A DNA stretch of 64,000 nucleotides from Desmodus rotundus (lineage: Eukaryota; Chordata; Mammalia; Chiroptera; Phyllostomidae), in assembly GCF_022682495.2 (NCBI RefSeq), contig NC_071392.1, forward strand, positions 140,006,818 to 140,070,817. Direction: 5' to 3'. The translations under genes were made by a program, and so were the position numbers. Within the stretch, counting starts at the first letter, position 1. Each line of letters starts with the position of its first letter. A model generated the notes under the pieces. The model saw only the letters and a program-made list of their open reading frames with translations. It did no database searches and was not told the origin of the DNA. Shown in pieces: positions 1 to 64,000 of the stretch.

Positions 1-3000
1 CATGTTCCACTTCCAGCCCGAACTTGAGATTTTAGTGTGAAGAGACAGAGCAAAGAGCTCCAAGTTAAAAGGTAGTGGAAAGGTGTGAGCTAGGCGACCT
101 GGTGGGGGAGGAATGACCGTTATCCAAGGATGCCAGCCCTGTCCTTGGGTCCCTTTGGCTCTTGTACCACGAGAGGTCTGCTTCCCGTCTCCCATATCCA
201 CGACACAGTCCTCTCTCTCTAGGCAGAAGAGAGCCTGGTGCCACACCTCCGACGCCCCAGAAGCCCGGGAAGGGAGCCGGGAGCCTCCAAGCCTCAATGC
301 TGGCACTGCAGAATGACATCACCCGGTGCCTCCTGAGTGAGCCCTTGCCCCTGAGCGAGGCCCAGGTCCAGGCCTCAGTGGCGAAGGTCCTGGCAGAGCT
401 GCTGGAGCAGGAGAGGAAGAAGGCCGCAGATGCCACCAAGGAGAGCAGCAAGAAGAGCCACAAGCGGAAGCTGACAGAAGACCAGGCAGCTGCCAGGGCC
501 CCCAAGAGCAAGAAGAAGAAGCCTCTGGTGGCCGGGGAAGGTGGGGAGGGTGCCATTTGTTCAGAAAAGGCCCCCAGGACTACCAAGGGGAAGTCTAAGA
601 GACACACAGCAAGTGGTGACAGCAAGGAGCAGAAGGAAAAGGAGGCTGTTAGCTCCCCAAGGGCCAAGGACAAGCCAGAAGGGGAGCCGGAGATGGTGAA
701 GGTTGAGAGTGGAGACCAAGCCAACCCAAAGAACAAGAAGGAGAAAAAAAAATCTGACAAGAGTAAGTGGCCATTCACAGCCCGGCATACTTCCCAGGTC
801 CTACTCTGAGGGCCATCTGTCACCACACAGGTGGGACGGGCCCTTGGTCAGCACTGAAGGGGGAGGCTGAGAAATAGTTTGTCCAGGGTCATGGAGGGCA
901 GCTATTGGCAAAGCTGGAGCTGGACCCCAGAGCCCCTGGGCCCACACTGCCAGGGAGACCCTGGGGCTCCAGGGCGTGGCCTGCTCTCCACAGGAGCACA
1001 CCCTCCTACACAGCATCCCCCCCACCCCAGGTAAAGCTGCCCCTCACTGACCTCTGTGCTTGACTCTGTGTGTAGTGGGGCCTCGTTTAACCTGTGTGCT
1101 CAGTGATATTTCATTCCCACTTTACAGGTAGAAAGTGTCTTAAATAATGTGTACAAGTTTTTAAAAGTGAGTTAAAGAAAAATAGTGATACTCCAGTTGG
1201 CCCATGGATGGGACAGAAATTATGAGGCCAGAGCGGGTGGTCCGTGGGCCTGTTTTTATGGCTCCCCAGGGTGTGGGGAGACCTGGGGAGCCAACATTGG
1301 GAGGAGTGACTTCTAAGTTCCTGGAAACCCACCCTATGTGTCTCCCAACATTGACCCCAATGCTTAGGCTGAACATGTGTTGTTTAGGAAGTTTACTTTC
1401 TTCCCTCAGAAAAGAAAGACAAAGAAAAAAAGGAAAAGAAGAAGAAAGCCAAAAAGGCCTCAACCAAAGAACCTGACTCACAGTTACAGAAGAAAAAGAA
1501 GAAAAAGGTAAAGTGAGTTCCTGAGGGGTTTCAGGCCAGAAAAGGGACCCAACCCAGTCCCAGAGTGACTGATCGGCCAGTCTTGTGCATGTCGGGAGGG
1601 TGGGGGCGGTGAGTCACAACTAGAGAAGAGCCACCGCAAAGAGGGAAAGGCCTGTGTATACAGAAGCCATGGAAGTGGCCCTGCCTTGTCTGTGAGGTAG
1701 AAGGATGTTCCTGGGGCAGGGGGAGGGAAGAGACCCCCAGGAGACAGGGAGGCCGGGACAGCTTCCAGGGGAGAGAGGAAGCATTACCTGGGATGCGTGT
1801 GCCCCAGCCAGTGGGGACGCCCTCTACAAGCTCGCACTTGTCTGCCTCATGGGTGATAGCGGCTGCTCACCTGAAGGGGAGGAGCAGTGGGGGAGTGGGG
1901 GCGCTCAGAACCTGCAGAGATGAAGTTCTCCCTGGCCCGCAGGGCCTCAGCTGTGCTCAGAAAAGCTGAACATCCCCACTGCGTGGTCCCGGGCTCCTTC
2001 CTGGAGGGCACGTGCGGCACTGTCCCTGTCCTCGGGGGTTTCTGTATACCCAACATCTGTTCTGGGGGTCCTTGAGTCCTCGGATGGAACCTCCCGTGCC
2101 GTCCTGGTGGGGGTGGCGTGGGTGGGGAGACGCTTCAGGTACAAGAGCCTCTCCCACTTCTCTCCTCACAGAGGAAGACAGCACAGCAGACTCTCTGAGG
2201 CACACAAGGCGGCAGGTACACTTCCCGGCCCAGGGACCCTCGCTGACCATGCGACCCCTGGTGAGGGCGGGTGGGCAGCTCCAGCATTGCCAGGGCCCCA
2301 GGGGAATGGGTGGGCCCCAAGGGAACGGGGTTGGAGAAAGAGGTTCTGTCCCTCAGGGTCAGTGGGGCCATGCCAGGAGCTGGAGCTACAGGACAGCCGT
2401 GGCGACGGCCGGCACTCCTGGGGCAGCGCTGCACATGCCTTCGCAGGGGCCCTGGCATGGCACCCCTTCGTGCAAGATGATGAGGCCTGAGCTCCGTGTC
2501 TCCCTCACTGCTGTCTAGTTCCCTTTCCTTATGCTCGTTCACTGGAGGGCATTTGCTCCTGGGAAAGAAGATGGTTTGCCCAAGTCGAGCCATTTCAATG
2601 AACCTGTGCTTCCCAGGAGGTGGTGGAGGGGTGAAGTGTCCCACGCTGTGGGGCTGCGCAGAGCCTGCCTGGGCTGGTGGCAGGACCAGATGAAGCTAGG
2701 CAAGCGTTCAGCCCGCCTCCCGGGGCGTGGCCAGTGCTACAGCGTCCGCTGTGGTTAGCGAACGCCTGTCCCCTCCGTCCACATGCCAGGATTGATTTGA
2801 TTTGATTTTCCTTGATGCAGACAAAAGTTGGTAAATCTTTCCTCTAGATAGATGTGTTTCCTTCCCCCAGGGATTTCTTCACTGAGTGGTGCCCAGTGCC
2901 TCTCTCTGCCCTCTGCCCACCACAGGTTAAAATTGAACTTTCAACTTTCCCTTTCTCCCCATAAGACCACCCACCACAGTGTTCTTGCTGGTCCAGCCCA

Positions 3001-3335
3001 TGAGCCCTGCAGAGGCTGGTCCGAGGAGGAAGAGGAGGAAGAGGAGGGAGTGCGCCTGGTTCCGTGACCTCCACTCACTGACCCCGCGCTGACTTCTGTC
3101 CTGGCACAGGACGCTTCGTACAAATGTGTACCTGCCCCTCCTACCTCTGACCCAACATGCCCAGAGGACTCAGGACCTTCCACCTCTTTCCCCTACAGAC
3201 CCGGTGAGGCCCAACCTGCTGCTCCCGCCATGTCCCTGTTCCCCGGCTGATGCTGAGGATTTGTCCTGTTGTCAGTTTTGTCCCTGTTTTGTGCTTTTGT
3301 AAGAACTCACAAAATAAAAGACTTGAAGGGAAGGT
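1..3335 (+). CDS. TCOF1: TCOF1 (treacle), 3' end of gene, partial
   Basis: Treacle is a nucleolar phosphoprotein that supports RNA polymerase I transcription and pre-rRNA processing. Only the end of the gene lies in the window: exons at 223-762, 1410-1507 and 2172-2214 plus a last noncoding exon from about 2966. The spliced frame runs through all coding exons and stops at 2196-2198. The protein shows the family's C-terminal features: a conserved block beginning near [15 protein letters not shown], then increasingly long lysine runs (nuclear and nucleolar localisation) and a short ending RKTAQQTL, close to the TAEQTV ending I recall for human treacle. The acidic/serine repeat region lies upstream, outside the window. 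The gene converges on CD74, with about 1.2 kb between their poly(A) signals. No frameshift is seen. Identity rests on the C-terminal sequence plus CD74-RPS14 synteny. Confidence 0.93.
223..762 (+). CDS. TCOF1: TCOF1 coding exon (large, conserved C-terminal domain)
   Basis: The acceptor is a pyrimidine tract ending in AG at 221-222, and the donor is GTAAGT at 763. The exon opens with the last two bases of a codon and closes with the first base of the next. It encodes about 180 residues: a proline-rich start, a helical segment ([20 protein letters not shown]), then alternating basic clusters ([24 protein letters not shown]). An unspliced reading runs into the intron and stops at 809, which is an artefact. 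Confidence 0.92.
1410..1507 (+). CDS. TCOF1: TCOF1 coding exon (lysine-rich tail)
   Basis: The acceptor is TTCCCTCAG at 1401-1409 and the donor GTAAAG at 1508. The exon continues the frame of the previous one and is almost entirely lysine and glutamate ([17 protein letters not shown]), ending in a run of six lysines. If not spliced, the frame ends three codons later at a TGA. The exon ends on a codon boundary. Confidence 0.9.
2172..2214 (+). CDS. TCOF1: TCOF1 exon with stop codon
   Basis: The acceptor is TCTCCTCACAG ending at 2171. Eight codons (RKTAQQTL) precede the TGA at 2196-2198. The proposed donor is GTACAC at 2215, so the last 16 bases are 3' UTR. The short C-terminal peptide resembles the human ending, which fixes the exon despite its size. 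Confidence 0.82.
2966..3335 (+). other. TCOF1: TCOF1 last exon, 3' UTR with poly(A) signal
   Basis: A pyrimidine tract and ATAAG at 2950-2965 give the most likely acceptor; an alternative is the CACAG ending at 2979. AATAAA lies at 3313-3318, so cleavage is expected 10-25 bases downstream. No coding potential is needed here. The exact exon start is inferred. Confidence 0.6.
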
Positions 3336-4554
3336 GCAAGTGGCAGCACAGCCGGGGCAAACGTCCTGCGGCCCACTTATTATTCTTGGAGGGGCGTCCA
3401 GCCGACACTTGGAGGGGGGCAAGCCGTCGCTCCGGGTCTGCTCTGGACTGCATATCCAGGCTCTGGGGTGCTGTGCTGAGTGGGACAGTTTGCCTCAGTT
3501 ACGTGTCTGGTGCTGGATTGGGGTGGAGAAGGCTTCCTGGAGGAGGTGGCATCATCACTAAGGGGGAAGCTCCAGCAGGGTCATGGCTGGTTGCCAGATC
3601 CAGGGGTGACCCAGGCAAATGCCCAGAGGCAAGAAATACAAGGGGGCGCCTTCTAAGACACCTTCTGAAGTTTGAAGGTAGGACTGGAGCTAGAGACAGG
3701 CCCTTTTGAGGTACCTGGGGGAGCACAGCTGTGGCAAGCACAGGAGGAACAGGAAACCAGGTAGGACTGAGTTGCCCTCGTGGCTAGGTAGCGGGTTCTG
3801 AAATGATGAAGGCGAGTAGACGAACCTGAGGGACGTGTCAGGGTGACGGCGGCAGGACGTGGTGATGGCCAGCAATGCAAAGGCCCACTTCCCGGGGTCC
3901 AGAGCAGCATGGAGCTTTTTCTCGAAGGTGTTTAGCCTTCTGCCAGAGACGGCAAGAGGCTGTGCAGGGAAAGTGAGCTCTGAGCTGGGGAGGCCCTGGA
4001 GACCGAGGTTGGCATCTGGCTGTACCCTTAACCTAGGCCCTCACAGCTTCTTGCCCCCCGTAGGGTGTTGGTCTAGAGCTGGGGCCACAGAAGGGTGTCC
4101 TGCTGGGCTTTGTTGAAATAGACATTACACTGAACGTCTTGATTTTGGTCTCCTCTCGAAAGGTCAAGAAATTTGGCAACAGGGGCCTCCACTCCCTCCT
4201 GGCAACAACCGGCTGGGGTCCTTGTGCCATTGCCATTCGTCATCACCTTGGTCTTCTTAGTACAGCAGTGAAAATCGGGGTGGGAACAGGGATGCTGCAC
4301 CAGGAGGAGCTTGTGCTTAAAGAACTTTGGGCAAGAGCCTATGTTCTGGAAGCAGAGTATTCCTCTGGTTAAACAGGTGACCGAGTGTGTCTGTGTACAA
4401 AGACTACAGCACCCCGCCCTGCCCAGCCCCACAGGCTTCTGCGTTTGGGCTCCCCGGGCTGCACCCTCCCCCCCCAGACCACTGGATTCAAGCTCCGCAG
4501 TCACCCCTTCGGAGCAAATGAACCAGATCCCAACAGAACAGCCGGGAGCCGAAA
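3336..4554. other. Intergenic spacer between convergent TCOF1 and CD74
   Basis: Both flanking genes end here, so only 3' flanking sequence is expected. I see no exon, RNA gene or clear repeat. Open frames on both strands are short and have no recognisable domain. Confidence 0.6.
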
Positions 4555-5158
4555 GTGGTCTGTCTACTGACTATTTATTCTCACAGGAGCCACATCACTA
4601 AGGGCTAATGACAAGTTTGCTGCGCAGAGCCAACGGGGTTGGCAGAGAGTGAGGAGGGGTTGTGGAGAGGCTGGTTCTTCCTGCGGGTGTTGCTGGAGAC
4701 GGGAAGGGTGGCTCGTGCCCCCAGTTACATAGGCTGGAAAGCCAAGGCTAAAGCCAGAAGGGGAGGGACAGCAGCGTGTCCTACCTTGGAGCTTAGGGAA
4801 GTACCATCCCTTCTCCCTGCACCTGCCCTCCTCATCCATGGGTCTAGGTCTTGGAGCCCATGGGAGTCAGCCTAGCTCACAGTCCACCTCCGTGGGCCGT
4901 GTGTCCCTGCTGCTGGATGGAGTGTGGGCGGCAGGGCCCTCATGTACTGTTCTGACGTGATCTCTTGTGTCCAAGGAAGATGAAGAACCAGGCGCCAGAG
5001 TCTTATGGGACGAGGTGCAGGGTGGGAGGTGGCGGGGGCAGGGAGTGGAAGGGGAGGAGTATGGGGCTAGGGCTGGGGTGCAGAAGACAGCAAGGAAGCT
5101 GTGGCCATGCAGGGCTGACAGGGTGCTGTTGTCCTTGGTTGCTGTTCTCACGCCATAG
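4555..5158 (-). CDS. CD74: CD74 last exon (final codons and 3' UTR)
   Basis: The acceptor CTCTCTGTAG is followed by CT ATG GCG TGA, giving the C-terminus AMA and a stop at 5150-5148. The sequence just after the stop still resembles the human 3' UTR start (GAGAACAGCAACC), which supports the exon although the last residues differ from human VPM. TTTATT at 4574-4579 is the minus-strand AATAAA. Confidence 0.88.
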
Positions 5159-8100
5159 CTACAGAGAGAGAAGCAGCAGGTTAGGGTTCGAGTCACCTGT
5201 TGTCTCTGCCCTTTCCCAGCATCCTGGGGCCTCCAAGCAGTCGAGGACTCGGCACTGTCCACAGGCCCCTGCTCAGGTACAAGTACTATCACATAGCCAC
5301 CCACAACCCTGTTCCTCATCTCTGAAGAGGGCATCTCAGGAAGGGAGGGTGGACCAGGGTCGTGCCGTGCTGGGCATCCACCCATGAGGGAGATTTGGGA
5401 GTTGGCCCAGTTGGGGGCCAGATCCCCCCTGGAGGGGCCATTACCTTGGGTCAGCTCTGGCTTGGTCACACCCAGCCCAGATGACAGATCCTCCATGTCC
5501 AGTGGGTCTGCAAAGGATCAGCAAGGCCATTTGTTAGTTGCAGTCCAGCTACTGTACCCACTGGTGAAGGACCTGGGATTGTTTCTTCCCAACCTGGCCA
5601 CAGGCCCACCCTGGGAGAGCAGGTGGCACGTGGAAGGACACATGCTGGACGGCGGTGATGAGTGTCGGGGAATTAAGAGAAGGGCCAGGAAGGCGGTGAT
5701 GAAATGAGAGGGGTGGGTCTGTAGGACTTCAGGATGCGTGAGTGGAGTCAGCAGATGAGTGTGGATGTGAGGAAGTGACAGACAAACACGAGTGCACAGG
5801 CAGGTAGGTGGACACGAGTGGATGTGTGGCTGAGTGGCTGCCCCCTCGGGAGCTTACACCTTGAGTGTCCTGGCTGCGTGTGCACCAGGAGCGACCTCTT
5901 GTCCCTCAGCCTTCCTGGTCCTTCCTGCTCCTTTGACACTCCCTGGCACAGTGGCCACTGCTTACCACTGCAGTTATGGTGCGGGTGCCCACGGCTTCTG
6001 GTGTTGGGGACCTCGGTGCCGTTGGGGTAGACGCACCAGCAGTAGCCAATGCTCCCATAGCACTGGAGCGGCAAATAGTTGCCGTTCTCGTCGCACTGGG
6101 GCTTGAACCTGCCCAGGTGGACGGCAGGGATGCGGCTGGCCTCTTCCAGGCACTTGGTCAGGACTGAAGCGACAGGCATGGTGAAGACAGTGAGTAAGTG
6201 GACTCTGAGCCAGGGTCTCAGCAGAACCAGAGATCCACACACCACTGCTGTGGGCCTGATGCCTTCTGCCCAAGTGACTGTACTTGCTCTACCCACTGCA
6301 CAGATGGGGAAACTGAGGACTGGACCAACAAGGTCCAAGATCAAAGAGAAAGTGAATGGCTGTGTGGCTAATTCACCCTAGAATTTGAGGATTTCTTCCA
6401 ATACTCCTTGCCTATTCAAGTTTGGAATTGCACTGGTGATTCTGATGTCTAGGAAAAAGCAGTGGTCATCTCGGTAAGTCTGAGCTTCTGTTACTGAGGA
6501 TGTCCAAGTAGAAATGGGGGTTTGTTTGTGGATGTTGTAGAAAGGATTCAAACATCAGCTGGGGGGTGGTCAAGATGGCATCTAAGGTGCCTTCTATGAG
6601 TTTATGATGAAGAAACCTACAGCCCACACGGTGTGGGCCACTGATGTTCTACTTCCAAAACGGAAGCCCAGAGGGAAGAGATGCCCAAACTTGCATGGCA
6701 GACGATCACCAGAATTAAAACACAACATCCTTAAAGGCTTCAGAGCTGAAGATCCTGTATACCAGTGAATCCATGGTATACATTGTCCATGAGATGGAAA
6801 AATCCCAAAGCTCTCGTGTCTGGCACCCGCTGTGACCTCAGGGGGTGCCCTCTGAGGGCTGGGGGAGGTCACTACAGTAACTCCTGGGATGCTCCGGTGG
6901 ATTCTATGCCAGGCTCACTTGCCCAGCACCATCCTCCACAGCAAGGTCACCTCCAGACCTCTGTGCCCAGTGGGCCCTTGGACATGATGGGAGTTGGGGG
7001 CAGCCAAGCCCGGAAGGAACAGGCAGGAGAGACAGGAGTGACAGGAGTGAGAGTTGAGAAGCCCGGAGAGGCCAGCGGGGTCAGGGAGCGCCCTGAGGGA
7101 GTCCCCAGGAGCCCCAGCATCCCACGGCTCCCAACTCCTGTACCTTTTGGTGAGCCTTCAGTGAGCTTCTCTGGTGAGTTCTTGCTCATTTCAAACAAGA
7201 GCCACTGATGCATCCAGCTCTCAAAGACCTAACGGGACAGAGGCGGGGTTCAGGCTCAATAGCCCCCTCCCGCCCTGCCTGCTTTGCCCCTTAAGGGCAG
7301 AGGCAGGGAGCGCCGGACAGGGTCCCTGCACCCCTGGGTCCAGCTGCAGCCTGGTTCCCCCTTAGAGACCCACAGGGCTTGGTCAAGTTGGTTCCTCAAC
7401 TCCAAGCACCTTTCCATGTTTGCAGCTTTTTAAGTTCTTGTAAGCTTCCTCCAGCTTCCTGAGAATGGCCTCCATGGCCCACTCTTCACCTCTCCTCTTC
7501 CTAGCCCTGCCCTGGCCTTCGGGAGAGGGGGCACAAGCACGGGGAAATGCTGACCTACCTTCCAGTCCAGGCCCTCCATGGTTCTCTTAAGTTTCTTCAG
7601 GTTCTCTGGGAAGGTCCCCTTCAGCTGTGGGTACACCTTCAGGGGGTCAGCTTTCTGCAGGGTAGCAGGGCAGGAAGAAAGGTTAAAAAGAGCTCCTGGC
7701 AGGTAAGGGGAAATGTACAACCCATGTTCCCTTGGTCTTCCCTTCTGAGGGGTGGCCCCGTGATGGCGCTGGGGGGAGGGCAGGCAGTAAAGGCAGGCTG
7801 GCTGCGCAGCTACAAGGCTGGAAGGCAGGAGACCCAGCTTCCAGGTCCAGTTATACCAGGAACCCCAGTCTTCTATCTGCAGATGCCTACCCATCTTTCA
7901 GGTCCCACCTCCTCCAGAAAGACTGTGTGGACCTACCCCCCCCCAGGTTGGGTCTCCTGCATCTTCCTCACAAAGGCCCCTGCACATCCCTCGTCCCCTG
8001 GTCACTTGCCTATTGCCCATGCTACCCTGGGGTCCCCATGGGATTGGGACCTGGGTCTGACTGCTCCTCACTGTGGGCCCAGAGCCTTGCACCATGCTTG

Positions 8101-11100
8101 GCACAGAGTAGCTGTGCAATAAAAACTTGGGAAGGAAAAAGTGGGTGCCTAGGTTCCTCCTTCCAACAACTCAAAAAGTGGGGGTGTGGCAAGACTGGAA
8201 TACACACATCGTTAAGGGCCACTCCTGCACTCCCTCACTAATTCAGCGAGCTCATACTGAATGTCTACTATGAGCCAGGCAAGGTGCGGGCCTTGGAGTG
8301 TGGCCTTGCCAGGGGCCTGTGTGGGCAGGCAGGGCTCCCAGCTAGGTCCCACTCACCAGAAGCAGGTGCATCACGTGGTCCAGTGTGGTGTTGCCGTACT
8401 TGGTGGCGTTCTGCATGGGCTGTGGGAGGAAGGAGTGGGGTTATGCACAGAGGCAGCAGCTGGGGTCTGGGTAAGAGTCTAGAGTCCCAGATGCTCCCCA
8501 GGACCATCTCTGCTGCCTCCAAATGTGACAGCTTGAGCACGTCAATTGACCTTTCTGCCTCAGTGTCCTTACTGGCCAGATTTGCATACACTTTCCCACC
8601 CAGGGCTTTATGGGCAGCAGGTAGTTTTGTGAGAAGCAACCTTATCCGTACATAAGGGCTTTGAAAACAGGAGGGGACTGTGAGATGCTATGGGGCAGGA
8701 GAAGCACCTTGGAAACTGTAGAGGGCAGGGCCCCCCTGTCAGGGATTGCCCCAAGAGGCTCTCCCCCTATCCTGGGATTCCTCTTCTCCCTGAGGTGGGC
8801 ACTGTCCTCCCCTGGGAGTCGGGATGCCCTCCCCAGCTGGGCTTTTTTCCCAGGTCAGCCAGTCTCCCCTGTCCCCTGGCACCTGCCCTCCATCCAGGCT
8901 AGATAACACTTTCCCCCGCACCGCCTTGGGGTTGTCCTCACCCCTTGGAGCATGCCTTCCATGGGCAGCGCGTGCATCAGCATGGGCGTGGCCATCCGCA
9001 TCTGGCTCAAAGGCTTGGCAGCTGTGGGGTCAGGAGGCACAGCATGAGTGTAGCCCCAGTGCCCAGGGAAGAGGGTACTCAGATCTGGGGACCCGGGTCT
9101 CAGACCTGGTTGAGGAGGGGCTGGACCTCTAGACCAGAAGGAGAGGACAGTGGGCCCAGCTAGGTGCAGGAATGGGGTCTCTGGGGGGTGGGGGGGCTGT
9201 CAGGATGGAGGTGAGGCACGCACGCTTGGGAAGCTTCATGCGCAGGTTCTCCAGCTGCAGGTTCTGCGAGGTGACCGTCAGCTTGTCCAGCCGGCCCTGC
9301 TGCTGGTACAGGAAGTAGGCAGTAGTGGCTTGACCAGCCAGGAGCAGAGCCACCAGGACAGAAAAGCCTGTGTACAAGGCTCCGCGGCTGCACTTGCTGC
9401 TGTGGGGGAGGGAGGATACATCAGAGCAGAGTCCACAGAGGGGGCTGCCCCAGGGACTGCCCAGGAGTCAGGGAAGGCGCCCCGCATTTCCACCAGTTTA
9501 CCCACCACCACGGCTACCCCTGACAAACACACACTTTAAGCACAAACAAGTGCCTATGGACATGGAGCTTAAAGACATTTCCCAGGCCCCTACTTCCAAA
9601 ATTGCTGGTGGTACAGCCCTCCCAAGTTGAAGTCCTGGAGCTGCCCCTGGGCCTAGGCTGAGGAGGGGAAGAGCCAAGGACCAGTGCCAGGTCCTCTCTC
9701 AGCCTCCATCCCACCTGTGCGGTGAGGGGTTGAGGAGGAGGGTCTCCCAGGTTCCCTCTGCCAGAGGGTCTCCTGAGGATCCAGGCTGCCCTGGAGGGGA
9801 AGGGGGTTTTTGCCCTCCTACCCACTCCACCCCTGCAGTGAAATCAGAAAAGGGAAGGAAGTGGGACCTGGACTGCAGAGCTTGCAGGCCCACCTGAAAA
9901 AGAGAAGTGAGGCCAACACATTGGAGGAGTAGGTTGGGGGCATCGGACAGTGTCAGGCACCACCCCTGTGTGCCTTGAGCAAATCTGCCATTCTGGGCCT
10001 GCTACATGGGCACAGACATATTTCACGTGGTGACCTCCACTCAGGAGGGACTTCCGCAGGAGTGTGGTGCCTGGGCCTCATGTTCTCTACACTGGCCAGC
10101 TGCACAGGGCAGGCTGGCCAGACCTCAGACCTCAGGCCCTACCAGCTGCTGGTCTTCGGTGCCGTTTGCAGGGCACATGCACAAGTTACAGCATGGGGGA
10201 GGCAGGGATCCTGCCCCAGGACCGCAAGAGTCCCTGACCTCACCCCGGGGTGGGACTCCCAGTAAACCCACTGGAAACTGTCAGGATGAGGCTGCAATGT
10301 TTAAACCAGCAACCAGCGGGGCGGGGCGGGGGGTGGGGGGAGCTAGGAAACACCAGGACCCCATTCTGCCCAGTGGCTCCTGACACCACAGACACACCCA
10401 TTCCTGCTGATTCCCTGTCCCCCATCCTCTGCACTTCCTGGACCAGGGCCCTGCCCAAGGGGTTGCTACTCTTGAAGGAGAAAGCAAACACCCGTGTGGG
10501 AATAAGGAGGAGACCAGGCAGGAAGGGAAAACAAGTCCCACTTCTTGGCCTTTCCAAAGAACAGGGGTTGCCTAGCCTCCAAAGGTGGTAAAAGGCCCAC
10601 CCAAGCCTGGGTCCTGCTGGGGTTCAATGTCTCCAGCTCATTGTCAACATGCTCCGTCCTTCGGCATCCCTACACCCAGGCTAGTCCCAGCTCTGCCTCT
10701 CCCTGTGTGGACGCAGGGAAGTCCCTTCCCTTCTCTGAACCTCAGTTTCTCATAAGGCCTAAGAATCTCTAGAGCTGTATTGAAGATGAGACCACGTAAT
10801 CTGGATCAGAGCAGGTCTGCCACTCCCTTAGCTCAGGGGCCCAGGGCAAGTCAACCTCTCTGAGTGAGTCAAGGTAAGAACATCTACTCAAAAGGTTGTT
10901 ATATTAAGTAAGACTATAGGGGTAGAGCACTCCACAGGTAATGCTGACTGCTATTCTCAAGGGAGTTAATAGTTAACTTTAACCTCCGGCTTCCTTCCTC
11001 TTTAGACATCTTGAATGCCTGTCCTCTGGACCAGGGCCAACTCATCACCCCTCTCTTTGTTTCCTCCTTGCACAGCTTCCTTCAATAATAAATTGGCCAA

Positions 11101-12885
11101 AGTCAGGAGCCAACCAGAACTTGCAGGAATGATGACAATGATGTTGCCAGGCAGAAGTGTTCACAAAAGGGTCTGAAATTGGATCAAGCCTAGCGTGGCC
11201 TGAGCACACAGGGCCAAGCCAATTTCAGTTTTAGAAGCAGTAGCCAAACTAAAAGGAAAACCAGACATGGATTTGATGTGGGGGCACCTTCTCTGTACAC
11301 TGAGCCCATGCTGGGTCTGCAACTCACTGGGTGGCCCGAGCTCAGAAGGGTCCCACCTCCCCTCTCTGCAAACTGTACCTCTAAAAGCAGGCCAGATGGT
11401 AGTCAGCTCAAAATTTGAAACCAGACTAGTCCTGGGTTCCAATTCTGACTGTAATATTCATTAGGTGTGATAATTTAGGTAACTCACTTATCAAAATGAG
11501 CCTCAGTTTTCTCATGTAAAGAATGGGATAATAAAAGTACTTGAGTCATAGGGTTACTGTGAGAATTAGCATTGAGTTTAGCATCTAGTTGTGTCTGCAA
11601 TTACTAACAGTAGCTCAGAACTGGTAGCAAGTACTCAGCGAACAGGAACTATTATGATCATTGTCATCACTATTACTAAGACCCAGAAAGAAGCAGTGAT
11701 TTATCCAAGTCACATGTGACAGTACCGAACCTGGACCAGTATCCAGCCATCACAAGAGAGTTGGCTGGCTCTCCTAGTCACAGGATTCCCCAGGATTTTC
11801 ACAGGTCATTGCTCTAGTGGTCTGTCTCTGGTTACCGGTCCCCCAGAAGGCAGGTCCTCATGACATCTCTGAGTGCCTCTCTCAAACTCCGTTCTGCCTG
11901 GCAACAGCTGACATCATCACATCTAGCTGTGAGTCCCAATGTTTCACAAATTACTTTTTGCAGATGGGGAAAGCAGGGGACATTGGGGTAACTACATTGG
12001 GGTAATCTAGCCCCTCCCCTTTTAGAAAAACACATTGGTGAGGACATCTTGAGGCTGGGAGAGGGGTGTGGGGGTCCTCTACATGGCCCCTTGCTGCAAG
12101 GGAGAGGGCACAGGCAGAACACAACCCACATCAACCCGCAGCCCTTTCTAGAAATTTAGCCAGAGCCCCCCCTTGCCCTTTTTTGACCCCCTTCCAAGAT
12201 CTTTCAATCCCTCCTGTGATGGCTAATGTCTCACCTACTCGACAGACACCTGCAACTATAATTCCCTTGACACAAATCATGTACCCATCCACGGTTATTT
12301 GGAGGAAACTCCTATGATGAGCTGCCCTATCATTCTTTTAGGAACTTTGTTTCTCTGTCTAATATATGTAACATTTTCAAAATCTGGTCCAAGGTTTCTA
12401 ACCTAGGATTCATGGCCCAGCTTCAGGGGGTCCATGAAGCCTCTGATATTGTGTGAAACTCTAGGGAGAGTACAGAGCTCTCTTCCAATTTTCAGAAGGG
12501 AAGCTCACGATGTAAAGTAAAACCCCTGCCCTAGAGGAGCTCCCTCACGTTACAGGAGGAAGAACCGAAGCCCTGGGCAGGCCAGAGATGTGCTCAAAAT
12601 CACCCAAACATTGTTAGGGCCACAGCCTAACTCCGTGCCTCCTGTGACTCCAGTCTAGTGCTCCTTCCCTAGCACCTCCACATGTCTGTGCGGCCCGGGA
12701 CGTGTGTGCTCTCTCCTGCTGTTCCCACATACCTCTCCGGGGCTCCAGGGCGCTGGCTCAGCATGGGCAGCTGCTCGTGGTTGGAGATGAGGTCACGTTG
12801 GTCGTCCATGGTTCTGGCCTCTGGTCTAACCCAAGCCTCTTGCCGCCTCTGCTGCCGCTGCTGCTGCCTGCGTATCTGAGACCCT
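4555..12885 (-). CDS. CD74: CD74, MHC class II invariant chain, complete gene
   Basis: A type II membrane protein that trimerises, blocks the MHC class II groove with its CLIP segment and directs class II to endosomes; it also serves as the MIF receptor. Coding exons, in transcript order: 12733-12809, 9224-9396, 8942-9021, 8357-8419, 7559-7654, 7144-7228, 5966-6163 (optional p41 exon), 5445-5507, 5148-5158. All borders are GT-AG and all phases agree. The product is 281 aa with the optional exon and 215 aa without, as expected for the family. It has cytosolic leucine-type sorting motifs (DLI, PML), a membrane span at about residues 31-56, CLIP at about 85-105, two N-glycosylation sequons (NAT, NTT), a trimerisation domain at about 118-192 and a six-cysteine thyroglobulin type-1 domain at about 192-257. 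The 3' UTR ends near an AATAAA (minus strand) at 4574-4579. Transcription start near 12885 is inferred. Confidence 0.97.
5445..5507 (-). CDS. CD74: CD74 exon 7
   Basis: Encodes [20 protein letters not shown] and Q, matching the conserved tail SSGLGVTK. Acceptor TTTGCAG, donor GTAATG. Confidence 0.93.
5966..6163 (-). CDS. CD74: CD74 exon 6b, thyroglobulin type-1 domain (p41 form)
   Basis: A 198-bp cassette exon giving the p41 isoform, whose domain inhibits cathepsin L-type proteases in endosomes. The six cysteines are present (LTKC, QCDENG, LQC, CWC, HNC) together with the CWCV signature. Near the end it reads [10 protein letters not shown]; the human form I recall reads RSRGHHNC, so this copy is two residues longer. 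Length is a multiple of three, so skipping it keeps the frame. Confidence 0.95.
7144..7228 (-). CDS. CD74: CD74 exon 6
   Basis: Encodes [20 protein letters not shown] and KLTEGSPK, finishing the trimerisation domain. It ends with one base of a codon, so it can join either the optional exon (GTC, Val) or the following exon (GAC, Asp) in frame. That is the switch between p41 and p31. Confidence 0.94.
7559..7654 (-). CDS. CD74: CD74 exon 5 (trimerisation domain)
   Basis: Thirty-two codons including [18 protein letters not shown] and ending GLDWK, the helical core of the luminal trimer. Acceptor CCTGCAG, donor GTAGGT. Exon length is a multiple of three. Confidence 0.95.
8357..8419 (-). CDS. CD74: CD74 exon 4
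   Basis: Twenty-one codons, [20 protein letters not shown] plus L, with N-glycosylation sequons NAT and NTT and the start of the trimerisation domain. Acceptor CCACAG, donor GTGAGT. In phase with both neighbours. Confidence 0.94.
8942..9021 (-). CDS. CD74: CD74 exon 3 (CLIP)
   Basis: Encodes [20 protein letters not shown] and MEGMLQG. This is the class II-associated invariant chain peptide, which occupies the peptide groove. The core MRMATPMLM keeps Met91 and Met99, the human P1 and P9 anchors; position 97 is Met where human has Leu. Acceptor CCCCACAG, donor GTGAGG. Confidence 0.95.
9224..9396 (-). CDS. CD74: CD74 exon 2 (membrane span)
   Basis: Encodes a conserved Cys, the hydrophobic span ([21 protein letters not shown]), then [20 protein letters not shown] up to MKLPK. 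The acceptor is a CAGCAG tandem, so splicing three bases earlier (exon start 9399) would add one serine. The donor is GTGCGT, an uncommon but valid form. Confidence 0.95.
9397..12732 (-). other. CD74: CD74 intron 1
   Basis: A 3.3-kb intron, the largest of the gene. It holds old MIR-like fragments (about 10690-10760 and 11390-11620) and no alternative coding exon that I can support. Introns 2 to 8 are all under 1.2 kb. Confidence 0.8.
12733..12809 (-). CDS. CD74: CD74 exon 1 (cytosolic tail)
   Basis: Starts at ATG 12809-12807 and encodes 25 residues plus two bases ([17 protein letters not shown], then SQRPGAPE). DLI and PML match the two leucine-based endosomal sorting motifs. Donor is GTATGTG. 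The in-frame sequence upstream lacks an ATG where human p35 starts: the matching place reads ATA CGC AGG. Only the p31/p33-type start is therefore supported. Confidence 0.95.
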
Positions 12886-12959
12886 GAACTCCTGGCTCAC
12901 CTCTTGAAGTTTGGGCTGAGGAGAAATCTGATTCGTCCACAGGAGGCCACTCCACCCAC

Positions 12960-13155
12960 CTGGTAGAAGTGGAAGTGAAAGCCACAAAGCTGGAAATACC
13001 CTGACTTGAGCAGATCTGCCTTTGGTGGGGCAGGATCAGGAGGGGAAGCTCCCCAGGTAGGTGGAAAGGCCAGTGTGCTCCCATTGGCTGTTGAGGGCCC
13101 TCATCACTTGTTTCCGAGTAGACCTCTGGATTCATAAGGTTCTTTGGATGTTTCT
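12960..13155 (-). promoter_or_regulatory. CD74: CD74 proximal promoter (SXY-type module with kappaB and PU.1/IRF sites)
   Basis: Read on the minus strand, a sequence close to the class II X box (GGAAACAAGTGATGA, 13101-13118) lies about 15 bp from an inverted CCAAT Y box (AGCCAATGGG, 13080-13089). A weaker S/W-like motif (GAACCTT) lies near 13138. Closer to the gene are a kappaB-like palindrome (13042-13054) and GGGTATTTCC (12992-13001). On the plus strand, GGAAGTGAAA at 12971-12980 fits the PU.1/IRF composite consensus. RFX, CIITA, NF-Y and NF-kappaB control of CD74 is known; use of these exact sites is inferred. Confidence 0.75.
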
Positions 13156-13439
13156 AAAAACATCACTCTCTAGACAGGAAATCATTTTGAAGCAGAAAAT
13201 TCCCTTGTTTGTCTCTCCTTCTCACCCATAGATATGCAGGTACAGAAAGGAGGTACTCACCCTCTGTGAGCTCAGCCAAGTCCCTGTCCATCTCTGTGGC
13301 CTCAGTTATATCCTCTAAAACCAGGAAAGGAGAGTCGGACTCAGTGTTTCCTCTACTCCCATCTACCTCAAGCAGTTTATGAACCTGAGTCCATAGCTTT
13401 AAGACTCTGGTACTAATACTCACCACCATGTACTAAACC

Positions 13440-13640
13440 CGCCTTTGTGCCAGGCCCTGTGCTGACTGGTTTACACACTTTGTTCCATTTAATCTTTATA
13501 GTGACCCTTTGAGGACTGTTTTATTATCTCCATTTACAGATAGAGACATGGAGGCTTTGAAGGGCTACATGCTTGCCCAGGATCATGTATCCAGGAATTA
13601 GCGAAGCCCATGTTTTTAACAACTCTTCCCTTCTGCCTCC
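13440..13640 (-). repeat. MIR SINE fragment
   Basis: Shows the reverse-complement MIR signature in order: GTGCCAGGCCCTGTGCTGA, TTTAATC, TTATCTCCATTTACAGAT, then the CTTGCCCAGGATCA region. Diverged, as expected for this ancient family. Confidence 0.7.
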
Positions 13641-13905
13641 TAATGCTCAAATTGTGTGGCTAAAATTCATGAGGGGGTAAGGAGGAGGAAGGAAAATAAA
13701 AGAGAGGGAGAAAGGGTACCCAAGGGAGATTTAACTTTGGTGGCAAGGTTTTATTTCTTATTTTCTGTGGCTTATATACCATGTTCATTTTGTTAATCTT
13801 TTCTCTCTCGTGTGTTTTTAAATTTGCATTAATAATTTTTTTTTAATTTAAAGACTTTGTGGTTCTAAGATTCAGTGAATCTTAACTTGAAGAGTCAGGG
13901 AGACT

Positions 13906-13933
<28 letters not shown>
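13906..13933. repeat. (CA)n microsatellite
   Basis: Uninterrupted CA dinucleotides, about 14 units. Confidence 0.95.
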
Positions 13934-13936
<3 letters not shown>

Positions 13937-14467
13937 GCAGGGGAGGGAGAAGAGCAGACATGGCCTCTGACGCAGCCAGACCGAGTTCAACCCCAAGTCG
14001 GAGACATCCCAGCTGTGCCACCTGAGCCAGCCCCTCAACCCTTGTGCACCGTTTTCCCTTTGTAAAGTAAGGACAGTAACACCAACACTGAATTTGCAGA
14101 ACTATTAGATTAAATAAGCATATAGCACAGAGCCTGGTACAATAGGAGATACTCAAGGAAAAAAACTGTTATTATTCAAACATTTACTATTAAGATACTT
14201 TTCTGCCCTAATTTCAAATGATACTATGATTCTATAATAATCAAAACAGCACGGTACTGGGACAAAAACAGACATATAAGTCAATGGAACAGAATACAGA
14301 GCCCAGAAATAAACCCTCACATGGTCAATCTGCAACAAAGGAGGCAAAAATATACAATGGAGAAATGATAGTCTCTCTTCAACAAGTGATTTTGGGAAAA
14401 CTGGACAGATACACGCAAAAAGAGAAACTGGACCACTCTCTTACACCATATACAAAAATAAACTATA

Positions 14468-14587
14468 GCCCTGGCTGCTGTGGCTCAGTGGATTGAGTGC
14501 CAGACTGCTAACCAAAGGGTCGCTGGTTCGATTCCCCATCAGGGCACATGCCTGGGTTGCGGGCCAGGCTCCTAGTAGAGGGTGCAA
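14468..14587 (+). mobile_element. VES-type SINE, truncated
   Basis: tRNA-derived head GCCCTGGCTGCTGTGGCTCA, B-box-like GGTTCGATTCCC and GGGCACATGCCTGGGTTG. It lacks the usual TTTCTCTC stretch and A-rich tail, ending inside L1 sequence, which points to a later deletion. Confidence 0.85.
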
Positions 14588-14821
14588 AATCCATATGACC
14601 CAGTAATAATTCCACTCCTAGATATTTACACAAAGAGAAATAAAAACATCACACAAAAACTTGTACACAAACATTCACAACACCAATATTCATAACAGCC
14701 CCAAAGTGAAATAAATCAAATACCCATCACCTGATAAGTAGATAAACAGAATGTGGTATATTCGTAAATGGAATATTATTTAGCCATAAAGAGGAATTAA
14801 TATCTCAATAAAAAATTTTTT

Positions 14822-15035
14822 GCCTTGACTAGTGTGGTTCAGTGGGTTGAGTGTCGTCCTGCAAACTGAAAGGTCGCAGTTTGATTCCCATCAGGGCGCA
14901 CGCCTGGGTTGTGGGCCAGGTGCCCAGTTGGGGTGTGCGAGAGGCAACCGATCAATATTTCTCTCCCTCTCTTTCTCCTTCCTTTCCCCTCTCTCTAAAA
15001 ATAAATAAATGAATTTAAAAATAAATAAATAAAAT
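14822..15035 (+). mobile_element. VES-type SINE
   Basis: Complete layout: diverged tRNA-like head, GATTCCCATCAGGGCGCACG, CAACCGATCAATATTTCTCT, a CT-rich stretch and an AAATAAATAAA tail. Inserted into the L1 fragment. Confidence 0.9.
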
Positions 15036-15395
15036 TTACTTTGTTTTAAAGAGATGAAGTACTGATTCATGCCACAAAATGAATTTTGAAGACATTATGT
15101 TAAGTGAAATAAGCTAGACCCATAAGCTACATACTGCGATTCCATTGATGCGAAATGTCTGGAACAGACAAACCCACAGGGACAGAAAGGAGCTTGGTGG
15201 TTGCCAGGGGCTGCGGGGGAGGGGATGGGGAATGACTGCCAATGGATGGGGAGTCTCCTTTTGGGGTGATAAAAATATTCTGGATTAGTGGTGATAGCTA
15301 CACAATTTTGTGAATATAGAGAAAACCACTGACATATAATTTTAAAAGTTTTAACATGATGATATGTGAATTATACCTCAATTTTTTAAAGATTT

Positions 15396-16605
15396 GGTAA
15401 TAATGGCTGGAACAGCTTACTCTTGCTTCCTCTCTTGCTTTGCTTTTATCACTAAATGACAACAACTTGTGGCATTTTTGTTCCTTTTTTAAGTGTAAAT
15501 CTATAAGGACACAGAGAACAGGAGATGGGAAAATAGCAGCAGAATTCTAGAAGCTGGATAGCAGACCCCAGAAAGCTGCAGAATCCTAAAACTGCAGCTA
15601 GAAAAGCTAACAAACCACCTACTTCTGTGGCAGGACAGGCTCAGGACTTGGGTTGCTAGGCACCTGGGGGGGGGGGGTGGAGTCAAGGTGGGGCCTAAAG
15701 GAGGCTTGGTTGGAAGTCTGTCTATGAAACAGTTGGATACCTGTGTCCTCTCCCTCCCTTCGCCTGAGAGAGAACTGAAGTTTGTCCCCACTTCACGGGC
15801 CTGGTACTAAAGCTGAGAGTCTCAGCCTTCTTCCCAGCCCAGTTCCCAGAATACCAGAAGCCAGGCCTTCTCCCTCCGGCAATAGATGGGGGTGGGGGCG
15901 GTCTTCTCAGGGGAGCATGACCATCTCAGGAGGAATGACCTAAGGATCAGACATTAGCAGTTCCCCAGCAAAACAACCCAGCCAGACAGCCCTGCAGGGA
16001 AGCCCTCAGTGGGTATGTGCTACTCACGGGTCACAGCTTTCACTTGGCTTTTTGGACAATCAAGGATCATGGGACATCTGAAGAAACCCTCTAACATAAG
16101 AGAGAATGAACAAAACAAATAACCAACCACCCTAAAAAGCACCATGGAGGAAGCAAATGGAAACAAAGGACCGCACTGCACTCATGAAATAAGAGTAGGA
16201 GGCTATGAAGATAAAAGTATTGTTAGAAGAACAAAACCACAGCCATTTAAAATTAAAAATACAAGGGCTGATGTTAAACAATCAGTAGATGGAAGATAAA
16301 GATTTTTATTTAAATCTCCCATACAGTAGACTCTAAAGATAAAAAGGAAGAAATCACAGAGAAAATATACAAGAACTCAAGACCAGTCCAGGAGGCCCTA
16401 CAGCTAAATATCACAGTTCCCAGAAATAGAGAACAGAGAAAATCAAGGGTGGGGGGAGGAAATCGTCAGTGGAGTAATCCAGCACAATTTCCAGAACTCA
16501 GACATAAATTTCCAAACTGAAAGGGCCTGGTGATTTCTGAAGTCAAGGTATCAAAATAATTTCTCACTAAGCCACATCATCGTGGTTTCAGGAAAAAATA
16601 AAGAT
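15396..16605. other. Intergenic stretch, no gene seen
   Basis: AT-rich, with a short G run near 15667-15677. From about 16060 on it reads like an old decayed L1-type A-rich sequence. I see no exon or RNA gene. Confidence 0.45.
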
Positions 16606-16693
16606 AAAAAGAAGAGTCAGGGGAGAAAAGGCATACAACTGTAATTGAATAACAATAGAAAATAAATTTAAAAAAAAAAGAAAAAGAAGAGTC
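16606..16693 (+). mobile_element. Ultra-short L1 3'-end insertion with target-site duplication
   Basis: The 13-base target repeat AAAAAGAAGAGTC occurs at 16606-16618 and 16681-16693. Between them is a roughly 60-bp insert ending in poly(A). It contains ACAACTGTAATTGAATAACA, nearly identical to the 3' end of the L1 at 34578-35842. This is a severely 5'-truncated L1 insertion. Confidence 0.82.
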
Positions 16694-16699
16694 CACAAA

Positions 16700-17130
16700 T
16701 TTCTAAAAAGGAATAAACAAGACAAAGTACCAGGAATCGGAATAAGTTCAGACTATTTCATAGCAACCCTGGAAACCAGAAGATAACAAAGTATTGCCTT
16801 CAAAATTCTGAGGGAAATGATTTCCACCCCAGAATCTTTAGTAAGCCAAAATGTCAAATAGGTGATGGTGTTATTTTCAGTATCCCCCAAAATGTTGTTC
16901 TCTCAGAAAGCTTCAGGAAGCTATGCTCAACCAAAACAAAGGAGTTCACTAAAAATAAAGGAAGATCTGGGACATGCGAAACAAACTCACTTCACGAGAG
17001 GGGGTGGGGACCCCCAGGTGACAGAACAGAAAAATCCCAGAGCAAAGGAACAGATCCTCGCTGGAGGCTCTGGAAGGCATGTCCTCAGCAAGTTAAACGG
17101 ACAGACAGCTAATAGGCCTGTATGTACTGA
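16700..17130 (+). mobile_element. Old LINE-like remnant
   Basis: Phrases such as AACCCTGGAAACCAGAAGAT and TTGCCTTCAAAATTCTGAGG, followed by GAAATGATTTCCACCCCAGA, belong to an old interspersed family (L1/HAL1-like by resemblance). The frame is decayed. Family assignment is from memory and uncertain. Confidence 0.45.
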
Positions 17131-19762
17131 GAAATAGATCATTTCTGCAGAGTATGAGGTCGAATTATGATCATTTCATAGAAAATGAAAAACTAAGACA
17201 ACTCTTAACTCTTGGGAAGACAAAGGCTATAGGAAACGAGTAGTTATCCCAGTATGCTATGCAGCTCAGCTACAAGCAGCATGCCCACTGTCATAATTGA
17301 TAACCATTGAACACTGACCTAGCCAAACAAGTAATAGAGGCTTATGGGAGGATGGAAGGATGGGAGGAGTGACCTGGAGGGACAGGGGAGGAAAGAGGCC
17401 TGAACCATCTTCCATAGTGACAAGCCAACCCAATAATGTTTAAAACTGAAAAATCAGGAAGTAACAATACCACAAGTTATTCAGAGATATGGAGGCAAGT
17501 ACCAAAAAAACTGGCTAAACATGTTTTGAAATGGTATGAAAAGGAAGGTGAGGAACCACTATTTTTCACAGCCAGCCTTATAGAAATATTTGATTCTTTA
17601 AATATGTGAATTTGTAACTTTGATACAAAGTAAAACTTAATTTAAAATAAAGAACAAAATGCCTCAGAGTCAACCGATTCTAAGCTGCGATAACAAAAAG
17701 GCAGTCTAAATAAAGCCTTTTGCTCTGAGGCAACTTTAGAACAAGACTGAGGATAACCCCAAAGGTCATCCTGCCCTTGCCCGTTGGAAGCTAGAGACAG
17801 TTCCAGTCAGAAAGGCGGGCCCGAAGCCTGCGTTTCCTGGGTGGGCTGCATGATGGCTCCCTCCACCTGTTCTAACAGGGCAAGAGGTCTCAGTTGTCAG
17901 ACAGGCCCCACTGGTCAGCAGAGGAGCCCCATCCCACGTACTCTTCCTGCTTGGAGAAGGGGGCAGAGGGACAAGAAGGCTTGGTATCTGCCACACCCCT
18001 GGAGGGGGATACAGGGTTAGGGAAGAATTCAGCTTCCCCCATTACTCGTACAGAGAAAGTGTGGATCGGAGAGGGGAGAAGAACTGGCCCAAGGACACAG
18101 AGCAAGGTCGCGCAGAGCTGAGACCAGCCCCTGCAGCACAAGGGGAGTGTTAACAAGAGCTCTGAGGCAGAGTCTGGGATTCACATCCCAGTTCCCAGAT
18201 GGCAGCTGGCAGAGCTGAGGAGGGGAGAATGCAGGTGAGTCAGAGACATCACTTTTCCAGAAGTGTCCAAAGACTGCTGGGATTTGTAAGAAGGACCCCG
18301 GAGCCAACCGAAGGGGGCACTTGCCAGTCAAATATAGGACACCTGCAGCATCAGTTAGAATAATGTACCCTGCCTCTTTAGAAGGATGTGTAATTCAACC
18401 ACAGTTGAAGAAATCTCTTCTTTATAGAAGAATGCAAGCTAAATATATGTTAGAAAAAAAAGATAGAAGTAGAAAATCAAGATAGGCTGGATGGGTGAAC
18501 ATTTTGTTACAAAAGACCCTGAACATAATAATATAATACCTGTTTCTGGAAGGAGACTAGCTGCTCTGCTCTTTCCCATCTTATTGAAGAAGGGCAGTTG
18601 AGCAAGAAGGGAATTTGATTTGCCCAAGGTCAGATGTTCTGTAACCAGTTCAGGATCTGGGACTCCCCGACTCTTCCCCAGGACAAGCCGCCATCTGGCA
18701 CGTAGGTCAATAGCATGGCCTTTGGACATGTGAACTCCAATAGTGCAGCTAAGCATGACCGACTGAGTCCTCCCCATGACTCATTCATCTCACAGATATG
18801 AATCAAGCGCCACTTCTAGGCCAGGCACGAAGATACAGGGGCATTTGGAGACACCTGGCAAAGGCTGAGCCCAGTCTCGAGTGGTGCAGGAGTCGGAACT
18901 CAGTCAAAGACCAGACTACCAAAGACTGGGCTTGGGCTTAGGGTGGGGGGCAGGGTTCAGTCTGCGGCTGGGGTCAGATCACAGCTTGAGGCTGGAGGCA
19001 GGAAGACCAGTCAGGAGGCTGTGGTGGAAAGTGGAGCTGGACAGACAGGCCTGATAGAGGCTGTGGCTGGGAGTGTAGAAGGGGGTGAAGAGTCAAACTG
19101 TCAGAAGAGTCCACATGACTCAGGCCAGACTAGATGTGGAGGGGAGGGGGTGATGCTGCTGAGCTTTCCTACTTGGGTGAAGGAGAAGACGATGTCATTC
19201 ACAGGAATAGGAAGTCCTTGGCACATATGAGGAACAGAAGGAGGTGCAGTACACCTTAGCATAGTGAGCAAAGCAGAGTGGTTTTGGATGTTGTTGAAGG
19301 ACCAAGCCCAGGCCAGGCTGTGCAGGCCTCCTAGCTGCTTGGGGTTATTGCAGGAGCAATGGGAAGCCAGTGGAGGATGTCAGGCAGGCAGGGGCTGGGG
19401 CTGGTTTATGTTTTAAGATCATGTGTGGCACACAGATTTAAGGGGGGCAGGAGTGGGAGCCAAGAAACCAGTTAGAAGTTGAAGTAGTGGTGACTTCAGA
19501 TGATGGTGGTGGTGGGGAAGTGGACAGATCCAATAGCTGTTTTGAAGGTAGAAATGTCAGGACTTGCTGTGGGAATGAGGTCAAAGATGGTGCCCAGGTT
19601 TGGGGCACCAATGTACAATGGATGGTGGCATTCATTGAGATGGGGAGGATTGGAAGAACACATTCTGGAACAGGCAGACTCTAGAGCATTGTTCCAGCTG
19701 TACTCGGTGTGACACCACGTATAGATGCCTAGTAGATGGGTGAAGGTATTGGACTGAAACTT
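17131..19762. other. Intergenic stretch with an old unnamed repeat
   Basis: No gene recognised. The part at about 18990-19720 belongs to a repeat family that recurs near 37350-38100, 41870-42060 and 53460-53700, with shared phrases like GATGGTGGTGG and TGAGATGGGGAGGAT. Confidence 0.45.
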
Positions 19763-21751
19763 AAAGAATAAACACATACATTTGGAGAACCAAGATGGCG
19801 GCGTAGGTAGACACACTGCGCCTCCTCGCACAACCAGAACTGACAGAATATTGAACGGCAAGGAAGTCTGACACCAAGTAGATAAAAAAGAAACACACAT
19901 CCAGACCAGTAGGAGTGGCGGAGACGGGCAGCCAGGGAGGAGAGGATTCTCATGGCCGTGGCGGGACCGAGACTGGCGGAGTGTGGGACGAACAGGGCAG
20001 GCAGTCTGATAAACCGAGAGGGCCAGACTCAGAGTGGCAGAGAATGGGGCAGGCAGAGAGGCGGGTAGCACCCCGCGGCCCCACATTCACACACAGATAA
20101 ACCAGGACGAACGGAGGGGAGTGGAGCAGACCGCGTAACCCAGGGCTCCAGCGCGGGGAAATAAAGCCTCAAACCTCTGATTGAAAACACCCGTGGGGGT
20201 TGAAGCAGCAGCAGGAGAGACTCCCAGCCTCACAGGAGAGGTTGTTGGGGAGACCCACAGGGGCCTAGAGTGTGCACAAGCCCACCTACTCAGGAACCAG
20301 CACCAGAGGGGCCCAATTTGATTGTGGGTAGCAGAGGGAGTGACTGAAATCCGGTGGAGAGTGGAGCGGACGCCATTGCTCCCTCTCAGCCCCTCCCCCA
20401 CATACTGCCTCACAGCGCAGCAACCAGCGTTACCCCACCCCGGGGAACACCTAAGGCTCCGCCCCTTAAAGTAACACTCGCCAAGACAAAAAAAAAAAAA
20501 AAAAGGCCCAAATGACAGAACACTTCAAAGCTCCAGAAAAAATACAACTAAGCGAGGAAGAGATAGCCAACCTATCAGATGCACAGTTCAAAACACTGGT
20601 TATTAAGACGCTCACAGAATTGGTTGGATTTGTTCGAAAACTAGATGAAAAAATGAAGGCTATGCCAAGAGAAACAAAGGAAAATGTACAGGGAACCAAT
20701 AGTGATGCGAAGGAAACTGGGACTCAAATCAACTGTGTGGACCAGAAGGAAGAAAGAAACATCCAACCAGAAAAGAATGAAGAAACAAGAATTCGGAAAA
20801 ATGAGGAGAGGCTTAGGAACCTCCAGGACATCTTGAAACGTTCCAACATCCAAATTATAGGGGTGCCAGAAGGAGAAGAGGAAGAACAAAAAATTGAAAA
20901 CTTATTTGAATAATGAAGGAGAACTTCCCCAGTCTGGCAAAGGAAATCGACTTCCAGGAAGTCCAGGAAGCTCAAGAGTCCCAAAGAAGCTGGACCCAAG
21001 GAGGAACACATCAAGGCACATCATCATTACATTACCCAAGATTAGACAGAAGGAGAGAATCTTACAAGCAGCAAGAGAAAAGGACACAGTTACCTACAAA
21101 GGGGTTCCCATAACACTGTCAGCTGATTTCTTAAAAGAGACCTTACAAGCAAGCAGGGACTGGGAAGAAGTATTCCAAGTCATGAAAGGCAAGGGCCTAC
21201 ATCCAAGATTACTGTATCTAACAAAGCTATCATTTAGAATGAAAGGGAAGATAAAGTGCTTCTCAGATAAGGTCAAGTTAAAGGAGTTCATCATCACCAA
21301 GCCATTATTATATGAAATGTTAAAGGGACTTATCTAAGAAAAAGAAGATAAAAAATATGAACAGTAAAAATGACAGCAAACTCACAGTTATTAACAACCA
21401 CACCTAAAACCAAAAGCAAACTAAGCAAACAACTAGAACAGAAACAGAACCACAGAAATGGAGATCACATGGAGGGTTACCAATAGGGGATTGGGAGGGG
21501 GAGAGAGGGGGGAAAGGTACAGAGAATAAATAGCATAAATGATAGGTGGAAAATAGGGGGAGGGTAAGAATAGTGTAGGAAATGTAGAAGCCAAAGAACT
21601 TATAAGTATAACCCATGGACATGAACTATAGGGGGGGAATGTGGGAGGGACGGGGTGGGTAGGATGGAGTTGAGTGAAGGGGGGGAAATGGGACAACTGT
21701 AATAGCATAATCAATAAATATATCAAAAAAAAGAATAAACGCATATATTTG
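19763..21751 (+). mobile_element. HAL1-like retroelement (L1 ORF1 without ORF2), near full length
   Basis: Flanked by 22-bp target-site duplications at 19763-19784 and 21730-21751 that differ at two positions. The 1.9-kb insert starts with an L1-style 5' end including CAAGATGGCGGCG (YY1-type site, 19791-19803), a GC-rich 5' UTR and an A17 run before the ATG at 20512. An ORF1-like region follows at 20512-21337, then a G-rich 3' UTR and an end with ACAACTGTAAT and a short A tail. No reverse transcriptase or endonuclease region is present, as in half-L1 (HAL1) elements. Mobilisation by L1 machinery is inferred. Confidence 0.87.
20512..21337 (+). pseudogene. ORF1p-like gene of HAL1 element, two frameshifts
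   Basis: An RNA-binding L1 ORF1-type protein. Residues 1-133 (20512-20913) begin MTEHFKAPEKIQLSEEEIAN, include a heptad-rich helical region and enter the RRM at IQIIGVPEGEEEEQKIENLF. The frame then stops. The continuation sits in a second frame (about 20910-20985) and then a third (about 20985-21337), where HIIITLPKIRQKERIL, TYKGVPITLSADF and the C-terminal domain up to MLKGLI are recognisable. So all ORF1 parts exist, but two small indels break them. Confidence 0.85.
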
Positions 21752-23430
21752 TGAATGATCAACCTGCACACAGTAATTTAAGACCACAGGACTTGGGCTG
21801 TGCTCTGGGGACTCTCAGCATTTAGAGATCGAATGGAGGAGCAGCCCTGACCAGCAGGAGGAGTGGCCAGGGGCAGGGTAGAGTCAGAGATCCCAATAAA
21901 GGAGTGAAGGAGGGAGTGTCAACTGTGTCAAATACTGGCAAGAGGGCAAGGCAGTGAGGACTGAGAGATGTCCATGCACTTGGCCACATGGAGTCATGAG
22001 ACAAGAACAGGTCTGCAAATTGGGTTGGGAGGTAACTGGAAAGAAAAGAAGTGAAGCCAGCATTTGGGGGTGGGGGTCCTGCCCACCTCCTGCCAGGTGC
22101 TTCCACAGAGCTGTCACTCTGTCATCCAGTCTCCTCCAGCTCTGGAGTGTCTCTCCTCCAAGGCAACAAAACCAGCTCCCTGCCAGCTCTTTTCCTGTGC
22201 CCAGCACTCAGACCCCCTTCCTCCGCCTGGCAGCTCATTTCCCAAATGCTGCCACCAACAGCCGCATCCACTGGGTCTGAGGAATTAGTGAAACTTTCCA
22301 AATTACACCAAGGACTTGGCTCCTGACGTTCATTCCCTCTTGGTGGAACTCTGTGTTATCTCTTTGATTAGGTACAAATTACTCTGTGTGTTTCCTCATT
22401 TTAAGGTCACAACAGCCCTGTGAATCTAAATGACATGTATAAATACCAAGTGCTAATAAGTGGTAAAAACCGGGTCTGAGCTGTCCGCAGAACCCATTCA
22501 ATTAACTATCACGCCACATTGCCTCCCACAGACCCCTTACTCACTTGGGCCAGGTGTTAGTGAAGGTCATGCCTCCTGTAGCCTCTATTCCCTTAGGAAA
22601 AGAGGCAGTTTAGAAAGGCAGATGGGATTCCTTCCCAATCTTTGTTTCGTGTGGGCAGACAAGCTTAACATCAGTTCACTAGGCTTCTGCCCTACTCAAG
22701 AATGATCCTTCTTAAGTATTTCCTAGTGACTTGCTTATATGCCTCCAAAGAGAGAAAGCTCACTACCTACATGAGCAGCCAGTTCTAGGACAACATGGCA
22801 ATCCAGAGAGTGGACTCCAGCCCAAGTTGCTCTGGTTGAATACCAACTCTGCTACCTACTAGCATGCTGTGCCTCAGTTTCCTCATCTGTACAATGGTAA
22901 TAATAGCAGTACCTACTTTCTTATTTCCACTAGTATGATTATGAGGATTAAATGCTACCTTTCAGTTGCTTGGTAAATGCTTAATACATTTTAGTTATCA
23001 ACATTACCATTATTGGTATTTCCTTGAGGTAGAGCTGCAACTTTCCTCACTATAACCTCCATACTTTGCGCCTCGTCCTGTCCCTTGGCTTTCTATCCTC
23101 TTCAGCACTCACCTGCCAGGTATTATTGTTCTGCATTTCTCAATTTTCATTTTTTCCTGATGCCAGATATGTTTTTTTGCAAGCTGTTATTCATCATACA
23201 AACATGATTTTCCTAAGATCACTATTTCTCCTTGACAGTCACTGGTTGTCTGCCAGGCAAGCTCGAAGCTGCCAAACACTAACTGGGGCTGGAAGAACGG
23301 AAGCACAGGCCCACTTGTGGGCTCCAGGCCTTTGCATCCCCTGGACTTAGAACTCCCACCAGTGGGCCCATTGATTGTACACCCTCACTAACTACCATCA
23401 AGGCAGGAGTATGTCAAGATTAAGAGCCCA
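21752..23430. other. Intergenic, one MIR recognised
   Basis: Contains a plus-oriented MIR at about 22810-22990 (CTCAGTTTCCTCATCTGTAC, GAGGATTAAATG). The rest shows no exon and no repeat I can name. Confidence 0.5.
22810..22990 (+). repeat. MIR SINE
   Basis: Contains the MIR core: TGCCTCAGTTTCCTCATCTG, AATGGTAATAATAGCAGTAC, ATTATGAGGATTAAATG. Confidence 0.8.
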
Positions 23431-23672
23431 GCCCCGACTGGTGTGGCTCAGCAGGTTGGGCATCATCCCTCAGACCGAGGTCACCAGTTCAATTCCCAGT
23501 CAGGGTACATGCCTGAGTTGTGGGTATTCGGCTGGTCTTTGGCTGAGGGCATGCAAGGAGCAACCAATCAATGTTTCTCTTGCACATCGATGTTTCTCTC
23601 CTTCTTTTTCTACTTCCCTTCTCCTCTCTTTAAAAATAAACAAGTAAAATAATTTTTAAAAATAAAAATAGA
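23431..23672 (+). mobile_element. VES-type SINE
   Basis: Head GCCCCGACTGGTGTGGCTCA, CAATTCCCAGTCAGGGTACA, two TTTCTCT motifs, CT-rich stretch and an A-rich tail of AAAATAA units. Confidence 0.9.
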
Positions 23673-23679
23673 AAGATTC

Positions 23680-23900
23680 AGACTCAAGCCAGATGGAGTC
23701 AAGTTGAAATTCAAGATTCTTCCACTTACTTGCTTGTGATCTTGGCCAAGATACAGTCTTCCTGAAACTTCAGTGTCCTCATCTGCAAAATGAAGACTAG
23801 TAATCCTGCCTACTTCACAGGGTGTTGTGAAGATTTGAGATAATGAATACGGAACACTCAGCACAGCGCCTATCTCGATAAATGGTTGACATTAATATCC
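23680..23900 (+). repeat. MIR SINE
   Basis: Shows CCACTTACTTGCTTGTGATC, TCAGTGTCCTCATCTGCAAA and AATACGGAACACTCAGCACA in MIR order. It lies directly next to a hAT-type element. Confidence 0.75.
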
Positions 23901-23904
23901 TAGA

Positions 23905-24215
23905 GTTATGCTGTCAGCCACTAGCCTCATGTGGCAGTTGAAGCCTTGAAACATGGCTAATTCAAATTGAGATGTGCTCTAAGTATATAAAATACACACT
24001 GGATTTCAAAGACTTAGTAAAAAAAAAAGTAAACTATCTTGATAACTTTTATATTAACGTTGAAAAAAATATTTGGATATATTAGGTTAAGTAAAAAATA
24101 TTTTTAAAATTAATTTCATTTAATAATTTATTATAGCTGCTAAAAAATTGAAATTACTCATGGCTCAGTTTTATGATATCCATTATATTTATTTTAGTGC
24201 TATTATAGTGGGGTT
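23905..24215. mobile_element. hAT-type nonautonomous DNA transposon remnant
   Basis: Contains TATGCTGTCAGCCACTAGCC near one end, TTCAAATTGAGATGTGCTCT and ACACTGGATTTCAAAGACTT, typical of an AT-rich mammalian hAT/MER family. A related copy lies at about 47440-47990. The exact family name is not certain. Confidence 0.6.
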
Positions 24216-25799
24216 TTGTGGGAGATTTTTTCTTTCCTTTTTTTTGTTTTTTTGGTGGTGATGGGGTTTTTTGTTTTCCCAGTGGGGGAGAAGAGGAACA
24301 GTTTATTAGATTTGGGGGCATTTGGATCTTATTGGCTACCTATCTCCTGTAGATGGTATTTGAGCTGCAAGGGCTCTTTGGAGATTATAGAGAGCCAATT
24401 TCCTCTCTGTAAAGATGGGAAACTGAGGTACATAGGAAAGGGAATATGCCTAGAGCCACAGAAGTAACCAGAGAACAAAGGCCTCCCCCATCCCAGCAGG
24501 AGCTGTGTCAGGAGGATGCCGCCACCTGGTGGTCTGATTGCAGCTCCCTTCAGGAGCAGCGCTCTGCTGCCATCTATTGCCCAAATCTCTGCAGAGACAC
24601 AAGGACAGGGATGGCCCTCCTCTTCCTTCTTGCCAGGCTGAGTACACTGAATAGCAACATATCAGGGGTACGACAGAGCAGTGATTAAGGGCATAATCTA
24701 TGGTTACAGACAAATGCAGGCGTGAATCTCAGCTCTGCTTTTTTCTAGCTACGTGTCCCTGGAAAAGTAAGTCACTTTAACTTCTCTGATGCCCAGTTTC
24801 CCCTTATGTAAAATGTGAACGAGAGTCCTTACCTCAAAGCAATTAAGAGATGCCTGAAATCTGAATCAACAAATATTTGCAGAGCACTTCCTCTCATTCA
24901 CTGTTACCAGTGCCAAGATCCAGCAGTGACCTAAACAGGCAAACCTAGTGGTTCTCCAAGTGTGTTCTCTGGACCACAGACATCAGCACTACCTAGAACT
25001 TGTTAGAAATGCAAATCTTCAGGCCTCCATGCCATATTTATCGAATCTGAGTCTGATGCACCCTCAAGGTTGAGACCCTCTGCACTTGGGGACTGAAGAC
25101 AACTGGATGGGTGGTGATAAAATAGCGAGGAAGTGACATAATCCCTTTAGTTTTAGATCACCCAGCTGCAGGAGGGTCCAGGGATAGGCCAGGGGAGATG
25201 GAAAGACTTGTTAGGAGACCATTGTCGGAGCTCAGGTCAGAGAAAGCAGAGCCAGAAGCTGGAGCCATGTCTAGGGACCTGGTTGAGCTGTAGTTACAAC
25301 CAGAGGCAACGGGCTCCCATGGTTGGGCCTCCATGGTCTGCAACGTCAGGTGGCCAACAGCTCAGTCCCCCCTCACCTGCCTCAGTGACCAAATAGGCTG
25401 CTACATCCCAACTTGATCTGCAGAAATTAGCTCTCCTTGAAAACAAACCCTGAAAGGAACTGCTTTTAAAGACCTGGCTGATTATATCCCTGGTTACCAA
25501 GAAATAGCAGACTAAGTTGCAAAGTCCCAACACAGGAAATAGAATGCTCCAGCAACTGCCAGCATTTTTCTACCAGGATTCCAGCCAGCTGTCATTCATG
25601 TTGCTTGGCATAAGAACTGAACAAGCATAAGAATAGCAGCTTTTTCAATGCCAGGCACTGGGCTTAAAACTTTAATCTCATCTAATTCTTGTGATTTTCT
25701 ACTTGCCTCAGTCTGAAGCCTCAGAACTAGGGTTTCTCATCCAGACCTGTCTACCTCTGAGGGTCTGTGCCTTAGCAACCAGGGTGACAGTAGGAAAGC
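24216..25799. other. Intergenic; MIR and MER5A-like fragments
   Basis: A MIR lies at about 24680-24870 (GCAGTGATTAAGGGCATAAT, CCAGTTTCCCCTTATGTAAA). A MER5A-like fragment lies at about 24945-25085 (GTGGTTCTCCAAGTGTGTTC, CTTGTTAGAAATGCAAATCT). No exon recognised. Confidence 0.55.
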
Positions 25800-26290
25800 A
25801 CTCTCATTTTTTTCCTGTTTATTTTGGAGTAACTAGATTTACCAAAAAGTTGGAAAGTACAGAGTTTCCATATACCACTTGTCCAGTTTCCTGTTAACAT
25901 CCCGCGTTACCACGTACACTTGTCAAAACTGAGAAACTGGGCTCCAGATCTTGGATTTTTTTTTTTTAAACACGAACGCCCTTTTTCTGGTCCAGGACCC
26001 ATTGCTTAAGCTCCTCCTCTACTTGTTTTTCATGACTTTTGACAACTTACGTAGTTACTTTGTAGAATGTCGTCTAACTGGATTATGGGTTTTCAGAAAT
26101 ACGGCAGAAGTGACATGTTCTCACCTCGTCAAGTCGGGGTCCAGTAGTTCGGTTGAGGGATCTCCGGAGCAAAGTCAGCATTCTCCCCCTTCCATGTCCG
26201 ATCTTTTGGAGGCACAAAGTGCAGCCCACACTCAAGGGAAGGGAAAATTAAGTTCCACTTATCGGAAAGGGAGTATCTGTATTTGGAATT
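25800..26290 (-). mobile_element. Old L1 3' UTR fragment
   Basis: Sequence such as CCAGTTTCCTGTTAACATCC, TTGTAGAATGTCGTCTAACT and AGCCCACACTCAAGGGAAGG, in an order recalling old mammalian L1 (L1M) 3' ends in reverse orientation. No frame preserved. Confidence 0.55.
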
Positions 26291-26854
26291 CTTTTAGATG
26301 TGTATCTTCATTTACTAAAATCACTTTTGCCTCTTCCAACAACCCACTGGTGCACGTCCCTTGCGGAACACTCACACTCAGCACCACCTGGAGCCACAGG
26401 GTCCTCGGAGATGGATACAAGCTTCCAGAAAGCAAAACTTTTTAATTGCCTTTGAAAACAAGGCTTGGTGTGTATTTGCGGGGTGACTGAATCTTTATGT
26501 ACTTTATGTACTGATGTAGCACAACCCCCAAGATCTGCCAAACGAGAAAATGCGAGAAGCAACAGTGCGCACAGATTTTGCACAGAAGGTATGGGGGGGG
26601 CGAGTCTACACCCACATGTTTATACATGGAGTCCGGAAGGCTCCTCTTCTGCTCAGGTTTCCACTCCGCTCTAGCTCTTTAAGAATCAGGACATTTTTGG
26701 AAACATCTCCACCTCCAAAACAAGGTCTCCAAAGCCTTGGTCTGCTTTAGATGACCTAGGTAGCTTAATGCCACAAGCAGTGTTACAGAAGGCCCAACTA
26801 TAGCACTGATTTCTCATCTCTTTGTTTTAATCCTCACTAGAGGGTATGTGTACT

Positions 26855-26983
26855 GGCTTTAGAGAAAGAGAAGTGAGAGAATCATCGATCGATTGCCTCC
26901 TCTACACACCCTGACCGGGGATCATACCCATAACCATTTGGTGTACAGGATGATGCTTCAACCAAGCCACCCAGCCAGGGCTC
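26855..26983 (-). mobile_element. VES-type SINE, short
   Basis: Reverse orientation: ends in CACCCAGCCAGGGC, with GACCGGGGATCATACCCATA and ATCGATCGATTGCCTCCTCT. Diverged and slightly shortened. Confidence 0.75.
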
Positions 26984-27237
26984 CTCCTCCCAGGAAGCCC
27001 GTTTGCAGAACACAGGCTCACCCACTGTCCCATGTCAGGGGCTGAATCAAACACTGTGTTCCTGTCTGATAGGTTACACACATCCTAAAGCAATGTATCT
27101 ACTTAGTGCCTGCTGGCTTAGGATGGCACCTGTAATCTCCTGTCAGTCCCGCACCCTGTTTAAACAGACAGAAATGAATTTAAACTGTTTTTTTTTTGGG
27201 GGGGGGTGCTAGATGAAGGAGAGACAACTGGAGTCAA

Positions 27238-31752
<4,515 letters not shown>

Positions 31753-32338
31753 TGGGAGAAGGTGGGGCGACGGGTCACGTTCTTGCCCCCGGAAGTGTAT
31801 GTCCGAGGTCACGGGGCGAGGCCTCTCGGAACATGCCGCCTTTAGCGTTCCCAAGGAGATTAAGACTCGCCCTCAAAAAACAGTCTACTTAAGGGACTGC
31901 TAAAGGTGGTAAAGGGCTGGGTGTAACCGGGAGCAGGTCGGCCGCTTAGACGCCACCACGCGCTACATCTGCTGGGTGAGGCAGGCCTGTCTTAAGATGG
32001 CGGCCGCCGCGGCTAGAAAACTTCCGTCATTCTAATTCCGGCCTGGTCATCCTGGAGGCGGCTGCGCACCTTGTGGCGCGGAGGGGAACAGCAAAAACAA
32101 AACAGGCAATGAAGGCATTGAGCCAAAGGGCGGGGGAATGTTTTAGACACGGACAGCAGTACGGTGATTGACAGACGGGAAAGGGGGTTGGGGGGAGACG
32201 GCAGAGGGCAAAGGGGGAATGAGTGGTGGCGAAAAGAGACTTGACTTTGGGTGGTGACTGCACAATGCAGTATGCAGATGTTGTGTTGAAACTCCTATGG
32301 TTTTACTAACAAATGGCACCCCAATAAATTCAATTAAA

Positions 32339-32588
32339 GCCCTAACTGGTGTGGCTCAGTGGGTTGGGCGTCCACCCGCAGACCCAGAGTTCCGCGGTTG
32401 ATTCTCAGGGCACTTGCCTGGGTTGCGGGCCAGGTCCCCTTTTGGGCCACACAGCAGAGGCGACCGATCAATGTTTCTCCCCACATCCATGGTTCTCTCC
32501 CTCCCTTTACCCCTTCCCTTCCCTTTTCAACAAAAAAAAATTAAAAGATAGATAAATAAATAAATAAATAAATAATCTTTAAAAAGAA
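32339..32588 (+). mobile_element. VES-type SINE
   Basis: Head GCCCTAACTGGTGTGGCTCA, GGGCACTTGCCTGGGTTGCG, GCGACCGATCAATGTTTCTC, then an A run and AAATAAATAAAT tail. Confidence 0.92.
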
Positions 32589-32679
32589 ATTCAATTTAAA
32601 AATAAAAACAGGAAATCAGAGTTTGGCATAATGTGTATTGGGCAAAATAAGAGTAAATTTTTCAGAGTCATAGGGCCGG

Positions 32680-33320
32680 GAGGAACATCAAATGGCTGCC
32701 CAAAGAGAACCTCACGTTCAGTTCAGACTTGTACAGGTCGGTGATGATGGAACCGGAAAAACTACACTTGTGAAATGTCATCTAACTGGTGACTTTGAGA
32801 AGTAAGTAGATACGGTGGGGGCTGGGGTCCCTCCCCTCCTGTCCCGCACACTAACAAGAGCATCTGTGAAGTCCATTGTATGGGCTACAGCTGCCCCGGG
32901 GAAATCTGGTGGACTGAGAGAGGAGTGTTTTGTATGCACCCAAGCCAGTGTGCATTATAATGTTTGGTGTAACTCAGATGGTTACTTACAAGAATATGGC
33001 TAACTGGCATGGGAATGTGTGGAAACGTCCTCATCGTGTTGTGTGGCAACAAAGTGGATCTTGAGGACGGGAAAGTTAAGGCAGAGTCCACCAAAGTGGT
33101 CTTCCACCGTTGTCTTCCACCAAAAGAAGAATCTTCAGCACTATGGCATTTCAGCCAAAAGTAACTACAACTTATGTTTTGGAACACAGCTGTTTCCTGA
33201 GTGAGTTTCAGGCATAAGACTGCTTCCGCCGCATCACAGGTTTCAGCGGTGACACCTTGTTTGTTCCTGTCATTCCTATAACTTTCCATTTAGAATCAGA
33301 ATAAAGTTGTACCTCAAATT
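32680..33320 (+). pseudogene. RAN GTPase processed pseudogene
   Basis: Intronless, decayed copy of the nuclear transport GTPase RAN. From 32692 the frame begins [20 protein letters not shown] and keeps the P-loop GDDGTGKTT, then stops at 32803-32805. Further downstream, broken pieces resemble GGLRDGY, LCGNKVD (CTCATCGTGTTGTGTGGCAA), and [12 protein letters not shown] (AATCTTCAGCACTATGGCAT). An AATAAAGTTGTA near 33300 may be the original poly(A) signal. Frame breaks and missing segments rule out function. Confidence 0.85.
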
Positions 33321-33339
33321 TCTAAGAGAAAAAATAAAT

Positions 33340-33490
33340 TATTCAGTACTTGTTATTATACACCAACTGAGTTATATGCATTGCTTCATTTAATCATCAC
33401 AGCGTGATCAAACAGATACTGTTTTGATTGCCCATTTATAGATAAGGAAGTTTAACTGAGATTACACATTTGTGACCAATTTGGGATTCT
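33340..33490 (-). repeat. MIR-like fragment
   Basis: TTCATTTAATCATCACAGCG and TTGATTGCCCATTTATAGAT follow MIR order in reverse orientation. The stretch from 33500 to about 33840 shows only a GT-rich tract at 33623-33650. Confidence 0.55.
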
Positions 33491-33839
33491 GACTTCAAAG
33501 CCTGTATGTTTAATAGCTACTTCCATATATCCCTCTAAAAACAACATTGAAGGGCCTCAAAAGATTGGAAGAATGTACAGATGGAGATATGGGGAAGGGC
33601 CAAGGAGTAGGTTATATATATTTGTGTGTGTGTGTATGTGTGTATTACACATATGTATGTGTATGTATGAAATATGTATAGGATCTACACCTATACCTAT
33701 ACATAAAGCCCATGGAATGGACTTTATTGAACAAAATGAGTGATTATGGACAATAGCATGTAGCCCTTTGTGCCCTGGAACCGTTACTACTGAACAACCT
33801 CAGCTCAATTTAAGGAAGACCTTATGTAGATGAAATTGT

Positions 33840-34560
33840 ATTCAATATGCCACTGGGCAACTTTTATTTTTCGCTCAACATTATAGACATCTTCCCATAA
33901 CAACTAGTAGAAATCTGCAACATTTTTACAAATATTTTAAATTTCATTTGTCATGTTGAATATTAAATGCATTCACAAAAATTAAAAATTGCAAAGTTAC
34001 CAAAAAGTATACAGACAAAAAAACAAAAAAACCTTTCTCCTCTCACCTCTGCCCGCAGTAACCCACTCCTTGCCAGCAACCAGGATACCTGTATTGAATC
34101 ATTTCTCACTGCTACATAATATTCCTTTGTATAGCTGTACCACAAGTTGTTTTAACCAGTCTTCAATTGTTGGACATTTAGTTATTTTCAGAATTTGCAA
34201 ATATAAACAAAACTGTCAAGAACACACTTACGCTCTTTGCTCGAGGTAAATTGCCAGAAGTAGAAAGGAATGGGTATTTTACATAAGTGATATATGTAAA
34301 CTGGCCTCCAGAAAGTTCATATCAGTTTTTACTTCTGCCACGCTGAGCAACTCTGTAAGTCTCCTTGTTGCGTCTCCTCCATGGCCAGTAAGCTCAGGCA
34401 TCTCTTCATGGGTTGTGGTGAGAGTTTGCATCTCTTCCGTGAATTGTCTGTTTATACTCAGTGAAAAAGAGGGCTTTTTGTTTGCAAGTAGAGAGTCTCC
34501 CAATGGAGAAGGGATGTTAGCAGAGGCTGGAGTCTTGTGGGGTGGGTTCTTGCTTTGGCT
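33840..34560 (-). mobile_element. Old L1 fragment (target of the younger L1)
   Basis: Contains reversed L1 ORF2-end motifs such as CTACATAATATTCCTTTGTA, TTGGACATTTAGTTATTTTC and GTTTGCATCTCTTCCGTGAA. The frame is decayed. The younger L1 at 34578 is inserted at its edge. Confidence 0.6.
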
Positions 34561-35859
34561 AAGAATTGTATTAAACATAGTTTTTTGATCCACTCACTTG
34601 CTGATGGGCACTTAGATAGCAATCAGCACTTGGCTATTGTAAATTGTGCTGCTATGAACATTGGGGTGCATAGGTTCTCTTGGATTGGTGTTTCAGGGTT
34701 CTTAGGGTATAATCCCAGCAGCAGAATTGCTGGGTCAAAAGGCAGTTCCATTTTTAGTTTTCTGAGGAAATTCCATACTGTTTTCCACAGTGGACTCACC
34801 AGTCTGCATTCCCACCAACAGTGCACTAGGGTTCCCTTTTCTCCACATCCTCTCCAACATGTGTTTGTTGATTTGTTTATGTTGTCCACTCTGACTGGTG
34901 TGAGACGGTACCTCATTGTGGTTTGAATTTGCATCTCTCTGATGGCTAGTGATACTGAGCATCTTTTCATATATCTCTGGGCCCTCTGTATGTCTTCCTT
35001 GGAGAAGTGTCTGTTCAAGTCCTTTGCCCATTTTTTAATTGGGTTGTTTGTCTTCCTGGAGTGGAGTCGTGTGAGTTCTTTATATATTTTGGAGATCAGA
35101 CCCTTGTCTGAGGTATCATTGGCAAATATGTTTTCCAATACTGTTGGTTTTCTTTTCATTTTAATGCTGTTTTCTTTAGCCATGCAAAAGCTTTTTAATT
35201 TGATGAGGTCCCACTTGTTTATTCTTTCTTTTATGTCCCTTGCTTGAGGGGACATGGCTGTGAGGATGTTGCTGTATGGAATGTCTGAGATTTTCCTGCC
35301 AATATTTTCCTCTAGGACTTTTATGGTGTTGTGACTTATATTTAAGTCTTTTATCCACCTCAAATTTATTTTTGTGTATGGTGTAAGTTGGTGATCAAGT
35401 TTAATTTTTTTGCATGTAGCTGTCCAGATCTCCCAACTATGGCACATTTACACAATAGAATTCTACACAGCAGAGAGAAAGAAGGAGCTTATACCCTTTG
35501 CGACAGCATGGATGGAACTGGAGAGCATTACGCTGAGTGAAATAAGCCAGGCGGTGAGGGACAAATACCATATGATCTCACCTTTAACTGGAACATAATC
35601 AACAAGAGAAAAAAGCAAACAAAATATAACCAGAGACACAATCTAACAATCTAACAATAGCCAGAGGGGAGAGGGGAGGGGGTAGTGGGGAGAGGGCTTT
35701 TCAGGAACTGCTATAAAAGACACATGGACAAAACCAAGGGGGAGGGTGGAGGCGGAGGAGGGAGGTGGGTTTGGCTGGGGTGGGGTGGAGGGGTGGGGAG
35801 AAAATGCAGACAACTGTAATTGAACAACAATTAAAAAAAAAAAAGAATTGTATTAAACA
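34561..35859 (+). mobile_element. 5'-inverted (twin-primed) L1 with 17-bp target-site duplications
   Basis: AAGAATTGTATTAAACA occurs exactly at 34561-34577 and 35843-35859. The insert (34578-35842) has two parts. From about 35430 on it is the L1 3' end in plus orientation (CCAACTATGGCACATTTACA, then 3' UTR and poly(A)). From 34578 to about 35430 it is L1 ORF2 in the opposite orientation. This is the classic inversion product of twin priming. Perfect duplications and a long open frame show it is young. Confidence 0.95.
34578..35430 (-). pseudogene. L1 ORF2 C-terminal part, inverted segment
   Basis: About 265 codons open on the minus strand: [20 protein letters not shown], then [20 protein letters not shown], then [20 protein letters not shown] (the C-terminal cysteine-rich motif) and [20 protein letters not shown]. 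The reverse transcriptase domain lies upstream in an L1 and is absent here, so it is not functional. Confidence 0.92.
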
Positions 35860-37136
35860 AACAGACCTTTAAACCTCAGCAAGAAAAGGTTTGGTGAAAT
35901 GAGCACCGCTTGATACACACGACCACCTCCAGACAAGTTTCTCCACAGGAAAGTCTTATCTTCATCCCAGAAACCATCAAAGTCACTGCCTTCAAACTCC
36001 ACTTTGATTACTTAATCAACATGTTTATTATTTCTACAAATAGTTACTAGTTGTGGGTCCTCGGGAAAAAAGTGTTACTTATTTTTCTCATCTGTAAAAT
36101 GGGATAATAGGATAATTTTTTCATGAATATTGAAACACATATCTTTATTGGGCCCTTAGTATTAAGCTCTGAGATACAATAAGAATAGCATTTAAACTAA
36201 GACTTGAAAACAGAACAGGAATTAGCTAAATGAAGGGCAGAAGAATGGTCTAGGCAGGAAGAACAGTACATGCAAAGGTCCTGAGGTGGGAAGGCCCTTG
36301 GGGAGCTCAAGGAATTCCAAACATGGCCAGGACAAGGGGGGTATTGTGAGTGAGGGAAAAGGGATGGGAGATCAGGATGGAGGAATGGTAGGAGCCACTT
36401 TCTTGCAGGGTCTTACTTCCCCGTTGCCTTGTCCATTTTCCCCACTCCACACCACCCCATGCACCGGGCTGTGAGTACTGGGAATGTGTTTACCACCACC
36501 TCTCACACTTCATTTTTTCATTCAGTATACACTTATTGACCACCTGGTACGTGCCTGGCCCTGTTCTAGATACTTGGGATACAGTGGTAACCAAAACAGA
36601 CAATGATCCCTACCCTCTGGGAGTTAACATTTGGCAGGAATGGCGTGTGGTATCTCAGTAAATTTTCTATTATGTTAGAAGGCAATCGGTACTGTGGAAA
36701 GAAGGAAAGGTCAAGCAATATAAAGGGTATTGGGGGCCTGAGGAAAGGGATGGGGCAGTCGGCAGAATTAAATAGAGAGGGCAGGCAGGGTGGCCCTGAT
36801 TAAGGGAGACTGGAGCCGAGGTGTGAGGCAGGAAAGGGAGCAGGCCTTGCCGGTGTCTAAGGGAAGACTATGACAGGCAGAGGGAACAGCATGCGAAAAG
36901 GCCCCGAGCAGGGAGCACCACTGGCACACTCTAAGGAGAGCAAGGAGGCCAGCGTGGCTGGAGAGGAGGGTCAGCGGGGACGATGTAATGATAAGAGGTA
37001 ATTGGGGGGGGGGTGCAGATCACATCAGCCTTTAGGTCGTCGTGAGGACACTGACTTTTACTCTGAGTGGAGCCATTGCAGGCTTTTGAGCAAAGGAGTG
37101 ACAGAATCTGACATACGTTTTTTCTTCTTTTTTCTT
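35860..37136. other. Intergenic; L2-like and unnamed old repeat
   Basis: An L2-like segment at about 36510-36640 (TATACACTTATTGACCACCT, GATACAGTGGTAACCAAAAC). Flanking pieces (GGTCCTGAGGTGGGAAGGCC, CTTTTACTCTGAGTGGAGCC) match a dispersed ancient family. No gene. Confidence 0.5.
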
Positions 37137-37346
37137 TTAAAAATTGATTCTAGAGTGGGGGGAAGGAAGAGAGAAAGAGAGGGAGAGAAACTTCATGTGA
37201 GAGAGAAACATGGATCGGTTGCTTCCTGCATGCACCCCAACTAGGGAATGAACCTAAAACCCAGGTGTGTGCCCTCACCAGGAATCAAGCCGGTGACCTT
37301 TTGGTTCAAGACAACGCCCAACCCACTGAGCCACACCGGCCAGGTC
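37137..37346 (-). mobile_element. VES-type SINE
   Basis: Reverse orientation, ending in GAGCCACACCGGCCAGG, with GATCGGTTGCTTCCTGCATG and GAGGGAGAGAAAC. It splits the surrounding old repeat. Confidence 0.88.
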
Positions 37347-38114
37347 CTGACTTCCATTTAGCTCACTGTAGATGCTCTGTGGAGAGTGGACTGTCAGTGG
37401 GGGGTGGGAAGAGCTAACATAAAAGCAGCGGTCCTGGCTAAGAGGTGAAAGAAGATATTGGCAGCTGAGACCAAGGTGGCACCAATGGGGGCAGAAAGAA
37501 GTGATCAAAATGTGATTGTACTTTGGAAATAGACCCAACAGCATTTCCTGATAGCTTAGACATGGGGTGTGAGAAAATGAGATTATCAGAGATGGTTTCA
37601 GCATTTCTGGCTGGAAGAACTGGAATGCTGGTGTTGCCATCAGCTGGGATGGGGGAAGATCAGATGTTCGGTCTTGGGCCTGGGTTTGAGTTGTTTTTTT
37701 TCATATCCCAGGAGAGCTATTGAGGAGGTGTTTGGGACGGATGAGCCTGGAATTAGGAGAGGATCTGGGCTGGCTGTGTAAATGTGGGGGTCTCCGGGTG
37801 GGATCTAGATGGCATTTAAAATGACAAGACTGTGACCACCAAGGGACTGAGTGCAGGTAGAGGAGAGACTCAAGGACTGAGCATCAAAGCATGGGGATTA
37901 GGACAAGGAGAAAGCCAAGGAAAAGGAAGCAGGAAACAGTGAGACAGGAGGAAAACGGAGAGGCGACATCCAGGAAGCCGAGTAAAGACAGGGAGTCAAG
38001 GAGGAGGAGTGGGAAGCTGGGTCAACAGGCTGAGGGGTCAAGTAAGATGAGGGAGGAGAATGACCCCGGATATAACAACATGCAGGGCAGCAGGGACGGA
38101 GGCAAGAGCGCTTC

Positions 38115-38141
38115 TGTGTGTGTGTGTGTGTGTGTGTGTGT
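38115..38141. repeat. (TG)n microsatellite
   Basis: Uninterrupted TG dinucleotides, about 13 units. Confidence 0.95.
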
Positions 38142-39331
38142 TGGGGGTGCAAATGCTTGAATGGAATAGATTTAAGGGAGAAAGAGAAGGAAATAAAGTT
38201 CGCAAAGGGGCAGAAGAAGAATGAGAAAGTTGGTTTTTCTTTTTTATGATTGGATTGAAAACAAATATTTGTACACCAATGGGAATGGCTTCTGAGAGAG
38301 TGAAAGATTAATGGCGGAGCGGTGTCCTCGATTAGGGGAGAGGGGAGGACCTTAAGTGCACGGGGGAGGCATCAGCTTCAGATAGGCGCATGGACAGTGC
38401 CTCTGTGCGGGCAGGGGAGGGGGATGGAAGATGCTGGAGGGCGAGTGCAGTGGGAGTGGGGACTTGTTAGCGTTCTCACCAGGGAAGTCAGAAGTCAGAA
38501 GCTGTGAGGCTGGAAGGTGAGAGGAAGCTTGAAATGGTCACCATAGTCTAGGGGATTAGAGGATGATTCCAGGGAGGACTAAGGGTGCACTGGAGGTTGG
38601 TGGTTGGTTTCTGCAGTACATTCGGTGGCATGGATGGAGGCATGGAGTAGGCAGGGTGTTGGATTTAACCAGAGCCATGGTTTTGCCAAGAGACGAGAAC
38701 TTGAGAGAAGGGCAGAGGAATTGGAGATGTGTGCAGAGAAGTGATGGCCACCACCGAGCATGGCATTAAGACTGCACAGCTGGGGTAGTGAGGGCATCAG
38801 GGGGCTGAGGGGCAGCACACAGGCAGTGGGAGCAAATGGTTAGCGGTCCCGATGGGGCAAGGTGTGACCCGACTCAGGTACTGGCCATCACTTCAGGCTG
38901 GTGGTCCGGCACTGGGGACGTGAGATGGAGATGAGGCTGGGGAGGAGTTGCAGGCACTGGTAACGACCATAGGAGTGAGTGGCCAGGGGGGGCATTGGGG
39001 CCAGCTCACTAGAGAAGAACAGGTCAAGGGACCAGAGGCCAGGCGATGGCAGCATCACCTGTGTGAATATTGAGATGACCAACAAGTAAAACAGGGACAC
39101 ATTGATCAAGAGTGGCTCTGAGTCCAGGGTAAAGGCCTCAAGGATGGCAGGGTGTGACCCAGGGATTGGTAGATGTCTGAACTGAGGTGGAGTAACAGGT
39201 GCTGTGGTGTGGGAACAAGATTCAAAATGAGTGTCCTGTGGAGGGCGGGGTGTGGCCTGAAAGTGACAATAGGGAGTAGAGAGGACAACACCCTCACATC
39301 CTGTGGCTTCTCCCTCCCCTCTCCTCACCTT

Positions 39332-39359
39332 CCCCCCCCCCCCCGACCCCCCCCCCCCC
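39332..39359. repeat. Poly(C) tract
   Basis: Two C13 runs separated by GA. Confidence 0.95.
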
Positions 39360-39694
39360 AGCTTCTGAAGAGAAAGGAGAAGCCACCGGGAGGCCTGAGG
39401 GAGAATGCAGCACCCTCACCGCACAGCCAGGTTTCTTAGGACAAGATGGAAATAATCAGAGAAAACACTGGGATGGAGGGGATTCTGCTCCAGATGTTCT
39501 GGAATTCCTGAGGGCAGCAGAAGGCTTAGAGGCCTCCGGGAGGAATCCCAGGGAGGGACGGAGGAGGGGCTGCCCTGGACCCCAGAACTGGGGTGCTGGA
39601 GACAAGGGAGGCCCTGCATCAGGCCAGGCAGGTGCAGGCAGCTTGAGATGAGTGACAGGCACTGCCGTCACTTGGTGAATAATGCAGCCACGAT

Positions 39695-39890
39695 AGCCCT
39701 CACATTAACTGAGTGTTTACAGCATGCCAGCCCCTGTCCTGTCCTGAGCTGCATGCACCATCTCTTTGAATGCCCTCACTAACCCGTGAGCTAGCAAATT
39801 TTTATTGCCCTCATTTTATAACTGAGGAAGCAAGTTAGCGGTCACCAGCCCTAAGTGGTGGCGCCGGGAGCTGGGCCAGGCAGTCTGACT
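39695..39890 (-). repeat. MIR SINE
   Basis: TTACAGCATGCCAGCCCCTG, CCTCATTTTATAACTGAGGA and GCCAGGCAGTCTGACTCC in reverse MIR order. Confidence 0.7.
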
Positions 39891-40969
39891 CCTGGACCCC
39901 AGTCTTTCTCATCACAGTCCAGGCATTCTTCAAATATCTGCTGAGTGCGTGAACGCAGAGAAGGGTATTGCCCTTGCAAGAGCCAAACCCAAGGCTTTTC
40001 CTGGACTCTCAAGCCTGGCTTGGCAGCCCCGTACTTCCCAATCTTAGCAACAGTTCACACTCTAATTTACCCATGGGCTCCATCCTCTCCTCCCTTTGGA
40101 GGAAAGTTTTGTAAAAGGGAGCAAGGAAAGAGTGGGGAGAAGAAGCTGTGGTCCAGAGAGGGGGAGTTAGTTCACCCCAGATGCACGGCCAGGAGTCAGA
40201 GGCCAACTGCAGCCCCCGGGGCCCCAGGCTTGGAGGTGGGGGCCCCGCCTGAAGCAGCACCCTGCGTTCCTCCTGAGAAACCCCGGTGTCATCCTCTCTA
40301 GGCTGTGACCGGCCTGCCCGCAGCCTGAGTGCATGGGCCTCAGACTCCCGCAGCACTCAGCATCTCAGGGCCTCAGCCGAGGTCTTTGTCTAATGGGAAT
40401 TCAAGCAAGAAACATGGAGCCTGAGGAGCAGGCTTAGCAATGGTGGGGTGGGTGGGGAGCGGAGGGAGGCGGTGGAGCCACCAAGGGCAGCTCCAGCTAG
40501 TCAGGGGCCTCTGGACAGAGGCCACTGCAGTGGAGGCCTGCGTGGGAGTAAGGGTTAGCCAGGACAGGGAGAAGAGGGTGGGGGAGACTTCCCAGGCTGA
40601 GAAACTGCCTTGGGAAGGTCTTGAGTCAAAGGAAAGCTTGGATCATTCAGAATCACGTGTGAAGTTCTATGTGGCCGGAGGGGAGGGAATGGTGGGAGGT
40701 GAGCTGAAAGACTCAGGGGTGGCCAACAGGGATTCCGGGTCGGGACTTTATGCTGGTGGGCGGGAGACTAAGCACACCCCATGGGCAGCTCCTTTGTTTG
40801 CTCCCAGGCTCAGCTCTGCCCAGTGAGGACCTTCAGGGCCGGTCCCACCCCACGTGGAGCACAGGGGCGGAGAATGCCTGCTGTCCCCTATGTCCCCACT
40901 AGATGACGCCTGATCTCCACACTGCGGGGGAAGGACTGGCAGACCGGCCTTGAGGGAGGGTGTGTGTGT

Positions 40970-40984
40970 GGGGGGGGGGGGGGG
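40970..40984. repeat. Poly(G) tract
   Basis: G15 run after a short TG repeat. Confidence 0.9.
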
Positions 40985-41814
40985 TGTTAGGGAGGGGCGC
41001 TGGTTTGGAAGTGTGAGTATATAAATCTGCACCTCAGGCAGGACACTCACCTGCGACATGGCTGTGAGGCGGCCTTGGTGTGTGCACTCATTTTGTGCCT
41101 CATCACACCCCCAGGAGCTCAGATTTTTGTCCACATTTTCCAGGGTAGGAAGCTGAGGCTGCTTCCCAGCAGAGCAGACAGAGATTGCTACCAAGCCTCC
41201 TAGGTCCGGGCACAGGCCCCTATGCACTTCGCCACACCTATGCAGGGCCTGGTGGCAAAGGACCTGGTCTGGGTCACCCCAAAGGGAAGAACGGGACCCA
41301 GTGGGTTGCTGGTACCAGGATATGGATCCTGGGTCACTTATCCGTTTAGCACATCTGCTGAGTACCTACTATGTGCCAGGCACTGTGCCAGGCTTTGGAG
41401 AGCAATGAGCAATGGGTAGCATAGACATGATGGATACAGACAGCTCCTATACAGGTAAGCCAGCCCACCATTTTATCACTGCAGGCTGTGGTAAGTGCTG
41501 TGAAGGAAAAAGGCAGACCCGAGAAGGTTGGAGGGGTGGGCTCACTCTCTTAGAGGCAGGGAGGACAGGACTTTCAAGGAAGGGACCCAAAGGGTAAGAA
41601 AGTGCAGCCATGAGGAGGGCTGGAGAAAGAGCCAGCACTGAGGCCAAGAGAACAGCTGGTGCCAAGTTGCGGAGGCCGAGAAGAGCCTGAGGGGCTGCCT
41701 GGAGGTGAGGGCAGCGTGAAGAGGGGAGAGAGGTGACCATCCGGGAGGCCAGGGTTCTGGTGTGCCTTACCCTGGTGGGAAGCCAGCCTTAGGTTATATT
41801 CCACATACCAGGGC

Positions 41815-41832
41815 GGGGGGGGGGGGGGGGGG
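41815..41832. repeat. Poly(G) tract
   Basis: Uninterrupted G18. Confidence 0.95.
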
Positions 41833-42492
41833 CAGTGATGAGCTCTAGCAGGGTGTGGTGGTGCAGGGCCTGAGGGCAGCTGTGAGGTTGGAAGACGACA
41901 CTCAGGTCTGAGAGCTACTTTAGAAGCAGAGTCTGCACGATGTACAGATGCATTGGATGCAGGAGTGAGGATGACTCCAGGTTCTGGGATGGAGCAATGG
42001 GTGGACTGTGCGGCTATTTACCGATGTGAGGAGCCTACAGCCCAAGCGGGAAGATCATGACTGGGGCAGAGGGTGGGAATCAGGCTTAGGCCCTGTTATT
42101 TCTGGAGCCACCCATGTGACATCCTAGCAGAAAGCGGGGGCAGGCAGGTGGGGCTCAAGGGAAAGGAGGGGGCTACTGATATAACTTCAAGAGCCTCTAG
42201 ATTGTACTTAATGTCAAGAAATTGGGTGAGATCACACAGCCCATAGTCCAGGCAGCTCAACAACGAACGACGGGAGGTAGCGAGGACCCCATCGCTGTAG
42301 GTGTTTGGGGGGAGCCGGGCTCATGTCAGTCATCGCTGCTAGAGAGAGGAGGCCCCTCAGAGGGAGGTGGAACAAAATGGCCTCTGAGGAAGCCAGAGAC
42401 CAGGACCCCAGTGGTCTTAGGGCTGCGTGGAGGAGCTGGACATGCTGACTTTGTCTCTTTGTCTGTTCAGACCCTCCTTCCCAGAGGGACGT

Positions 42493-42510
42493 CCCCCCCC
42501 CCCCCCCCCC
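42493..42510. repeat. Poly(C) tract
   Basis: Uninterrupted C18, then GCCCCCGCC. Confidence 0.95.
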
Positions 42511-43317
42511 GCCCCCGCCATCTGGCAGGGCCCAGAGACACAAGCCCCATGATGGGGTTGTGGGGTGGGGGAAGCCTCAGGGATGGGGCTGTAATTTCAG
42601 CTGAGGGCAGGGCTCCTTAGTTTCAGTGCCACCTGGCATGAGGTTCCTCTTTCCGGCGCCTCCCCCAGGTCTATCTGGGCTGACCACCCCACCCCTGCAA
42701 GGGCAACTACTCAGCATCTCTCAGAAGAGGGCCAGGCCCAGAGAGCAGCTAGCTACTGCCTGCCCACCTGGAAAGGCGTTGAGTCAGGTGGCTCAGCATC
42801 CTGGGGTGGGGGTGGGGGTAATTGGAGGGGGCTGCCAAGTTTAATTAGTGGTTGTGAAGCCCTGTTACCTACACCTGAGAGGCCCCCCGGACTTTCATCT
42901 TCCCCACCAGCCCCCTACAGCCCGGATGAAAGGGCCAGGGAGGGGCCAGGCATTAATAGTAATTATTAGCTTCCCCCATAAAGAGAAGGCTCGGGATTAT
43001 CACCAAGCCCAGCCCGTCCTTCCCTCTCTGTCTGCCTCTTCTCTCCTTCCTCCAGCTGTCTCCTTTTTTTTTCCCTCTTGTCCTCTTTCCCCCTCTCCTC
43101 CCTCTTTCTCTTTCTTTTCTTCTCCAGGCTTGCACTTCTGTCTGCCCTTGCTTCAAGGCCTCAGGATGCGCCTGCCCCTCTGGGTCTCATCAACTCTGCG
43201 TGGGGCTTGTCTGGGGCACCGGGATATTTGGGAAGCACCCCTGTGCTTGTCTGGGTCACAGAGGGAGGGTGGGAGGTGGTGAGGGGTGGGGGAGGGGTGT
43301 AGTAGGATGTCTGTGTC

Positions 43318-43500
43318 CATTCATTCATTTATCCATTCACTGTTTTACAAATAGTTACTGAACACCTACTATGTGCCCAGCCCTGGGAGTTCAGTCCTGA
43401 AGAGGGGGGCCCTGCCCTTGGGAAGATGACAATAAACAGTAAGCTGACAAGTACGCGTGAGGTCACAAGTGTGATGCACACTAAGGAAGGGACACCAGCA
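43318..43500 (+). repeat. L2-like fragment
   Basis: TTCATTCATTTATCCATTCA and CTGAACACCTACTATGTGCC, followed by CAATAAACAGTAAGC, match an L2 3' end. Confidence 0.6.
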
Positions 43501-43968
43501 GATTTGATGGAGAGCTACGTGGGCACCCACTTTAGAGCTACGGGGAGGTGCTTTGGGGCTTTGAGAACTGACTGATGAGAAAGAGCCAGTTATGAGAGAA
43601 GATTGGGGAAAAGGTCTGCGGCCAGGAGACCAGCCTTTGCAAAAGCCTTGAGGTGGGAAAGCACTCGGAGTGTGAGAGGTTGTAAATGGAGGACAAGGTG
43701 GCAGGAGGGGCAGTGAGAGGGGTGGGAACAAGACGAGTGGAGCCGGTCGGCACGTGGGCAGACGGGCATGCCCCCTCTGTGCCCACGCCGGCCCCACGCT
43801 TGGTCGGATGTTCTGCTGTTACTGTCTTGAAATTCTCGTGGTGAACAAGAGGTTCTGCATTTTTGTTTTGTGCTGAGCCCCATAAATTATGTAGCTGTCC
43901 CTGGTTGGGGGCCAGCAAAAGAAGCAAATGTCTGTGTAGAAATATGAGGGCCTCTTAGCTGGTGTTTC

Positions 43969-44024
43969 AGGAGGGAGGGAGGGAGGGGGGGAGGGAGGGA
44001 GGGAGGGAGGGAGGAAGGAAGAGG
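43969..44024. repeat. (GGGA)n simple repeat
   Basis: Purine-only G-rich tract of GGGA units, with one long G run in the middle. Likely to form G-quadruplex or triplex structures in principle. Confidence 0.9.
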
Positions 44025-47000
44025 AATCTTTGTGTGGGGTCATCTGTGAAGCTGTCACAGGGCCACATTGACCTAGACCAGGGGCTGCTGTTACGTGTAG
44101 AGGGCAAACAGGCAGACGTGGCCTCCACGTGCCCAAAGCCCTGCATGGCCTGCTTCCTGGGGGGCTCCCAGCAGCTGGGTTCCCCAGGCCTGAAGCAGCT
44201 CCAGGAACAGGCGGTAAGGCCAGGCTCATCCCCGGTCCCACTTCGGGAAATGTCCTGACTCCTCCACCCCAGGGGGAGGTGACCCTGTTTTGCCTGTAAG
44301 ACCTGAGACTTTGGAGCCAGACAGACTGAGTTCCGATTTGGCTTTGACCCTCTGTGGATGCTGATGATGGACTTGGGAAGGTGATGTGCCTCTCTGTGCC
44401 TCAGTTCCCTCTCTGTAACGTGGACTTCGCTGCTGAGAGTTGCTGCCTTAATGAGAGGAACGCTCTTGGCAGAGTCAGAGCTTGGTAAATATTTTCAGTA
44501 ATATTTATACTTATTATGATAATGATAAATCTCTGGAAGCTGATGTAAACATTTGCCTCTGCCTCCAAATGTCTGCAGAATCACAAACAAGTCACTTAAC
44601 CCTCCTGGGCCTCAGTTTCCTTTTCTGTTAAGTTGGGTGATAGCAGTCGAACTGTCGCTAAGCAGGGTGGTTGGGATGATCTCACGCCATCACTGTGGAG
44701 CTTCTTGTAAACTGATGTCAGTTGCTGGCACATCGCTGACCCCCATCTCCCACATCTGGGGGCAGGATGTCTCCAAGTTTGCCCAGCGGGAGAGGAAAGC
44801 ACCTTTGGTTCTTGGCAGGGCATAGTACCGTGTCCCTGGATTGTTGTTGCTGGAAGGTCTGCCTGGGAATGAACTTCAAGTTTAAGGTCAGTGGTTGGAC
44901 AAGGAAGAGGAAGGTCCAGAAGTGGGGGTGGGGAGGGGGAGGATGAGCTGAGAGAGGACAAAGGATCTGGAGCCCTTGCTTCCTTCCCCTCTCTGGGCAG
45001 GAAACACCCAGAAAATGTGATAATTAGTCTCTGACAAAGGCCCAGGCAGCAGTCTTGAGTGGGCAGAGCCCCCACTTCATCCGATTTACACGAGCCTCCA
45101 AAACCCACAGGCAACCCTGAGTAGCACCAGCAGCAGCCTGGGGAGGGGAGCCCTCCCCAGACAGGAGTCCTGGCCCTTCCTGAGTGAAGACCATGCGCTC
45201 TGGGGACAGGATGGCAGGTCCACCTCTAGGCACGGCTGCCCACCAGCCTCTCTGTACCTCAGTTTCCTCATCTGGAACACAGGGTACCAGTCACACCTTC
45301 TCAGAGTGCTGCTGGGAGAACTCCGTGCTCTAAGGTTCTGAGCAAAGCTTGGGGCCACGCAGCGAGTCGCGGTGGTCGGCCAGATCTCCTAACGGAATAG
45401 TCCAAAGCCTTCTCCCACATCGTACTGTGTTTTGGGCTGGTAACAATCATTCATTCATTTGTTTAATCAATAAATATTTATGGACCATATTTATGGCAGC
45501 AAAGGGTAGCAACTGGGAAGGCCTGGGCCTGATCCGTTGCTGGAGGGGCATTTGAGAGAGAACTAACACTTATTCAGCACTAGCTCTGGGCTCCGCTTGT
45601 ATACACGCTGACTCCCTCTACCCTGGAAGTGGGTATCAGCCAGTCAACTGAGGAGGGAGCCCAGGTGAGGTCGTGGACACAAGATCACACAGCTGGCAAG
45701 GACCAGCCCTGTGACTCGATCCCAGGGCCACCTCACTCCTAAGTTTGTGCTTCTCCAAATCTGGATTCAGGGTCTGCCTTCTTGCTGTCCTACACCCCCC
45801 ACCCCCTCTGCTACTTTGGCAGAGCCAGATCCTAGAAACCGAAGGTCTGGCTGTTTTCTGTTGCCCTCTCTAGCAGGATCTTTGTCATTTCCTCCCTTCT
45901 CTGGATCGGTCAGAACGGCCCTGGGGCTTTCCCCAGGGGGGAAACCCAGCCTGGAAAGAGCTCAGCTTGGAAAAAGTGTGACTGCAGGTGACTCCTGATG
46001 TTTGTCCCCTCAGCTGAAGAATGTCTGTCTGGGTGCTGGGGGTGGAGCCAGGTGGGGGGCTCCCTGGGTGGGTGCCAAACCAATGGTTCCTTAGGGGCCT
46101 CCCTCTGGCCCCTCCCTCAGGCTCTGTAGTCTGAGATAGGTCACAGCCCCACTTTGGGCCTCAGTTTCCCCACCTGCAAAAAGTGGAAGAGTAACTAAGT
46201 GCCAGCGCCGGCCCTCTGCATGACATTTGGGCCTCAAGGTTTTGTGCTGTTGGAAAGTCCTCCTGCCCACCTTTCCTGTTGGGCTCTTGTGAGGATAAGG
46301 TGGAACTGTGGCTACGAAAGGACTTTGCAATGGAATACAGAGCTGGATGACGGAGCAGCCACAGGGGCAGGTCATTGCTGACCGAGACCCTGCCCATCCA
46401 ACTCCAGCTTCTGCCTCACCCAGACTCCGTACTGTGCTCAAGTACCACTCTCCAGCCCCTCTGCAGGACCTGTGGGCACAGGCCAGGGGGAGTCCGGGGC
46501 AAGGTTGGAACCAGGAGGTCCCTGGGCCTGGAATGAGCACCCCAAAGCCACGAAGTCAGCCACCCAAATATAACGCTGTGGGGTGAGGCCTCCCCGCAGC
46601 CTCCCTGATGTTCTGCTGTGCTGGGTGTGCATCTTGACTTTCCCCAAAAATGAAAGTGGAGATGGGAGAGGGAGTTTAGAATTAGGAAGAGGAGAACCCA
46701 TGGATAACAGGCACCTTGTGCCTGGCTTAGGAAACCCCTTCTGCTCTCTCAGGCTTCATTTTTCCCATCTGAACCATTCGGGGCATATATCAGAGGACCA
46801 CAGAGAGCCTTCTGGCCCTCCCAGCCCCAGACAGTGGGTCTCCGGCTTCTGCCCTCCCCAGGCCTGACTTCTGCCCTCCAGGCTGCAGCATCCAACAAAT
46901 GGAGACCATTTCTACCCTCCAGGGATTCCACGGGGGGGTTTAATCACACTCTCCAGCTCCATCTGCTGCAGCCATCCCCAGGGGCCCTCCAGAGTGGACA

Positions 47001-47439
47001 GAAACCAGGGGAGGGAGGCAGGGGTGCCCCCCTCCCCAGGAGGACTCAGAGGCGGGAGCCACACTTCTAGGCTTGTGCACTTGGACCGAGAGCTGCCGAG
47101 CTGGAGGGTCGGCTGGCTGGAGGCAGCTCCACGTGCAGAGAACAGCACCCTGGGCGCAGGGCACGCCCACCCCGCGCTTCAGCAGGCTGGGCCAGATGGT
47201 GGGGGCAGCTGAGGGGAGGGCTTCTTGCTCCCTCACTCCCCAGGGGCTCTGCAGGGGCCTTGATTGCTTTCCACACAAAAGGCGTGTTGGGGGAAGCCTT
47301 GTCCCCAGCAGACTCTGGGAAACATTTTAATCCGGTGGAATCACAGTTGTAGCATTACAGAACTTTCATCCGCTGCAGAATTCACGAACCTCAGAGGCTC
47401 AGCTTGCTAGAATTTGAGAAAAGTGAGTCACAGATTTGA
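44025..47439. other. Intergenic with several MIR fragments
   Basis: MIR-like copies at about 44300-44530, 44560-44720, 45230-45370 and 46120-46200 (plus) and 45560-45740 (minus), recognised by CTCAGTTTCC(C/T)(C/T) or its reverse. An L2-like end lies near 45450-45500. No exon. Confidence 0.5.
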
Positions 47440-47990
47440 GTTTCCAAACTCAACACTGCGCCCACTGGCCGCGGTGGCCGCCGAGCACCCGCACTGCGAC
47501 TACTCTGAATCGAGATGTGCTGTGAGTGCGAAACACAGAGCGAGGACTTGGGACAAAAGAAAGAATTTAAAACATCTCATTAATAATTTCTTTGTGTTAA
47601 TTACATGTCCAAATGATAGTATTTGGGGTACACTGGGTTAAATATATTACTAAAATTAATTTCACCATTTCCTTTGACCTTTTTTTTTTAAGATTTTATT
47701 TATTTTTGGAGAGAGGGGAAGGGAGGGAGGAATAGAGGGAGAGAAACATCAGTTGGTTGCCTCTCGAATGTGGCCCAACCAGGGACCTAGCCTGCAAGCC
47801 AGGCATGTGCCCTGACTGGGAAGTGAACTGGCAACTCTTTGATTCACAGGCCAGCACCCAATCCACTGAGCCACACCAGCCAGGGCTCCTTTGGCTTTTT
47901 AAATGTCTACTAAAAATTTAAAATTTCATGTGTGTCACTTCAGAACTTGAAAGTGAGAGAACTGTAGGACCAGATTTCCAGATCTTTACA
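47440..47990. mobile_element. hAT-type DNA transposon remnant split by a SINE
   Basis: GAATCGAGATGTGCTGTGAG, ACTGGGTTAAATATATTACT and AATTAATTTCACCATTTCC are close to the element at 23905-24215. A SINE at 47681-47887 interrupts it. One end is unusually CpG-rich (GGCCGCGGTGGCCGCCGAGC). Confidence 0.55.
47681..47887 (-). mobile_element. VES-type SINE
   Basis: Reverse orientation: TTTTAAGATTTTATTTATTT tail, GAGAGAAACATCAGTTGGTT, and the end GAGCCACACCAGCCAGGGC. Confidence 0.92.
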
Positions 47991-49028
47991 TCATTGGCTG
48001 TGAATCTTAGTTCCCCTCAGAGCCGGGAAGAATCCAGGAAGAGCCCTGGCCCTGTTCCCACCCAAAACAAGGATTCCCCCAGCCCACCCTGAGCAGCGCT
48101 GACGGGCCTCTGCCTGCCCCTTCCCTTCCCGGGTTGCCACCTGGTGGAGAACTCACTGCTCCCAAGCTTCTGGGCTTTTGGAAGGTTAGCATGTCCCTGA
48201 GTCAGGTAGGATCTGCTCCCCACAGCTTCTTCCAACCTCTCTGGTGGCTCGCAGAGCACCTTCCAGGCCCCGCCCCGCCCCTGTGAGCAAATCTACAACC
48301 GCCCTGTGAAAGGAAATTAAGCAAGGTCAGAGTAGAGTAGGCTGCAGGGGCGACCTTGACACCTATTCTTGCAGGTGGGCTTTGGGAAACCCTCCCCCAG
48401 CAGGGACCCTCAGCAGCAGATGACCTCCTCTGCTTCCCCACCCCTCAGCGGAACTGTTCCAATAATGGGTTGAACGTCCTTCCAGCTTCTCCCAGTCTGT
48501 AAATTAGCCTGCTGTCCGCCTGGGTAAGTGGCCTCTGCGCTCATGGCCTCTCGGCCTTGCCCTGTTTCCAGCTCCAGGAAGATGCATGATGGGTGACCAC
48601 AGCAGCTGGGACCTGAGGTGACACAGGAATCAGGAGGGTGATTAAAGGGCCCCCAAATCTGCCTGGGAAATGCTTTTTTCCAATTTTCAGAGACTCTAGG
48701 GAGGAAGAAGGAAGAGGCCTTCTCACTGACAGAGTGCCAAGTGGCAACAACTCACTCAGAGGGCCTTAGCAGTTCAGAGAAGGAAGACCAGAAGCCAGTC
48801 AGGGAAGGCTTCCTGGAGGAGATGGGCCTGGAGCTGGGACTTCAAGGAACGGGGGTTATGAGACTTGTGAAGAGGTGGAGGTGAGTGCATTCTGGACAGA
48901 GGGGGTGCTGAGCACCCATGGCACATACCCAGGCCTCAGGGGCCCAGGCTGTTAGAGTAGAGGGGTCAGAGGTGACAGGTCTGTGAGGGTGGGTCATCTG
49001 GCTGAGGATTGCCTGGGAGTTAGCCTCT

Positions 49029-49042
49029 GGGGGGGGGGGGGG
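49029..49042. repeat. Poly(G) tract
   Basis: Uninterrupted G14. Confidence 0.9.
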
Positions 49043-49084
49043 ATGTTGAGATGAACCCCAGTGAGCTATAGAGAGGGGTGTTGG

Positions 49085-49270
49085 ACAAAATGACAGTAAC
49101 AACTATAGCTATGCCAGGCATGGTGCTAAGTGGCTTCCTAATATTTAATCTTCTCAACAACCCTTTGAGGTAAGTACTATTATCCCCACTCTACAAACAA
49201 AGGATTGAAGCCAAGTCACGTGACAATAAGTGAGGGCTGACCTTAGATTCCAACACAGGACAGTCTGGCT
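49085..49270 (-). repeat. MIR SINE
   Basis: GCCAGGCATGGTGCTAAGTG, TCAACAACCCTTTGAGGTAA and TTATCCCCACTCTACAAACA in reverse MIR order. Confidence 0.75.
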
Positions 49271-49282
49271 CCAAAGCTCTTT

Positions 49283-49442
49283 TTTAAAAACAAGTTTACT
49301 TATTAACATGAGAGAGAGAGAGACTGAGACTTGTTCCACTTGCTTAGGCATTCATTGGATGATTCTTGTATGTGCTCTGACTGGGGACGGAGCCCACAAT
49401 CTTGGTGTATTGGGACGACCCTCTAACCTACCACAAAGCTCT
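49283..49442 (-). mobile_element. Diverged tRNA-derived SINE
   Basis: GAGAGAGAGAGACTGAGACT, CTGACTGGGGACGGAGCCCA and GGGACGACCCTCTAACCTAC resemble an older tRNA SINE in reverse orientation. Its two ends are decayed. Confidence 0.6.
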
Positions 49443-49608
49443 AATCACTAAATGGAGGGCCGTGGGTGGGGGTGAGCAGAGGCCCCGCTTAGGAGTGCAT
49501 GAGTGCAGCTGTGCTGTGTGTGTGTAGGGGGGTATCCCTGCCATTTCCCCCACACCTCCCTCCCCCGGCCCCAGCTACATACAGGTGGTGGGAATGGAGG
49601 ACCTTGGA

Positions 49609-49665
49609 ATGATAAGAATCTCCTTGCCTGTTGGAGCAGATAGCCCCAGACGAGAGTCTGGCCAC
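49609..49665 (+). repeat. Perfect 57-bp inverted repeat, left arm
   Basis: The exact reverse complement of 50047-50103, with no mismatch over 57 bases; pairing stops at the next base on both sides. The unit is unique-looking, not low-complexity. The 8 bases outside each arm do not match, so it does not look like transposon ends with a duplicated target. Confidence 0.97.
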
Positions 49666-50046
49666 CAGGCCAATCCCAGAGCCAACTTCCCACTGGAATC
49701 AACACTTGGCCCCTCCCTGCCCCCCATGCCGGCACAACTGCAAGGGCCCAGGAATGGTGTTTAGACTTGACCCTGGTGGGCCTTGCTGTGCTGGTGCCAC
49801 CTCTTTCTCAGCTTCTGATGCACACGCACAGCTGGGCAGTGGGAAGGTGCCTCCCTGGGTGGTCCCGGCTCAGCCAAGTCACTGGTGACGGGGGCAGGCC
49901 CCTGCTCCTGCCCCCTGCTCCCTGGGCCTCAGTTTCTTCATTTCTGTAAGGAGGTGGATTGAATTCTTTCAGGAATCCTAAACGAAGACAAAAGGAGGCC
50001 CACCCAGGAGAATAATGCAAATCAACAAAGCAGGCTGGGAGGGTGC

Positions 50047-50103
50047 GTGGCCAGACTCTCGTCTGGGGCTATCTGCTCCAACAGGCAAGGAGATTCTTAT
50101 CAT
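50047..50103 (-). repeat. Perfect 57-bp inverted repeat, right arm
   Basis: Partner of the left arm at 49609-49665, with a 381-bp spacer between them. The spacer itself shows no palindromic continuation and no recognisable gene. Confidence 0.97.
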
Positions 50104-50940
50104 GTGGAGTGGTGGCCACAGAGAACTGGGCAGCAACCCCCAGACCAGATGACCTTGACCATCCGTCCCTGCTTCACCTGGTGGGGACATTTCTGGACCT
50201 GTGCTGTGGAGGCACCAGCACCCTGAGCCTCAGTTTCTTTAACTAGAAAGTGGGAATTGTTATGTCTACCTCCTACCCCACGGGAGTGGTGAGAATGAAC
50301 TGAAATAATCGATGGAAATCTTATGGAGAAATCCCCCCCCTTTTTAAATTAGTATAATCTTTTGCTTTGAGCACTGTTAGAAGTATTGCTCTCCAGGTGA
50401 TCAGGTGAAAGAGAACTGAAGAATGAGGAGGGCAGAGGGTGGAGGAGTGGCTGAGACAGGCCTGGGGTGAGGGCAAGGTCAGAGCAGAGGCTCTGAGTAG
50501 CAGCTCAGAGGTTTGGGAAAGTTCGTCCAGCTCTGGCCCTAGGCACCTGCTGCCCCGTCGGGGCTGAACTTGGCCTAGCCCTGCGTTGCCCTCAGAGGAC
50601 TTTGCGCTGATTTCTGTCACAGCATTTAGAGACCACATGTGCTTCTGAGTGTTTTTCTTTGCTGGGTTGTAATTGGTGCATCACAATGAGCACGGTAAAA
50701 CAGGAAATTAAGCAATTTACATTTGTTTACAAAAGCCATTATCTCCTCGGTGTGACGATTCTAAAGATCTTTCACTACCCCTGCTCTGTTCTCTAGGTCA
50801 AGTTGAACTCTCCAGAGACTTGGAAAAATGTGGCCAGATGGTCCAAAAAAATGTTTAGCACAGCTCGGCTCTTTTGCAAGCTGAGGGTGTCTCCCACAGG
50901 TTGGCCAAACCTCCATATTCTCATCTTTAAAATGGGGTGA

Positions 50941-51168
50941 GCCCTGGCTGGTGTGGTTCAGTGGATTAAGCACATGCTTGTGAACCAGAAGGTCACTGGT
51001 TCGATTCCCAGTTGGGGCACATGCCTGGGTTTCGGGCTAGGGCTCTGGCCGGGGGTGTGTGAAAGGCAACTGATCTATGTTTCTCTCACACATGGAAGTT
51101 TCTCCCCCTTTCTTTCTCCCTCCCTTCCCCCTCTCTAAAAATAAATAAGTTCTTTTAAAAAAAAAAAA
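50941..51168 (+). mobile_element. VES-type SINE
   Basis: GCCCTGGCTGGTGTGGTTCA, TTCGATTCCCAGTTGGGGCA, GAAAGGCAACTGATCTATGT, CT-rich stretch and a poly(A) tail. Confidence 0.93.
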
Positions 51169-52806
51169 GTGGTGGAATTCTCCACTGTGTCTGCCTCTCA
51201 GGACTGCTGCGGGGCTCCCAGGAATTGGTTTACAGAATGGGAAAATGCTTTATAAAAAAACAAAACAAGACAGGAAAAGTGCTGCAGGTGAAAGGGAGAG
51301 TGCTGGCGGAGTCTCCGGCCCAGTGGCAGCTCCCGAGGGTAAGGGATGGTCTGGGGAAGGTTCGACCCACATCCTTAGATTCTGCCTGAAACAGGAAACC
51401 TGGCCCCAGAGGTGGGACTGCTTTGGAAACCAGCTGCAAGTGCTCCTTGAGCAGCAGCACTATTAGTGACAATGGGTGTACAAGAGGGAAGGGCGGGAAC
51501 AGAACTCCGTGGAAACAAGGGGCGGGGCATAGGCCCAGGTGGTCTTGCACAGTGTGGGGACACCTGGGCACTGGGAGGTAGAGTAACATAAACAGTGACG
51601 AGTACTTAGTCTTTTAGTTGGATGGATCTGGATTTGAGACCATCTCAACCACTCCTGCCTGGGTGGCCTGGGGGAAGTTCCTTCACCTCTCTGAGCCTCA
51701 CACTCTCTGAATTGCGGAGTGACAAGTGGAAAGTGTGTGGCATGCACCAGAGTAAGTAGTCAATTACTATTCACTGTTCCTACCCCCCACTCAGATAGTC
51801 TTAGGCTAGTTTCCAGAACGTTTTACATTCATCCTTTCTCAGAAGCATGAATTACCGTCCATTTCACGGATTTTCTCCTTTATCAGATATCAAGTCCTGC
51901 CAGAAGCAAACAGCCCTGGTCTTGGAAGGAGTTGCTGCGTGTGAAGGCCGGGGGGTTAGGGGGGAGGGGGGGAGTGGCAGGCAGGGGCGGGCAGGGAGGA
52001 AACTGTTACACTTTGTGGTCAGTGCTGTAATTACGGTGGCCATGTTATCCAACCACAAATCAAGTCACGTTGTCTGACGGAGGCTATTTTTCTACCTCCA
52101 CTGAAGACCAACATGAAATCATGTTGAGTTACACAGTCGTTGGATCACCTTTTACTTTTTTGAAGAAGCAAATTACATGAAATTTGGATTGTCCTTGACA
52201 AATCCCACTATAGTCCCAGAAAATCACTCATGACTGGGGTCCATACAGCAGGAGCAGGAAGCCTTCCTGGAGGAAGTGCTGCTTTAGCAGGCCCTTGAAG
52301 GCTGACAGAGAAAGAGTGGGTGGCCTGAACGCCCTTGGGAGAGGACCTTCCCTACTTGCTCTCAGGAACCTCGGGATGCTGGCTGAAATAGGCAGCTGTG
52401 TTTGGTTTTCGTTATGTTTCACTTTCATTGCTCCAAAGACCTCCTGGGAAACAAAATTGTTACAGGCCTTCTAACCACACTGTTACATCGTATTGTATCT
52501 TCTGATTCATTTACATGGCTCTCTCTGCAGCAGACAATACATTGCTGAGGACAGGGGCCTTGTTCACGTCTTGTTCATCTCTGTGTCCCTCTACTCCCCG
52601 CCAGCCCCAGGATGGTGTGAGGAAGACTATAAGAGAGGTACTAATCCATGTCGAAGGAATAAATGAATGAAGTACCACTGGTGGGTATTTCGTAGGGAGA
52701 CAGTGTCCTCTGTGTTATGATAACTCTATGAACTTTAGTTTTGGCTGCCTAGTCAATCAGTACGCGCGGGCTGCTACCCTGTGCCTGGTGCTGTGAGAAA
52801 CGTGCT

Positions 52807-52833
52807 CCCCCCCCCCCCCCCCCCCCCCCCCCC
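52807..52833. repeat. Poly(C) tract
   Basis: Uninterrupted C27, the longest homopolymer C run in the window. Confidence 0.95.
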
Positions 52834-53039
52834 GCTGCCGCTGCCTCCCACCAGAGCTGCTTACATTCTAGAGAGAGACAGGCAGCCGACAAGTAACTAC
52901 AGGGGTGATAAACAGGCAGGTGTGACCTGTAGACCAGGAAGCACGGTCTGGATTAGGGGTGTAAGGAAAGCAGCAGAAGGAAATGAAATTTAACTTGATA
53001 CCCAGAGGGTCACAATTGACCACTTAGTTTATAAGTGGC

Positions 53040-53280
53040 AAAGCCAGCATTCAAACCCAGGCTTATCATGTGCTTATTATGTGACAGATGCCACACTGAG
53101 GACTTTACATATTTAACTCAGGTAATTCTCACAACAACCCTGTGAAGTACATACTATTACTACCCCTGCTTTGGAGATGAGGAAACTGAGCACAGAAAGG
53201 TGGAAAACTGGCCCAAGGTCACACAGCTTGAAAGGGGTAAAGCCAGCGTTCAAACCCAGGCAGCCTGGCCTGAGTCCGCA
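53040..53280 (-). repeat. MIR SINE, long copy
   Basis: Nearly full MIR in reverse: CACAACAACCCTGTGAAGTA, GAGATGAGGAAACTGAG, GCCCAAGGTCACACAGCTTG, AAGCCAGCGTTCAAACCCAG. The start of the segment repeats the last motif, hinting at a partial duplication. Confidence 0.85.
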
Positions 53281-54109
53281 CTCGACAAGGAACTAAGTAA
53301 AGGTGAAGCAGGGTAGACCAATTAGGACAAGAGAGTAGACTGCACAACAAGGCAGGAACTCACCTCAGAGCAGCAGGAAGCTGTTGGTGGTTTTACATAA
53401 GAAATGGACACAAGGAAATTGCACTGGAAGGACAAAGCAGGGGGCAGGGAGAGTATTTAAGAGGCCATTAAGACAAGACAAGACATTAATACAAGGCAGA
53501 GATAAGATGGCAGCTTGCACTAGGGTGGCAGGGATGCAGAATTGAGGGTGGGTTGGGGAGGAAGCTGGAGGCAGAACCAGTGGGACTGACTAGTGGATGG
53601 GATGTTTGGGGACAATGGTGTCAGATTTCTGAATTGGGCTCACAGGAGGGGGTGGACGATAATGAGTCCAGTCTTTGACTTGTGGAGCTGGAGAAAGGTA
53701 GGCGCAGCCAAGGGGAGTGTCCAGTGGGCAGTGGGGAGGCCATTTAGGGCTGAGAAGGGGTTTGAGCAGGGGCGGCTGTCAGCACAAAGAAGTCCCCAAA
53801 GTTCTGGGAGATGTGGGTGGGTCCTGAGGGGAAGGAGGAGCAGGACAGTTTAGAAATGCAGTCCTCAGTTTTTCTTCGACCCACGGAGGCCTTTCCCCTG
53901 GTGGAGCCTTGGCCTTACCTCCTTCCAGGCCTTCTGGGTGACAGTGAGCTGGAGGGCTTTGGGTCCAGCTTGGTGAACAGCAGCTCTGAAGACTGAAACA
54001 AATAGGGAGAGTCATGAGTGACGGGAGTCACGCCAGCTCACAGATGCTCCCCAAGTGCAGTGAATCTGCAGCTCCCTTGGCAAGATCACTCACTGCCCAT
54101 CACTCAGCT

Positions 54110-54480
54110 CAAGGGACCTTCCTTCCCTGCCACCTGCCCACAGTGTGCCATTATCACTTCCTTCACCTGCTACCAACCTGCTCACTCCATCAGGCCCTCA
54201 GGTAATGTGCAATCTGTGGAGCCCCTCACACAAGGTCACTTGTCATCTGCTCCTAACCCTGCTCTCCGGCTTTCTTGATCATTCTTTCTGCTCCCTCCGC
54301 TCTTCTCCCCATGCCCCCCGCCTGCTGCCCGTGCAACACTCAACTTTTTCGGAGTGCTTTCCACATGGCCTTTGCTCAGGTTGTCCCTTGTGCTGAGAAT
54401 GTCCATCTCCCTACCCCAATCACCCCACCCATTCCTCTGGATCCAGGTGCCTTCCCCCAAAGCTCCTTCATATTGCTTCC
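54110..54480 (+). repeat. L2-like fragment
   Basis: CCACATGGCCTTTGCTCAGG and GCTGAGAATGTCCATCTCCC are typical of L2 body sequence. Confidence 0.55.
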
Positions 54481-55333
54481 CTCTTGCTGTGGACCACAGC
54501 ACTTGCCCTGGGTGTCCCCAGCCCACCTTCAGCTCCAATAGCTTTTGGACACAGGGAGGGACACGCAGAGCATCTCCAAACCCACGTCTCTTTACTCCCT
54601 GCATCTCCTTACCAGGAGCATAGTGCCTGGCACGGAGAAGATGCTCACGGGGCCTCCTGGGGATAGAAATGGTCTTCCACACCAGAGATTTGCATGAGTA
54701 AGATTCTAGGGACTTCTTGAGCCTGCCTAAGATCCAGACCATGTTCAAGGACCTGCGGTTATGGACCACAGGAACATACATTATAAGGGAGAATTTGCCG
54801 GTGGGTGCTGATTTCCCTGGTGATCTTGGTGGGGTGATGGGAGTATGTGCTAGGAAGTCACAAACCTATCTTTGAACATGGCCTGCAGTTTAGGCTTGTG
54901 GCCGCCACCATTAGGTTTGGTTCTGTCTGATTATGCTCCACCCAAAGCTGTCACATGAACACGTCTGGGAGTCAGAAGCCTGGTTCCATTCCCTGGCCTC
55001 TTCCCCCCCTGAGACATTAGTCGGGCTGAAAAGCCTTTCCTGTCACAAGGAGGTTGCATTTGAGGGGAACCAGGATGAGTCTATGCTGCTGTCAGGGTCG
55101 GACGTGGCTTCTCCGCCTCCCCTTGCTCTGTTCTGGGTGCTCATATGTTTCTGAGCTTTGCTCCTGGAGTTCGATCATCTTGAGCCTCTGAAGGTCTGTA
55201 ACACCAATGCACTGTTTTCCAAATTTGCCCAGCCTCATCCTGACCCCTCTGGAAGCAGTATCTCTGGGGAAGGGGCCGATAATCTGCATATTAGCAAGCT
55301 CCTTTAGGCTCACTAATTAAATTCCTCCCTCCC

Positions 55334-55343
55334 CTATTTATAG
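55334..55343. promoter_or_regulatory. MEF2-type site
   Basis: CTATTTATAG exactly fits the MEF2 consensus YTAWWWWTAR. It sits about 0.5 kb upstream of the CpG island. Function is inferred only. Confidence 0.4.
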
Positions 55344-55849
55344 GCTGCCTCAATGATGGCAACAAGCCCCTGCCTGGAGCAGGCAGCCCTGAGCGCAGGC
55401 TGAGGCTCTCGCTGTGTACGAGGCTCCCGGAAATCTTTGTCTCCTCTCTGAGCCTCCTGGTCCCCATCTGTGTGATGAGGCCGGGCACTGCGAAGTTGCC
55501 CTTGCAGGGCTGTGGAGGTGGCTGAAATGACACTGCGGGTGGGAAACTGAGGCTCAGTGGCAGAAAAGGTTTGCACAAGGTCACCTGCCGGCTAAGTGCT
55601 GGGCTCTGGGGACTCATCTGGGAACAACTTGTTGGGAGAGATGACATTTTCATATACAGTGAAACTAGTAAATGAACCAGATAATACAGATAAAGGGAAT
55701 AAAGGGGTTTTCTAGAGTCGGGGCAAAGGTGGGAGGCGGCACCTGGAAGGCCTGCCCAGGAGGGGTCACTCCAGCAGAGGCCTGATGACAGGGAGCCCTG
55801 CAGGGCTGTCCCAAGCCCAGCGGTGGCAGAGCCGGGAGGCCCCCTCGGC

Positions 55850-57300
55850 CTGGCCAGGGCTCTCCCAGGGCCTTGGGAGGCGCGGCGGGCGCGGGTCTTT
55901 GTTTCCGTGGTTCTCTCTGAAGCCTCTCTGACCCCCAAGCGCTGTTCCCTCTTTGACCCCGAATAACTTGTTGGTTTCCCCCGGGCTTTGTTTCCTCGGG
56001 GTCACCACCTCCGGGACGCCCGGCAGCCGCTCCCGGCACTCATGGGTCCCGTATCTGACACCCCTCCCGCCCCCCGCCCCCCGCCCCCTACCCGCTCCGA
56101 GACAGGGGTCAAAGGCAGCCTGTGTCACGTGGTCGCCGAGCTGCACCGAATCGGCCGGGAGAGCCGAGGGAGAATCCGGGTGGAAGCCGAGAAATCCAGC
56201 CCCGATAGCAGCGTGGGGTCCCGCCCCGGCCCCCGCCCCGGGGCGCTTGCAGCACGCCCGCCGGCAGCCCGGGCCTCCCGAGCCGATCTCCGGCCTGCAC
56301 CCACGCTCCATCACGGGATCAAGCCCCGCTCCCACGGCCGCGATCCGGGGAGGTAGGCGCCGGGGCCGGAGCGGGTAAGGGGACGTGGGTTAGCGGGGTC
56401 CCCCGAGGGCGGGCTCGCCGGTCTGCGCTCCGCGGGCCCATGGGGGGCGAGGGAGCTCGCCTCCACTTCCAGGCTGACGGGAGACCCCCACCTTGCCGCC
56501 GCGGGAGGAGGGGAGGGCGGCAGGCTGCCCCAGCGCTGCCGGGCGCCGGGACTGGGGGCTGGGCGTCGGGAGGGTGGGGTGGGGGAGGAGAGCGAGCCGG
56601 AGGCGGGGCGGGCGGCTGCGCCGGCGGTGGCGGCGGCGGCGGCGGAGGCGGCGGGGGGCGGGGGTGGGAGCGGCAGGAGGCGGCCGCGAAGGGGTTAACC
56701 TCCGCCGGGGCCCGAGCCCAGCGGCGCTAGCGCGGCTGGGGGACCCAGGCGTCCTGCGGCTCTCCCAGAGCGCCCCCTTCCCCGGGTAGCACCCCAGCCG
56801 TGGCAGGTAAGAGGCCGAGAGGGCCGGGACCAGCGGGTCCCCTGTCGCTCAGCCGGCGAGGCCCAGCCAGGCTTGCAGGCCGCGCGGGGCCCGAGCGGCA
56901 GCCGGCGCAAGTTTGGTGCGGGCGGGCGCCGGGCGGGCGCCGGGCGGGCCCCGCGCTCGGGGTGGGAGGACAAAGGGGTGGGGGACCGCGCGGGGGCCGG
57001 GGGCAGGCCGGGGTGCGCGCCAGGGCAGCGCGGCAGCTGTAGGTCACGGATAATGTCACTCACGAGGAATGCCCCCTCCCCCTTCCCTACTCCCAAACAG
57101 GGGAAACTTTTGTCTGGCGAGGGAGGGGGTTAGAGGCCGGGTCCCCGCTTCGGGAAGGGTAAGGCGGCAGGACCGGTTTTCTCCAGGCTGTGAGCGGCCT
57201 GGTCTACAGCTCCTCTCTTCCCTTAGGTGCTCAGGAGCAACGAGCCCCCGCTTTGAACGCTGCTCTTTAACACTCTGGGACCGGCTGAGGAGGGGGCGCC
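55850..57300 (+). promoter_or_regulatory. NDST1: CpG island, presumed NDST1 promoter
   Basis: About 1.4 kb of very CpG-rich sequence with many GC boxes and (CGG)-like runs near 56620-56660. It is the only other strong CpG island in the window besides RPS14's and lies where NDST1 (heparan sulfate N-deacetylase/N-sulfotransferase 1) is expected in the conserved order TCOF1-CD74-RPS14-NDST1. No NDST1 protein sequence is in the window, so the name rests on synteny. Confidence 0.6.
56500..56806 (+). other. NDST1: Presumed NDST1 noncoding first exon
   Basis: A strong donor, TGGCAG then GTAAGAG, ends this exon at 56806. Other donors lie at 56353 (GTAGGC) and 56375 (GTAAGG), so alternative first exons are possible. 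The 5' limit is a guess inside the GC-rich promoter. Frames open here are side-effects of GC content. Confidence 0.4.
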
Positions 57301-60300
57301 CGTGGACGCGTGGGCTCTGGGACAAGCGGGGAATCTGGAGACTGGCTTCCTGGCTCTTTCCCAGATTAGAGCACCTGGGTCAGCTCAGAGCCCTGCCAGG
57401 GCCAGCCGGTACAGAGCCCTAACCCCAGTCACGCCCCAGTGCTATTACCACCCACCAGCCACACCTCCCCCCAAAAGCGTTTGGAATGGCCTTGGGCAGT
57501 ACTGGCTGGCCCCTGGTCTGAGGTTCAGACTGACCTGGGTGTCTGTTACTTCCAAGCTGTGTGACCTTGGTGCCTTAGCTTCTCTTAACCTCAATTTCCT
57601 CGCCTGTGAAATGGGCAGAGTGGAGCAGCTGCCAGAATAAGGATAAAGTGAGCACTCTGGGACCTCAGTCACCAGTGGCGTGTTTATATTCAACAAGTAT
57701 TGAATGTCTGTTTCCCGTGGGCCAGGCACCGGGCTAATTGTATGTGTTCTAATTTCATTCTTTGACGTTACTATTAACCCCACTTTACAGAGGGAAAACT
57801 GAGGCACAGAATGGCAAAGGTCACACAGGTGGGAAGTGGTGACTCCCCTCCCCCAGCCTGAGTCTCAGCTGACAGGGCTCTGTAAGGTCCTGCTATGACT
57901 GAGTTCACAGTTTCATTTCAGTTGAAATTATGACGACACCTGCCCCCTCTTCCCACCACCCTTACCCCCAAGTGATGCTCCTTCTGGCTGGTGCTGCTGT
58001 GGGTGAGGTCTTGTGCCCTGGCTCTCATTGTGGGCAGCTGGAGCAGGAGGGGAAGTCAGTTGGAGCCCTGGCCTGCAGCACCGTGATGGTCCAATTTCTG
58101 TCGCTGGCTGAATCCTTGGCAGGAACGCTCTCCCAGTTTGGGTGGTACAGGGAGGAGCCCGTCTCCCTGGCTTTCGGCTGGGGACAGCTGGTGGCTTTGT
58201 CAACAGACCTCTCCCCAGCACCCAGGGGAGAGCAGTGCCTTTCATCTCCATTAGACCAAGTCACTTTCAGATCAGCAGGGGCAGAGGCAGGGGTGATGAG
58301 AGATCTAAGGCCACGGGGTTGATATCTTAGTGTCCTCTTGTGTGACTCATCATCAGAGTGCTCAGTGCTAAGCTTATGGGTTGCTCTAGGTGCCCAAGCC
58401 CCAGAGGTCCTTGAGGACAGCTAGGGGAGGGGACTTTGAGCCAGGGTCAGGATGGCAGAATCCCAACAGAAAACGCACGTGTGCACGGGTGTCGGAGCCC
58501 AGGGCACCCTATGGGCATTCATGAAATGCCCTGTGAGTGGCCTGGTGGGCTAGCCCAGACTTCCACTGGCTTTAGTCCCCGTGCCAGGGGCACCGTCTCA
58601 TGACTGCTGGTAGGGCTTTCACTGGGGGCTTTGAGTGATTTCTTAAAAAATGGGAAGCCAATTGTTAGTTCATAAATGACATCTTAAAACAACGGAGTGC
58701 GGTAGATAAGGAAGGAAGTTCTTGGGAGGCGAAGTCGGTGCACTGCTGTTGAAACCGCTCCGAGCGCTGCTCCTGCACTACGCCTTGGATTTTCAGGGTC
58801 CGCAGGCTTTTCCTTGGCCCCAGAAATAGGGGCCCTTCTGGGTGCACAGTTCGCTTTCAGCTTGTGGGAAACCCGTGGAAATTCTACTACACGCTGGACT
58901 TTGAAGGGACTCAGAAATGCAGGGAAATGAGTGGAGGGGCCGGGAGGCTGGAAAGAGTCCTGGGCAGTTGGGGTGACCATTGGCACGTGGTCAGACTCTC
59001 TTTGTTGTGCTCAGGGCAGGGGGAGAGTCCTCTTGGAGAATCAACAGGTGAAGAGAGGTGGCCGGCAAAGCAAGAAAAGACGGAAAGCTAGGCTCCTGTG
59101 AACAAGGGGGCATGCAAGGAACAGTTTTGCAATTCCAAGTTGAGGATGTAGTCACAAATACAAAATCATATAGGCTGGGGTTTTCCTAGGGGTCAACGAA
59201 CACACTCCGCATCTGAGAAACTTAGAAACGGACTCCGGTCTCTCTCTGCCTTGCGCTAGGGACCTGCTTGACCTGCCTTCCATACTTTGGGACCAAAGCC
59301 GGGCCTGAAAGTCCCAGAGGCTGGGCAGATTTCTGCTGGGCTAGAAGTTGCTTTGGAGTATGGCTTGAAATATCTGGGCTGTTGGGAAGATTTGGACCTT
59401 CTTTACTTGAAGTGGAACTTTAGGGTAATTTGTTAAGTATATATGGAAAATGTCTGTGGACAGGGGTGATAGAGACAGGAAGTGAGCTGAAGGGGCTGCT
59501 GGTTTCTGTGACTGGAGAGGCTGCTGATCTGATGGGGGAAGGAAGGCAAGAAGGATCAAGTGATGGCGGGCTTGATCGGTGATGGATGGGCTTTGGACAG
59601 TCAGCAGAGGGGAGGGTTCCTCGGGCTGTTAATGTCCGCAGGGCTTCCTGGGGGAGGACGTGTCGGTGAGGCTGCAGACTGGTGATCGGAGCAGTGGGAG
59701 ATGCGATTGGTGTGGGCAGCTTGTGGGCAGCTTGCTGTATCTGCGCGGGAGTTTGGACTTTGTCCTGCGCTGGTGGAGAGGACAGAGGGTTGTAAGCAGC
59801 TCGTTGAGTCGATGCCTGGTACTGTGCCTTGTGCCAGGCTTCTCACAGACGCTCCATTGAAATCTCACAATACCCCTGCAAAGGAGCTGCTGCTGCTGGT
59901 AACCCCCACCCCTGCCCCGGGGAGCTGGAGGCTCCGAGGGATCGAGTCACTTACAGAGCTATATTTGAATGCAGGCCTGAACTGTTTCTGCCCAGGTCAT
60001 TTGGCCAAAAATGATGGCAAGACTGGCTGGGTTGCAACCAGCTCAGAGATGATGCTAATCTGGTCCAGCAGCGAGCTGACCAAAGTCTGACTCAGGCTAT
60101 GGGACTGAGAGGGAAGGAGGAGGAGGCTGCCTTGGGGGCTGGGGTCATCACAGGTGGTCCAAGGTTTGGGTAAGGACCGGTAAGTCACAGTGTCACTGCT
60201 TTCAAGTCCCTGCAGGGCTCTCTGCAGGCAGAGGGCATAGTCTTGTCCTATGTGCCTCCTGTGGGCACAGACAGCACCAAGGTGACAGGGGAGCTAAGGG

Positions 60301-63300
60301 GAATAGGCTCCTTGACCAGAAGGCGAGGTCCCCATCGCTGAAGGTATGCAAAGGGGCTGGAGAGTTGGAGAGGGTACAGGAAGCATGTACAAGGAGGGTC
60401 AGGCCTGGGTGACCTCTTTCAGTTCCCATTTTAGCGTAGAATCTCAGCATTGAGGGTGGTGGTTGGCCCACGTCCATCCTGTCTTTCTCATAGCTTTTCA
60501 GAACTGCCCCTTCTTGCACATCTCGGGAAGTTCCCCACAGATGCTGGGCACACAGTGCTCCGCCTGGGAGAGTCCTTGCCCCAGCTGACCTGCTAGGGGC
60601 CTCTCGGGAACTGGGGTCAGCTGCCAGAGCCTGTGCTGCCAGAGACTGTGGTTTCACAGAGGACTGGAACCTTTTTCTTCCATTTCCCAATCTGTGAAGT
60701 GGGTTCAATTTCTCTTCCCTCAAATATGAGGAAAAGGCTAAATCATGAATCAGGCTGAATGGGTAGGGGTTGGAGGAAAGGCATGGTGGGTTTGAAGGTA
60801 AGGAGTGGGAGGGGTGGGGTGTGGGGCAGGGTTACTCTGCTCCTTCCTTGAATAGAGGTTTAAGGAGGTTTGGAGCTTGGTGGAAGGGGTGGACATGATG
60901 TCATGGACCATATGGCCTCAGGGCTAGAGCCAGTCTGTCACCAAAGGAGTCACACTGGGGATGAAGCTCTTTTCTAGAAGGAGGAGAGTTTGTGTTAAAG
61001 GGCTTCCTGGCCGCTTTCATTCCTATCTGTTTCGGTTTTTGATACAGATTGGAGTTACCGAATTTTAAAATGTGTATCATGAATGAACACTTCCTTATGG
61101 GAAGGCGAGGCTGGGAGGTCGGCCATGTGACTGCAGCGCCCCCATCTCCCATCCCCCTCAACCCTCAAGCTGACCCGGCCTCTTCTCCCTCCCTGTGTGC
61201 ACCCCTCCCCTTCCTGCTGGTATTCCTCCACATCTCCGCTGATGGCGAGGATGCTGCACCCCAGTCGCTTCCGCTCACCCCTCCAAGTCCTCCCTGACCA
61301 GTGCCCAGCTCCAGAGTCGCCTCTACTTGCCGTCATTCCTTTCTTTTCCCTCTTGCAGTCAGTCACTCCTAATTCCGTAGAGCCGGCTCTGCCCAGTCCC
61401 TGCTTTATGTGCGCAGAGCCTGTTCTCTGGCCCTCTCCTGGGCCCTTCACACCCCCAGCTTTGGATTTTGGGTCCTTATGAACATGCCTCATCTTTCCTG
61501 GACTCCGTGCTCCAGGAGCAGGAGCTGCATGTGGCCCATTTCTGCACTGGTGGAGGTGGGCAGCATTGAAGAGTGGACGCAGAAGTCCTGGATCCAAACC
61601 CCAGCACTGCCACCATTAGCTGTGGGATCCAGAGCAATTACCTGCTGTCTCTGGGCATCAGTGTTCTCAACTGCAGGAGAGGAGGAACCCTGTTTTGCTA
61701 GGGCAGTCGAGCAGATCCTAGTAAGAGCCCAGCAAGTAGGAGCCCTTCAACGACGACTGGTTGTTAGTATTACTGTTTGTTTGCATCTAGGAAGTGATCT
61801 GCCCTTACAGAGATCGGGGGAAGACTCCTGGGAGTTTGGGTTCCTGAACTTTCTGTCTCATGGCCCGAGAGGGCTTGTTCAGGTGCCAAACTGAGGCCCG
61901 GAGAGATAGGGCAATTCGCATGGGGTGTGGGAGCTGCCAGTCTTATCCAGGAAGCCTGGCGGATTCCTCTTTTTGTCACACCTTTTTTTCCTCTTCTCTC
62001 CTTTTATTAAGGTTAAGTGCTCAAGGTCTGTAAGCCCACACTGGAGGCCATGTTGAATGGCATCTGAAAGTCATGCCACATCAGGTGGCCTGGCTGGCAA
62101 GCCCTGGGGCTGCCCCCAAGACCCAGGGACACAAGGTGTAAAACTGTGTGTGCTAAGGGCTGGAGCCACCAGAGGGCTCTGGCCCAACCTCTCTGTGTCC
62201 TGGGATGGGGGAGAGGATGGTGGCTGGGAGAGGTGACCTGGGCCAGCTCTTGGAGCAGGTGGCTAGGACACAGACAGAGCAGAGGCTGGGAAGGACACAG
62301 AGCAGAGGGTGGGAACTAGGCTGTGGAGCCAGACAGTCTGGGTTCAAATCCCTGCTGGGCCACTTCCTACTTGGGGGGCCTGAGGCAACCTGTTGAGTTC
62401 ATTTGTACAAAGGGAACCATAATTGTCCCCACCTCCCAGCGTTTAGAAAGATAATGCAGGAAGGTGCTTAACTACAAGCTCAGTCTATGTAAGTTACTGT
62501 GGTTGTTTTAGTTGATGATGTGATTGATTAGGGAGCTCACCTCACCCTCCTCCCAACAGCAGTGGGAGATAGGCACTCTGCCATTCCCTTTTAGCACACG
62601 TGGCAAGTAAGGCTTAGCAAAGTGCATAGCTCAGCCTGGAGAGGGTCAGGCTCGCGGGATTACTGTCGGGGTCTACTGGTTTCTGGGGGGCTGCTCTGGC
62701 CAGGCGAAGCACCGGAAATGAGAAAACGTAAATGATCAGAGCTAGCCGAGAGGGAGGGGTTGTGTCTGGGGGTGTGGACCAGAATCCTGGCGCTCACGTG
62801 GCTGAGAGGTGGTGAGGTTTCTGGCCTGGGTCGGACCCGAGGTCCGGCTCCATGAGGCCGGGTGTGGATTCCCATCAGCCCCAGGCAGCCGAGGACCGGC
62901 CTGTCCGGGCAGGTCCAGGGTGGCGGTCCGGGAAGGTTTGCTGCAGTCATCGCGAAGCTGCAGCCACCTCTGGTTTACCCTGCCTGCCCGGGCAGAGGCT
63001 GGGGAGGAGCACCGAGTGTCGTCATCAGCGCAGGCCTGCCGAGTGCTGCACCCTCTGCCCAGACTCCCTGCCTCCTCTCCTGCTGTCGCAGGACTGCCAG
63101 CATCACCTCTTCGTGCACTCTCCCTGATTCACCTGCAGGTCAACCTAATGGTTCTCAAAGTTGGTCTCTGGACCAGCAACACCAGCATCACCTGGAAATT
63201 TGTTAGAAATGCAAATTATCTAGCCCCACCCTAGACCTGCTGAATCGGAAATGGGTGGTGGGGGGAGGTGGGAGAGGTGGGAGAACACCAGGGACCAGCG

Positions 63301-64000
63301 TTCTGTCTTAAGAAGCCCTTCAGGTAATTCCGATGCATGCTCACATTCCAGAAACAGTGGTTGGGTAACTTTTTAAAATTTGATGCTTCTCTCCTTGAGC
63401 TGTCAGCATATCCAGACACTCAGCGAATGTGGGGGACCCAGAGGAAAGCTTGGTCTCTCTCTACCCTGTCTTCAAGGAGCCACCATTTTATAACAACTTT
63501 CTAACCCCGGCAAATATCTTGCGATGCAGTGATGGGGCTCACAGAACCCCGACAGGATTACAGGAGACATTGCCGGGGCCACTTGAGGAAGGCAGGATGG
63601 GGGGATGTGAGGGCGGGGGGCGATTTGTGGGTGGGGAGGATGTGTGCCAGGAACAAGCTGGCTATGTTCTGGGACTGGGGCCAGAGCTGGGGTTGGGCAG
63701 AGAGCGTGGGTCCTGCTTAGAAATGGGCGTGTGCTGGGGCAGGGGTGCGAGTGTGTGTGGGTGAGTGTAGCAGCCAGATGTGGTCCGAGAGGGGCCAGGG
63801 GCCTTAGCTGTCACCAGTCCGGTGGTTTTAAGCATCTCAATAATTTTAATGATGATCATATAATTGCCACTCACATTTCCTGGGAGCTTATCAATGCTCG
63901 TTAGGCTCTTTCCTGTAATCATATCTGCAGTAATCCCCAGAGTAATCCTATAAATTAGGCGCTGATCTTGTCACCACGTGTGGGTGAAAATACCAAAGCC
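57301..64000 (+). other. NDST1: Presumed NDST1 first intron (to window end)
   Basis: No coding exon recognised. It contains MIR fragments at about 57500-57620, 61570-61700 and 62320-62470 (plus), 57690-57840 and 63840-64000 (minus), and a MER5A element at 63150-63365. Confidence 0.5.
63150..63365 (+). mobile_element. MER5A-type DNA transposon fragment
   Basis: AATGGTTCTCAAAGTTGGTC, ACACCAGCATCACCTGGAAA, TTTGTTAGAAATGCAAATTA and GACCTGCTGAATCGGAAATG follow the MER5A layout. An inserted G-rich GGTGGGAGA repeat lies in the middle. Confidence 0.8.

Follow-up and report, generated by a model that had tools for sequence, protein, structure and literature searches.

The 64,000-nucleotide stretch of the Desmodus rotundus genome that was analysed here (hereafter the window) contains a perfect 57-bp inverted repeat around a 381-bp spacer, which is real as sequence and is probably the scar of a single template-switch mutation that copied the left arm, inverted, into the right-hand site. 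The two arms are reverse complements of each other at 57 of 57 bases; the occurrence of an insertion is itself inferred, and so are the direction and strand of the copying, the pathway of the polymerase and the size of the duplication (4 or 7 bp). The coordinates, length and complementarity given in a preliminary description of this DNA proved exact (Table 1), and the sharp ends that it reported were confirmed, since extension of the arms halts on both sides: the left arm lies between GGACCTTGGA and CAGGCCAATC, the right arm between GGGAGGGTGC and GTGGAGTGGT, and identity is lost abruptly at each boundary.

Table 1. Coordinates of the inverted repeat, its edge features and the companion repeat at locus L018 (numbered within that locus).
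Feature	Position	Strand	Description
Left arm	49609-49665	+	57 bp, exact reverse complement of 50047-50103; putative source (template)
Spacer	49666-50046	.	381 bp; second copy not found (genome search)
Right arm	50047-50103	-	57 bp; putative inserted inverted copy, on the basis of the one-sided edge duplication and the analogy with L018
Small perfect hairpin CCAGAC-GAGA-GTCTGG	49646-49661	+	GNRA-type loop; separated by 4 bp from the arm edge at which the switch presumably started
Direct repeat GTGGCCA, first copy	50047-50053	+	First 4 bp are GTGG; left edge of the right arm
GTGGAGTG	50104-50111	+	In the 4-bp model, original flank opening with the second GTGG; in the 7-bp model, filler
Direct repeat GTGGCCA, second copy	50112-50118	+	From the direct-repeat scan and the sequence
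L018 inverted repeat	7564-7661 and 7940-8037		98 bp, one mismatch (98.98%), spacer 278 bp

At 57 bp this is the longest perfect inverted repeat within the window, and the longest found in 20 order-3 Markov shuffles of the whole window measured 13-16 bp (spacers of up to 3 kb, with repeats of one or two letters omitted). The runner-up in the real window was a 27-bp AC run when any distance was allowed and a 22-bp G-rich run at distances of up to 3 kb, the latter being a G run paired with a C run approximately 660 bp apart (41811-41832 and 42493-42514). A search of the genome (2,119,635,868 bases in 574 contigs) with a 601-bp query around the repeat returned three matches, namely the locus itself and two arm-to-arm matches; very common words are skipped in this search and scoring is confined to the best candidates, here a single region. 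The preliminary description had named a high copy number of the 57-mer as the outcome that would count against it, and no further copy of the arm was found in the 2.12-Gb genome at the sensitivity of this search, which is also the sole level at which divergent copies of the arm are excluded. Nor did the same search find a paralogous empty site. Comparison of the arm and spacer with 314 kb of DNA gave self matches alone, and the left flank (49409-49608) has one weak relative in the same 314 kb, at locus L023 (E 0.00021). The spacer was also considered as an ancient SINE, for which we make no claim; a profile seeded with a MIR-like copy at 49097-49278 matched weakly near the repeat, at 50229-50317 (E 0.04) and 50938-50911 (E 0.039).

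The edges of the two arms differ. The right arm opens with GTGG (50047-50050), and the same four bases come directly after it (50104-50107); the number of bases shared between the arm edges and their own flanks is 4 and 0 for the right arm and 0 and 0 for the left. A wider scan, reaching from 20 bases outside each edge to 8 bases within it, gives the 7-bp direct repeat GTGGCCA for the right arm and a repeat of 3 bp for the left. Among random 57-base placements, 2.5% share a total of at least 4 edge bases and 5.9% have a flanking direct repeat of at least 7 bp, both figures being for one arm, uncorrected for the examination of two arms under two definitions, and to some extent post hoc. The preliminary description had seen no flanking target duplication, which holds for the left arm and for the sequence abutting the 495-bp unit as a whole, but not for the right arm with its GTGG (4 bp) or GTGGCCA (7 bp). 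Because two arms and two definitions were examined, this edge duplication is suggestive as to the direction of copying and falls short of proof; it points to the left arm as probably the source and to the right arm as the inserted inverted copy. In a simple history, the original right site would have read GGGAGGGTGC joined to GTGGAGTGGTGGCCACAG, with departure and return both at GTGG (4-bp model). In the alternative history (7-bp model) GTGGCCA would have been used, GGGAGGGTGC would originally have been followed by GTGGCCACAG, and 8 bp of untemplated filler would be required.

A sample of the genome comprising 25 stretches of 10 kb (250 kb; 20 from the contig of the window and five from four others) contained one more long, near-perfect, low-copy inverted repeat, at locus L018 (contig C6, ~103.0 Mb), within which the perfect stretch is 90 bp. 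All 25 loci were scanned for perfect repeats, and 20 of the 25 together with the window for imperfect ones. On each side of the right arm at L018 there is a copy of the 15-mer GGGCTGGCTTCCCAC (starting at 7917 and 8040), separated from the arm by 8 and 2 extra bases, respectively; the flanking-repeat scan saw 12 bp of this 15-mer at the right arm and 4 bp at the left, and flanking direct repeats of at least 12 bp occurred in 0.1% of placements. The arm is part of an old low-copy repeat, for which six matches were obtained: the two arms of the locus itself and four other relatives, 76-84% identical. Each of the four dispersed relatives gives a better score in the left-arm context than in the right-arm context (48.5 vs 36.5, 41.5 vs 30.5, 44 vs 36 and 37 vs 25), a comparison biased towards the left-arm context by the query with which they were found, which carried it. 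In the right-arm context three of the four end within 3 bases of the arm boundary, and one (L033) aligns 33 bases beyond it, at the lower score. Taken together, these alignments and the direct repeat suggest that the left arm of L018 is probably the source and that the insertion is the right arm, which sits within the direct repeat; the structure in the window has the same layout.

Several other pairs in the sample were left out of this count. The perfect repeats concerned are those of 26 bp at L012 and of 39 and 21 bp at L022; the 39-bp repeat lies in a dispersed repeat (27 hits for the region among the pooled sequences), and the other two are short with spacers above 3.5 kb. Imperfect pairs at L022 (232 bp, 81.5%), L019 (80 bp, 77.5%; 25 bp, 88%) and L020 (50 bp, 80%) were not taken as young cases. 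A single clear further case in 250 kb corresponds to 4 per Mb (95% interval 0.1-22), a rate too uncertain to build on, and it shows that the structure in the window is not alone in its kind.

Of the origins listed in the preliminary description, the best supported is an inverted template switch or fold-back copy, in view of an arm for which the genome search gave no second copy, the one-sided edge duplication and the case of L018. During DNA synthesis across the right-hand site, either in replication or while a break was being repaired by microhomology-mediated break-induced replication, the 3' end of the growing strand would have quit its template and annealed through GTGG (up to GTGGCCA) at the left-arm end some 0.4 kb away. 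Approximately 50-57 bases would then have been copied backwards from the left arm, after which the strand would have gone back to its original template at, or slightly before, the point of departure. The outcome would be an inverted 57-bp copy with a short edge duplication, that is, a '4 before 1' event in the four-point model of template switching (Loytynoja and Goldman, via Walker et al., 2021; PMC7954356). The stable GNRA-type mini-hairpin beside the presumed switch point may have aided the switch. Hairpins with a stem of 6 and a GNRA loop of 4 number five in the 314 kb, both strands counted together, two of them being those in these two arms, and stem-6 hairpins with any loop of 4 number 109 in the same DNA. 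In rRNA, hairpins with instantaneous compensatory mutations have been described as enriched in GNRA loops (34.0% vs 17.9%; PMC8794818). The link between the mini-hairpin and the switch is post hoc and stays suggestive.

Events of this type are known from other genomes. In great apes, template switches have been described that create single inverted repeats and '4 before 1' insertions, with a gold-standard set of 1503 events whose inserts reach at most 128 nt (median 12 nt) and a search zone of ±40 nt around a mutation cluster, widened by ±100 nt (Walker et al., 2021; PMC7954356). The structure in the window resembles the short-range switches of that report in being a single inverted copy of nearby sequence that appears as one insertion, in its putative return point before the departure point, which would leave a short direct duplication, as in the '4 before 1' type, and in its length of 57 nt, inside the reported maximum of 128. 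It is unlike them in that the template lies 381 bp away here (278 bp at L018), compared with a searched zone of approximately 100 nt. Templated inverted insertions of at least 25 bp also exist in the human germline, where 10 and 11 classical templated insertions of this size were reported as germline variants in two people and microhomology of at least 1 bp was present at 138 of 155 and 135 of 148 resolvable junctions across all classes (Osia et al., 2021; PMC8421209). The putative inverted templated insertion and the possible junction microhomology recall these MMBIR-linked events (MMB-TI), which occur as germline variants. Two differences from MMB-TI as published stand out: the 381-bp spacer exceeds the 100 bp within which the tool of Osia et al. 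(2021; PMC8421209) sought templates, a limit that is a search setting, and the insertion in the window is a reading made without comparison to a reference. The feature common to both classes, a segment that is the reverse complement of nearby sequence, was found here at 57 of 57 bases and a distance of 381 bp.

Other classes of templated insertion also share features with the structure. Fold-back templated insertions at double-strand breaks similarly involve a microhomology-primed inverted duplication beside the break, but those described are mostly ~5-34 bp long and come from yeast (Yu et al., 2024; PMC11724301). Templated sequence insertion polymorphisms share the insertion of a copied patch but draw on a distant template (PMC5110952). 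As set out in that source, class 1 of these has a duplication of at least 5 bp and class 2 microhomology or filler, and the LINE-1-mediated class 1 is further marked by a poly(A) tract of 10-40, a poly(A) signal and a TTTT/A target (PMC5110952). At the arms of the present repeat there is no poly(A) tract at either arm edge and no TTTT/A, the target context being GGGTGC/GTGG. A survey of perfect inverted repeats offers no yardstick here, as the spacers it describes are under nine bases (PMC13155455). The mechanism is most likely ordinary, a known class of mutation with a template farther away than the cited scanners cover. The wider proposition, that mid-range inverted templated insertions (~50-100 bp, copied from 250-400 bp away, with target duplications of 4-15 bp) are common and under-counted in this genome, being missed by scanners of ~100 nt, strikes us as unlikely; on that view the target duplications would indicate a staggered break with fill-in and not simple slippage of the polymerase.

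Arm identity by itself is symmetric, and the same mechanism could have run in the opposite direction, with the right arm original and the left arm its inserted inverted copy. We consider this improbable, as the left arm shares no bases with its flanks (0,0) and has a flanking repeat of 3 bp, and as the arm that lies within the direct repeat at L018 seems to be the derived one, each of these being a weak argument. The identity of the arms also bears on the age of the event. Neutral rates are taken as 1.5-3 x 10^-9 per site and year, at which zero differences between two 57-bp arms set a 95% upper age of 17.5-8.8 My (~9-18 My). This implies an event that is young to moderately young and not necessarily very recent; the recent origin read from perfect identity in the preliminary description stands to the extent of an age below ~9-18 My, but a very recent one is not required. 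Ongoing conversion between the arms, which had been offered as another reason for their identity, is not needed, because zero differences in 2 x 57 bp are expected at any age below ~9-18 My. An older inverted repeat whose arms stayed identical through gene conversion between them or through repeated template switching, possibly inverting the spacer as well, would have precedents at inverted repeats (PMC8604942), but nothing in the data demands it and identity is lost abruptly at both ends, and we regard it as very unlikely.

A template switch is also to be preferred over readings that do not involve copying between the arms. A 495-bp unit bearing perfect terminal inverted repeats has the form of a non-autonomous DNA transposon or MITE with 57-bp termini, but neither the genome search, which scores best candidates, nor the 314 kb compared yielded another copy of arm or spacer, and no target duplication abuts the unit, the flanks reading TTGGA (left) and GTGGA (right) (TGGA is present on both sides, one base out of register); we give this next to no credence. 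The arms were also considered as a transposon end, which was rejected when other copies were not found in the 601-bp genome search. An assembly or sequencing artefact, in the form of a chimeric or fold-back read carried into the consensus, was raised in the preliminary description. It was judged less likely, and is in our view highly improbable, because it would not predict the edge duplication and because L018 has a comparable structure whose arms carry one mismatch; moreover, the locus is inside a 160-Mb contig, there is no N in the window, and a short 57-bp copy set internally behind a 381-bp spacer is not what the usual fold-back artefact looks like. As to RNA, the 495-base strand is predicted to fold with the full 57-bp stem at -274.3 kcal/mol (z -11; 0 of 100 shuffles as low), a stability that is due to the inverted repeat itself. 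The long transcript hairpin foreseen earlier is accordingly sound as a predicted physical fold, but no Rfam family reaches its gathering score in the window. The sole permissive Rfam match, to mir-298 in the spacer, is at chance level (18.5 bits vs a cutoff of 80, E 0.98), no gene was found over the repeat in the sequence scanned, and miRNA precursors are unlike a hairpin with a loop of 381 nt. A functional RNA hairpin under selection, be it a long dsRNA, an siRNA or a young miRNA precursor, would be compatible with the full-stem fold, itself a consequence of the repeat, and with the description of miRNA hairpins that can arise by template switching (PMC8794818), but for the foregoing reasons we hold it to be highly unlikely. 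A young hairpin of this kind is at most raw material; nothing observed speaks for a function, and we propose none.

The inverted repeat appears to be intergenic, judged from the frames and ORFs scanned. Between 49 and 64 kb the three plus-strand frames yielded no Pfam domain, and no family was found in four ORFs of the minus strand at 43-64 kb (of 10 ORFs tested) or in the one ORF tested on the plus strand at 1-49 kb. Elsewhere in the window, the minus-strand frame at 5748-6377 carries an exon with a thyroglobulin type-1 domain (Pfam E 3e-17). By summed score the thyroglobulins, with their many repeated domains, came top among PDB entries, and over a single stretch the best matches were residues 70-139 of 8vrw_C, the MHC class II invariant chain (127.3 bits), and residues 73-137 of its p41 fragment, 1icf_I (corresponding to ~5967-6161 of the minus strand); on these matches the exon at 5967-6161 (minus strand) is read as that of CD74. 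Ribosomal S11-family pieces lie in three minus-strand frames at ~30341-30270, 29775-29548 and 28519-28442 with their profile order kept, the middle piece being above the Pfam cutoff (51.6 vs 25.1 bits) and the outer two just below it (19.5 and 23.6), which probably makes 28442-30341 (minus strand) a spliced S11-family gene that we take, by synteny, to be RPS14. A GC-rich island at 56001-57000 (GC peak 0.786) is possibly the promoter of the next gene, presumably NDST1 from the usual mammalian order. The window also holds seven matches to a dispersed old repeat that resembles MIR (13446-13553, 14051-14141, 22873-22954, 23771-23874, 49111-49210, 53080-53190 and 57718-57803).

As an individual locus the inverted repeat is ordinary. 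What it looks like is a clean template-switch scar seen in a single genome, with a template beyond the ~100-nt reach of two published genome-wide scanners. Together with L018, it suggests that a single assembly can suffice to detect inverted copies of this medium range, with edge duplications giving their polarity. A survey of bat genomes on this basis could give the rate at which such medium-range inverted copies arise and their role in seeding new hairpins.
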